A stretch of 35,836 bases of DNA. Origin: Bacteroidaceae bacterium (GTDB lineage Bacteria > Bacteroidota > Bacteroidia > Bacteroidales > Bacteroidaceae). The stretch is from assembly GCA_017450985.1 (NCBI GenBank), contig JAFSSN010000091.1, positions 1 through 35,836 of the forward strand, read 5' to 3'. How positions within the stretch are numbered: the first letter of the stretch is position 1; every line of letters starts with the position of its first letter. Made by a program: the position numbers and the translations under genes. The notes under the pieces are model-generated. The model made no database searches. It was not told the origin of the DNA and saw only the letters and a list, made by a program, of their open reading frames with translations. Of the stretch, positions 1 to 35,836 are shown one piece after another.

Positions 1-603
1 GCAGAGCTTGAGCAGTTAGAGAACGTGCTTCGTCAGTATGGCAAGCGCATTAACTTCAATCGCTACGAGGACATTGACAACCCTGTCCTTCTCGTAAACG
101 AACATCATGGCAGCGAGTATGGCAATGTGGAGTTCAAGTCTATATGGCTTGACAAAAGCGGTCATATCCACTGCAAGGCAGAGTCGCAAGAATTTGGATG
201 GGACGTTGACGTGAACATCGCAGAAGATGTGTCCTATGGCTTCATCGGCTATTTGACAGAAGAGGTTATCAGCATCGGCAAGAAAGAGGGCAAGACGCTC
301 GACCCGTGCCGTGTGGATGGCGCAAAACTGAAAGAGCTTGGGCTGTTGGCTATTAAGGCAGACGATGCCGTGCTTGCCTATCTGGAACGTCACGATTACG
401 ACGGAAACCTGTCGCAGAATGACGAAACGCTGGTGCTGTACCTTGGCGGCATGGAGTTCGAGGTAGAGAGTCTTTTTGTGGACGGCAACTGCAATCCTGC
501 CGCTTTCGGAACGTGCTACGAAATGGAAGCAGACATCCGTATCAACCGTCTCGGCTCAGAGGACAATTTGAGAAAAATCATCAAGTATTGCGAAAACAAT
601 TAA
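1..603 (+). CDS. Hypothetical protein, 5' end outside window
   Basis: The reading frame is open from the first base, so the true start lies upstream. A GTG at 25 could serve as a start but nothing favours it. At least 200 residues are visible. The protein is acidic, soluble-looking and mixed alpha/beta, with no membrane segment or motif I recognise. It ends in TAA ten bases before the next gene, so it probably belongs to the same transcription unit. No function can be given. Confidence 0.75.
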   Translation, partial: AELEQLENVLRQYGKRINFNRYEDIDNPVLLVNEHHGSEYGNVEFKSIWLDKSGHIHCKAESQEFGWDVDVNIAEDVSYGFIGYLTEEVISIGKKEGKTLDPCRVDGAKLKELGLLAIKADDAVLAYLERHDYDGNLSQNDETLVLYLGGMEFEVESLFVDGNCNPAAFGTCYEMEADIRINRLGSEDNLRKIIKYCENN

Positions 604-613
604 CCATACGGCT

Positions 614-847
614 ATGGCACAATTTATCAGACTTACGCAGATAAACCCTATTGGGAAAGTCTTGCCAATGACAATTAGCAAGGCGCAGGTTGCTTTTGCT
701 TGCCCAGCAAGCATGGAAGTAAACGGAGAGGGCTTCACCAAGAAGAAAGTGCATGGCACAAAGGTAGTGCTAATCTACAACAGTTATCGCTCGGACTTTT
801 TCGTAAGAGAGGTATATGAGGAAGTTGAAAAGATGTTGAACGAATAA
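614..847 (+). CDS. Small hypothetical protein (77 aa)
   Basis: A 77-residue protein starting at an ATG 10 bases after the previous stop. It has a hydrophobic, beta-rich N-terminal half and an acidic C-terminal helix (VYEEVEKMLNE). There is no recognisable domain, signal peptide or membrane segment. The spacing fits the surrounding operon. Function unknown. Confidence 0.65.
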   Translation: MAQFIRLTQINPIGKVLPMTISKAQVAFACPASMEVNGEGFTKKKVHGTKVVLIYNSYRSDFFVREVYEEVEKMLNE

Positions 848-858
848 TCAATAAAACT

Positions 859-1266
859 ATGGCAAACATGAATCGAATACCAGCGCCTATTGATAACAAG
901 AACCTTCTCGAAGACCCCTTCGAGGATGATGTGTTTGACGACTTCTATCAAGCCTGCGACCATCGCGATGGGAGCCGGACGCGCCACCTTGTCGGGACGA
1001 AGACAGCCATTGAAGACGGCATACCTGCATGGAGCGGCATTGTGGATGCCCGCTGGAAGTGGGGCGACAACTGCGTACACATTACGCTGCTTGCCGTATC
1101 GGGATGTGCCGACACCTCCGATTGGGAAGATGCAAGAAAGTACATCTTCGACGACTACCGCCGCACTTTCAAGGCTTGGGAGTGCCCTGAAAACGAGGGC
1201 CTCCGAGTGGAGTTCTACGAGTTAGGCAACCAACTAAACGTGATTTTCTATTTTGATTGTGAGTAA
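859..1266 (+). CDS. Hypothetical protein (135 aa)
   Basis: A 135-residue acidic protein starting with ATG 11 bases after the upstream stop. It carries several tryptophans and a conserved-looking core (GIVDARWKWGDNCVHITL). No catalytic motif or membrane segment is visible. One base separates its TAA from the next ATG, which suggests translational coupling. Function unknown. Confidence 0.7.
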   Translation: MANMNRIPAPIDNKNLLEDPFEDDVFDDFYQACDHRDGSRTRHLVGTKTAIEDGIPAWSGIVDARWKWGDNCVHITLLAVSGCADTSDWEDARKYIFDDYRRTFKAWECPENEGLRVEFYELGNQLNVIFYFDCE

Positions 1267-1267
1267 T

Positions 1268-1576
1268 ATGGCAAAACAGACTTTTATCATTCAACATTGG
1301 TATGGTGCGCCGACGTATATCGAGGCGGTGCGTCGTGAAGCAAACGAAGGGCACAACCCACAAGAGCATGGTCACGACTTCAATAGAGTAGGAGTGAAGC
1401 GTGTGGAGACTGCCCTAAAGTATCTGAAAGGCTGGCGCGACCAGGCAAGGGAGAGCGGTTGGAATTTCCTATACGGCACCTTGCTCCGTGACGACGCACA
1501 CTATGAGATTATAGCAACGCCTGATGGCTATCACTGCGGAAACGTGGTAGCCTCTGGCATGATGAAGGATTTATAA
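1268..1576 (+). CDS. Hypothetical protein (102 aa)
   Basis: I chose the ATG at 1268, one base after the upstream stop, over a TTG at 1253 that would overlap the previous gene. The 102-residue product is basic and contains a histidine/asparagine-rich stretch (EGHNPQEHGHDFNRVG) followed by a helix with Lys and Arg. The C-terminus is a short beta-like segment. I do not recognise a family. Confidence 0.7.
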   Translation: MAKQTFIIQHWYGAPTYIEAVRREANEGHNPQEHGHDFNRVGVKRVETALKYLKGWRDQARESGWNFLYGTLLRDDAHYEIIATPDGYHCGNVVASGMMKDL

Positions 1577-1595
1577 CAACTAAACACAAGCGATT

Positions 1596-2054
1596 ATGTC
1601 AAGTTTTGTAGTAAGCAAAGTGATGTTTATCAGAGCTGCTGGTCTGATGTATGGCATTGAGGAATCGAAGCGTGATGTCCACAAGTGGTTCCTCGAACAT
1701 GTCCGCAAGGATTTTGAACACGCTTATACACTGAATGTGTATAGTGTCAACGAGCAGTATGAACGTAACGACCTTCCCGACGAGAAGAGTTATGACGAGG
1801 ACTTTGAAAACTATCGCAAGATAGGACGCGACATTTATGAAAGCAAGAGCACAGGACTGATGAAGAATGCGATGCCTTGGCCGCAGTTCCGCTACATGAT
1901 GATGAACTTCTTTGGCGGAGTGATGTATCAGATAGAGAACGACTATGCAAGTCGAGCTGTGTCGGAGTTATTCTATCGGTGCATCGTCAAACTCTTCGAG
2001 CAGGAGATTCATAAAGTGCCACATGTTCATACTGAGATAAATTTGGAAGCATAG
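1596..2054 (+). CDS. Hypothetical protein (152 aa)
   Basis: A 152-residue, probably all-helical soluble protein with many aromatic residues, for example the segment MPWPQFRYMMMNFFGG near residue 93. It lies 19 bases after the previous gene and 26 before the MutS-I-like gene. There are no cysteine clusters, membrane segments or catalytic motifs. Function unknown. Confidence 0.7.
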   Translation: MSSFVVSKVMFIRAAGLMYGIEESKRDVHKWFLEHVRKDFEHAYTLNVYSVNEQYERNDLPDEKSYDEDFENYRKIGRDIYESKSTGLMKNAMPWPQFRYMMMNFFGGVMYQIENDYASRAVSELFYRCIVKLFEQEIHKVPHVHTEINLEA

Positions 2055-2080
2055 CATTAACGATTAAACGAATTATTATC

Positions 2081-3529
2081 ATGGCAACAAAAACAGAGAC
2101 CCCAATCATGAAACAGTATCACGACCTGAAAGCAAAGCACCCAGATGCGCTGATGTTATTCCGTTGCGGTGACTTCTACGAGGCATACGAGGAAGACGCA
2201 AAGGTTTGTGCTAAAGTGCTTAACATCGTGCTCACACAAAGCAATGCAGGCTTCGAGATGGCAGGCTTCCCCTATCATGCCCTCGACACCTACTTGCCAA
2301 AGCTCATAAGGGCGAAACATCGTGTCGCTATCTGCGACCAGCTGGAAGACCCGAAGCTCACGCAAAAACTCGTGAAGCGCGGCATCACAGAACTAATCAC
2401 ACCACAAATAACCGATTTACAAACAACCCAAACAACAAACAACATGGAAGCAAACAACATCCAAGCCTATGTAGGCAAGACAATCATCGTTGGCGAAGGC
2501 ATCGCCACCATTGTTATTAAGAGTGCCAACGGCGATACGCTGCAAGGTGAGTACAAAAGTGGCAATGCGCAAGCTGCTATCATTCCCATCTCGGTCGAGA
2601 GGCTTTTCGAGAACCTGAACGCAGGAACATGGAAGGTTGACGAGCCACACGAAGAACCGCAAGATGTGGTTGTGCCGACGGCTACCGAAGATGAATTTGC
2701 GGAGTTTGAGGAAATCAAGGATGACCCTAACGGCGACGGTGAACCGGACGCGATAGGGGAAATCGTAAATGCCGAAGGGCAAGAAAGCCAAAGCGACGAC
2801 CCTGTTATGCAGCAGTGGAAGGAAGCCAAGGCTAAGAACCCCGACGCTATAACAATCTTCCGCAGTAACGGCGTGTATGTTGTTATCAGCGACGATGCAA
2901 CGAAGGTCAGTGAGGTTACAGGACTGTCAACGCAAAAGCATGGCGATGTGTCTATTTGCCTGTTCCCTGTCGATAAGCTTCAGCAAATCATGTCGCAGCT
3001 TGTCAGAAGCGGCGTAAGGGTCAGGATAGACGACCTCGTGCAAGCTCCAACGGAAGAGTCATGCGCAGAAGCACAGGACGTTGAGCCTACCGAAGAGGAG
3101 CCAACGGCAGAAGCAGCCCAAACGCCGACTGTGAAGCCGCGAGTTCTGCCACGCACCGCACCCAAAGAAGAGGTCACAGAAGAGGCAGACGAAGCTGATG
3201 GCGCAGAGGAAACGGACGAAGTAGAGGAAGTGCCGGATGTTCCCACAGAAGAGCAGACAGACGAGCCAGAGCCGCCAGCCGAAGCGCCCAAGCCTGCACC
3301 AAGGCACGGCGAAGTGACTGCAAAGCCGGAAGCGGGACATCCACACATCATCAACTACGGCAAATCTATCGTCGTGGCTGGAGATACCTCTCGCATCGAG
3401 GCGGTGCTGATGACCTTATGGGGAAGGAAGCGCCCCTACACCCGAAGCGGCGTGACTTATTCCGGAATCCAAATGAGTGCAAAGCACAGGAAGACTGTGC
3501 AGGAAATCATTAAACTGGTGGCTTGCTAA
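2081..3529 (+). CDS. Protein with two tandem MutS domain I-like modules
   Basis: Residues 6-110 closely resemble the mismatch-recognition domain I of MutS: KQYHDLKAKHPDALMLFRCG, then GDFYEAY at 30-36 with the Phe/Glu pair that probes mismatches in MutS. Residues 241-320 repeat the opening (MQQWKEAKAKNPDAITIFR) but have lost the F-x-E motif (NGVYVVIS). Residues 335-410 are an acidic, Pro/Glu/Ala-rich linker and the C-terminus is a small basic domain. The connector, clamp and ATPase domains of MutS are absent, so this is not a working mismatch-repair ATPase. A role in binding DNA structures is inference. Proteins with isolated MutS-I domains are known on Bacteroidetes mobile elements. A 69-base A/T-rich gap with a tandem ATTTCCAATA repeat follows. 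Confidence 0.8.
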   Translation: MATKTETPIMKQYHDLKAKHPDALMLFRCGDFYEAYEEDAKVCAKVLNIVLTQSNAGFEMAGFPYHALDTYLPKLIRAKHRVAICDQLEDPKLTQKLVKRGITELITPQITDLQTTQTTNNMEANNIQAYVGKTIIVGEGIATIVIKSANGDTLQGEYKSGNAQAAIIPISVERLFENLNAGTWKVDEPHEEPQDVVVPTATEDEFAEFEEIKDDPNGDGEPDAIGEIVNAEGQESQSDDPVMQQWKEAKAKNPDAITIFRSNGVYVVISDDATKVSEVTGLSTQKHGDVSICLFPVDKLQQIMSQLVRSGVRVRIDDLVQAPTEESCAEAQDVEPTEEEPTAEAAQTPTVKPRVLPRTAPKEEVTEEADEADGAEETDEVEEVPDVPTEEQTDEPEPPAEAPKPAPRHGEVTAKPEAGHPHIINYGKSIVVAGDTSRIEAVLMTLWGRKRPYTRSGVTYSGIQMSAKHRKTVQEIIKLVAC

Positions 3530-3598
3530 TCGGCAAGCCGCCCTCCGACAATTTCCAATAATTTCCAATAATTCACAAAATCAATAAAATTTTAAGAA

Positions 3599-4669
3599 AT
3601 GAAAAAGCTATCACAAATGACCGACCGCATGAAGGAAAAGTACGCAGAACTTTTCATCGCAGCAATTGACAAGGGCGAAGCAAGCGCATGGCAGAAGCCC
3701 TGGGTATCATCCAACAATGGAGTTCCGTGCAACCTATATCGCAAGTCAAAACCCTATCAGGGAGTTAATCACTTCCTTCTGCGGCTTCTGTGCAACATCT
3801 ATGGCTACGAGACGCAATACTTTTTAACCTTCAACGAAATGACGGACGAAAACAAGAAGTTTAGCGGCCTGTCTCTCAACGCTCATGCAGCACTCGACGA
3901 GAATGGCAATGCTATCTTCGACAAGAAGGGCTTGCCTGTGATGGTTCGTGAGCGGTCTTTCCCTGTATTCAAGTTCCTGCCGCGCTTCCGTGACAAGGAC
4001 GGCAATAGTCTGTCACTCTATGACTACGAGCAATTGCCCGAAGATGAACAAGAGCAGTGTCGCCGCTACTTCATGCTTCGCATATATTATGTGTGGAACA
4101 TAGACCAAACCGATTTCAAGGTGCAGTACCCGGAAGAGTACGAAGCTATGACCACGGTTGAGGGACACGAATACCACCAGACAGTCATTGACCCTGTGCT
4201 GGAACGTATGATAATGCAGCCTGGCATGTGGCGATGCCCGATTGAGTTTGGCGGCAATAGTGCTTTCTACTCTCCGTCGCAAGACAGCATCAGACTTCCG
4301 CTGCGCAAGAACTTCCAAAGTGACGAAGCATTCTATGGAACAGCCATTCACGAAATGGCGCACTCAACCGCCAGGGAGTTGAAGCGCACACAGGATGGTC
4401 ATTTCGGCGACGAGGACTATGCTATGGAAGAGTTTGTTGCAGAACTGACATCTGCTTGTGTTTGCAGTATGCTTGGCGTTGGCAAGCTGCTTGACGAACA
4501 GCACATGGCATACGTTGACAGCTGGCGCAAGGCCATCCGCGAAAAGGACGATTTCATCCCGAAGGTCATTGACCACATTCAAAGGGCAACGAACTACATC
4601 CTGCGCCGCTATGACGAAATCTACAAGTCTATGGAATTGCCAAAGATGCTGCCGGCATTTGCCGCATAA
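3599..4669 (+). CDS. ArdC-like antirestriction protein (ssDNA-binding + zinc metallopeptidase)
   Basis: A 356-residue protein with the two-domain layout of ArdC. The N-terminal part (about 1-170) matches the ssDNA-binding domain: WQKPW near 31-35, NLYRKSKPYQGVNHFLL, and the conserved YYVWNIDQTD near 163-172. The C-terminal part holds a gluzincin motif, HEMAH at 251-255, with likely third ligand or support at E277/E278/E282 (AMEEFVAEL). ArdC proteins bind ssDNA and protect entering DNA from restriction. The metallopeptidase substrate is not established. Its place among replication and repair genes suits protection of incoming or replicating DNA. Confidence 0.85.
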   Translation: MKKLSQMTDRMKEKYAELFIAAIDKGEASAWQKPWVSSNNGVPCNLYRKSKPYQGVNHFLLRLLCNIYGYETQYFLTFNEMTDENKKFSGLSLNAHAALDENGNAIFDKKGLPVMVRERSFPVFKFLPRFRDKDGNSLSLYDYEQLPEDEQEQCRRYFMLRIYYVWNIDQTDFKVQYPEEYEAMTTVEGHEYHQTVIDPVLERMIMQPGMWRCPIEFGGNSAFYSPSQDSIRLPLRKNFQSDEAFYGTAIHEMAHSTARELKRTQDGHFGDEDYAMEEFVAELTSACVCSMLGVGKLLDEQHMAYVDSWRKAIREKDDFIPKVIDHIQRATNYILRRYDEIYKSMELPKMLPAFAA

Positions 4670-4680
4670 AGACAAAAGAG

Positions 4681-4947
4681 ATGGAATCAAACAGCAATAA
4701 CATTGCCAATGCAATGGCGTTTGTCGCCGAGCATCTGACCGAAAGAGTCTATCCCGAAACGATTGAAGCGGCTGTGCGTCGTGTCGGTGATGAGCGGTGT
4801 CCGCTTGATGGCGAGGTGACAGACGCTATTAGCGACCTCATGGACGAATATGGGCAGGACAATGACCTTCCCTCCGACTATTGGGACGAAAAGACGGCAG
4901 AGGAAATTTTCTGGGAACTTGAAACAATTAAAGGATACGAACGATGA
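4681..4947 (+). CDS. Small acidic hypothetical protein (88 aa)
   Basis: An 88-residue strongly acidic helical protein. Its TGA overlaps the ATG of the ligase gene (ATGA at 4944-4947), so the two are translationally coupled. There are no membrane segments and no metal-binding cluster. It could be a DNA mimic or a partner of the ligase, but nothing in the sequence proves either. Function unknown. Confidence 0.7.
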   Translation: MESNSNNIANAMAFVAEHLTERVYPETIEAAVRRVGDERCPLDGEVTDAISDLMDEYGQDNDLPSDYWDEKTAEEIFWELETIKGYER

Positions 4948-6995
4948 ACACAAAACAAAGAATCGAAGAGCTGACAAAACAGCTCAACCATTACAACTAT
5001 CGCTACTATGTGGACCATTTTAGCGAAGTGAGCGACAAAGAGTTTGACATGATGATGCAAGAGCTTCAGGAACTGGAACGCCAGTACCCCGAATACGCTG
5101 CACCCAACAGCCCGACAATGCGTGTCGGTAGCGATCTGCAACAGGAGTTCAAGCACGTCAGGCATAACATACCGATGCTCAGCCTCTCCAATGCCTATAG
5201 CGTTGACGAGTTGCTGACATGGTATGATAGTGTGAAGGCAGTCTATGGCAAAGACGTAGCGATTGCTTATGAACCAAAGTATGATGGGCTTTCTATCTCC
5301 CTTATCTATCGCTTTGGGAAGTTGGCTCAGGCAGTCACTCGTGGCGACGGCGTGCAGGGCGACGATGTGACGGAGAATGTGAAAATGATAGAGCGTGTGC
5401 CGCTTTATATCGACCAGCCTGACATCAAGGCTCAGTCGCGCTTTGAGATAAGGGGCGAAGTGCTGATGCCATTCGAGAGCTTTGCGAAGCTCAATAAGCA
5501 GCGAGAAGCTAACGGAGAGGAACCCTTTGCCAACCCCCGCAATGCCGCAGCAGGCACATTGAAGAGCACTCGCAGCAAGGTTGTAAGGGAGCGCGGCCTG
5601 GATGTCTATCTGTATGAAGTGCCGCTGCGCTTCACGTCGAAGGAGTGGGAGCAAGACCAGTGCGACCTGATGAACTATCTCTTTGGTAAGGGGGTGCCGA
5701 CTGCGCAGAGCTTCCATGTAGGGTATTGTGTCAAAGACGGCAACGAGAACTACACCATTGACACGGACTGCTTCGATAGGGAGCGTTTGGAGTATGCCAT
5801 CAATGACTTCGTGCTTCGCCGTCCTCTTATGGACTACCCCATCGACGGCATTGTGTTTAAGGTGGCTAACCGCAGGCTTCGCCGGCAGTGCGGCGCAACA
5901 AGCAAGGCTCCCAAGTGGGCGATAGCCTATAAGTTCAATGCCGAAAGGATGATAACCACCGTCCGCGACGTGACCTTCCAAGTGGGAAGGACAGGTCAGG
6001 TGACGCCAGTCGTTCACTTCGACCCTATCCCCTTGGCTGGCACACTTGTAAGGAAAGCCACAGGCAACAATGCGGACTTCCTGCATGAGATGCACATCGC
6101 CATCGGTGGGCAGATTGAGGTTGAGAAGGGCGGCGAGATTATCCCGAAGATAGTTGTCGGTGTTGACCCCTGTGCCACAAAGGACTTCAAGGAAGTGACC
6201 TATCCGAAGTATTGCCCTGAATGTGGTGCGCCATTGGTGAAGGACGGCAGCAATTATTATTGCATCGGAGAAAGCTGCCCTGCACAACTGCAAGCAAGGC
6301 TGGAGCACTTCGTAAGCCGCGATGCCATGAACATACAAGGCATCGGTCCAAAGATGATTGAAGAATGGATAAACGGCGGCATTGTCAAGGACGTTGCGGA
6401 TATTTACGAGTCCGAAAGGTTAGAGACATTCTTCTCAACAAGGATTATCCTCTCCAGAGCGGAAAGCAAGAGCGTCCCTGCGCACCGCGTCCTTTTTGCC
6501 CTCGGCATCCGCTATGTAGGAGCAAGTACAGCCAAGCTTCTGCTGAAGCACTGCGGCAGCATCAACGCGCTTGCCGCCTTTGCCACTGCCTGCCCCGAAC
6601 AGCTTATTCGGATAGACGGGGTGGGCGTGAGTATTGTCATAAGCCTCGGTCAATGGTTCTCGGACAAAAAGAACTTGGAGCTGTTGAGCCGATTGCAGGC
6701 TATTGGGTTGCAGATGAAAGAGAAGATAGCCCATCCATCAGGCACAACACAAAAGCCTCTCGCTGGTCTGACAATCGTTATCAGTGGTGTGTTCGAGCAA
6801 CACAGCCGCGACGAATACAGAGCCATGATAGAGCAGTATGGCGGCAAGAACGGCAGCAGCGTATCGAAAAATACGAACTACATCCTTGCCGGTGACAACA
6901 TGGGGCCATCTAAGCGCGAGAAAGCCGAACAACTTGGCATTGAGATTATCAACGAAGAGCAATTTCTAAACATGATTGAAAATGAAAAACTGTAA
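4944..6995 (+). CDS. ligA: NAD-dependent DNA ligase LigA
   Basis: This is a complete 683-residue NAD-dependent ligase; bacterial LigA is about 670. Domain order is visible: Ia NMN-binding (YYVDHFSEVSDKEFD at 21-35), adenylation domain with KYDG at 112-115 (Lys112 the adenylated residue) and RGEVLMP, the OB fold, a four-cysteine zinc finger (C424, C427, C440, C445), helix-hairpin-helix repeats, and a C-terminal BRCT domain (about 605-683). It seals nicks using NAD and releases NMN and AMP. It starts inside the stop codon of the gene before it. The downstream nicotinamide phosphoribosyltransferase cassette could help supply its cofactor. Confidence 0.97.
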   Translation: MNTKQRIEELTKQLNHYNYRYYVDHFSEVSDKEFDMMMQELQELERQYPEYAAPNSPTMRVGSDLQQEFKHVRHNIPMLSLSNAYSVDELLTWYDSVKAVYGKDVAIAYEPKYDGLSISLIYRFGKLAQAVTRGDGVQGDDVTENVKMIERVPLYIDQPDIKAQSRFEIRGEVLMPFESFAKLNKQREANGEEPFANPRNAAAGTLKSTRSKVVRERGLDVYLYEVPLRFTSKEWEQDQCDLMNYLFGKGVPTAQSFHVGYCVKDGNENYTIDTDCFDRERLEYAINDFVLRRPLMDYPIDGIVFKVANRRLRRQCGATSKAPKWAIAYKFNAERMITTVRDVTFQVGRTGQVTPVVHFDPIPLAGTLVRKATGNNADFLHEMHIAIGGQIEVEKGGEIIPKIVVGVDPCATKDFKEVTYPKYCPECGAPLVKDGSNYYCIGESCPAQLQARLEHFVSRDAMNIQGIGPKMIEEWINGGIVKDVADIYESERLETFFSTRIILSRAESKSVPAHRVLFALGIRYVGASTAKLLLKHCGSINALAAFATACPEQLIRIDGVGVSIVISLGQWFSDKKNLELLSRLQAIGLQMKEKIAHPSGTTQKPLAGLTIVISGVFEQHSRDEYRAMIEQYGGKNGSSVSKNTNYILAGDNMGPSKREKAEQLGIEIINEEQFLNMIENEKL

Positions 6996-7098
6996 CAACT
7001 GTCCTCATTATGTAGAAGGTGGCTATTGCGACCGCTTTAACCGCTTCTTTGATGCAAACAACCCCCACGTTTGGTGCAGAAATGAAGACGAAGAGTAG
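6982..7098 (+). CDS. Tiny four-cysteine protein (38 aa)
   Basis: A 38-residue ORF beginning 14 bases inside the end of ligA in another frame. Cysteines fall at 4, 7, 16 and 32 (CNNC...YC...WC) with nearby His and Asp, consistent with a small zinc-binding knuckle. The overlap with ligA suggests coupled translation. It is below usual gene-calling size, but the cysteine spacing argues that it is real. Function unknown. Confidence 0.5.
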   Translation: MKNCNNCPHYVEGGYCDRFNRFFDANNPHVWCRNEDEE

Positions 7099-7172
7099 CA
7101 AATCGCACCGCGTCTAATGTGTCAACGAGGCACGCCTAATTGAAAAACAAACCACGTTAAACAAACAATGCA

Positions 7173-7496
7173 ATGAACAAGAAAAACGAATCTGCTGCAA
7201 TGTTGCAGCACTACAAGGAATTAAAAGAAAGATGCGTAGCTTATTTCCTGAGAATAGGACACCCAAAAGAAGAACTCGACCAACTATGGAGAGCCGTTCA
7301 TCAGGCAAAGTTGACGCTGAAAAACGAGAAGACAGGCAAGAAACAATGTATTGGGATAGACCGAGCCATTGAGGTGCTTGGCGAAGAAGTGTTCCTGTCT
7401 GGTATCTCTCGCTGCGCCTTTCATGCCACCGCAGTCAGATATGACGCAGAGGGCAAATTCTCTGTTGATTTTGACTTGTATCATTGGTGGAAGTAA
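7173..7496 (+). CDS. Hypothetical protein (107 aa)
   Basis: A 107-residue basic protein starting at an ATG 74 bases after the previous stop. The N-terminal half is helical and lysine-rich; the C-terminal half reads like a beta hairpin ending in DFDLYHWWK. No known family was recognised. Fewer than 80 noncoding bases precede it, without a clear promoter. Confidence 0.65.
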   Translation: MNKKNESAAMLQHYKELKERCVAYFLRIGHPKEELDQLWRAVHQAKLTLKNEKTGKKQCIGIDRAIEVLGEEVFLSGISRCAFHATAVRYDAEGKFSVDFDLYHWWK

Positions 7497-7508
7497 AACA
7501 ATACACCT

Positions 7509-7652
7509 ATGACAAGAAACGATTTAATCAGGTGCTTAATGAATGAATATGGGCACAAACGTGAAGAACTTGTTCGTCTGTCAGACGATGAACTGGTAGA
7601 GATGGTTTTTAACGACATTTGTAACGAATTAAACATAAATCAGCATGAGTAA
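7509..7652 (+). CDS. Small acidic protein (47 aa) upstream of methylase-helicase
   Basis: A 47-residue ORF starting MTRNDLIRCLMNEYG, an amphipathic helix pair with the LSDDELVEMV pattern common in small phage proteins. It ends 8 bases inside the methylase-helicase gene, so translation of the two is probably coupled. It lies 12 bases after the upstream gene. Function unknown. Confidence 0.5.
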   Translation: MTRNDLIRCLMNEYGHKREELVRLSDDELVEMVFNDICNELNINQHE

Positions 7653-10600
7653 ATTACAAAGACTTCGTGACAACATTGAGGCATTGCGCCACGCTTTAAC
7701 ATCAACGAGCGAGTATGACATTGACATACTCAGGAAGTACACAGGCTTTGGAGGATTGAACTTTGTCCTTAACCCTCTCGATACGGCAGCATGGACGAAG
7801 AGCGACATTGATTGTTTCTTTGACACAATCATGCTTCATCAGCTTTTGAAAAATGAGAGTAGCGACGAGCGCGAGTTCAAGGCTTGGATGCAAAGCGTGA
7901 AGGAAAGCACACTCACGGCGTACTATACGCCGAAAGCCATTCCGGACAAAATACAGGATGCGCTTATCCATGCTCACATTGACAGCAAGCATATCCTTGA
8001 CCCTGCTGCTGGCAGTGGTTCATTTTTGCAGGTTGGCATTGATGGGGATGAAGTAGTCGCCTACGAAAAGGATGTTTTAACTTCTCTCCTTCTCGACCGT
8101 TCTATGAAAGCATTGCCATTTACACGTTTTGTAAAGGTTATTGGCAAGGGCTTTGAGACTATCCCTGCAAGTGACCTGGGACGCTTTGACCTTGTTACGA
8201 CCAATGTCCCCTTTGGCAATATCAGCGTGTTCGACCCTGCATACACCAATAGCGACGACGCTGTACGGAGAGAAGCAGCAAAGATGATACATCGTTACTA
8301 TGTACTGAAGGGACTTGACTGTCTGCGTAATGGTGGCATCCTGGCATACATCATCACGTCGAACTATCTCAACCGCGATATGGGGCAACTGCGTGAAGCA
8401 TTGAAGAACGCAAAACTGGTAAGTGCTCTGCGATTGGCTAACAACCTCTTCAAAGATGCAGACACGGAGGTAGGCACAGATTTGTTGGTGTTGCAGAAAT
8501 GCAACGGTAGGACATCGCTAACTCCCGATGAATCGCTGTTGCTGACAACATACGACGATAGCGACTGCCCGACCAACCTCTACTTTACGGTGTACCCCGA
8601 TCATGTTATTGCCACCGATAAGAAGATTGATACAGACCCATACGGCAAGCCTGGCTTCGTCTATGAGCATCGTGACGGCGTGAGCGGCATTGCAAGGGAT
8701 ATGGGCATCGTTCTTGCAAAAGACATTGCAGCGAATGTTGATGTTGACCTCTTCCACAAAGGCGGCAATCACGGTGCTGCAGTATCGCGGAGCAATGGCA
8801 AGAAGCAACATTACACCAGGCAGGAGATGAAACTGATAGAACTGTGCAAAGTCTATACGGAGCTGTACGAAAAGGAAGCAACAGAACGAAAAGAGAAACC
8901 TGTATTGCGAAAGAAGCTTAACACCCTTTACGATGCCTACACAAATAAGTATGGCGACCTGAACAACGAAGACAACCGTCAGGTTGCAAAGCGGCTGAAT
9001 GTAACAGAAGTGTTGGCTATTGAGCGCAAGGTAGATTTCCACTATGAGAAAGCCGACATCATGCTGAAGCCTATTGCTTTTGCAACGGAAGAACTGAACC
9101 ATTGCGACACGGCACAGGAGGCACTTGCTGCATCACTGAATGAGTACGGAGAACCAAGGCTCGGTTATATGGCTGGACTTACAGGAATGACGTCAGAAGA
9201 GCTGCTGGATGCTTTGAGTGACGAGGTATTCTATAACCCCTTGAATGGGGAATATGAGATAAAGGCTCGCTTTGTCAGTGGGAACGTAATCGAGAAGCTT
9301 GAGCGCATCAAGAGAAAGGGTGACGGTAACGAACTTGTTCAACGCTCCATCAGCGCATTAGAGGCTGCCATCCCAACGCCTATCCCATTCGACGACCTTG
9401 ACTTCAATCTCGGAGAACGCTGGATAAGCACAAAGGTGTATGAAAAGTTTGCCTCGGAGTTCTTTTCGATGCCCGATGCAAAAGCTGAAGTGACCGTGAA
9501 GTATCAGCCTTTGCTCGACCAATATGCAGCAGATGTGCATCGTGGAAATGAAAAGATCTGGACACAGTTTTATGTAAGCAGTGAAGCCAGCAACGACTAC
9601 TACGGTATGGAGCTATTGGTACATGCCCTTCATAATACTTGTCCCAAGATGATGAAGTACAAGCGCGATGAGAATGGCGAGAAGGTGACGGATGACGACG
9701 GCGATTACATCAAGATAGAGGATGCGGAAAAGACTCAGTTGGCAAACGCGAAGATTGAAGAGATACGTCAAGGGTTTGTCGATTGGCTCCAGCGTCAGCC
9801 GAAAGATTTCCGCGACGACCTTGCCGCTGCCTACAATCGCAGATTTAATTGTTTCGTCAAGCCGCGATATGACGGAAGTCATCAGACATTCCCAGGCATA
9901 GATATGGATGGGCTAAAGAAAAAGTATGGCATAGAACATATCTACGGCAGCCAGAAGGATTGTGTGTGGATGCTGTTGCTGAATGGTGGGGGCATCTGCG
10001 ACCATGAGGTTGGCAGCGGAAAGACCCTCATTATGTGCATTGCTGCTCACGAGATGAAGCGTCTTGGCCTGTGCCACAAGCCTATGATTATCGGCATGAA
10101 GGCGAATGTCAGTGCCATTGCAGAGACATATCGCACAGCTTATCCACAGGCAAACATATTGTTTGCAAAGGAGAGCGACTATGCCGGCAGTCAGCGCGTG
10201 GAGTTCCTGAACAATGCAAAAAACAACGATTATGATTGTATAATCATGTCGCATGACCAGTTTGGCCGTATTCCGCAGAGTGAGGTAATTCAACTGGAAC
10301 AACTGAAAGACGAGTTGCAGGAAGTGGAAGACAGCCTTGAAGCAATGAGCACATGGGGGTGGGATGTAAGCAAGAAGATGCGCAGAGGTTTGGAGATTCG
10401 CAAGAAAAGCGTTGGCGTGAAAATTCAGAAACTCCAACAGTCTTTAAGAAAGCGTGCCGATAACATTGTGGACTTCGGCCTTCTCGGTATCGACCATATC
10501 TTTGTGGACGAAAGCCATATCTTCAAGAACTTGCAGTTTACAACCCGTCACGACCGCGTGGCAGGCATCGGAAATCCCGAAGGCAGCAAGCGGGCATTTA

Positions 10601-12537
10601 ACCTGCTTATGGCTATCCGCACCATTCAGAAGCGTACACAGAGAGACCTCGGAGCTACCTTCCTCAGCGGTACGACTGTCACGAACAGCCTGACAGAATT
10701 GTATTGCCTGTTCAAGTATCTTCGCCCGAGAGCCTTGGCGAAGCAGAATATCGGATGCTTCGACGCATGGGCGGCCATCTTCACAAAGAAAAGTAGCGAA
10801 TTTGAGTTCTCGATAACAAACACCATTATCCTGAAAGAACGATTCCGCTATTTTATTAAAGTCCCTGAACTTGCAATGTTCTACAATGAGATAACAGACT
10901 TTCGCACGGCAGAGGATGTTGGCATTGAGCGTCCGGCAAAGCACCCAATGCTGCTGAACATCAAGCCAACGCCAGACCAGGAAGAGTTTATCCTGCGTCT
11001 AATGGAGTTTGCAAAATCGGGAGACTTTAGGATTATAGACATACCGATGCCTGACGACCCTGACCGACGGAAGAAGATGGAGATGGCAAAGATGTTGTAT
11101 GCAACTGATATGGCAAGGAAGATGAGCCTTGATATGCGCCTTATTGACCCCTCGTATGGCGACCATCCGAGAAACAAGGCAAGCCGATGTGCAGCACTCG
11201 TCAAAGAGTATTACGACAAGTACGATGCACAGAAAGGCACACAGCTTATCTTCTCCGACCTCTCAACCTGGCAGAACAATGACGTATGGAGCGTCTATTC
11301 CGAGATTAAGCGAAAGCTGGTGCAGGAGTATGGCATCCCTGCCAATGAGATACGCTTTATTCAGGAATGCAAGTGCGACAGGGCCAAGCAGCGACTGATT
11401 GCAGCACTGAACGAAGGAAAGGTAAGGGTCGTGTTTGGTAGTACGCAGATGCTTGGTACTGGTGTCAATGCCCAGCAGAGGGTTGTTGCGGTTCATCACC
11501 TCGATACTCCGTGGCGTCCGTCCGACCTTGAACAGAGAGAGGGTAGGGCAATCCGCAAGGGTAACGAAGTGGCGAAGCTGTATGCAGGCAATAAGGTGGA
11601 TGTCATTGTTTATGCAGTCGAGAGGAGTCTGGACAGCTACAAGTTCAATCTTCTCAACAATAAACAGATGTTCATACGCCAGTTGAAGCGTGGACAGTTG
11701 GGCATCCGAACAATCGACGAGGGTGCAATGGACGAGAACGGCATGAACTTCGCCGAGTACATGGCTATACTGAGCGGCAACACCGACTTGCTTGAACGTG
11801 CCAAACTTGAGAAGCGCATTGGTAGCCTGGAGGGTGAGCGCAAGAGTTATCTCCGTGACCAGCGAGAGCAGGAAGAGAAGATGCAGAACCTCAAAACCGA
11901 AAACGAGTGCCATGTGCGCAACATCGCAGAAGCAAAGGCCGACCTCGCCAAGTTTAACAAGGCGCGTCGCTTAGATTCTGAGGGCAATGTGGTGAATGAC
12001 CTCGTGATTGACGGATTCAAGATGCCGACAGTCACCAAAGAAGGCAAGCCCCTAACGGCAGACGACAAGGCAAAAGCACTTGGAGAAAAGTTGTTCAGCA
12101 TAGCCAACTCAATGCGCACTTGTGAAGCGTACATTGCCATCGGCAGTATCTATGGCTTCCGTGTTCAGGTGAAGACATCTGAGGTTGGGTGCTTAGAGGG
12201 GCAAGTTAGGTACGAGAACCTTTTCTTTGTGGAAGGTAGTACACGTTTGCACTACTCCTACAACAACGGAAAGCTGAACCGTACATCTGCACGCCACTCA
12301 TCGGAGAACCCGCTGCAAGCCTTGCAACTCATTCCGAAGCTCATTGACGAATGGCAACAGAGGATGGAAGAGAACGCGCATCGCATTGAACAAATTTCCG
12401 CTCTCGTTGGCAAGCCCTGGCCCAAGGAGGAAGAACTCCGATTGCTCCGCACCGACCTCAATCTACTTGACCGCAAGATAGAAACAGAACTGAATGCAAC
12501 AAAAGAAGCAGCTGCCGCAAATGCGGCGGCTGCGTAA
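7645..12537 (+). CDS. Giant N6-adenine methylase / SNF2-type helicase fusion
   Basis: A 1630-residue protein. The N-terminal part is an N6-adenine methyltransferase: an entry helix with YTGFGG, SAM-binding DPAAGSGSF at 119-127, and the catalytic motif as NVPF at 187-190 instead of NPPY/F. The middle is a superfamily 2 helicase: Walker A GSGKT at 790-794 (K793), DESH box at 955-958, and a C-terminal motif VI QREGRAIR at 1297-1304. Residues about 1390-1460 are a charged coiled coil, and the end is alanine-rich. Such fusions occur on phages and conjugative elements of Bacteroidetes and Firmicutes. They are thought to modify and translocate on the element's own DNA, but the substrate is not visible here. 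Confidence 0.88.
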   Translation: MSKLQRLRDNIEALRHALTSTSEYDIDILRKYTGFGGLNFVLNPLDTAAWTKSDIDCFFDTIMLHQLLKNESSDEREFKAWMQSVKESTLTAYYTPKAIPDKIQDALIHAHIDSKHILDPAAGSGSFLQVGIDGDEVVAYEKDVLTSLLLDRSMKALPFTRFVKVIGKGFETIPASDLGRFDLVTTNVPFGNISVFDPAYTNSDDAVRREAAKMIHRYYVLKGLDCLRNGGILAYIITSNYLNRDMGQLREALKNAKLVSALRLANNLFKDADTEVGTDLLVLQKCNGRTSLTPDESLLLTTYDDSDCPTNLYFTVYPDHVIATDKKIDTDPYGKPGFVYEHRDGVSGIARDMGIVLAKDIAANVDVDLFHKGGNHGAAVSRSNGKKQHYTRQEMKLIELCKVYTELYEKEATERKEKPVLRKKLNTLYDAYTNKYGDLNNEDNRQVAKRLNVTEVLAIERKVDFHYEKADIMLKPIAFATEELNHCDTAQEALAASLNEYGEPRLGYMAGLTGMTSEELLDALSDEVFYNPLNGEYEIKARFVSGNVIEKLERIKRKGDGNELVQRSISALEAAIPTPIPFDDLDFNLGERWISTKVYEKFASEFFSMPDAKAEVTVKYQPLLDQYAADVHRGNEKIWTQFYVSSEASNDYYGMELLVHALHNTCPKMMKYKRDENGEKVTDDDGDYIKIEDAEKTQLANAKIEEIRQGFVDWLQRQPKDFRDDLAAAYNRRFNCFVKPRYDGSHQTFPGIDMDGLKKKYGIEHIYGSQKDCVWMLLLNGGGICDHEVGSGKTLIMCIAAHEMKRLGLCHKPMIIGMKANVSAIAETYRTAYPQANILFAKESDYAGSQRVEFLNNAKNNDYDCIIMSHDQFGRIPQSEVIQLEQLKDELQEVEDSLEAMSTWGWDVSKKMRRGLEIRKKSVGVKIQKLQQSLRKRADNIVDFGLLGIDHIFVDESHIFKNLQFTTRHDRVAGIGNPEGSKRAFNLLMAIRTIQKRTQRDLGATFLSGTTVTNSLTELYCLFKYLRPRALAKQNIGCFDAWAAIFTKKSSEFEFSITNTIILKERFRYFIKVPELAMFYNEITDFRTAEDVGIERPAKHPMLLNIKPTPDQEEFILRLMEFAKSGDFRIIDIPMPDDPDRRKKMEMAKMLYATDMARKMSLDMRLIDPSYGDHPRNKASRCAALVKEYYDKYDAQKGTQLIFSDLSTWQNNDVWSVYSEIKRKLVQEYGIPANEIRFIQECKCDRAKQRLIAALNEGKVRVVFGSTQMLGTGVNAQQRVVAVHHLDTPWRPSDLEQREGRAIRKGNEVAKLYAGNKVDVIVYAVERSLDSYKFNLLNNKQMFIRQLKRGQLGIRTIDEGAMDENGMNFAEYMAILSGNTDLLERAKLEKRIGSLEGERKSYLRDQREQEEKMQNLKTENECHVRNIAEAKADLAKFNKARRLDSEGNVVNDLVIDGFKMPTVTKEGKPLTADDKAKALGEKLFSIANSMRTCEAYIAIGSIYGFRVQVKTSEVGCLEGQVRYENLFFVEGSTRLHYSYNNGKLNRTSARHSSENPLQALQLIPKLIDEWQQRMEENAHRIEQISALVGKPWPKEEELRLLRTDLNLLDRKIETELNATKEAAAANAAAA

Positions 12538-12579
12538 TGCTAAACCCTAAACGTAAAATACCCACAAAAAGAATCATCT

Positions 12580-12747
12580 ATGACAGTACATGGAATTATG
12601 AAGGTGTGGTTTGACCCACACGGCGACTTTGATAGCCAAGTCCTCGACCCGCTCTATCTAAAAAGAGAGGATGCCGTTAAAGCGAAGAATGAAGCGGACG
12701 TTCTGCCGGGAACCAGACTGGAGTTAGTGCATTTTCACGTTGTTTAA
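12580..12747 (+). CDS. Small hypothetical protein (55 aa)
   Basis: A 55-residue protein (MTVHGIMKVWFDPHGDFDS...) with beta-strand-like ends and a Lys/Glu-rich middle helix. It sits 42 bases after the methylase-helicase and 14 before the next gene, in the same direction. No family recognised. Confidence 0.55.
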   Translation: MTVHGIMKVWFDPHGDFDSQVLDPLYLKREDAVKAKNEADVLPGTRLELVHFHVV

Positions 12748-12761
12748 CCCTAAATAAAACG

Positions 12762-13010
12762 ATGATGAGTTACAAAGACAGAGAACATCAGGCTGCCCAG
12801 TACATTATCGAAGATTTGGCTGCTCGGGCAGAAAGAGAAAAAGAGGCTCAGAAAACTGTAATTGTCAAAAACCTTGCAGAATTGCTCCTAATAGACAGGC
12901 TACTTGACAGGTGGAAGGATAATGCCAAGCGCTCAGATAGCGACTTCTGCGATGGCTATGCCTTGCACGAAAGAGTAAGAGCTGCGCTAAAAGAGCAGTT
13001 GAAAGACTAA
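12762..13010 (+). CDS. Hypothetical helical protein (82 aa)
   Basis: An 82-residue, highly charged all-helical protein, possibly a short coiled coil (EDLAARAEREKEAQKTV). Two adjacent ATGs at 12762 and 12765 could each serve as start. It has no cysteine cluster and no membrane segment. Function unknown. Confidence 0.65.
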   Translation: MMSYKDREHQAAQYIIEDLAARAEREKEAQKTVIVKNLAELLLIDRLLDRWKDNAKRSDSDFCDGYALHERVRAALKEQLKD

Positions 13011-13056
13011 ATCAAAGATTTCTGCGAGATAATGAGGACATCTCACAGAAAATCCG

Positions 13057-13064
13057 TATCTTTG
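13057..13064 (+). promoter_or_regulatory. Candidate Bacteroidetes -7 promoter element
   Basis: TATCTTTG matches the TAnnTTTG -7 box used by the Bacteroidetes primary sigma factor. It lies in the 75-base gap before the ATG at 13086, which would leave a leader of roughly 15 bases. No clear -33 TTG box stands about 20 bases upstream, so strength is uncertain. Confidence 0.5.
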
Positions 13065-13085
13065 TCCTCGAAAAGCTACAACATT

Positions 13086-13541
13086 ATGGCAAAAATCATT
13101 GAATTTAACACGGCAAGAAAGGAAACTTGCAGTACCCCTCGCGGCTCAACAGCGAAGGGAAACCAGCAGACAGCCGAAGAAGTGCGAAAGTATATTCTTG
13201 GCATCGACGACGGCGACGGAGAGGAAGATCTGCACGTCTCCATGACATTCCTGAACCTTGACGAAGCAAGAACGGCTATCGTTGGAGATTTCGATGCAGT
13301 GGAACCTCTCATAGACGAGTTACATGGGGAAGTACAGCGACGCCAGCGCATTTACGATGATGAGCGCAAGAATCGTGGTCCAGGTGTCATCCTCAGTGTT
13401 CAACAAGTAGTCCAGCTTCTTAAAATGATGCTTGAAGACGGATGGACTGACCTCAATCCGGACGTTCACATCATTGCTGAAGCTCGCTTCAAGGCACTCC
13501 AAGAGAAAAACAAAACCATTGTTTGCAAACCAAAGAAATAA
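13086..13541 (+). CDS. Hypothetical protein (151 aa)
   Basis: I place the start at the ATG at 13086 because a -7-like promoter box lies just upstream; the frame also has an ATG at 13032 that would add 18 residues. The N-terminus is basic and Ser/Thr-rich. A central acidic segment (IDDGDGEEDLHVS) is followed by helices, one resembling a short DNA-binding helix (SVQQVVQLLKMML). No family recognised. Confidence 0.65.
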   Translation: MAKIIEFNTARKETCSTPRGSTAKGNQQTAEEVRKYILGIDDGDGEEDLHVSMTFLNLDEARTAIVGDFDAVEPLIDELHGEVQRRQRIYDDERKNRGPGVILSVQQVVQLLKMMLEDGWTDLNPDVHIIAEARFKALQEKNKTIVCKPKK

Positions 13542-13547
13542 CGGACT

Positions 13548-13865
13548 ATGAAAAAGAAACCAATACTATCTGCCTATAAAATATATTGGGCAGAGTTCAC
13601 ACCCACAACCGGAAAGATTGTGACGAAGCACGATATGAAGCGACTTGACCCATGTGCAATAGGCTTTCGCACGACGATTCTTCGCCGTCATTTCCCATCA
13701 AAACAAAAGGCGCTTGATTTCTTGTCCGGCTTTGACAAGAAGCTTGACAAGAGATACGCCGTGCGCCTGTTCTCCGATAAGCAATTCTCTCTTGCAAAAG
13801 AGAGTGAGGACTATGCCATTCCATACACGAAGAAACAACTAAACGAAGTGTATTATGTTGGATAG
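13548..13865 (+). CDS. Basic hypothetical protein (105 aa)
   Basis: A 105-residue lysine- and arginine-rich protein starting 6 bases after the previous stop. Its last 11 bases overlap the start of the next gene. The charge suggests nucleic acid binding, but there is no named motif. Function unknown. Confidence 0.65.
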   Translation: MKKKPILSAYKIYWAEFTPTTGKIVTKHDMKRLDPCAIGFRTTILRRHFPSKQKALDFLSGFDKKLDKRYAVRLFSDKQFSLAKESEDYAIPYTKKQLNEVYYVG

Positions 13866-14247
13866 CGGACGATACCTTTTACAGCACTCGCAGACTCAGC
13901 CAGACGGCTGGGTCTGCACTGACAGAGAGAATGGCATTGTCTGCCGTTTTACGGAGCATCAGTTCAATGAAACGCAAAATACGACGTTTCTCGAAGATGT
14001 ACCCAACCCCAATCCTCTCGCTATTGCCCGCCTCATGCGCGAAATGGGCGACTGGCTTGCATCTAATCACGCAGATATTGTTATTGGAGGCGAGAATAAA
14101 AGTGCCAAATTTCAAATACGCATAGGCAGCATAGAACAACCTAAGGAATGTATTGATTGCAGCGGCCTCGAAGAAGCCATTCGTGTTTACCGTGAGAAGA
14201 TGGACTCGTTTCCGCAAGACAAAATTCACCTTGTAAAACTGACATAA
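13855..14247 (+). CDS. Hypothetical protein (130 aa)
   Basis: A 130-residue soluble protein whose ATG lies 11 bases inside the previous gene. The N-terminal region looks like a small beta sheet (GRYLLQHSQTQPDGWVCTDR), with helices after residue 50. It contains three cysteines without metal-site spacing. Function unknown. Confidence 0.65.
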   Translation: MLDSGRYLLQHSQTQPDGWVCTDRENGIVCRFTEHQFNETQNTTFLEDVPNPNPLAIARLMREMGDWLASNHADIVIGGENKSAKFQIRIGSIEQPKECIDCSGLEEAIRVYREKMDSFPQDKIHLVKLT

Positions 14248-14250
14248 GCT

Positions 14251-14409
14251 ATGGCAACAATAAATCTGAATGAACAAGAAATCGGAGCTGTCCTCTCGGC
14301 TGTCTCCATACGTTTGAATGGCATACGCGGATACTGCCTCTCGGAAGAGGACTATCTGAATAGCGCAAAAGAGAAACTTGAAAAGTGTAGAGATAATCAA
14401 ATAAACTGA
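14251..14409 (+). CDS. Small hypothetical protein (52 aa)
   Basis: A 52-residue ORF (MATINLNEQEIGAVLSAVS...) 3 bases after the upstream stop and 1 base before the next ATG. It looks like two amphipathic helices. The tight packing supports it being a real gene in this operon. Function unknown. Confidence 0.55.
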   Translation: MATINLNEQEIGAVLSAVSIRLNGIRGYCLSEEDYLNSAKEKLEKCRDNQIN

Positions 14410-14410
14410 T

Positions 14411-14596
14411 ATGAGAAAGACCAAGATACATGCTATTCTGACAGATATTAGCCAAATAGCAAGGGATATGAGAAAAGATTCTGATGGTACTCCTATGTAC
14501 AGATACAATGATTTAGAGTTTAAGAAACGCTTGCTTAAAGCGAAAGATGCAATCTGTATATTGTGTACAAAGTTACAGGATGAATGTTTTATATAA
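14411..14596 (+). CDS. Small basic protein (61 aa)
   Basis: A 61-residue basic helical protein starting one base after the previous TGA. It has a lysine-rich middle and two cysteines near the C-terminus (ICILCTK). Function unknown. Confidence 0.6.
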   Translation: MRKTKIHAILTDISQIARDMRKDSDGTPMYRYNDLEFKKRLLKAKDAICILCTKLQDECFI

Positions 14597-14614
14597 AACA
14601 TTGTTGAAAAGAAC

Positions 14615-14621
14615 AAGGAGG
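14615..14621 (+). promoter_or_regulatory. Strong Shine-Dalgarno sequence
   Basis: AAGGAGG ends 8 bases before the ATG at 14630. Most genes in this window lack such a site, as is normal in Bacteroidetes, so this gene may be translated differently from its neighbours or may have been acquired from another background. Confidence 0.5.
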
Positions 14622-14629
14622 ACAAGACT

Positions 14630-15184
14630 ATGAACGTAAAGCAATCATATTTCGACTTCCTGCAAGAGCAGGGAGCGAAGGAGAAGGTGCAGGCGATTAT
14701 CCGAAAGGGTATTGACGAGTGGAAGCAGCAGCAAGCCTATTACTACGAGCCTGACGATAATGACCCAGGCGACTACTCAGGCCATTGTCACATGATGGAC
14801 GACAAGACCATTGGCGACATTGCCAAGACTGACATCGAGGTGCTGAAGGCATACACTGGCGACAGCGAGGCAACCTATACAAGCGGCTGCGGGCTCCGTT
14901 GGCTCAGAGTGGCCGACAGGGTTACATCTGATGTTGACGACTGCCTGTCAACGCTCAAAGGTCAATTCATCCAAAAGAACGCTGACGCGCTGTTTGACGA
15001 ATACGACATCGAACACGATGATTCATGGTCGGAGGATGACGCCTTTCTGGCACTTGACGAAGCCATGATTGACGATTTCAACTCAACGCTGCACTATGAA
15101 TGGATGCAACAGGAGTTCCCCGAATACGAGAATGACGACTTCGAGGATTTTCATGTTGATTATTTGTTTAACGTAAGAGACTAA
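14630..15184 (+). CDS. Acidic hypothetical protein (184 aa)
   Basis: A 184-residue, very acidic protein rich in Asp, Glu and Tyr, with a CHMMDD segment near residue 53. The start is fixed by a strong AAGGAGG site 8 bases upstream. The low isoelectric point is typical of DNA-mimic inhibitors, but the sequence matches none I know. No membrane segment. Confidence 0.7.
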   Translation: MNVKQSYFDFLQEQGAKEKVQAIIRKGIDEWKQQQAYYYEPDDNDPGDYSGHCHMMDDKTIGDIAKTDIEVLKAYTGDSEATYTSGCGLRWLRVADRVTSDVDDCLSTLKGQFIQKNADALFDEYDIEHDDSWSEDDAFLALDEAMIDDFNSTLHYEWMQQEFPEYENDDFEDFHVDYLFNVRD

Positions 15185-15198
15185 AATAATAACGAGCT

Positions 15199-15489
15199 AT
15201 GACAGAATTTGAAATTTATCAGAAGGAAGTATGTGGCATCATGCCTTCCTTCCTCAATCGTACACAGGACGGTGAGCAGGTGGTGGATGAGTTCACAAGC
15301 AGCTTCGCCGATAAGTTTGCGCTCAGACAAGAACAGCGGTGCGCCGTGAAAATTGTCCTGGCCTATCTTGATATGATACACCACACCATAGGTGACTTTC
15401 CTGAAGGCTTTGTTGGCATCACTATCAACCTTATCTCCCATATTCTGATAGATGATTGGAACGGTGTTGAAAGTATGCTGAAAGATTAA
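15199..15489 (+). CDS. Hypothetical protein (96 aa)
   Basis: A 96-residue, mostly helical protein, the last plus-strand gene before the terminator at 15523. It starts 14 bases after the previous stop. No recognisable motif and no certain membrane segment, although residues 75-90 are rather hydrophobic. Function unknown. Confidence 0.65.
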   Translation: MTEFEIYQKEVCGIMPSFLNRTQDGEQVVDEFTSSFADKFALRQEQRCAVKIVLAYLDMIHHTIGDFPEGFVGITINLISHILIDDWNGVESMLKD

Positions 15490-15522
15490 CTAATGAACCT
15501 AATTTTATATATGACACACGCG

Positions 15523-15557
15523 CACGCGCAAGGCTATATGTCCTTGCGCGTGTTTTT
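15523..15557 (+). terminator. Strong intrinsic terminator
   Basis: A perfect 11-base-pair GC-rich stem (CACGCGCAAGG pairs with CCTTGCGCGTG), an 8-base loop and five T residues. It ends the plus-strand gene run and lies between convergent genes. The stop codon of the minus-strand regulator falls in the loop at 15534. Confidence 0.9.
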
Positions 15558-16331
15558 CTTGTCGAAGTCCGCGTCCGGCTCCGCCGCAATGGAAAGGTGG
15601 CTGTTGTTTATCGTGTCGATATTGACATTGACACGATAGGCCAGTGCATTGTACTCCTTCCGTAAAACACCAAAGTCCTGCCGAAGCGTATTGTATTGCC
15701 CCTGAATTGTTCCGATGGTTGCACGCAGCTCTTCAATCTCCTTGCGTAGTGTGGCTATATCATCTGCGGGTGCTGACTCCATCCTCTCCCGAAACCCTTG
15801 TGGTACATCCTGCCTTTCTTTGCGCTTTGCGCTCCTGCGTCTCTTCTCCTCCGGCCTGTTGCGGTCAATGATGAAGTTGTATGGCGATACTTGCAGTTTG
15901 GAGCAAGTGTCGAAGAACTCATTGACAGGGAAACGTGTACCTTCAAGAAACCTTTTGCGGGCATTTTGGCTTTTTATGCCCATTGCCTTGCTGACATCTG
16001 TCCAGCTTATGTGATTTTTGTAGAAGACGCTTTCGGCAGCTTGCCCATCCCATCTGATGCTATGCCAGTCATCGCGGGGGATGGTTGCGTTTTCGCGCTC
16101 AGGCATGACAGACACGCCATTCTCTGCGACAAAGTAATAAATCGGCATCCGCAGCGCATTACAGATTTTGATAAGCGTTTCTAATGGGATAGTAAACTCT
16201 TGCTGAGTGTAGCGATTCAGCACGGGCTGTTGCATGCCTGCTCTTCTGGCTATCTCCGCAAAAGATATATCTAAAACGTCAGACAGCCTTTGAAACAACT
16301 CCAAATTAAATGACCATTTCTCCATAATCAT
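15534..16331 (-). CDS. Transcriptional regulator with two helix-turn-helix domains and a coiled coil
   Basis: This is the only minus-strand gene, 265 residues. Residues about 10-66 form a Cro/CI-type helix-turn-helix (ISFAEIARRAGMQQPVLNRY). Residues about 98-155 look like a second one (WTDVSKAMGIKSQNARKRF). A basic stretch (EEKRRRSAKRKER) follows, then a coiled coil at about 195-245 that would drive oligomerisation. The start could be the ATG at 16331 or the next one at 16325. The gene diverges from the primase operon, with inverted repeats in the gap, so it is probably a repressor or switch protein controlling that operon and itself. The exact targets are inference. Confidence 0.85.
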   Translation of the reverse strand: MIMEKWSFNLELFQRLSDVLDISFAEIARRAGMQQPVLNRYTQQEFTIPLETLIKICNALRMPIYYFVAENGVSVMPERENATIPRDDWHSIRWDGQAAESVFYKNHISWTDVSKAMGIKSQNARKRFLEGTRFPVNEFFDTCSKLQVSPYNFIIDRNRPEEKRRRSAKRKERQDVPQGFRERMESAPADDIATLRKEIEELRATIGTIQGQYNTLRQDFGVLRKEYNALAYRVNVNIDTINNSHLSIAAEPDADFDKKNTRKDI

Positions 16332-16361
16332 TGACCGTTTTTGTTATTACTTTAATAAATG

Positions 16362-16373
16362 TGTTATAGAACA
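16362..16373. promoter_or_regulatory. Inverted repeat, candidate operator
   Basis: TGTT-ATAG-AACA, a 4+4 base inverted repeat in the gap between the divergent regulator and the primase operon. It shares the GTTATA core with the larger repeat at 16392-16410, which suggests related binding sites for the regulator. Confidence 0.4.
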
Positions 16374-16391
16374 TATACAATCGCGGTACAA

Positions 16392-16410
16392 TATAACCGA
16401 AATTGTTATA
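16392..16410. promoter_or_regulatory. Inverted repeat overlapping the promoter, candidate operator
   Basis: TATAAC, seven bases, GTTATA: a perfect 6-base inverted repeat. Its right arm overlaps the -7 box at 16409-16416, the position expected of a repressor site. The divergent helix-turn-helix protein is the natural candidate to bind here. Confidence 0.5.
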
Positions 16411-16416
16411 CCTTTG
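16409..16416 (+). promoter_or_regulatory. Bacteroidetes -7 promoter element of the primase operon
   Basis: TACCTTTG matches the TAnnTTTG -7 consensus. It lies 84 bases before the ATG at 16501 and would drive the coiled-coil gene and primase-helicase. The intervening leader contains a 6-base-pair hairpin (ATGTGT at 16476-16481, ACACAT at 16488-16493). Confidence 0.6.
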
Positions 16417-16500
16417 CACCCAAAGATACATAAAAAGCTACAATTTAAGTTCATTTTCTACAACAAAAACGTGCAATGTGTCAAACAACACATATTAGTG

Positions 16501-16770
16501 ATGATGCGCTATATTAAGAATATATGGCGTGCTATCCTTGGAAGAAGCTCTTATCCAGTCGAAATTGAGAGAGTTAGACAGGAGTGCGAGCAAAAGGCCG
16601 CGAGCGAGGTCAGAGACTACCAGGTGTTAGTCGAAAACTTGCGCGAGCGTTTGAGATTAGCCGAAGAGGATATAACGAGTGCGAACAGGTATATTGGCAA
16701 GTTGTTGCAGCAGAAAGGTGAGCTTGAAGAAAAGTTGCGTGTTATGGCGAATAAGCAGGAGCACGTATGA
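16501..16770 (+). CDS. Coiled-coil protein coupled to primase-helicase (89 aa)
   Basis: I use the ATG at 16501 (or 16504) instead of a TTG at 16414, which lies inside the promoter box. The 89-residue product has a short basic N-terminus and then a long coiled coil (about 20-85, ENLRERLRLAEEDITSANRY). Its TGA overlaps the primase ATG (ATGA at 16767), so the two are coupled. It may be a small replication accessory factor; that is inference from position. Confidence 0.7.
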   Translation: MMRYIKNIWRAILGRSSYPVEIERVRQECEQKAASEVRDYQVLVENLRERLRLAEEDITSANRYIGKLLQQKGELEEKLRVMANKQEHV

Positions 16771-19700
16771 CAGAACAAGACAAACAGCGACTAAATGCTG
16801 TGCCGCTTACAGATGTTATGTTGGCATGGGGATATACACCATGTACCGGAGCAAGAAACGGTGCATGGGCAGGCTATTTGTGTCCGTGGCATGATGACCA
16901 TCGTCCTTCTCTGATTGTTGACAAAATACCTCGTAAGGGGGCAACCGACCTTGGCTTCAAGTGTATGGCTTGTAAGCAGGAAGGCTTTGGAGCCATCCAG
17001 CTTGCGGCGCGTCTGATGGGGAAACCCGCAGGGCAGCTTAGTGGGGATGGTTTTACAGAGGTTGTGACAGAACTTGCCGAGCGTTGCAATATAGAACTTG
17101 AAGAGTATGTGCCAGGCAGCGAGAGGTTACGCTGCAAAACTGTCGAGCCAAGTAAGTTCCGCGAGGCAGAGAAACAATACGCGGAATGGGACGGAGAGCA
17201 GCCCATCTTTGAGACGGGGGAATTGACAGTACAAGGGCTAAAGGCACTTGGATTGAAGGTTGAAACGGCCACAAGGAAGGCAACAAATAAAGACTTTGAA
17301 AACGAGCCTGCCGACAAATATCCAGAGGTAAAAGTGGGCGATTTGCTGACGCGTTACGACCTTGATACTGGCGAAGCGTTATACAGATGCTCGTTTGGCA
17401 AGGATTTTTATCGTGGCGCGGCAAAGGCGGAAGCGCGGACGATTGCGGAGTGGGGAAAGGAATTGGAAGAAAAGTTCCATGTGTACCCTGTTAGTCGCTT
17501 CATCAAAATGCAGACTAACGAAGAGACTGGCGGGCGTTTTGTCCTCATTGTCAATAGTACGCCAAACTACCCGATATTCATGTTCCGCTATCCTTGGGGT
17601 ATCAAGAAATACGAGCCTTTAAGCCGTAAGGCGGGGAAGAAGTGGACGTGGTGGTGTCTTGCCGAGGATGCAGATCTGGAGCATCGCTATTACGCAGATG
17701 CAAATCTGGAAGATTGGCTGGAGGGAGCTGTGCCGAATACAGACAAACGCCATCCGTTTGCAGTCCAGGAAAAGCCGAAAGACGAGAAAGAGAAGGAAGA
17801 GAAGCAGGAGAGAGTACGCTTTGAACGCATAGTTATTTGCAGTGGTCCGAGGGATGCCATTCAGGTTTGGGCACATTCCAATGCCCATGTCGTATGGCTT
17901 CATAGCGAAAGTGCCGGGTTCGACCACAAAGGCAGTGGGGCTGTGCGGCCAAACCGTTGGCTGCGGGGGTTTATCGTTAAGCTCCGCAACGCAACAGTAG
18001 AAGGAGGCTTGTATGTATGCTATGACGAGGATGCAACAGGCATTGCAGGCTCACAGGCCATTGCGCTCAATAGTCCCCAAATAAAATGGCTTAGGCTGCC
18101 CCGTGAACTTTCTGCCATTATGCCTGGGAAGCAAGGCAAGCCGTTGAAAGATGTTACGGATTTCGTTACGCATTTTGCCGAAGTGGAACGATTGATGCCT
18201 GCTGATGTGCAGCACGATGACCCCGTTGAGTGGTTCGACAATGCGCTTTACGACACGCCGACTTGTCAATTTTGGCAGTGGGAGAGTGAGCGTAAGGATG
18301 CCGACGGCAAGGGTCGCCCAAGATATAAGTTTGACCTTCGTAATGTGCCAGTGTTCCTCCGTGCCCGTGGCATGGTCAGAAGTACGGCACAACAGGGCAA
18401 GGCATCATTTTCACGCTTCTTCCTGCTGGGAAACGATAAGACGTACACCGAATGTTTCCCCGGAGAGAAAGGCGCAAACAAGTTGGTTGCATTGGCCCGC
18501 GACCTCATGGCCGATTGGCTGAAGGCGCACATGGAATACAATGACAAGAAGGGCGCACTTTCCCGTGCTGTTTACTCCGCAAAGCTTGAACAGTCCACAC
18601 TGGAGGTAATCGAGCAGATAGACCTCGACAACAAATCCTTTGACAAGGATTTTGACCACTTCTTCTTTGGCAATACTGCCGTGAAAGTTTCTCGCGAGGG
18701 ACTTGAACTTGTTCCTTACAACCGAATGAGGTGGTGGACAAACCGTGAGGCTATTATGGACGGCGACTTCTCAATTGTGCCGCAGCATTGGCGCGTGGTG
18801 GTAAATCCCCGCTATGCCGAAGAGCTTGATGCGCACAACGAAACATACAAGACGCTCAAAACATCCGAGGAACGCGCCCAGGAGAACATGCGATGGGATG
18901 CCTGGTCGTCGCTCTGGCACTATCGGCTTGTCATGGACAAACCGCTCGAAGAAATGCCAATGCACTTCCGGTTCCTGTATAACAGCATAAGGATTCTGTG
19001 GGAAAAGGAAGCACTTGGCGAAGAGCTGACTTCCACCGAGCGCCAGATGCAGGATATGTATTTCATTGCGGCTGCCCATGCCATTGGCAGTGCTTTGGTG
19101 AGACACAGGACAAGAAGCCGTCAGCAGTTTGTCCACATCACGGACAATGGAACGCGAAGGGAAGAACTGGCATCCGGCGGCACGGGTAAGAGCGCATATC
19201 TTGACCTGCTTGCACTTGTGCGTCCTGTCCTGAAGATTGACGGCAAGGCTTTGGAGGGAAAGAACATCTCGCTGACACAGGAACTCAATAAGGTTGTCCC
19301 AGGGCTTCATAGTATTGTCTGTGTTGACGAATTGCCAGCAGGCTTTTCGCCAAAGAGTCTGTATAACCTGACTACATCGCTTACGGCCCGTGGCCTGTAT
19401 CGCGAGAGTGTCACACTTGATGGTGACGATGTGCCGAAGTTTGTTGTGGCAAGCAATGAACAAATTGACCTGAGCAGCGAGAGTACAAGCCGTCGCACCT
19501 ATCAGCTACTCGTTTCGGACTACTACCATCCGCGAAGTCTGGATGGCTCACGTCCTGCGCACACGCCAGCAGATGATTTCGCGGAGGAATACCATATAGA
19601 CGAGGTGGCAAGAAATCTCCCGCCTGCGTTGCTGAACGAGGCCAGGAATCTTCTGCTGTCATGCGTACAACTGTTCTTCCAGTTTCCCGACGAGACTGTT

Positions 19701-20243
19701 CGCCCGCCCAAAGACAGCCGCGCAATGCTGCGTCAGGCTCTTGCCGCCAGCAAGGACCAGCAGTTTACGCTTTGGATAGCCGCCTACCTCTCAAAGCCCT
19801 GTCACCGTGCCATTCCCATTGCACAGCGCGAGTTGGCCATTTCCCTACTGGACTACTGCGGCATAACCATCGGCGAGAAGACGCTGAGGGCCGCTTACAA
19901 GAGGATAAGGGACAACCTGGATAGCTATCTCCGCACTTCTGCCTATGTCTGCAATCCTCCTGTCGTGCTGTTTACGCCTACTGACCGCGAACAAGGCTAC
20001 CGTCAGTGCGCCGCATGGCAGTACCCAAAAGCAGAAGATGGCTATAGCATCCCGACGGACGAGAACGGAAACAGGCTTCCCCGTGAGCTTAAAAAAAAAG
20101 CGCCCTATCCAAAGGTATATTACTTTTATCGCAAAAGCGAGGTGCCGCGACACTTTTTCGACCCAGAGCATGTCGGCGACAAAGACTATGTTCAGGCAGC
20201 TCCGAATACAGACCCCGAATTTACGGAAACACAACAGCAATAA
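16767..20243 (+). CDS. Primase-helicase: CHC2 zinc finger, TOPRIM and SF3-type helicase
   Basis: An 1158-residue replication protein. A DnaG-type zinc finger lies at the N-terminus (C39-P-W-H42, PS at 47-48, C66-x2-C69). A TOPRIM-like core follows: GPRDA near 360 and CYDEDATG near 418, which would hold the metal-binding acidic residues of the primase. The C-terminal third is a helicase: Walker A GGTGKS at 804-809, Walker B IVCVDELP near 851, an Asn sensor in FVVASNEQ, and an Arg pair in STSRRTYQLL, as in D5/SF3 phage helicases. A winged-helix-like end follows at about 1010-1090. It should make primers and unwind the fork. It starts in the stop codon of the coiled-coil gene. Confidence 0.9.
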   Translation: MTEQDKQRLNAVPLTDVMLAWGYTPCTGARNGAWAGYLCPWHDDHRPSLIVDKIPRKGATDLGFKCMACKQEGFGAIQLAARLMGKPAGQLSGDGFTEVVTELAERCNIELEEYVPGSERLRCKTVEPSKFREAEKQYAEWDGEQPIFETGELTVQGLKALGLKVETATRKATNKDFENEPADKYPEVKVGDLLTRYDLDTGEALYRCSFGKDFYRGAAKAEARTIAEWGKELEEKFHVYPVSRFIKMQTNEETGGRFVLIVNSTPNYPIFMFRYPWGIKKYEPLSRKAGKKWTWWCLAEDADLEHRYYADANLEDWLEGAVPNTDKRHPFAVQEKPKDEKEKEEKQERVRFERIVICSGPRDAIQVWAHSNAHVVWLHSESAGFDHKGSGAVRPNRWLRGFIVKLRNATVEGGLYVCYDEDATGIAGSQAIALNSPQIKWLRLPRELSAIMPGKQGKPLKDVTDFVTHFAEVERLMPADVQHDDPVEWFDNALYDTPTCQFWQWESERKDADGKGRPRYKFDLRNVPVFLRARGMVRSTAQQGKASFSRFFLLGNDKTYTECFPGEKGANKLVALARDLMADWLKAHMEYNDKKGALSRAVYSAKLEQSTLEVIEQIDLDNKSFDKDFDHFFFGNTAVKVSREGLELVPYNRMRWWTNREAIMDGDFSIVPQHWRVVVNPRYAEELDAHNETYKTLKTSEERAQENMRWDAWSSLWHYRLVMDKPLEEMPMHFRFLYNSIRILWEKEALGEELTSTERQMQDMYFIAAAHAIGSALVRHRTRSRQQFVHITDNGTRREELASGGTGKSAYLDLLALVRPVLKIDGKALEGKNISLTQELNKVVPGLHSIVCVDELPAGFSPKSLYNLTTSLTARGLYRESVTLDGDDVPKFVVASNEQIDLSSESTSRRTYQLLVSDYYHPRSLDGSRPAHTPADDFAEEYHIDEVARNLPPALLNEARNLLLSCVQLFFQFPDETVRPPKDSRAMLRQALAASKDQQFTLWIAAYLSKPCHRAIPIAQRELAISLLDYCGITIGEKTLRAAYKRIRDNLDSYLRTSAYVCNPPVVLFTPTDREQGYRQCAAWQYPKAEDGYSIPTDENGNRLPRELKKKAPYPKVYYFYRKSEVPRHFFDPEHVGDKDYVQAAPNTDPEFTETQQQ

Positions 20244-20256
20244 ACAAATATGAGTT

Positions 20257-21408
20257 ATGAAATCGGACAACATTTATTTTGGTGAAACTGGATTGACAAG
20301 CACCAGTGCTAACCACATCGCTAACATGGCGAAGGAGAGTGTTAGGAACACGGCCAATGAATTGTCGGGTATCAGTTTCTATAGTTCAACGGTGAGCTTG
20401 TTGAGCGGCGGAAACAGTCAAAAGGCAAAGCTTGGCAGTACAAGAGAGGAACTGAACGGCATACAGAGGTCTCTCGAAGCCATTGGCGAAGCAAATGCCC
20501 TTTGTGCGTGGTTGCGCGAGGCAATCAAGGCTCGTGAGCGTTTGCTTGAAGAGGTTAAGTGCATGACGCTGGAAGGTTACTGCAAGAGCGTCCTTGGTGG
20601 CGTGGAAGTTCCGCAGCAGGACACGAACATTGGCGATTGGATGAAGACGAAAGGCTATACGCGCCCGGACATCAACGCTGAATTTCCAACAGTAGTCATC
20701 AAGCCATTCTCAGGGGTGGTAGAGTCGCGTTTGAGCGGATTCTGCCGCAAGTTCGGCCTTAAAATGCCAGATAGTCCGACACAGGAGCCGGCAATGACAG
20801 AGGATGATTACATGAGTAGTCTTTCCGTAAAAGACCGCAACCGCTTCCTTATGCTCGAAGCGAAGGCTGCAGTCATCGGGAAGTATATTCACGAGAACGG
20901 ACATCTGTATAACGAGCGCGAGAGGCTGCGCCAAATCATCGCCAAGCCGATAGGCACACAGGGCGAAGGAGCGAACACGCTAATCTACCGCTTCGAGCCA
21001 TCGGTGCAGAAAGGCGAAGTTGAAGCGTTGTTCTTCCGTCTTGCCGCTGAACATCGTGCTATACAGGCAGAGCTGAATGGGATGCTTGCAGAACGCGCCA
21101 GGGCGATTGAAGCCGACAAGCAGGAGAAGGCCGCTGCCTACCAGAAGGCAAGCGAAGACTTCTCTCGCGAGATGAGCGTATTGCAGGACAAGCTTTCTGC
21201 CTACATGCTTGAAGAACGCCGCAAGATGAGCGAACTTCAGAGCGAATATGACGCATGGAGCACCGAGCAGAAGAATCGCCATAAACAGCTCAATGCCGAC
21301 CTTGCCGCGTGGAAGCTGGTAGAGTCCAAGCGTATTGCGGCACTTGGCATTATTATCCCCAATGAGCTGCGCGACATCTACGAGCGCATAAATGGGCTTG
21401 GAAAATGA
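20257..21408 (+). CDS. Coiled-coil hypothetical protein (383 aa)
   Basis: A 383-residue protein, 13 bases after the primase-helicase. The N-terminal 60 residues are Ser/Asn-rich, residues 70-110 helical, and residues 215-365 a long charged coiled coil (ERARAIEADKQEKAAAYQKA) rich in Ala, Glu, Lys and Arg. No enzyme motif. It could be a scaffold in the replication complex or a structural protein; position favours the former. It is the last gene before the RNA region. Confidence 0.7.
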   Translation: MKSDNIYFGETGLTSTSANHIANMAKESVRNTANELSGISFYSSTVSLLSGGNSQKAKLGSTREELNGIQRSLEAIGEANALCAWLREAIKARERLLEEVKCMTLEGYCKSVLGGVEVPQQDTNIGDWMKTKGYTRPDINAEFPTVVIKPFSGVVESRLSGFCRKFGLKMPDSPTQEPAMTEDDYMSSLSVKDRNRFLMLEAKAAVIGKYIHENGHLYNERERLRQIIAKPIGTQGEGANTLIYRFEPSVQKGEVEALFFRLAAEHRAIQAELNGMLAERARAIEADKQEKAAAYQKASEDFSREMSVLQDKLSAYMLEERRKMSELQSEYDAWSTEQKNRHKQLNADLAAWKLVESKRIAALGIIIPNELRDIYERINGLGK

Positions 21409-21409
21409 A

Positions 21410-21427
21410 CTTGCGGAGCGCCGCAAG
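21410..21427 (+). other. Hairpin just after the coiled-coil gene
   Basis: A 7-base-pair stem (CTTGCGG, AGCG loop, CCGCAAG) two bases after the stop codon. There is no T tract after it, so it is either a weak terminator or a processing/protecting hairpin at the entry to the RNA region. A second hairpin (GCCGCAG at 21460-21466 with CTGCGGC at 21489-21495) follows. Confidence 0.5.
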
Positions 21428-21532
21428 GTGAAAATGCTCTTTGACTTATTGCACAGGTAGCCGCAGACTGAATGTGTTTACTGTGAAACTGCGGCGTACT
21501 GACAGTGGAGATGGTATTCTTTGACTCGCCTA

Positions 21533-21620
21533 CTGGTTCTGAAGGTCACGGGTTCAAATCCCGCCTCGCGCACAAATAGGAAAATTGGCGCGAGTAGTTC
21601 AGTGGTTAGAACGTCAGATT
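21533..21620 (+). tRNA. Circularly permuted tRNA gene (3' half, spacer, 5' half), probably Gln(CTG)
   Basis: 21533-21572 reads as a tRNA 3' half: loop end CTGGT, stem TCTGA, variable AGGTC, T arm with TTCAAAT, acceptor CTCGCGC and A73. After a 15-base spacer, 21588-21620 reads as a 5' half: acceptor GCGCGAG, TA, D stem GTTC/GAAC, G26, stem TCAGA, then TT. Joined as 5' half plus 3' half they make a 73-base tRNA with acceptor 7/7, D stem 4/4, anticodon stem 5/5 and T stem 4/5 paired. T8-A14, G15-C48, G18G19, G26, T33, G37 and A58 are all in place. A break between 33 and 34 gives loop TTCTGGT, anticodon CTG (Gln); other break points give GTG, GGG or GGC. Neither half pairs with its outer flank. 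The alternative is two decayed tandem tRNA copies. Confidence 0.55.
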
Positions 21621-21720
21621 GGCTAAGAAGTTTACGGGTTCGAGTCCCGTCTTGGGTTAAGCCCCCAAGTGGCGGAATGGGTAAACGCGCGAAATTGCTA
21701 ATTTCGTACTTAATCATTCA
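21621..21720 (+). tRNA. Second tRNA in permuted order, Ser(GCT)-like, tentative
   Basis: A T arm (ACGGG, TTCGAGT, CCCGT at 21634-21650) and acceptor strand CTTGGGT come first. Five bases later a class II 5' part follows: CCCCAAG at 21663-21669, TG, a Ser/Leu-type D arm, and a perfect anticodon arm CGAAA-TTGCTAA-TTTCG (anticodon GCT, Ser) at 21690-21706. The acceptor strands pair 6 of 7, with only position 1-72 mismatched. The variable arm could close through ACTT (21708-21711) and AAGT (21628-21631), putting the break in the variable loop. Against it: the base after the acceptor is T, while bacterial Ser tRNAs carry G73. It may instead be a truncated tRNA-Ser beside an unrelated 3' half. Confidence 0.3.
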
Positions 21721-21874
21721 AACGCTGACGCTTCGGACGGACTTCCTCCCTTCGGGGTCTGAGAGGCTGCCGCCTCCAGGATGGCTCTTGCTCTTGCTTG
21801 TCCGCAGCGGTTCTTGCTATCGCCATTACTTTTGTCTTGGACATCATCGCCCACCGTCGGACCTGTGCATCTTT
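21721..21874 (+). other. Noncoding spacer between tRNA pieces and tRNA-Arg
   Basis: A GC-rich stretch of about 150 bases with no credible gene. It contains short repeats of GCTCTTGCTCTTGC type and several small self-complementary stretches. No tRNA arm that would complete the Ser-like fragment is found here. I see no promoter or further gene. Confidence 0.4.
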
Positions 21875-21947
21875 GGACTCATAGCTCAATGGATAGAGCA
21901 CATGCCTACGGAGCATGGGGTTACAGGTTCGAGTCCTGTTGGGTTCA
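21875..21947 (+). tRNA. tRNA-Arg(ACG)
   Basis: A normal, contiguous 73-base tRNA: acceptor GGACTCA with TGGGTTC (7/7 counting G-T pairs), D stem GCTC/GAGC, anticodon stem CATGC/GCATG with loop CTACGGA (anticodon ACG), variable GGGTT, T stem ACAGG/CCTGT with TTCGAGT, and A73. CCA is not encoded, so it must be added by the host enzyme. Its normal order contrasts with the permuted pieces just upstream. Confidence 0.93.
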
Positions 21948-22310
21948 CTGTTAAGATGGAGGAAAAGTGCGGCTGCCTTTACGTCTTTCAGCAGCCGCAT
22001 GTGAGGGCATTCTCATTGCATAATTGCCCGTCAAGTCGAATCGGGGTTACGCTATAAGCACCGTATGATACTGACGGGATTTTTGAAAAACGAATGGATC
22101 TATGAAAAAACAAGCGCCGTTCTACCCCTATAGAACATACGTGGTTCTCGCAAAACCCAGATGAGACATCCTAACCGGATGTAGAGGCCGTTGAGATGAC
22201 ACGGTGGAAAGACGCCGGACCCTCCCGCGCAAACACGCTCGGATAGTTGTTAGGTAAAACCGACAGGAACCGTTGTTCGACTCAACGGGGGGGGGCTAAA
22301 AACAAAACGA
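21948..22310 (+). ncRNA. Hairpin-rich noncoding region, possible structured RNA
   Basis: About 360 bases without a gene but with many perfect stems: TGCGGCTGC/GCAGCCGCA (21968-21976 with 21991-21999, 9 pairs); CCCGTCA/TGACGGG (22027-22033 with 22072-22078), followed by ATTTTTG; GTTCTA/TAGAAC (22119-22136); ACATCC/GGATGT (22166-22182); and a T-arm-like hairpin CGTTG-TTCGACT-CAACG at 22271-22287 with a nine-G tract after it. Large structured RNAs such as GOLLD and ROOL lie next to phage tRNAs, but I cannot match this to either. It may be one RNA or several. Confidence 0.45.
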
Positions 22311-22736
22311 ATGAGAAAGAAAAAAGTTCTGATAGTACGAAAGAGCTGCCTGACAGGAAGGGATGTTTGGGTGTATCACGGCACATCAAAAGGCTCTGCA
22401 AAGGTGGTGTACCATCGGGCTTGCAAGGAAGAGCTTAGGCGCATGGGCCTTTGGAAAAAACGGGAAGAGCGCAGGAAACAAGACGTGTTGGCACTACTCA
22501 ATGAATGCCTGGCCCAAATTCCGGAAGCGGAAGGACTGACAGCAAAGCAGGCGAAAGCCGTAAAGAGGCTAAAGGCTATTGCCAATGAAGAAATTCCGTG
22601 CGACAAAGAGTTCTACCGTCACGTCATAGCAGAGCGCATACGTCGGAAAAATGCCAAAGTTCTAATACAGGAACGCAAACTAAGAGAGGAACAAACATGT
22701 TTAACAATAAAAAACAACAAAAATGAAAACATTTAA
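22311..22736 (+). CDS. Basic hypothetical protein (141 aa)
   Basis: A 141-residue strongly basic protein, first gene after the RNA region. The N-terminus (MRKKKVLIVRKSCLTGRDVW) precedes helices rich in Lys, Arg and Glu. The charge fits nucleic acid binding. It ends 14 bases inside the next gene. No family recognised. Confidence 0.65.
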   Translation: MRKKKVLIVRKSCLTGRDVWVYHGTSKGSAKVVYHRACKEELRRMGLWKKREERRKQDVLALLNECLAQIPEAEGLTAKQAKAVKRLKAIANEEIPCDKEFYRHVIAERIRRKNAKVLIQERKLREEQTCLTIKNNKNENI

Positions 22737-23409
22737 GAAAATTCTGGTGTCACTTGTGATTGCATCAATCACAATCGCTTTCGTCGCAACATCCAATTAC
22801 TTCTTGGGTCCGATGTGGACGAATGCCATTCTACTTTTTGCGCTTGGGACGGGAATCGCCTTTGCATTGCTTACCCGCCGAGGCGGAACCTCTGTTAAAG
22901 AAGCGACTATCGAAGTCCATGCAATGAAGTGTAACTTCGATGGGGTTGTCGCGTTTCTTGAAACCGCTGGGGAAGTTGAAAAGATTAGCTACTTGGACTC
23001 CCTGAAAGACGAGAAGGAGCAGCCGACACTCGCATCGCTTCCGAAAGACAAGCAGACGATGAAAACGGAAGAGCGGTCTCTGCGGAATCGGCTTCTGTCA
23101 AATATCAGGCTGATGCAGTCGGACAAGTTCAAGGAATGGAGCGACGATAAGAAGCTGGAGTTCCGTCGTCAGGTTGGAGCCATGAGGTTTTATCACTTCT
23201 TCCTCTTTACCCGCTGTCTTGACGAGGGCGTATTGCTGATGAAAGACGACAGCTCTTCTGACAGTTCCTCCTCTTCGTCTTCCTCGTCCAGCAGTTCCTT
23301 GTCAGACAGTTCTTCATCCGACAGCTCATCATCAGATTCCTCATCATCGGACATCGAGTCCTCTGACTATGTATCTTCTGAAGACGGCGGCCCAATACCC
23401 ATAAAATAA
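22723..23409 (+). CDS. Two-TM membrane protein with poly-Ser/Asp tail
   Basis: A 228-residue protein. Two membrane segments lie at about 7-29 and 33-50 with a basic start (MKTFKK) and RR after the second, so the bulk is probably cytoplasmic. Residues 60-170 are a soluble helical domain. From residue 177 to the end the chain is a low-complexity tail with 32 serines broken by Asp, in blocks of SSSSD. The serine codons are mixed (AGC, TCT, TCC, TCG, TCA), so the tail is kept by selection on the protein and not made by simple DNA slippage. Such tails could be flexible linkers or phosphorylation targets. The role is unknown; it begins the membrane-protein-rich stretch. Confidence 0.8.
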   Translation: MKTFKKILVSLVIASITIAFVATSNYFLGPMWTNAILLFALGTGIAFALLTRRGGTSVKEATIEVHAMKCNFDGVVAFLETAGEVEKISYLDSLKDEKEQPTLASLPKDKQTMKTEERSLRNRLLSNIRLMQSDKFKEWSDDKKLEFRRQVGAMRFYHFFLFTRCLDEGVLLMKDDSSSDSSSSSSSSSSSSLSDSSSSDSSSSDSSSSDIESSDYVSSEDGGPIPIK

Positions 23410-23415
23410 GCATCT

Positions 23416-23673
23416 ATGAAAAGTGCAAGAATAAAGCGTCGCAACAAGCAGGGATTCAAGGGTGTTGGTAAGCATAGCGAATTGCCAAAAGGCCACAAGT
23501 TTGGAGATTACAGAGACAAGAACACCAACCACAAAAGGACAAAGGCCGCCGATGCGCATCACGCTATGATAAAGTTTGCCGACAAGTGTGGGTGCAAGCA
23601 TCCTGGCAGCAAGCGGCACGTCCAGCTCATGCAATACCAAAAGCCTTCCCCTGGCCCAAGCGTAAGCCTGTGA
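23416..23673 (+). CDS. Small basic protein (85 aa)
   Basis: An 85-residue Lys/Arg/His-rich protein starting 6 bases after the previous stop. One CGC motif (CGCKHPGSKRH) could bind metal with nearby histidines. Likely nucleic-acid-binding by charge only. No family recognised. Confidence 0.6.
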   Translation: MKSARIKRRNKQGFKGVGKHSELPKGHKFGDYRDKNTNHKRTKAADAHHAMIKFADKCGCKHPGSKRHVQLMQYQKPSPGPSVSL

Positions 23674-23712
23674 CAATAACGCATATTATGTTTAGTCTTG
23701 TGAGGATTGACT

Positions 23713-24060
23713 ATGCCATACGGAGTATGTAAGGTATGCGGCTGTACGGATAATGACCCGTGCTATAACCCGCTTCACGGCAACTGCTGGTGGGTTGATG
23801 AAACCCATGAGCTGTGCAGTCATTGCGCGAACCCCGAATTCTACAATGACCCGCAGACATTGCATTGCATCAACTCGACCAATACCTACAACCGTTCCGT
23901 CGCGGAAGTCCTCGTCTGCGCCAACTGTAAATCCTGGCACAAGACGGACGATGAAGTAAGTGACGAAAACGGATACGGCTCATGCGGCATCAACGAATAT
24001 GGTTGCTTTGGCTCAGACTCCATCTGTGCCGATTTTGAAGAAAGGGAAGAATCATGTTGA
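23713..24060 (+). CDS. Cysteine-rich zinc-ribbon-like protein (115 aa)
   Basis: I start at the ATG at 23713 instead of a TTG at 23707. Thirteen cysteines are present in 115 residues, arranged as CKVCGC...PC...NC...LCSHC, then a second cluster CANC and further single cysteines to the C-terminal Cys. The first half resembles a zinc-ribbon module common in Bacteroidetes phage proteins; the second may be another. The function (DNA, RNA or protein binding) is open. It overlaps the next gene by 7 bases. Confidence 0.7.
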   Translation: MPYGVCKVCGCTDNDPCYNPLHGNCWWVDETHELCSHCANPEFYNDPQTLHCINSTNTYNRSVAEVLVCANCKSWHKTDDEVSDENGYGSCGINEYGCFGSDSICADFEEREESC

Positions 24061-24302
24061 GTGAGGCAGTTCAAAACTACATTGACTTGTGTAAAAAAGC
24101 ACGCAAGGAATTTCGTGTCGGTGACCATGTGCGCCGCCTTATCAATACCTCGCCGCATTGGGGGCATCCTTCGCTCAGCCACAAGGTGTTTGTTGGCGGC
24201 GTAATCACCAATATCTCGGAATACTGCACCGAAATTGACGTGACATGGTTCCAGACTGGTTTGTCCGACCACCTTTCTCCACTTGACATCATAAAAATGT
24301 AA
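24054..24302 (+). CDS. Hypothetical protein (82 aa)
   Basis: An 82-residue protein with an N-terminal helix and a beta-rich remainder (FRVGDHVRRLINTS, VGGVITNIS), a pattern that suggests a small SH3-like barrel. Its start overlaps the upstream gene, and the radical SAM gene follows 11 bases later. Function unknown. Confidence 0.6.
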   Translation: MLSEAVQNYIDLCKKARKEFRVGDHVRRLINTSPHWGHPSLSHKVFVGGVITNISEYCTEIDVTWFQTGLSDHLSPLDIIKM

Positions 24303-24313
24303 AAGTTAAGACT

Positions 24314-25099
24314 ATGAAAACTCCAATCATCTATCGTCCAGCTGGTGCTGCTGCCGAATATGCAACGTGGGGATGCAATCTGTATCGCGGTTGCTCTCAT
24401 GGCTGTACCTATTGCTACAATAAGCGTGGTATCTTCAGTAATTCACTCGGTGGCGAAACCCCGGAGATAATGGCTAAGGCAGGCGGGAGTCTGGATAAGG
24501 CGTTAGAACGCTTCAAGAGGCTATTAGACAAGAGATATGACACTATCGTCCGCGATGGTGGCATCTTCTTCTCGTTTACGACCGACCCGATGCTTCTTGA
24601 TACAATAGCTGGCACAATAATGTGTGTGGAGTATGCCCTGAAGCGTGGTGTTCCTGTGCAGATCCTAACGAAGGCAACTTGGTGGCTGGACAGGTCTGAT
24701 GTAATAGAGTTGTTCTATGACCACCGAAACCTCGTCCGTGTTGGTTACACCCTCACGGGACACGATGAGATGGAGCCGTGCGCACCACCAAACGAAGAGC
24801 GCATACAATCCATGCAGTATCTGGACGATTGCAACATCCCTGTATTCGCATCCATTGAGCCAGTCATAGACTTCCCTTCATCTTTGGCTATGATAATGGG
24901 AATCGCCGGCTTCTGTAAAGACATACGCATCGGACTCCTTTCACCATACTCTGCCAAACGCTACGACTGGAACGAATGTGACCGCTTCATCGGCAAGGTC
25001 AATGAACTCGCATCAAGCAAAAACATCAAGGTTTATTACAAGGACTCCATCCGGCGGTTCTATAAGGAAAATGCACAAATTAACCCAACTAATACATAA
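24314..25099 (+). CDS. Radical SAM protein, SPL-like group
   Basis: A 261-residue radical SAM enzyme. The 4Fe-4S cluster motif is C27-x3-C31-x2-C34 in the context NLYRGCSHGCTYCY, typical of the group that includes spore photoproduct lyase-like and phage Gp37/Gp68-type proteins. Further features are FFSFTTDPM and a C-terminal half consistent with a partial TIM barrel. There is no additional cluster domain. It should cleave SAM to a 5'-deoxyadenosyl radical. The substrate is unknown, with nucleic acid repair or modification the usual guess. It lies in the accessory region between small proteins. Confidence 0.85.
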   Translation: MKTPIIYRPAGAAAEYATWGCNLYRGCSHGCTYCYNKRGIFSNSLGGETPEIMAKAGGSLDKALERFKRLLDKRYDTIVRDGGIFFSFTTDPMLLDTIAGTIMCVEYALKRGVPVQILTKATWWLDRSDVIELFYDHRNLVRVGYTLTGHDEMEPCAPPNEERIQSMQYLDDCNIPVFASIEPVIDFPSSLAMIMGIAGFCKDIRIGLLSPYSAKRYDWNECDRFIGKVNELASSKNIKVYYKDSIRRFYKENAQINPTNT

Positions 25100-25106
25100 A
25101 GCTACA

Positions 25107-25754
25107 ATGAAAAAGAAAATCGCAATTGAAGCTGCCCTGACAAACGCAGCAAACGAGGTCGAAAAGGCACTTGGAATAATAAGAGCTGCCAAGAATACAG
25201 TAGTCGAACAAGGCGTATCAGAAGTACGCACTGAAGAAGTCAAGCGCGAAGATGGTATTTACCTTGTCTATGACGATGGTACATATATGCCGTTCTCAGG
25301 AAATGAGCCAAAGAACAATGTGCGTGGTATCGGTATCGTCTATGACGGACACGCCTTCCTGGTCGCTCTGGAAGACCTCGGCGAATGGCCGCTTGTGAGA
25401 GACTACAAGAAATGCCCCGAAGAGTCGCCTTTCTACAAGACAGAGTGTGAGGGCTTGCATGATTGGGACTTTGAGAGCGCAACGGAACACATCAAGGAGA
25501 TTGGCACGGACATTCCCCTACCCGACGGCTGGCACATTCCTACACTCGCAGTTCTCGAAGTCATGTGCTTCTGGAAAGATGCCATCAACGAAGCACTCGT
25601 ATATGCTGGTGGCGAGAAAATGCCTGATGAAGGCCACTGGAGCAGCACGGAGAGCTACCGTAACTACGCGAGGGGCGTGTTCTTCAGCAATGGTAACGCG
25701 AACTACAACAACAAGTACAGCAGTAACGTAGTTCGCCCTGTCACCGCATTCTAA
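25107..25754 (+). CDS. Variable-domain protein of the DGR target type (C-type-lectin/FGE-like fold)
   Basis: I chose the ATG at 25107, 7 bases after the radical SAM gene. The 215-residue protein has a helical N-terminus (1-45), a beta domain, and a C-terminus (about 135-215) of the type found in diversity-generating-retroelement targets: PDGWHIPT, then GHWSSTES, a stretch rich in Asn/Tyr codons (GNANYNNKYSSN) and the ending VVRPVTAF. AAC and TAC codons, the ones mutated at adenines in such systems, cluster at about 25660-25730. A GC-rich 8-base-pair hairpin lies 30 bases after the stop. No reverse transcriptase or template repeat is in this window. It may be a receptor- or host-binding protein. 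Confidence 0.65.
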   Translation: MKKKIAIEAALTNAANEVEKALGIIRAAKNTVVEQGVSEVRTEEVKREDGIYLVYDDGTYMPFSGNEPKNNVRGIGIVYDGHAFLVALEDLGEWPLVRDYKKCPEESPFYKTECEGLHDWDFESATEHIKEIGTDIPLPDGWHIPTLAVLEVMCFWKDAINEALVYAGGEKMPDEGHWSSTESYRNYARGVFFSNGNANYNNKYSSNVVRPVTAF

Positions 25755-25784
25755 ATTGTGCCGCAGGCACTATTCTTTGATTGT

Positions 25785-25812
25785 GCAGGGCGGTCATAAG
25801 AGAACGCCCTGC
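25785..25812 (+). other. GC-rich hairpin downstream of the variable-domain gene
   Basis: GCAGGGCG (25785-25792), a 12-base loop, CGCCCTGC (25805-25812): eight perfect pairs. A smaller hairpin GTGCC-GCA-GGCAC lies at 25758-25770, followed by TATTCTTT. In known diversity-generating retroelements a GC-rich hairpin or cruciform follows the variable repeat and aids retrohoming. Termination is the plain alternative. Confidence 0.45.
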
Positions 25813-25828
25813 CAAAACAAAAACAGTC

Positions 25829-25960
25829 ATGATACAGGATCCGCTCATAAGAACACAGGTTGCCGCCTTATACAGGGAAGGATGGGATGTCAAGGAAATT
25901 TCCGAGGAACTTGGCTTGTCTTTGGCTGATGTGATTGAGTATTGCAACAAGCTGGTTTAG
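25829..25960 (+). CDS. Tiny helix-turn-helix protein (43 aa)
   Basis: A 43-residue ORF that is little more than a helix-turn-helix: VAALYREGWDVKEISEELGL followed by SLADVIEYCNKL, like the region 4 or resolvase-type HTH of longer proteins. It may bind DNA as a dimer. It starts 74 bases after the variable-domain gene and ends 12 before the next. Below usual calling size, but the motif is convincing. Confidence 0.6.
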   Translation: MIQDPLIRTQVAALYREGWDVKEISEELGLSLADVIEYCNKLV

Positions 25961-25972
25961 GGAGGACATAAA

Positions 25973-26338
25973 ATGACAGAAACAGGTTATCCCAAAGCAA
26001 TCGGGTTCAAGTGCCACAACCCGGAAGGCTTAACAGCCGATGCGCAGGAATGGTTGCGCAGACTCAGGAATGAGGTCACGATTACCATGCTGGCAGAGAA
26101 CATCATCCAGATAAGGTATCCTGCCGACATTGTGGAGCTTATTAAGACGGTCAATGTTGACGACACGATTTACAGGCTTGATTTCATTGCGCCAGACGAT
26201 AGGTTTGGAATGTGCAACTGCGTGTTTCCTGATGTGCCGTGGAACAATCACGACTTCATGCAGAATAGGTGGGGCAAGGGACTTCGTGTGGAATCAAAAG
26301 GAGTTCTGTTTATCGAATACCCAAAGGACAGGCTATAA
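25973..26338 (+). CDS. Hypothetical protein (121 aa)
   Basis: A 121-residue soluble protein with several aromatic and Asn-rich loops (PDVPWNNHDFMQNRWGKGL). An upstream GGGAGGA-like purine run at 25960-25966 could be a ribosome binding site. No recognised family. Confidence 0.65.
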   Translation: MTETGYPKAIGFKCHNPEGLTADAQEWLRRLRNEVTITMLAENIIQIRYPADIVELIKTVNVDDTIYRLDFIAPDDRFGMCNCVFPDVPWNNHDFMQNRWGKGLRVESKGVLFIEYPKDRL

Positions 26339-26380
26339 AAGTAACAGAAGGAAACAACCCATATAAGTAATCAGGACGCT

Positions 26381-26581
26381 ATGAGTGTAGTCGCAGAAAT
26401 AATCGCATGGATAGCTACGGTCTTCCGTGGTGCTGGTATGCTTTCAAAGAAAGTTGATACCGTGAAATGTCTTGTCAGTGCAGGCAATCTCTTCTGGGTG
26501 GTCAACGGTATTATGACCAGGAACCTTCCATTGATAGTTAGTAACGCGTTTGCCTTGCTGTTATGGCTTACGACATGGTAA
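26381..26581 (+). CDS. Small membrane protein (66 aa)
   Basis: A 66-residue protein with two likely membrane segments (about 3-20 and 33-64), the second possibly broken at MTRNLP. A short basic loop (SKKVDTVK) joins them. It is one of a series of very small membrane proteins between 26381 and 29912. Function unknown. Confidence 0.6.
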   Translation: MSVVAEIIAWIATVFRGAGMLSKKVDTVKCLVSAGNLFWVVNGIMTRNLPLIVSNAFALLLWLTTW

Positions 26582-26616
26582 GAGGCAGAAACAATAAGCA
26601 ACAAACCTAAAAGGGT

Positions 26617-26727
26617 ATGGTTAAGATTTCGATAGACTTCATCTTGGGCCTTGCTTTTGGCGCAATGTTTGGCGCAATATGCGTCGGACTGGCAATAGCC
26701 TACATATATAAGAGAATAAAGGGTTGA
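26617..26727 (+). CDS. Single-TM microprotein (36 aa)
   Basis: A 36-residue ORF: one hydrophobic helix rich in Gly and Ala (ILGLAFGAMFGAICVGLAIA) followed by a basic tail YIYKRIKG. The GxxxG-like spacing suits helix packing in the membrane. The positive tail predicts it stays inside. Function unknown; holin-like or toxin-like roles are possible but unproven. Confidence 0.5.
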   Translation: MVKISIDFILGLAFGAMFGAICVGLAIAYIYKRIKG

Positions 26728-26770
26728 CGCACCAAGCGCAATCTTGAACAAAACCTTAAATATAAAACGA

Positions 26771-27037
26771 ATGGAAACAAAGACATGCAAAGAATGTGGT
26801 AGGGAGCTGGAGATTTCCAACTTCAAGAAAACGCGATGGGGGGGGGTATGCAGTATTTGCAACCAATGCTCTGTCAAGAAAAGTAACGATACCAAGCAAC
26901 GCATCCTATTTAAGGAGCGCGAGAAAGGTCTTGGAAAGTACACTCCGCGCGAACTGATGGAGGAACTCGCGAGGCGGGGGTACAAAGGCAAACTGACTTA
27001 TACGAGAGTAGAAGAAATAGACATTACGAACTTTTAA
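26771..27037 (+). CDS. Zinc-finger-like protein (88 aa) with a nine-G tract
   Basis: I start at the ATG at 26771; the open frame extends to a TTG at 26744. The 88 residues begin with a zinc-binding pattern CKEC...CSICNQC (cysteines near 6, 9, 27, 30 and 33), followed by a basic helical region. The gene contains nine consecutive G residues (26838-26846, coding Trp-Gly-Gly), a slippage-prone tract that could switch the gene off. Confidence 0.65.
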   Translation: METKTCKECGRELEISNFKKTRWGGVCSICNQCSVKKSNDTKQRILFKEREKGLGKYTPRELMEELARRGYKGKLTYTRVEEIDITNF

Positions 27038-27055
27038 CAGAAATATACGAAAAGA

Positions 27056-27211
27056 ATGATTTACGCACGGCTGTCCTTTCTTGCGGTTATTCCGCTGGCA
27101 CTAATCTACTATATCATGGTAGTCCTTCAGTGCTTCGGCCTTATACGCTTCACGCAGAAGGCCATCATATTCCCAAAGGCACTAATACCCTTTTATTACT
27201 TTTTCAAATAA
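27056..27211 (+). CDS. Small membrane protein (51 aa)
   Basis: A 51-residue very hydrophobic ORF: a membrane helix at about 6-25 (LSFLAVIPLALIYYIMVVLQ) and an aromatic C-terminus (ALIPFYYFFK). It lies 18 bases after the zinc-finger gene and 20 before the SPFH gene. It may act with that protein. Function unknown. Confidence 0.5.
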   Translation: MIYARLSFLAVIPLALIYYIMVVLQCFGLIRFTQKAIIFPKALIPFYYFFK

Positions 27212-27231
27212 CCAATTAAATTCAAATCACA

Positions 27232-28464
27232 ATGAAACAAACAAGTTTCTCGCCAATCAACATTGGCAAAGGCCCAATCATCGGCATCAGTGTTATCGCA
27301 TTTTGTCTCGTTATGCTCTTCGCCTTGTTCGGAGCGTTCCAAGACTGTGACAAATCCAAAATCTATGTCAACCAATATCCGTTTACGGGCAATTACGCCG
27401 TATGGACGGGCGGCGGTTTACAGAAGCAGTGGTGGGGAAACATCTACGAGTACAACAAGACATCGCAGGTGGAGTTTACCGGCGTGGAGAAGAACGACGA
27501 CGGCTATGCGGCTACTGGCGACAACCCTGGAGCGGCAGTAACCTTCAACGACAAGGGGCGCGGCTTTATTATCGGTTCCCTCCGTGTTGTGCTGCCCATC
27601 GACTTCGAGCACATGTCGAAAATCCAGCAGGACTTCGGAAGCGAGCAGGCTTTGATTTCTACGCTCGTGCGTCCCACCCTATACAAGGTCGTCACGTCCT
27701 GCGGCCCGCTGATGTCCTCGCTGGAGTCCGTCAGCGAAACACGCACAGACCTTATACAGTACATCACCGACCAGCTCAACAATGGTGTGTATAAGACCAA
27801 AATCAGGAAGGTGGAGGTCATCAACGAGCTGACGGGCGACAGCGATGTCGTAGCAAAGGCAGAACTGATAGTTGACACCATTGCTCCAGGCGGCTACAAG
27901 CGTCAGGAGGTTTCGCCATTTTCGCAGTACGGCATCGTTTGTAATCTCGTCTCGATTACAGACATCAAGTACGACGAGGCCACACAGGACCAGATTGACG
28001 CGCAGAAGCAGGCCAACCTCGCTGTTATCACCAGCAAGACAAAATCGCTCGAAGCCATACAGAAGACTATCCTCGTAACCGAACAAGGCAAACAGGCTGC
28101 GGAGCAGGCCAAGTGGGAGCAGGAGAAAGAGAAAGCTAAAGAGGTGACGAAGGCCGAGCAGCAGAAGGAAGTTGCACGGCTGGCAGCGGAGAAAGCGGAG
28201 TATGAGAAGCGGCGCATCATAGCCGAGGGCGAAGCACAGGCGGCAGCGAACAGGGCAAAGGTAGCAGCCGGGCTTACTCCACAAGAGAAGGCAGAATGGG
28301 ACTACAAGACCGCTGTTGGTATTGCGCAAGCACTTGCAAACTCCAATGTCCGCTGGGTTCCTGAAGTCATAATGACGGGCAGCGGTTCCGGCAGCGGAAA
28401 TGCAATGGATGCCGTCGGGCTGAACATGATGCTTGATGTAGTAAGCAAGATGAACAAGAAGTAG
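27232..28464 (+). CDS. SPFH/band 7 (prohibitin/flotillin-like) membrane protein
   Basis: A 410-residue protein with one N-terminal membrane segment (about 15-37), an SPFH-type beta/alpha domain (about 40-250) and a long Ala/Glu/Lys coiled coil (about 262-345) as in prohibitins and flotillins, then a short C-terminal region after a GSGSGSG linker. SPFH proteins assemble into ring- or cage-like oligomers on membranes and often protect or control membrane proteases and transporters. Phage copies are known, but their role is unclear. Small membrane proteins on both sides (27056-27211 and 28469-28753) may be partners. Confidence 0.85.
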   Translation: MKQTSFSPINIGKGPIIGISVIAFCLVMLFALFGAFQDCDKSKIYVNQYPFTGNYAVWTGGGLQKQWWGNIYEYNKTSQVEFTGVEKNDDGYAATGDNPGAAVTFNDKGRGFIIGSLRVVLPIDFEHMSKIQQDFGSEQALISTLVRPTLYKVVTSCGPLMSSLESVSETRTDLIQYITDQLNNGVYKTKIRKVEVINELTGDSDVVAKAELIVDTIAPGGYKRQEVSPFSQYGIVCNLVSITDIKYDEATQDQIDAQKQANLAVITSKTKSLEAIQKTILVTEQGKQAAEQAKWEQEKEKAKEVTKAEQQKEVARLAAEKAEYEKRRIIAEGEAQAAANRAKVAAGLTPQEKAEWDYKTAVGIAQALANSNVRWVPEVIMTGSGSGSGNAMDAVGLNMMLDVVSKMNKK

Positions 28465-28468
28465 CACT

Positions 28469-28753
28469 ATGGGTTGCCTCATATTCTATTTCCTTTGTGT
28501 CCTCGTGACACTATATGCAGCCTATTTGTTCACATTTAGGATGTATAAATGGGATGGCATGGATGAAAAGTTCGGCAGACAGATTGTCCTACCGCGTATT
28601 GTCTATCTGATTGTGTTTGGCTGTGCTTTTATCCCATTCATTAACATTGGGCTTGTTGTAGTGTTTCTAATCTTTCTTGCCGCAGCAAACGAGGATGTCC
28701 GCATTGACTCCTGGCTCTTCAAGAAGCCAGGAGAGGAAAGCGACAAGCAGTAA
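28469..28753 (+). CDS. Membrane protein (94 aa)
   Basis: A 94-residue protein with two or three membrane helices (about 3-22, 45-75) and a hydrophilic acidic tail (ANEDVRIDSW...EESDKQ). It starts 4 bases after the SPFH stop, so the two are probably co-translated and may work together. No named family. Confidence 0.65.
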   Translation: MGCLIFYFLCVLVTLYAAYLFTFRMYKWDGMDEKFGRQIVLPRIVYLIVFGCAFIPFINIGLVVVFLIFLAAANEDVRIDSWLFKKPGEESDKQ

Positions 28754-28765
28754 TGACTAATCCAA

Positions 28766-28951
28766 GGGAGCCATCGGTATGTAATTACGTTTCAAAAAAT
28801 CCACAAAGATTCCGCAGCGGCGGGTATGGCTCCCGCTAACAGACGGTGCATAAAGCCTGTAAAACAGAGCAACAGGATACGAATATATCTCGGCTGAAAA
28901 TCCATATCTGGGAACTTGAGATGAGCGGGGGAGCGTTACCCTCATGCACCG
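28766..28951 (+). ncRNA. Candidate folded noncoding RNA or leader, two long-range helices
   Basis: In the 217-base gap between genes two perfect long-range helices are visible: GGGAGCCAT (28766-28774) with ATGGCTCCC (28826-28834), nine pairs; and CGGTGCAT (28844-28851) with ATGCACCG (28944-28951), eight pairs. Inside the second lie smaller stems (CCTGT/ACAGG, ATCTC/GAGAT, a G-rich/CCC stem). The element ends 19 bases before the next ATG, so it could be a leader regulating that gene or a separate RNA. It matches no riboswitch or ribozyme I know. Confidence 0.5.
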
Positions 28952-28970
28952 CAATAAAGAAACAAAAAAT

Positions 28971-29720
28971 ATGAAAAGTATAGCTTTACCTTTAGAGACA
29001 GAACAGCTAAAAAAAGTTTCGCATTGGATATACGCGAACATGCTGTATTGTTCCCCCTTGTCTTCTATCGCCGCACTCAACGAAATGAAGAATGCAGCGG
29101 CGTTGTTGATAGGCAGGCCAGACATCTTTCGTCACAAGGTGAAGTATAATGTGAACGATGCCATACGAAAGGGTGAACAGAAGAAGTCGCAAATCATGGC
29201 ATATCAGTATGACCGCAAGGATTTCGACGACTTCACGGACAAGATCATCGACGTTACGGAGGCCGATGTAACGAAGCTCCGCGAACTTGTCAGAGGCGGA
29301 CTGGGACAAGACGGGGTGGCAGAGGCAGAGCTGGTTGCATGGGTGGTAACTGCTCACTTGCTGCTGTGTATTGCCGTAAAGCACTACGACGTCCTCATTG
29401 AGCGTGCCAACCGGGAAGCCAATGTTGATATTGTTTCACGCGGGATGCGGGTTATTAACTACAGAAGCGACTTTCAGGACTTCTGCATGAAAGGTGTGCG
29501 GGACACATGGCGGTCTGTTGTCGAATCAGTGAATACTGCGCCAGCCGCTGTATTGAGAAATGATATTCTCAACCAATTGAATGATATTGCAGCAAACTAC
29601 TGCAACGGGAAATACCTTAACCAATGCGTAAGTCTCATGCCTCATACGTCCCTCTTTTCCGACATGAGGGCCAAAGACGACGGCGACAAGTTTAAGGTTG
29701 ACCCATCTATCCTACTATAA
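28971..29720 (+). CDS. Hypothetical protein (249 aa)
   Basis: I chose the ATG at 28971; the in-frame ATG at 28944 lies inside the folded element upstream. The 249-residue protein is mostly helical. One hydrophobic stretch (about 123-135, LVAWVVTAHLLLC) is more likely a buried helix than a membrane span. No motif recognised. Its expression may be controlled by the folded leader. Confidence 0.7.
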   Translation: MKSIALPLETEQLKKVSHWIYANMLYCSPLSSIAALNEMKNAAALLIGRPDIFRHKVKYNVNDAIRKGEQKKSQIMAYQYDRKDFDDFTDKIIDVTEADVTKLRELVRGGLGQDGVAEAELVAWVVTAHLLLCIAVKHYDVLIERANREANVDIVSRGMRVINYRSDFQDFCMKGVRDTWRSVVESVNTAPAAVLRNDILNQLNDIAANYCNGKYLNQCVSLMPHTSLFSDMRAKDDGDKFKVDPSILL

Positions 29721-29750
29721 TAACAGAATACAACAACAAAAACATAAACT

Positions 29751-29912
29751 ATGAAACAGAAATTTTTTACCGTATTCCTGCTGATTGCGTTTGTCGCAAT
29801 ATGTATGGCCATCCCTGCCCTGCTCCCTGCGTGGTTCTATCGTGGCATTGTGCTCTTGCTGCTGTTTGCCATCCTCGCGCTACAGGGAAGTATCGTCAAC
29901 AAGAAAAGTTGA
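29751..29912 (+). CDS. Small two-TM membrane protein (53 aa)
   Basis: A 53-residue ORF: basic start MKQKFF, a hydrophobic helix, the turn PALLPAWFYR, a second hydrophobic helix and a basic end NKKS. Both termini are positive, so a hairpin with both ends inside is likely. It is one of the cluster of tiny membrane proteins here. Function unknown. Confidence 0.55.
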   Translation: MKQKFFTVFLLIAFVAICMAIPALLPAWFYRGIVLLLLFAILALQGSIVNKKS

Positions 29913-29918
29913 ATTTGA

Positions 29919-30467
29919 ATGAAGATGTTTAGAAAAATTACAGACTTAAAGCCGTGGCTTGACTACTTCGAGATGCTACGGGCATACATACAGGGTGGCT
30001 GCCTGGAAATGCTGCCAGCCGCGAATGAGGCGTATATCACCGAGCCTGCACTACATGCGCTGTCATACGCTGACGATATGCCAGGAAGACTGGAAACGGC
30101 GAAGCGCGAAGGGAATAAGCAGGAAGAAGCGGAACTGTGTGGTAAGATGTGGAAGGCCATCAGGCAAACCATATCCTATCTGCGTGCCTATTCGGATTTT
30201 CTCAATGCGGCTGCCGAGGGTTACAAAATGTATGTGCAGCTATCGGAGGATGCCCCCGATACACCAGCAACAGGCACGGCCACCAGACAGGCAAATGACA
30301 ATATGCGTAAGCCGCAAATTGCCCGTAAGCCGAGCGACTGCTTTGCAGTGCATGTTGTGGCTCAACAATATCCGCACAACCTGCAATATACCATTCTCGT
30401 CATTCGCCGCAGGCGTTGGTACTGGCCCTGGAGGAAAGCAGACCGCTTCGATGTAATCAATTATTAA
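29919..30467 (+). CDS. Hypothetical protein (182 aa)
   Basis: A 182-residue protein, helical over residues 1-110, then a Thr/Pro/Ala-rich linker (about 113-130) and a small C-terminal beta domain with an RRRRWYWPW motif near 163-171. The basic aromatic cluster could touch membrane or nucleic acid. It lies 6 bases from genes on both sides. No family recognised. Confidence 0.65.
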   Translation: MKMFRKITDLKPWLDYFEMLRAYIQGGCLEMLPAANEAYITEPALHALSYADDMPGRLETAKREGNKQEEAELCGKMWKAIRQTISYLRAYSDFLNAAAEGYKMYVQLSEDAPDTPATGTATRQANDNMRKPQIARKPSDCFAVHVVAQQYPHNLQYTILVIRRRRWYWPWRKADRFDVINY

Positions 30468-30473
30468 CACGCC

Positions 30474-30869
30474 ATGAAAACAAGAAAACCAAGAAGTATC
30501 ATCGAGCAGTGTGCGTCAAGCAAAAAGGCGGTTGTCTATGCCAAGCGTCATGCTCTTCCTGTGCCGGCAAATGCCAAATCATTCAAGTCTGTTGAGCCTG
30601 ATGTGTCAATGGCTGCGAGAAAAGGGTACAATCCGAAGCCGTTCTACAAAATGACTGACGCGGAATTGTGCGCCTTCGCATCACGGCAGGCACTTGAAGC
30701 CTCAGACACCGTCCAAATGACGCAAGAAGAGATGCAGCAATACGCTGGTGCTATCTTTGGTGCCATAAAATACTTCAACAAACGCGACAAGCGCCATGCC
30801 GATTACATGCTTTACCTTGAGGAGTGTCGGCTGCGCGAAGAAGCCAGGCAAAGAGAAGAAAAACAATGA
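30474..30869 (+). CDS. Hypothetical protein (131 aa) coupled to the cytosine methylase
   Basis: A 131-residue protein with a basic N-terminal half and a helical, charged C-terminal half. Its TGA overlaps the methyltransferase ATG (ATGA at 30866), so both should be made together. It could be an accessory factor for the methylase, but that is inference. No known domain. Confidence 0.65.
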   Translation: MKTRKPRSIIEQCASSKKAVVYAKRHALPVPANAKSFKSVEPDVSMAARKGYNPKPFYKMTDAELCAFASRQALEASDTVQMTQEEMQQYAGAIFGAIKYFNKRDKRHADYMLYLEECRLREEARQREEKQ

Positions 30870-32452
30870 TTCGACTGCTATACATAGACTTGTTTTGCGG
30901 TGCTGGCGGCACAAGCACAGGCGTAGAAAGGGCTACCCTGAAAGGCAGAAAGTGCGCCAAGGTTATTGCATGTGTGAACCATGACAAGAACGCCATCCTC
31001 TCGCACCAGGCCAACCATCCGCACACGCTCCACTTCACCGAGGATATCCGCACACTGGAACTGTCGCCGATGGTGGAGCACCTGCGGAAGATGAAGGCGA
31101 GATACCCAAAGGCTCGTGTGGTACTATGGGCCTCGCTGGAGTGTACGAACTTCTCAAAGGCCAAGGGTGGTCAGCCCCGCGATGCCGACAGCCGCACACT
31201 GGCCGAGCACCTGTTCCGCTACATTGCGACACTTGACCCCGACTACATCCAGATTGAGAATGTGGAGGAGTTCATGTGTTGGGGTGCGCTCAACGAGAAC
31301 GGCAAGCCGGTGAGCCGCGACAGAGGCAGCGACTACCTGCGGTGGGTGAGTAAGGTGCAGGAATACGGTTACGACTTCAACTGGCGCATCCTGAACGCTG
31401 CCGACTTCGGTGCATACACCTCGCGCAAGCGCTACTTCGGGCAGTTTGCCCGCCGTGGGCTGCCCATTGCCTTCCCCGAACAAACCTTCGCCAAGAACGG
31501 CGACGAGGGCGGCATGTTCAAGATGTACCACAAGTGGCGTGCCGTGCGCGACGTGCTCGACCTCGGCGACGACGGCGAGAGCATCTTCACCCGCAAGAAG
31601 CCACTCTGCGAGAAAACGCTGGAGCGCATATATGCCGGGTTGGTTAAGTTTGTGGCGGGAGGCAAGGAGGGTTTTTTAGTGCGCTACAACACCGTAAGAC
31701 CACAGGATACCGTGAAATCGCTGGACGAGCCTTGCGGAGTGTTGACTTGCGATAACCGCTTTGCCAAGACCAAGGTGCAGTTTATTTCAAAGCAATACGG
31801 CGGTCATCCGATGTCGAAGAATAAGAGTATCGACGAACCTGCAGACACAATTACAACAATTCCACATGAGGCTTTCCTAACTGCCTTTTTTGGCAATGGT
31901 TTTAACTCATCCATAGAGGGTCCTGCGCCAACTCTTAAATGTAAGGAGCACCTCGGACTGGTGACAAGTAAGTTTCTTGCCAATGAATACAGCGGCGGCG
32001 GTCAGCTCTCCAGCATTGAACAACCAAATCCCGCCGTGCTCACTACGCCCAAGCAGAAGATTGTGTCGGCACAATACCTGATGAACCCTTATTCGTTCAA
32101 GAGCGACGGCGGCAGCATCGACAGGCCTTGCTTCACGCTCATTGCCCGAATGGATAAGATGCCGCCCTACCTCATTACCACCAAGGAAGGCGCGGTGGGC
32201 ATCGCCATCTACGAAAGCGACAGCCCCTGGACGCGAAAGGTGAAGGAGTTTATGGCCGCGTACGGAATCATCGACGTAAAGATGAGAATGCTCAACATCG
32301 GCGAACTCAAGCGTATAATGGGTTTTCCTGCGGACTACACGCTTATAGGCACCCAGGCAGAGCAAAAGAAGTTTATTGGGAACGCCGTCGAGGTCAATAT
32401 GAGCCGTGTGCTATGCGAAGCACTTGCGAAAAAACTTTCAAAAACAGCGTGA
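30866..32452 (+). CDS. DNA (cytosine-5) methyltransferase with repeated target-recognition units
   Basis: A 528-residue C5-methyltransferase. Motif I DLFCGAGGTS (8-17) binds SAM. Motif IV holds the catalytic cysteine at 93 but as SLECTNFS in place of the usual PCQ. ENV (131-133), SRKRYF, and C-terminal GNAVEVNM (motif X) are present. The target-recognition region (about 275-440) contains about five repeats of roughly 30-36 residues, each with a core like SIDEPxxTLT. Phage multi-specific methylases carry several recognition units, so this enzyme may modify more than one site. No matching restriction enzyme lies nearby, so protection of phage DNA from host restriction is likely. The start at 30866 gives the canonical N-terminus. 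Confidence 0.9.
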   Translation: MIRLLYIDLFCGAGGTSTGVERATLKGRKCAKVIACVNHDKNAILSHQANHPHTLHFTEDIRTLELSPMVEHLRKMKARYPKARVVLWASLECTNFSKAKGGQPRDADSRTLAEHLFRYIATLDPDYIQIENVEEFMCWGALNENGKPVSRDRGSDYLRWVSKVQEYGYDFNWRILNAADFGAYTSRKRYFGQFARRGLPIAFPEQTFAKNGDEGGMFKMYHKWRAVRDVLDLGDDGESIFTRKKPLCEKTLERIYAGLVKFVAGGKEGFLVRYNTVRPQDTVKSLDEPCGVLTCDNRFAKTKVQFISKQYGGHPMSKNKSIDEPADTITTIPHEAFLTAFFGNGFNSSIEGPAPTLKCKEHLGLVTSKFLANEYSGGGQLSSIEQPNPAVLTTPKQKIVSAQYLMNPYSFKSDGGSIDRPCFTLIARMDKMPPYLITTKEGAVGIAIYESDSPWTRKVKEFMAAYGIIDVKMRMLNIGELKRIMGFPADYTLIGTQAEQKKFIGNAVEVNMSRVLCEALAKKLSKTA

Positions 32453-32453
32453 C

Positions 32454-33197
32454 ATGATACAACATTTCAACTATCCTAACGTAAAGAGCATCGTTGTATG
32501 CGGAGACATACACGGAGAGTTCGAGTCGCTTGTATTTGACGTATGTGTCAGACGCGAGATGCGCGACACGCTTGTCATTGTGGCGGGCGACTGCGGATTC
32601 GGGTTCAGATACATCGGCTACTACAACCAGTTGTATTTGCATTGGCTGAGAAAGCGGCTTGAAGCCGCCAATGTCTATATGGTATTTGTACGCGGTAACC
32701 ACGACAATCCCGCATGGTTCAACAGCGAGAAAATCTCATGGATGCGTTTCTTTGCAGTTCCCGACTACTCCGTTGTTTCCGCATGTGGGCATCAAGTCCT
32801 TTGTGTTGGCGGGGCTGTGTCAATTGACCGTGGCAGTCGCACAGAGAGCAAGGATTGGTGGATGAATGAAGGCCCTTCGCTGCGACCTGACCTCATGGCG
32901 GACATTGCCAAGCGTGGATTCCGTATTGATTCGGTGGTGACACATGTTGCCCCATCGTTCTGCGAGAATGTCACGCCGCCACAGTTTGTGCAGGCATATA
33001 TTGAAAGCGACCCGACACTCCTTTCCGACATGCGGCATGAGCGTGACGTAATGGACGGATTGCTGGCAAACCTGCATCACGACGGTCATCCGCTCCGGCA
33101 TTGGTATTACGGGCATTATCATCACTCATGGAACGCGAAGATTGATGGCGTTGACTTTACGATGTTGGACATCATGGAACTGAAAGAAGTTAGATAA
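32454..33197 (+). CDS. Calcineurin-like metallophosphoesterase
   Basis: A 247-residue enzyme. I chose the ATG at 32454, one base after the methylase stop. The dimetal motifs are in order: GDIHG (17-21), GDCGFG (45-50), GNHDN (81-85), THVAP near 160, and YGHYHHS near the C-terminus. It should hydrolyse phosphomono- or diesters; the substrate is unknown. The setting among nucleotide and NAD genes suggests a nucleotide or RNA substrate. Confidence 0.88.
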   Translation: MIQHFNYPNVKSIVVCGDIHGEFESLVFDVCVRREMRDTLVIVAGDCGFGFRYIGYYNQLYLHWLRKRLEAANVYMVFVRGNHDNPAWFNSEKISWMRFFAVPDYSVVSACGHQVLCVGGAVSIDRGSRTESKDWWMNEGPSLRPDLMADIAKRGFRIDSVVTHVAPSFCENVTPPQFVQAYIESDPTLLSDMRHERDVMDGLLANLHHDGHPLRHWYYGHYHHSWNAKIDGVDFTMLDIMELKEVR

Positions 33198-33224
33198 CAG
33201 GCATAAACATAAAATCAAACAAAA

Positions 33225-34784
33225 ATGACAAACAAAGAGACAATCCTATTGACAGATGGCTACAAGCTGGGCCATCACAGACAGTACCCGGAAGGGACGG
33301 AAATGGTGTACTCAAACTGGACGCCGCGTAGCAACAAATACTTCCACGAGGCAGAGGATGGTGCCGTAGTGTTCGGACTTCAGTACCTGATTAAGGAGTA
33401 CCTTATCAAGCAGTTTAACGAGAACTTCTTCGGCCTTCCCCGTGAGCAGGCCATCCGCGAGTTCCACGACCGCGTGGACAGCTTCGTTGGTATCGAGAAC
33501 GTGGGTATCAAGCACATCGAGGCATTGTACGACCTTGGCTATTTGCCAATTGAAATAAAGGCATTGCCAGAAGGTGCGGTTTGTCCTATCCGCGTGCCTT
33601 GGATGACCATCAAGAACACGTTGCCAGAGTTCTACTGGATAACGAACTACTTGGAAACGCTTATCAGTTGCATCTTGTGGATGCCGAGCACCAGTGCTAC
33701 AAGGTCACGTCTCTATAAGAAAGAGCTGATGCGCCATGCCCGCCACACCATGTTCCCAGCCGACGTGTTGCTGGATTTCTCCTGTCACGATTTCTCTATG
33801 CGTGGCATGGGAGGCTTGGAAGCTGCTATTATCTCAGGCATGGCACACCTGACTTCGTTCTGCGGCAGCGAGACAATCCCCGCTATCCGTGCATTGGAGG
33901 AATACTACAATGCTGATGCAAAGACGGAGCTGGTGGCCGCTACAGTTCCTGCTACTGAACATTCTGTGATGTGTGCGGGTGGCAAGGCGGACGAGATACA
34001 GACATTCCGCAGGCTGATTAACGATGTGTATCCTACGGGAATTGTTAGTATCGTCAGTGATACATGGGATTTCTGGCAGGTGATAGAGGACTTCCTTCCT
34101 CGACTGAAGGAGGACATTATGAAGCGCGACGGGCGCGTAGTCATACGTCCAGACAGCGGCGACCCTGTGGACATCATTTGCGGACTTCGCACCAACCCGC
34201 ACTACAACACCAAGATTCAGGACGGCAAGTATTATCTCTGCTGTGATCCGTTTGACGATGATACCCGATATGCGGAAATCAGCAAGGGCCAATACTATGG
34301 AGCCTACTGGATGCTTGGCGAAACATTCGGCTGGAAAACCACCGAGGCAGGCTACAAGTACCCCGACACTCACATTGGTTTGCTCTACGGAGATAGCATC
34401 ACCCTGGAGCGCCAGAAACATATCTACAGCCGTTTGGAGAGTGTCAAGTGTGCTGCTTGTAACCTCGTGCTTGGCGTAGGCAGCTTCTCCTTTCAGTATG
34501 CCAGCCGCGACAGCCTGGGCTATACTGTCAAGGCCACTGCCTGCATCGTGAATGGTGAATACCGTCCCATCTTCAAGCAACCCAAGACTGATGACGGCAC
34601 GAAGAACTCACTCAAGGGGCTTATTGCCGTCTATAAGGACGAGAACGGAAAGTATTACGCCAAGGATGAAGTTTCGTTTGACGAAGAGAAGCAGGGCGAA
34701 CTAAAGACTGTTTTCTGCGACGGCAAGCTGCTCGTGGATTGGACGCTTGGAGAAATCCGTAACCGTATCAGCTGTGGACTATGA
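33225..34784 (+). CDS. nadV: Nicotinamide phosphoribosyltransferase-like protein (NadV/NAMPT or Namat type)
   Basis: A 519-residue protein of the NAMPT family, normal in length (human 491). D11 of LLTDGYK, R193 in SMRG, H246 in ATEHS (the catalytic His) and the RPDSGD motif at 308-313 match known active-site positions. The position of human Asp219, which confers nicotinamide preference, holds Glu216 (GSET). NAMPT joins nicotinamide and PRPP to make NMN. Phage relatives called Namat instead use ADP-ribose pyrophosphate and rebuild NAD directly. It overlaps the HAD gene by 4 bases and precedes a PRPP-synthetase-like gene, so the cassette likely restores NAD during infection. Which substrate it uses cannot be told by eye. 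Confidence 0.88.
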   Translation: MTNKETILLTDGYKLGHHRQYPEGTEMVYSNWTPRSNKYFHEAEDGAVVFGLQYLIKEYLIKQFNENFFGLPREQAIREFHDRVDSFVGIENVGIKHIEALYDLGYLPIEIKALPEGAVCPIRVPWMTIKNTLPEFYWITNYLETLISCILWMPSTSATRSRLYKKELMRHARHTMFPADVLLDFSCHDFSMRGMGGLEAAIISGMAHLTSFCGSETIPAIRALEEYYNADAKTELVAATVPATEHSVMCAGGKADEIQTFRRLINDVYPTGIVSIVSDTWDFWQVIEDFLPRLKEDIMKRDGRVVIRPDSGDPVDIICGLRTNPHYNTKIQDGKYYLCCDPFDDDTRYAEISKGQYYGAYWMLGETFGWKTTEAGYKYPDTHIGLLYGDSITLERQKHIYSRLESVKCAACNLVLGVGSFSFQYASRDSLGYTVKATACIVNGEYRPIFKQPKTDDGTKNSLKGLIAVYKDENGKYYAKDEVSFDEEKQGELKTVFCDGKLLVDWTLGEIRNRISCGL

Positions 34785-35194
34785 ACCACCCTTTCAACGA
34801 TAAAGGCGCAGCCGAAAGGCTCTTGCAGGAATATCGCAAGTACAAAACCCTGATTGTGGGCTTTGACTTCGACAACACCATCTTCGACTATCACCAGAAC
34901 GGCGGCGACTATTCGGAGGTGGTGGAACTCCTGAGAGAATGCCGCCGGCTTCGCTTTAACCTGTGTCTCTTCACCATAGAGGACCGCATAGACTGGAAGT
35001 ATAAGGTATGCTGCCAGCTTGGTATAAAGCCCGACTATGTGAACGAGAGTCCAGTCATCTTTGAGAATGGTGGGAAAAAGCCCTACTTTAACATCTTCCT
35101 TGATGACCGCGCAGGTCTTGAAAGTGCTTATAAAACCCTTAAACAAGTAGTTGATTATGCAAATACTGAATCTTACGAATCAAAGCAGGAGTGA
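34781..35194 (+). CDS. HAD-superfamily phosphatase-like protein
   Basis: A 137-residue small HAD protein. Motif I is FDFDNT with nucleophile D29 and D31; motif II is the Thr of LFT near 65; motif IV is FLDDRAG with D108 and D109. No cap domain of any size. It is coupled to the phosphoribosyltransferase (ATGA at 34781) and overlaps the next gene by 38 bases, so it belongs to the NAD cassette. It may dephosphorylate a nucleotide or sugar phosphate; the substrate is unknown. Confidence 0.8.
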   Translation: MNHPFNDKGAAERLLQEYRKYKTLIVGFDFDNTIFDYHQNGGDYSEVVELLRECRRLRFNLCLFTIEDRIDWKYKVCCQLGIKPDYVNESPVIFENGGKKPYFNIFLDDRAGLESAYKTLKQVVDYANTESYESKQE

Positions 35195-35836
35195 TGTCCC
35201 CTGGGAGAAAATCTGTTTTCCCGACGGTGAGGTGCAGATACGCCTTGGTGAGTTTAGCCGCAAGGAAACAATAAGTGTGCGCTGCCGTATCACCAGCGCA
35301 GAAGACCTATTCATCCTTATGCAGGTGGCCGACATATTAAACCGCCATGAGGTTATGTGGAGCCTGCAAATCTATTATCTCATGTCGATGCGCATGGACC
35401 GCGTGATAGACTTCAACACCCCCTTTACACTGAAAGTTGTTGGCGGAGTTATCAGAAGTCTTGGAGCGGTGAGCGTCAGTGTCTGCGAACCCCATTCTAA
35501 TAGAACCGCGAAAGAGGTTGGCAGTCGTGTTATGGATGCTATTCAGGCACACGCCCACTTCTCGAAGGACTTTTTCAATGACAAAATCCAGCTTTGCTTT
35601 CCGGACGAAGGCGCAAATCTTCGATACAGATGCAAATTCTATCTCGATGTCTCCAAAACACCAGTTCTTATCGGCGAAAAGAAACGCAACATTGAGACTG
35701 GCAAGATTGAGAAGATTTACATCAAGAATCCCGAAGACTACAAAGGACTGCCCGTGATGGTGGTGGACGACCTCTGCGACGCTGGCGGAACCTTCCTTGG
35801 CATCGCGAAGTCCATCCGCGAGATAGACAAGGATGC
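35157..35836 (+). CDS. prs: Ribose-phosphate pyrophosphokinase-like protein (Prs or Adps type), 3' end outside window
   Basis: It starts at an ATG 38 bases before the end of the HAD gene, in another frame, and runs off the window after 226 codons. FPDGEVQIRL near 21-30 and the PRPP-binding loop VVDDLCDAGGT near 202-212 are Prs signatures; a flexible catalytic loop is suggested by EKKRNIETGKIE. Prs makes PRPP from ribose-5-phosphate and ATP. A phage variant (Adps) instead pyrophosphorylates ADP-ribose as the first step of NAD rebuilding. Pairing with the NAMPT-like gene supports either NAD salvage or that pathway. Confidence 0.85.
   Translation, partial: MQILNLTNQSRSDVPWEKICFPDGEVQIRLGEFSRKETISVRCRITSAEDLFILMQVADILNRHEVMWSLQIYYLMSMRMDRVIDFNTPFTLKVVGGVIRSLGAVSVSVCEPHSNRTAKEVGSRVMDAIQAHAHFSKDFFNDKIQLCFPDEGANLRYRCKFYLDVSKTPVLIGEKKRNIETGKIEKIYIKNPEDYKGLPVMVVDDLCDAGGTFLGIAKSIREIDKD

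Follow-up and report, generated by a model that had tools for sequence, protein, structure and literature searches.

Two circularly permuted tRNA-like modules in a conserved, predicted RNA element of probable Bacteroidales phages

Organization of the locus

The window, i.e., the whole stretch of 35,836 nucleotides that was analyzed, is contig C11 of a MAG with an estimated completeness of 56%. Its gene content in Pfam and PHROG searches is phage-like, including a DarB-like antirestriction protein, a primase-like protein, an NAD-dependent DNA ligase and methylases, and its source is probably a phage of Bacteroidales bacteria. The match to DarB-like antirestriction proteins (phrog_10089, E 3e-250) lies in a large methylase-helicase protein at positions 7645-12537.

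The element described here follows a gene of 383 aa, for which no Pfam or PHROG family was detected at E 0.001, and precedes an ordinary tRNA-Arg. Its features are as follows (R1 is the covariance model described below, from which the window was held out).

20257-21408, + strand: upstream gene, 383 aa, adjoining the RNA in 7 of 7 loci
21436-21445, + strand: boxA-like leader GCTCTTTGAC, 4 bases upstream of P1
21450-21457, + strand: P1, 5' strand, pairing with 21862-21869
21460-21466, + strand: P2, 5' strand, partner 21489-21495
21489-21495, + strand: P2, 3' strand, partner 21460-21466
21499-21503, + strand: P3, 5' strand, weakly supported, partner 21856-21860
21538-21618, + strand: module 1, permuted tRNA, Gln-like by its would-be anticodon (R1, 50.0 bits, E 9.4e-13)
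21538-21542, + strand: module 1, anticodon 3' strand (stem 5/5)
21543-21547, + strand: module 1, variable loop
21548-21564, + strand: module 1, T arm
21565-21571, + strand: module 1, acceptor 3' strand
21572-21587, + strand: module 1, acceptor loop, 16 bases
21588-21594, + strand: module 1, acceptor 5' strand
21597-21612, + strand: module 1, D arm
21614-21618, + strand: module 1, anticodon 5' strand (stem 5/5)
21634-21706, + strand: module 2, permuted tRNA with a D arm that we take to be Leu-like (R1, 64.7 bits, E 5.1e-17)
21634-21650, + strand: module 2, T arm
21651-21657, + strand: module 2, acceptor 3' strand
21658-21662, + strand: module 2, acceptor loop
21663-21669, + strand: module 2, acceptor 5' strand
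21672-21688, + strand: module 2, D arm
21690-21706, + strand: module 2, anticodon arm (5/5), loop TTGCTAA
21856-21860, + strand: P3, 3' strand, partner 21499-21503
21862-21869, + strand: P1, 3' strand (P1'), closing helix with 21450-21457; probable RNA 3' end
21875-21948, + strand: ordinary tRNA-Arg (ACG), 5 bases past P1' (ARAGORN; RF00005, 64.6 bits)

Occurrence and genomic setting of the element

Seven distinct module-bearing loci (the window, L003, L004, L005, L007, L008 and L028) were found by means of the upstream gene and the conserved motif that precedes the modules. By source, they comprise the window, five viral contigs and one contig filed under a Bacteroidaceae MAG. Identity of the upstream gene to that of the window is 78% in the MAG contig and 66 to 72% in four of the viral contigs; the gene is also present on the fifth. 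In all seven loci, 27 to 58 bases separate the end of this gene from the conserved motif, and the element spans 397-445 bases from P1 to P1'.

A DNA search among 399 genomes of the same family, with the element of L028 as query, gave matches in 5 genomes, full-length only in the window's own assembly and as scraps of 22-39 bases in the other 4. On the basis of this distribution, and of the upstream gene in the Bacteroidaceae MAG contig, we infer that the hosts are Bacteroidales. A pattern scan of genome contigs returned 55 stretches, one of which is a family member, while in a viral pattern scan 6 of 11 stretches were new and all six were unrelated to the family; two further pattern scans recovered known members and nothing new. 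A later pattern scan of 6 stretches yielded three core members without modules (L210, L212 and L213, the last of which sits on the same contig as L082) and three unrelated stretches. The core relatives L082, L084, L210 and L212 contain P1 and P2 with no T loops downstream of the core, so that the core does not need the modules.

In L005 (contig IMGVR_UViG_3300032030_000015), a gene for an RtcB RNA ligase lies about 20 bases past P1' on the same strand. The frame is open, and positions 13-84 and 143-425 of the 426 positions of the Pfam model are matched. The sequence-only reading of the window had proposed a search for RNA ligase or RtcB genes. RtcB was found in one of the 6 records searched (L005), and a T4 Rnl2-type ligase gave a single match below the cut-off, in a record other than L005. 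A search for a T4 Rnl1-type ligase gave no match and was uninformative, as the control was likewise without a match.

Leader, core helices and 3' end

The sequence TTCTTTGAC or a near variant is located upstream of P1 in all seven module-bearing loci (one base off in L005, and ending in GAA in L003). No clear copy was detected in four module-less loci, among which L212 carries only GTTCTCTTG. A boxA-like sequence, GAGTTCTTTGAC, also occurs in the 16S leader of one genome of the same genus, this being the one of nine compared genomes that contained a 16S. The leader before P1 is presumably a boxA antiterminator.

P1 is paired at 69 of 72 positions over 9 loci, with letters that vary between loci (i.e., it covaries), and 10 of 20000 shuffles were as good. 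P2, a hairpin, is paired at 63 of 63 positions over 9 loci (534 of 20000 shuffles as good), with different letters in L082 and L084; P3 is paired at 33 of 35 positions over 7 loci (2683 of 20000). The shuffle support for the predicted helices P2 and P3 is weak when each is taken alone. The element of the window folds at -152.9 kcal/mol (z -2.77), and 1 of 100 shuffles was equally stable. Its minimum-energy structure, as read by eye, includes P1, P2, both T arms and both acceptor hairpins, and pairs the anticodon stem of module 1 and the D arm of module 2 otherwise.

A T-rich run occurs downstream of P1' in the eight loci that have no following tRNA. A tRNA-Arg is found downstream in L003 (by the caller) and L028 (in the sequence) as well as in the window, where it is likely to be co-transcribed with the RNA. 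Past the tRNA-Arg of the window, positions 22027-22084 read CCCGTCA...TGACGGG and then ATTTTT, a probable terminator hairpin, and a similar hairpin with a T-run is present in L003.

The 3' part of the element (21795-21870) is U-rich, with a three-base periodicity (GTT CTT GCT CTN ...), and is readable as a short hydrophobic peptide that ends in DII..RRAC in several relatives. A coding role for this stretch was not adopted, as the frame is shifted in L003 and is no longer hydrophobic in L084.

The two permuted modules

In module 1 of the window, a tRNA 3' half (21533-21572) is followed after 15 bases by a 5' half (21588-21620), precisely as the sequence-only reading had placed them. The halves form 20 of 21 stem pairs: 7/7 in the acceptor stem (GCGCGAG/CTCGCGC), 5/5 in the anticodon stem (TCAGA/TCTGA), 4/4 in the D stem and 4/5 in the T stem (ACGGG/CCCGC), the counts of the D and T stems having been made by eye. 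The tertiary bases seen are T8 and A9, G18 and G19, purine 26, a five-base variable loop (AGGTC) and the T loop TTCAAAT. Among the seven loci, a five-base variable loop of the form NRGTC occurs in six and purine 26 in all. The anticodon stem of module 1 covaries and forms 4 or 5 of 5 pairs in six of the seven loci (28 of 20000 shuffles as good). The would-be anticodon loop of this module is open, and U33 is found in only two of the six stem-forming loci; the break between bases 33 and 34, formerly proposed as a cut site, is thus not conserved.

A second permuted module, which the sequence-only reading had missed, follows directly after the first in the window. It is permuted at a different place, the anticodon arm coming directly after the D arm. 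Six of the seven loci form this arm with 5/5 pairs and a loop of seven bases (23 of 20000 shuffles as good). The same six have U33 and purine 37 within this already closed loop, and their would-be anticodons are GCT, GCG, TTG, TTC, TTG and GCA, i.e., five different ones. Since the permutation point of module 2 falls in the variable region and leaves the anticodon arm complete, the break does not fall at the same site in both modules. The Gln-like module comes first in all loci except L004, where the Leu-like module does. These names are used loosely, and L008, in which the anticodon stem of neither module forms, fits neither well.

Permuted versus contiguous pairing

In all seven loci two modules stand in tandem, each running from the T arm through the acceptor strands to the D arm. 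The acceptor strands of the 14 modules, entered by hand, pair at 92 of 98 positions in the permuted reading, and none of 100000 reassignments was as good; when strands were reassigned within each class, 31 and 56 of 100000 reached the observed pairing. A stricter count gives 91 of 98; it omits the seventh pair of L007 module 2, whose formation would leave a loop of one base. The contiguous reading pairs 26 of 49 positions over the seven loci, which is chance level. Mismatched acceptor strands average 4.12 of 7 pairs, a mean taken from the 13 of 14 modules that were parsed (module 1 of the window, with its T stem of 4/5, is absent, and the D arm of L007 module 2 was misplaced). Locus by locus, the contiguous acceptor pairs number 6 of 7 in the window and 3, 2, 4, 4, 2 and 5 of 7 in the six relatives, so that the window could mislead if taken by itself. 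In 12 of the 14 modules the acceptor loop has 2-8 bases, counted with 7-base strands (6-base in L007 module 2); it is longer in window module 1 (16) and L008 module 2 (24).

An alignment of 11 modules from the six relatives (A4) was analyzed further; both window modules were left out deliberately, and L008 module 2 for its long loop. In this alignment, 94.5% of the cells are paired, versus 72.4% after shuffling (0 of 500 as good), and the covariation is 0.662, versus 0.245 when shuffled and at most 0.212 when slid. Each of the six acceptor pairs of the alignment shows changes on both sides in at least one place. Of the five measures, the count of further pair types is the weakest, 42 of 500 shuffles reaching the observed value. 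The structure tested on A4 was read from these same sequences. The permuted order, for which a covariance check in related phages had been suggested, is kept in 7 of 7 distinct loci with compensatory changes.

Covariance model and tRNA callers

Model R1 was built from the same 11 modules of the six relatives, without the window. It recovers the two held-out modules of the window at 50.0 and 64.7 bits and the held-out L008 module 2 at 42.4 bits, so that all three of the left-out modules were found. With R1, four junctions between ordinary tandem tRNAs in the three stretches checked also score 27.1 to 36.7 bits, one neighbor being cut by the contig end. Scores of that size therefore prove nothing by themselves, and L008 module 2 is only slightly above this background. 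Four more matches, at 20.1 to 24.7 bits, lie beyond those inspected.

Conventional callers read the locus differently. In the window, ARAGORN reports tRNA-Arg only, whereas Infernal with RF00005 places a contiguous tRNA at 21588-21658 with 42.1 bits (cut-off 29 bits). The latter call is chimeric, combining the 5' half of module 1 with module 2's T arm, and fits only two anticodon-stem pairs. Partial contiguous calls above the cut-off are also made by RF00005 in L007 (32.1 bits), where four pairs of an anticodon stem form, and in L005 (30.8 bits); ARAGORN calls a contiguous tRNA-Gln in L004 (7293-7384). These calls serve as a warning that tRNA callers can report a false contiguous tRNA spanning two permuted modules.

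Past a distant relative of the upstream gene in L085 (about 4933-5025), D, anticodon and T arms follow each other in the normal order with no clear acceptor stem; ARAGORN calls no tRNA in this stretch.

Relationship to Y RNA and other known RNAs

The tRNA-like domain of Y RNA is described as a circularly permuted match to tRNA in an excerpt of PMC11472068. The YrlA model (RF02553) matches the permuted span in 5 of the 6 loci scanned (the window, L003, L004, L005, L007 and L008) at 27.0 to 40.5 bits, with 28.5 bits in the window, and L008 gave no match at E 0.1. All scanned loci remain under the gathering cut-off of 69 bits, which is a weak test for phages: among the matches listed, 8 of 8 other phage loci reach only 34.0 to 44.9 bits, and phage modules with a Ro60-type gene in the record also score only within this range. 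In the full-length alignments of the window, L003 and L004, the basal Ro60-binding stem contains many broken pairs, while L005 and L007 match model positions 23-89 only. No TROVE (Ro60/Rsr) gene was found in 6 records (the window's own MAG and five viral records), some of which may be fragments.

The RNA shares with YrlA the T arm, closed acceptor hairpin and D arm in that order, and with them the character of a tRNA mimic. Unlike YrlA, it has two tandem modules, of which module 2 keeps its anticodon arm, within an element of about 420 bases that has a conserved core of its own; no Ro60-binding stem is recognizable, and no Ro60 gene was found. We do not assign it to YrlA, given the poorly fitting Ro stem and the scores under the cut-off, although the cut-off by itself is a weak test in phages.

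GOLLD and ROOL are likewise large structured phage RNAs, often near tRNA genes, and the linkers of GOLLD sometimes contain tRNAs, according to PMC12286853. The RNA of the window differs from both in that its tRNA parts are permuted and no Rfam match to either was detected, whether in the whole window at gathering score, in window positions 21350-22400 to E 10, or in L003, L004, L005, L007 and L008 to E 0.1. tmRNA is another large RNA with a tRNA-like part; its model gave only a partial match of 8.2 bits, and ARAGORN called no tmRNA. GOLLD, ROOL and tmRNA were accordingly rejected as the identity of this RNA.

The permuted tRNA genes of algae and one archaeon resemble module 1 in that the 3' half precedes the 5' half with a short joining stretch. 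A 2014 review counted 34 of them in six algae and one archaeon, with algal ones maturing through circular RNA (PMC3978253, in excerpt). Those genes mature to working tRNAs, whereas here the break is not conserved and the halves are part of a larger RNA.

Permuted modules in other phages

In a survey of viral contigs for a T loop followed after 16-30 bases by a D arm, at least 125 matches were obtained in at least 120 stretches. Among the matches listed, 91 had ordinary ARAGORN tRNAs as both neighbors, and of these five had 6 acceptor pairs and none had 7; of the 16 listed with one ordinary neighbor, one had 7 acceptor pairs and the rest had 2 to 4. Among the 18 listed with no ordinary neighbor, 15 had 6 or 7 acceptor pairs, which indicates that permuted closed modules occur in other phages. 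Among the listed records, 16 have 6 or more pairs without an ordinary tRNA on both sides, and 15 of them (all except L190) were searched for TROVE. A Ro60-type protein was found in 10 of these 15 (L089, L097, L106, L114, L139, L150, L167, L179, L185 and L200).

YrlA in phages or prophages is mentioned in passages of PMC7765460 and PMC8190616, so the type of module is already known. The sequence-only reading, which knew of no established bacterial or phage example, needs qualifying here, as permuted tRNA-like RNAs have been known there as Y RNA (YrlA). What appears to be new is the pair of modules within a large, boxA-led element. No description of such an RNA was found in the literature covered, which includes portions of PMC7824862, PMC9569102, PMC12286853 and PMC11472068 and lacks the key Y RNA papers.

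Interpretation and alternative explanations

What comparison of the loci shows is the closing helix P1, the hairpin P2 and, in both modules, T, acceptor and D arms that carry compensatory changes, all at a constant place after the same gene. By this comparison, and by analogy with Y RNA, the element is probably a phage RNA of about 420 bases in which two permuted modules would act as tRNA mimics rather than as tRNA precursors.

With its rRNA-type boxA-like leader, the RNA would be able to be produced as a long transcript that is not translated. Its 3' end may be set at P1', either through the T-rich run or through RNase P acting on the tRNA-Arg downstream, and an elbow like that of tRNA would be formed by the T and D loops. 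A module with 2-8 bases between its acceptor strands, as in 12 of 14 cases, would have no free CCA end; it could be bound like a tRNA and would not be charged. The modules may thus bind a tRNA-recognizing protein as mimics, and the known entity that the RNA likely works most like is the tRNA-like half of YrlA. That half is modified by tRNA enzymes and bound to PNPase (PMC8394870, in part), and its domain has been suggested as a competitive inhibitor of anticodon nuclease (PMC7790460, in part). By analogy with this suggestion, the most likely use would be as a decoy or docking platform, e.g., for occupying a host anticodon nuclease or another tRNA-acting enzyme. Module 2 still displays an anticodon arm, whose anticodon takes five forms in six phages; such variety would be suited to a decoy directed at nucleases that change.

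Several observations stand against a mimic. The tRNA callers prefer contiguous tRNAs in four of the seven loci (the window, L005, L007 and L004), and the acceptor loops of window module 1 and L008 module 2 are long enough for processing. A working tRNA would likewise retain the U33 and purine 37 seen in module 2.

The alternative raised by the sequence-only reading, remnants of tandem tRNA copies, would make the permuted look an accident of a decaying array. The contiguous calls in those four loci and the intact tRNA-Arg that adjoins the element in the window, L003 and L028 are as such an array would have them. We nevertheless rejected this explanation and give it almost no credence: seven loci keep the permuted pairing through compensatory changes, the contiguous acceptor pairing of the relatives (2 to 5 of 7) is at chance level, and intact contiguous copies occur at this place in none of the seven. 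A Y RNA proper, with the tRNA-like module serving to link a Ro60 (Rsr) ring to PNPase or another nuclease, would account for the shared arm order and for the RF02553 matches in 5 of 6 loci, given the weakness of the cut-off in phages; an excerpt of PMC7790460 also places YrlA beside rtcBA in some bacteria. We regard it as unlikely, and rejected it as the best reading, since in the alignments the Ro-binding stem either has many of its pairs broken or is missing altogether, and TROVE was found in 0 of 6 records versus 10 of the 15 listed phage records with similar modules, two groups that are not matched for host and may contain fragments.

The sequence-only reading had suggested a permuted tRNA gene joined by a cut-and-ligate route. 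The permuted tRNA stands, being kept in the relatives; the route to a working tRNA finds no support, the anticodon loop of module 1 not being kept (U33 in 2 of 6 loci). True permuted genes would have their acceptor loop opened by RNase P and tRNase Z, and their ends joined by a nuclease and an RtcB-type ligase, to give a working tRNA. The almost complete class I tRNA geometry of module 1 would fit such genes, as would the U33 and purine 37 that six of the seven loci have in module 2; short acceptor loops do not exclude them, since intervening stretches of 1 to 74 bases are on record (PMC3978253, in excerpt). The RtcB gene of L005, which comes directly behind the RNA, is compatible with tRNA repair and with the permuted-gene reading alike; RtcB was found in one of 6 records. 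The two modules are permuted at different places, and the anticodons of module 2 differ among phages. To our knowledge, the bulge-helix-bulge splicing endonuclease is absent from bacteria. It is the enzyme on which known permuted genes are thought to rely (same review excerpt, PMC3978253). We therefore hold true permuted genes to be quite unlikely. Conversion of the modules into working tRNAs is not supported, given acceptor loops of 2-8 bases in most modules, the missing module 1 anticodon loop and the single RtcB. The bolder form, in which these would be the first permuted tRNA genes of bacterial viruses, their acceptor hairpins cut and their halves sealed by an RNA ligase such as the RtcB of L005, is quite improbable; if true, the phage would make tRNAs from pre-broken parts that are never whole before an anticodon nuclease.

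The element adds an apparently undescribed family of large phage RNAs. It suggests that permuted tRNA mimics, hitherto associated with Ro60 and Y RNA, occur in pairs in a different RNA as well, one for which no Ro60 gene was found, and it offers a concrete object for asking whether phages blunt tRNA-cutting defenses with tRNA-shaped RNA.

A tRNA within a tRNA in two viral contigs

Two viral contigs, L119 (7682-7828) and L190 (349-501), contain a tRNA inside a tRNA. The outer tRNA is in the normal order, with an acceptor stem of 7/7 and an anticodon stem of 5/5, the letters of which differ between the two contigs. In place of its anticodon loop stands a permuted inner tRNA whose acceptor hairpin is closed, and the two tRNAs would be joined via their anticodon ends.
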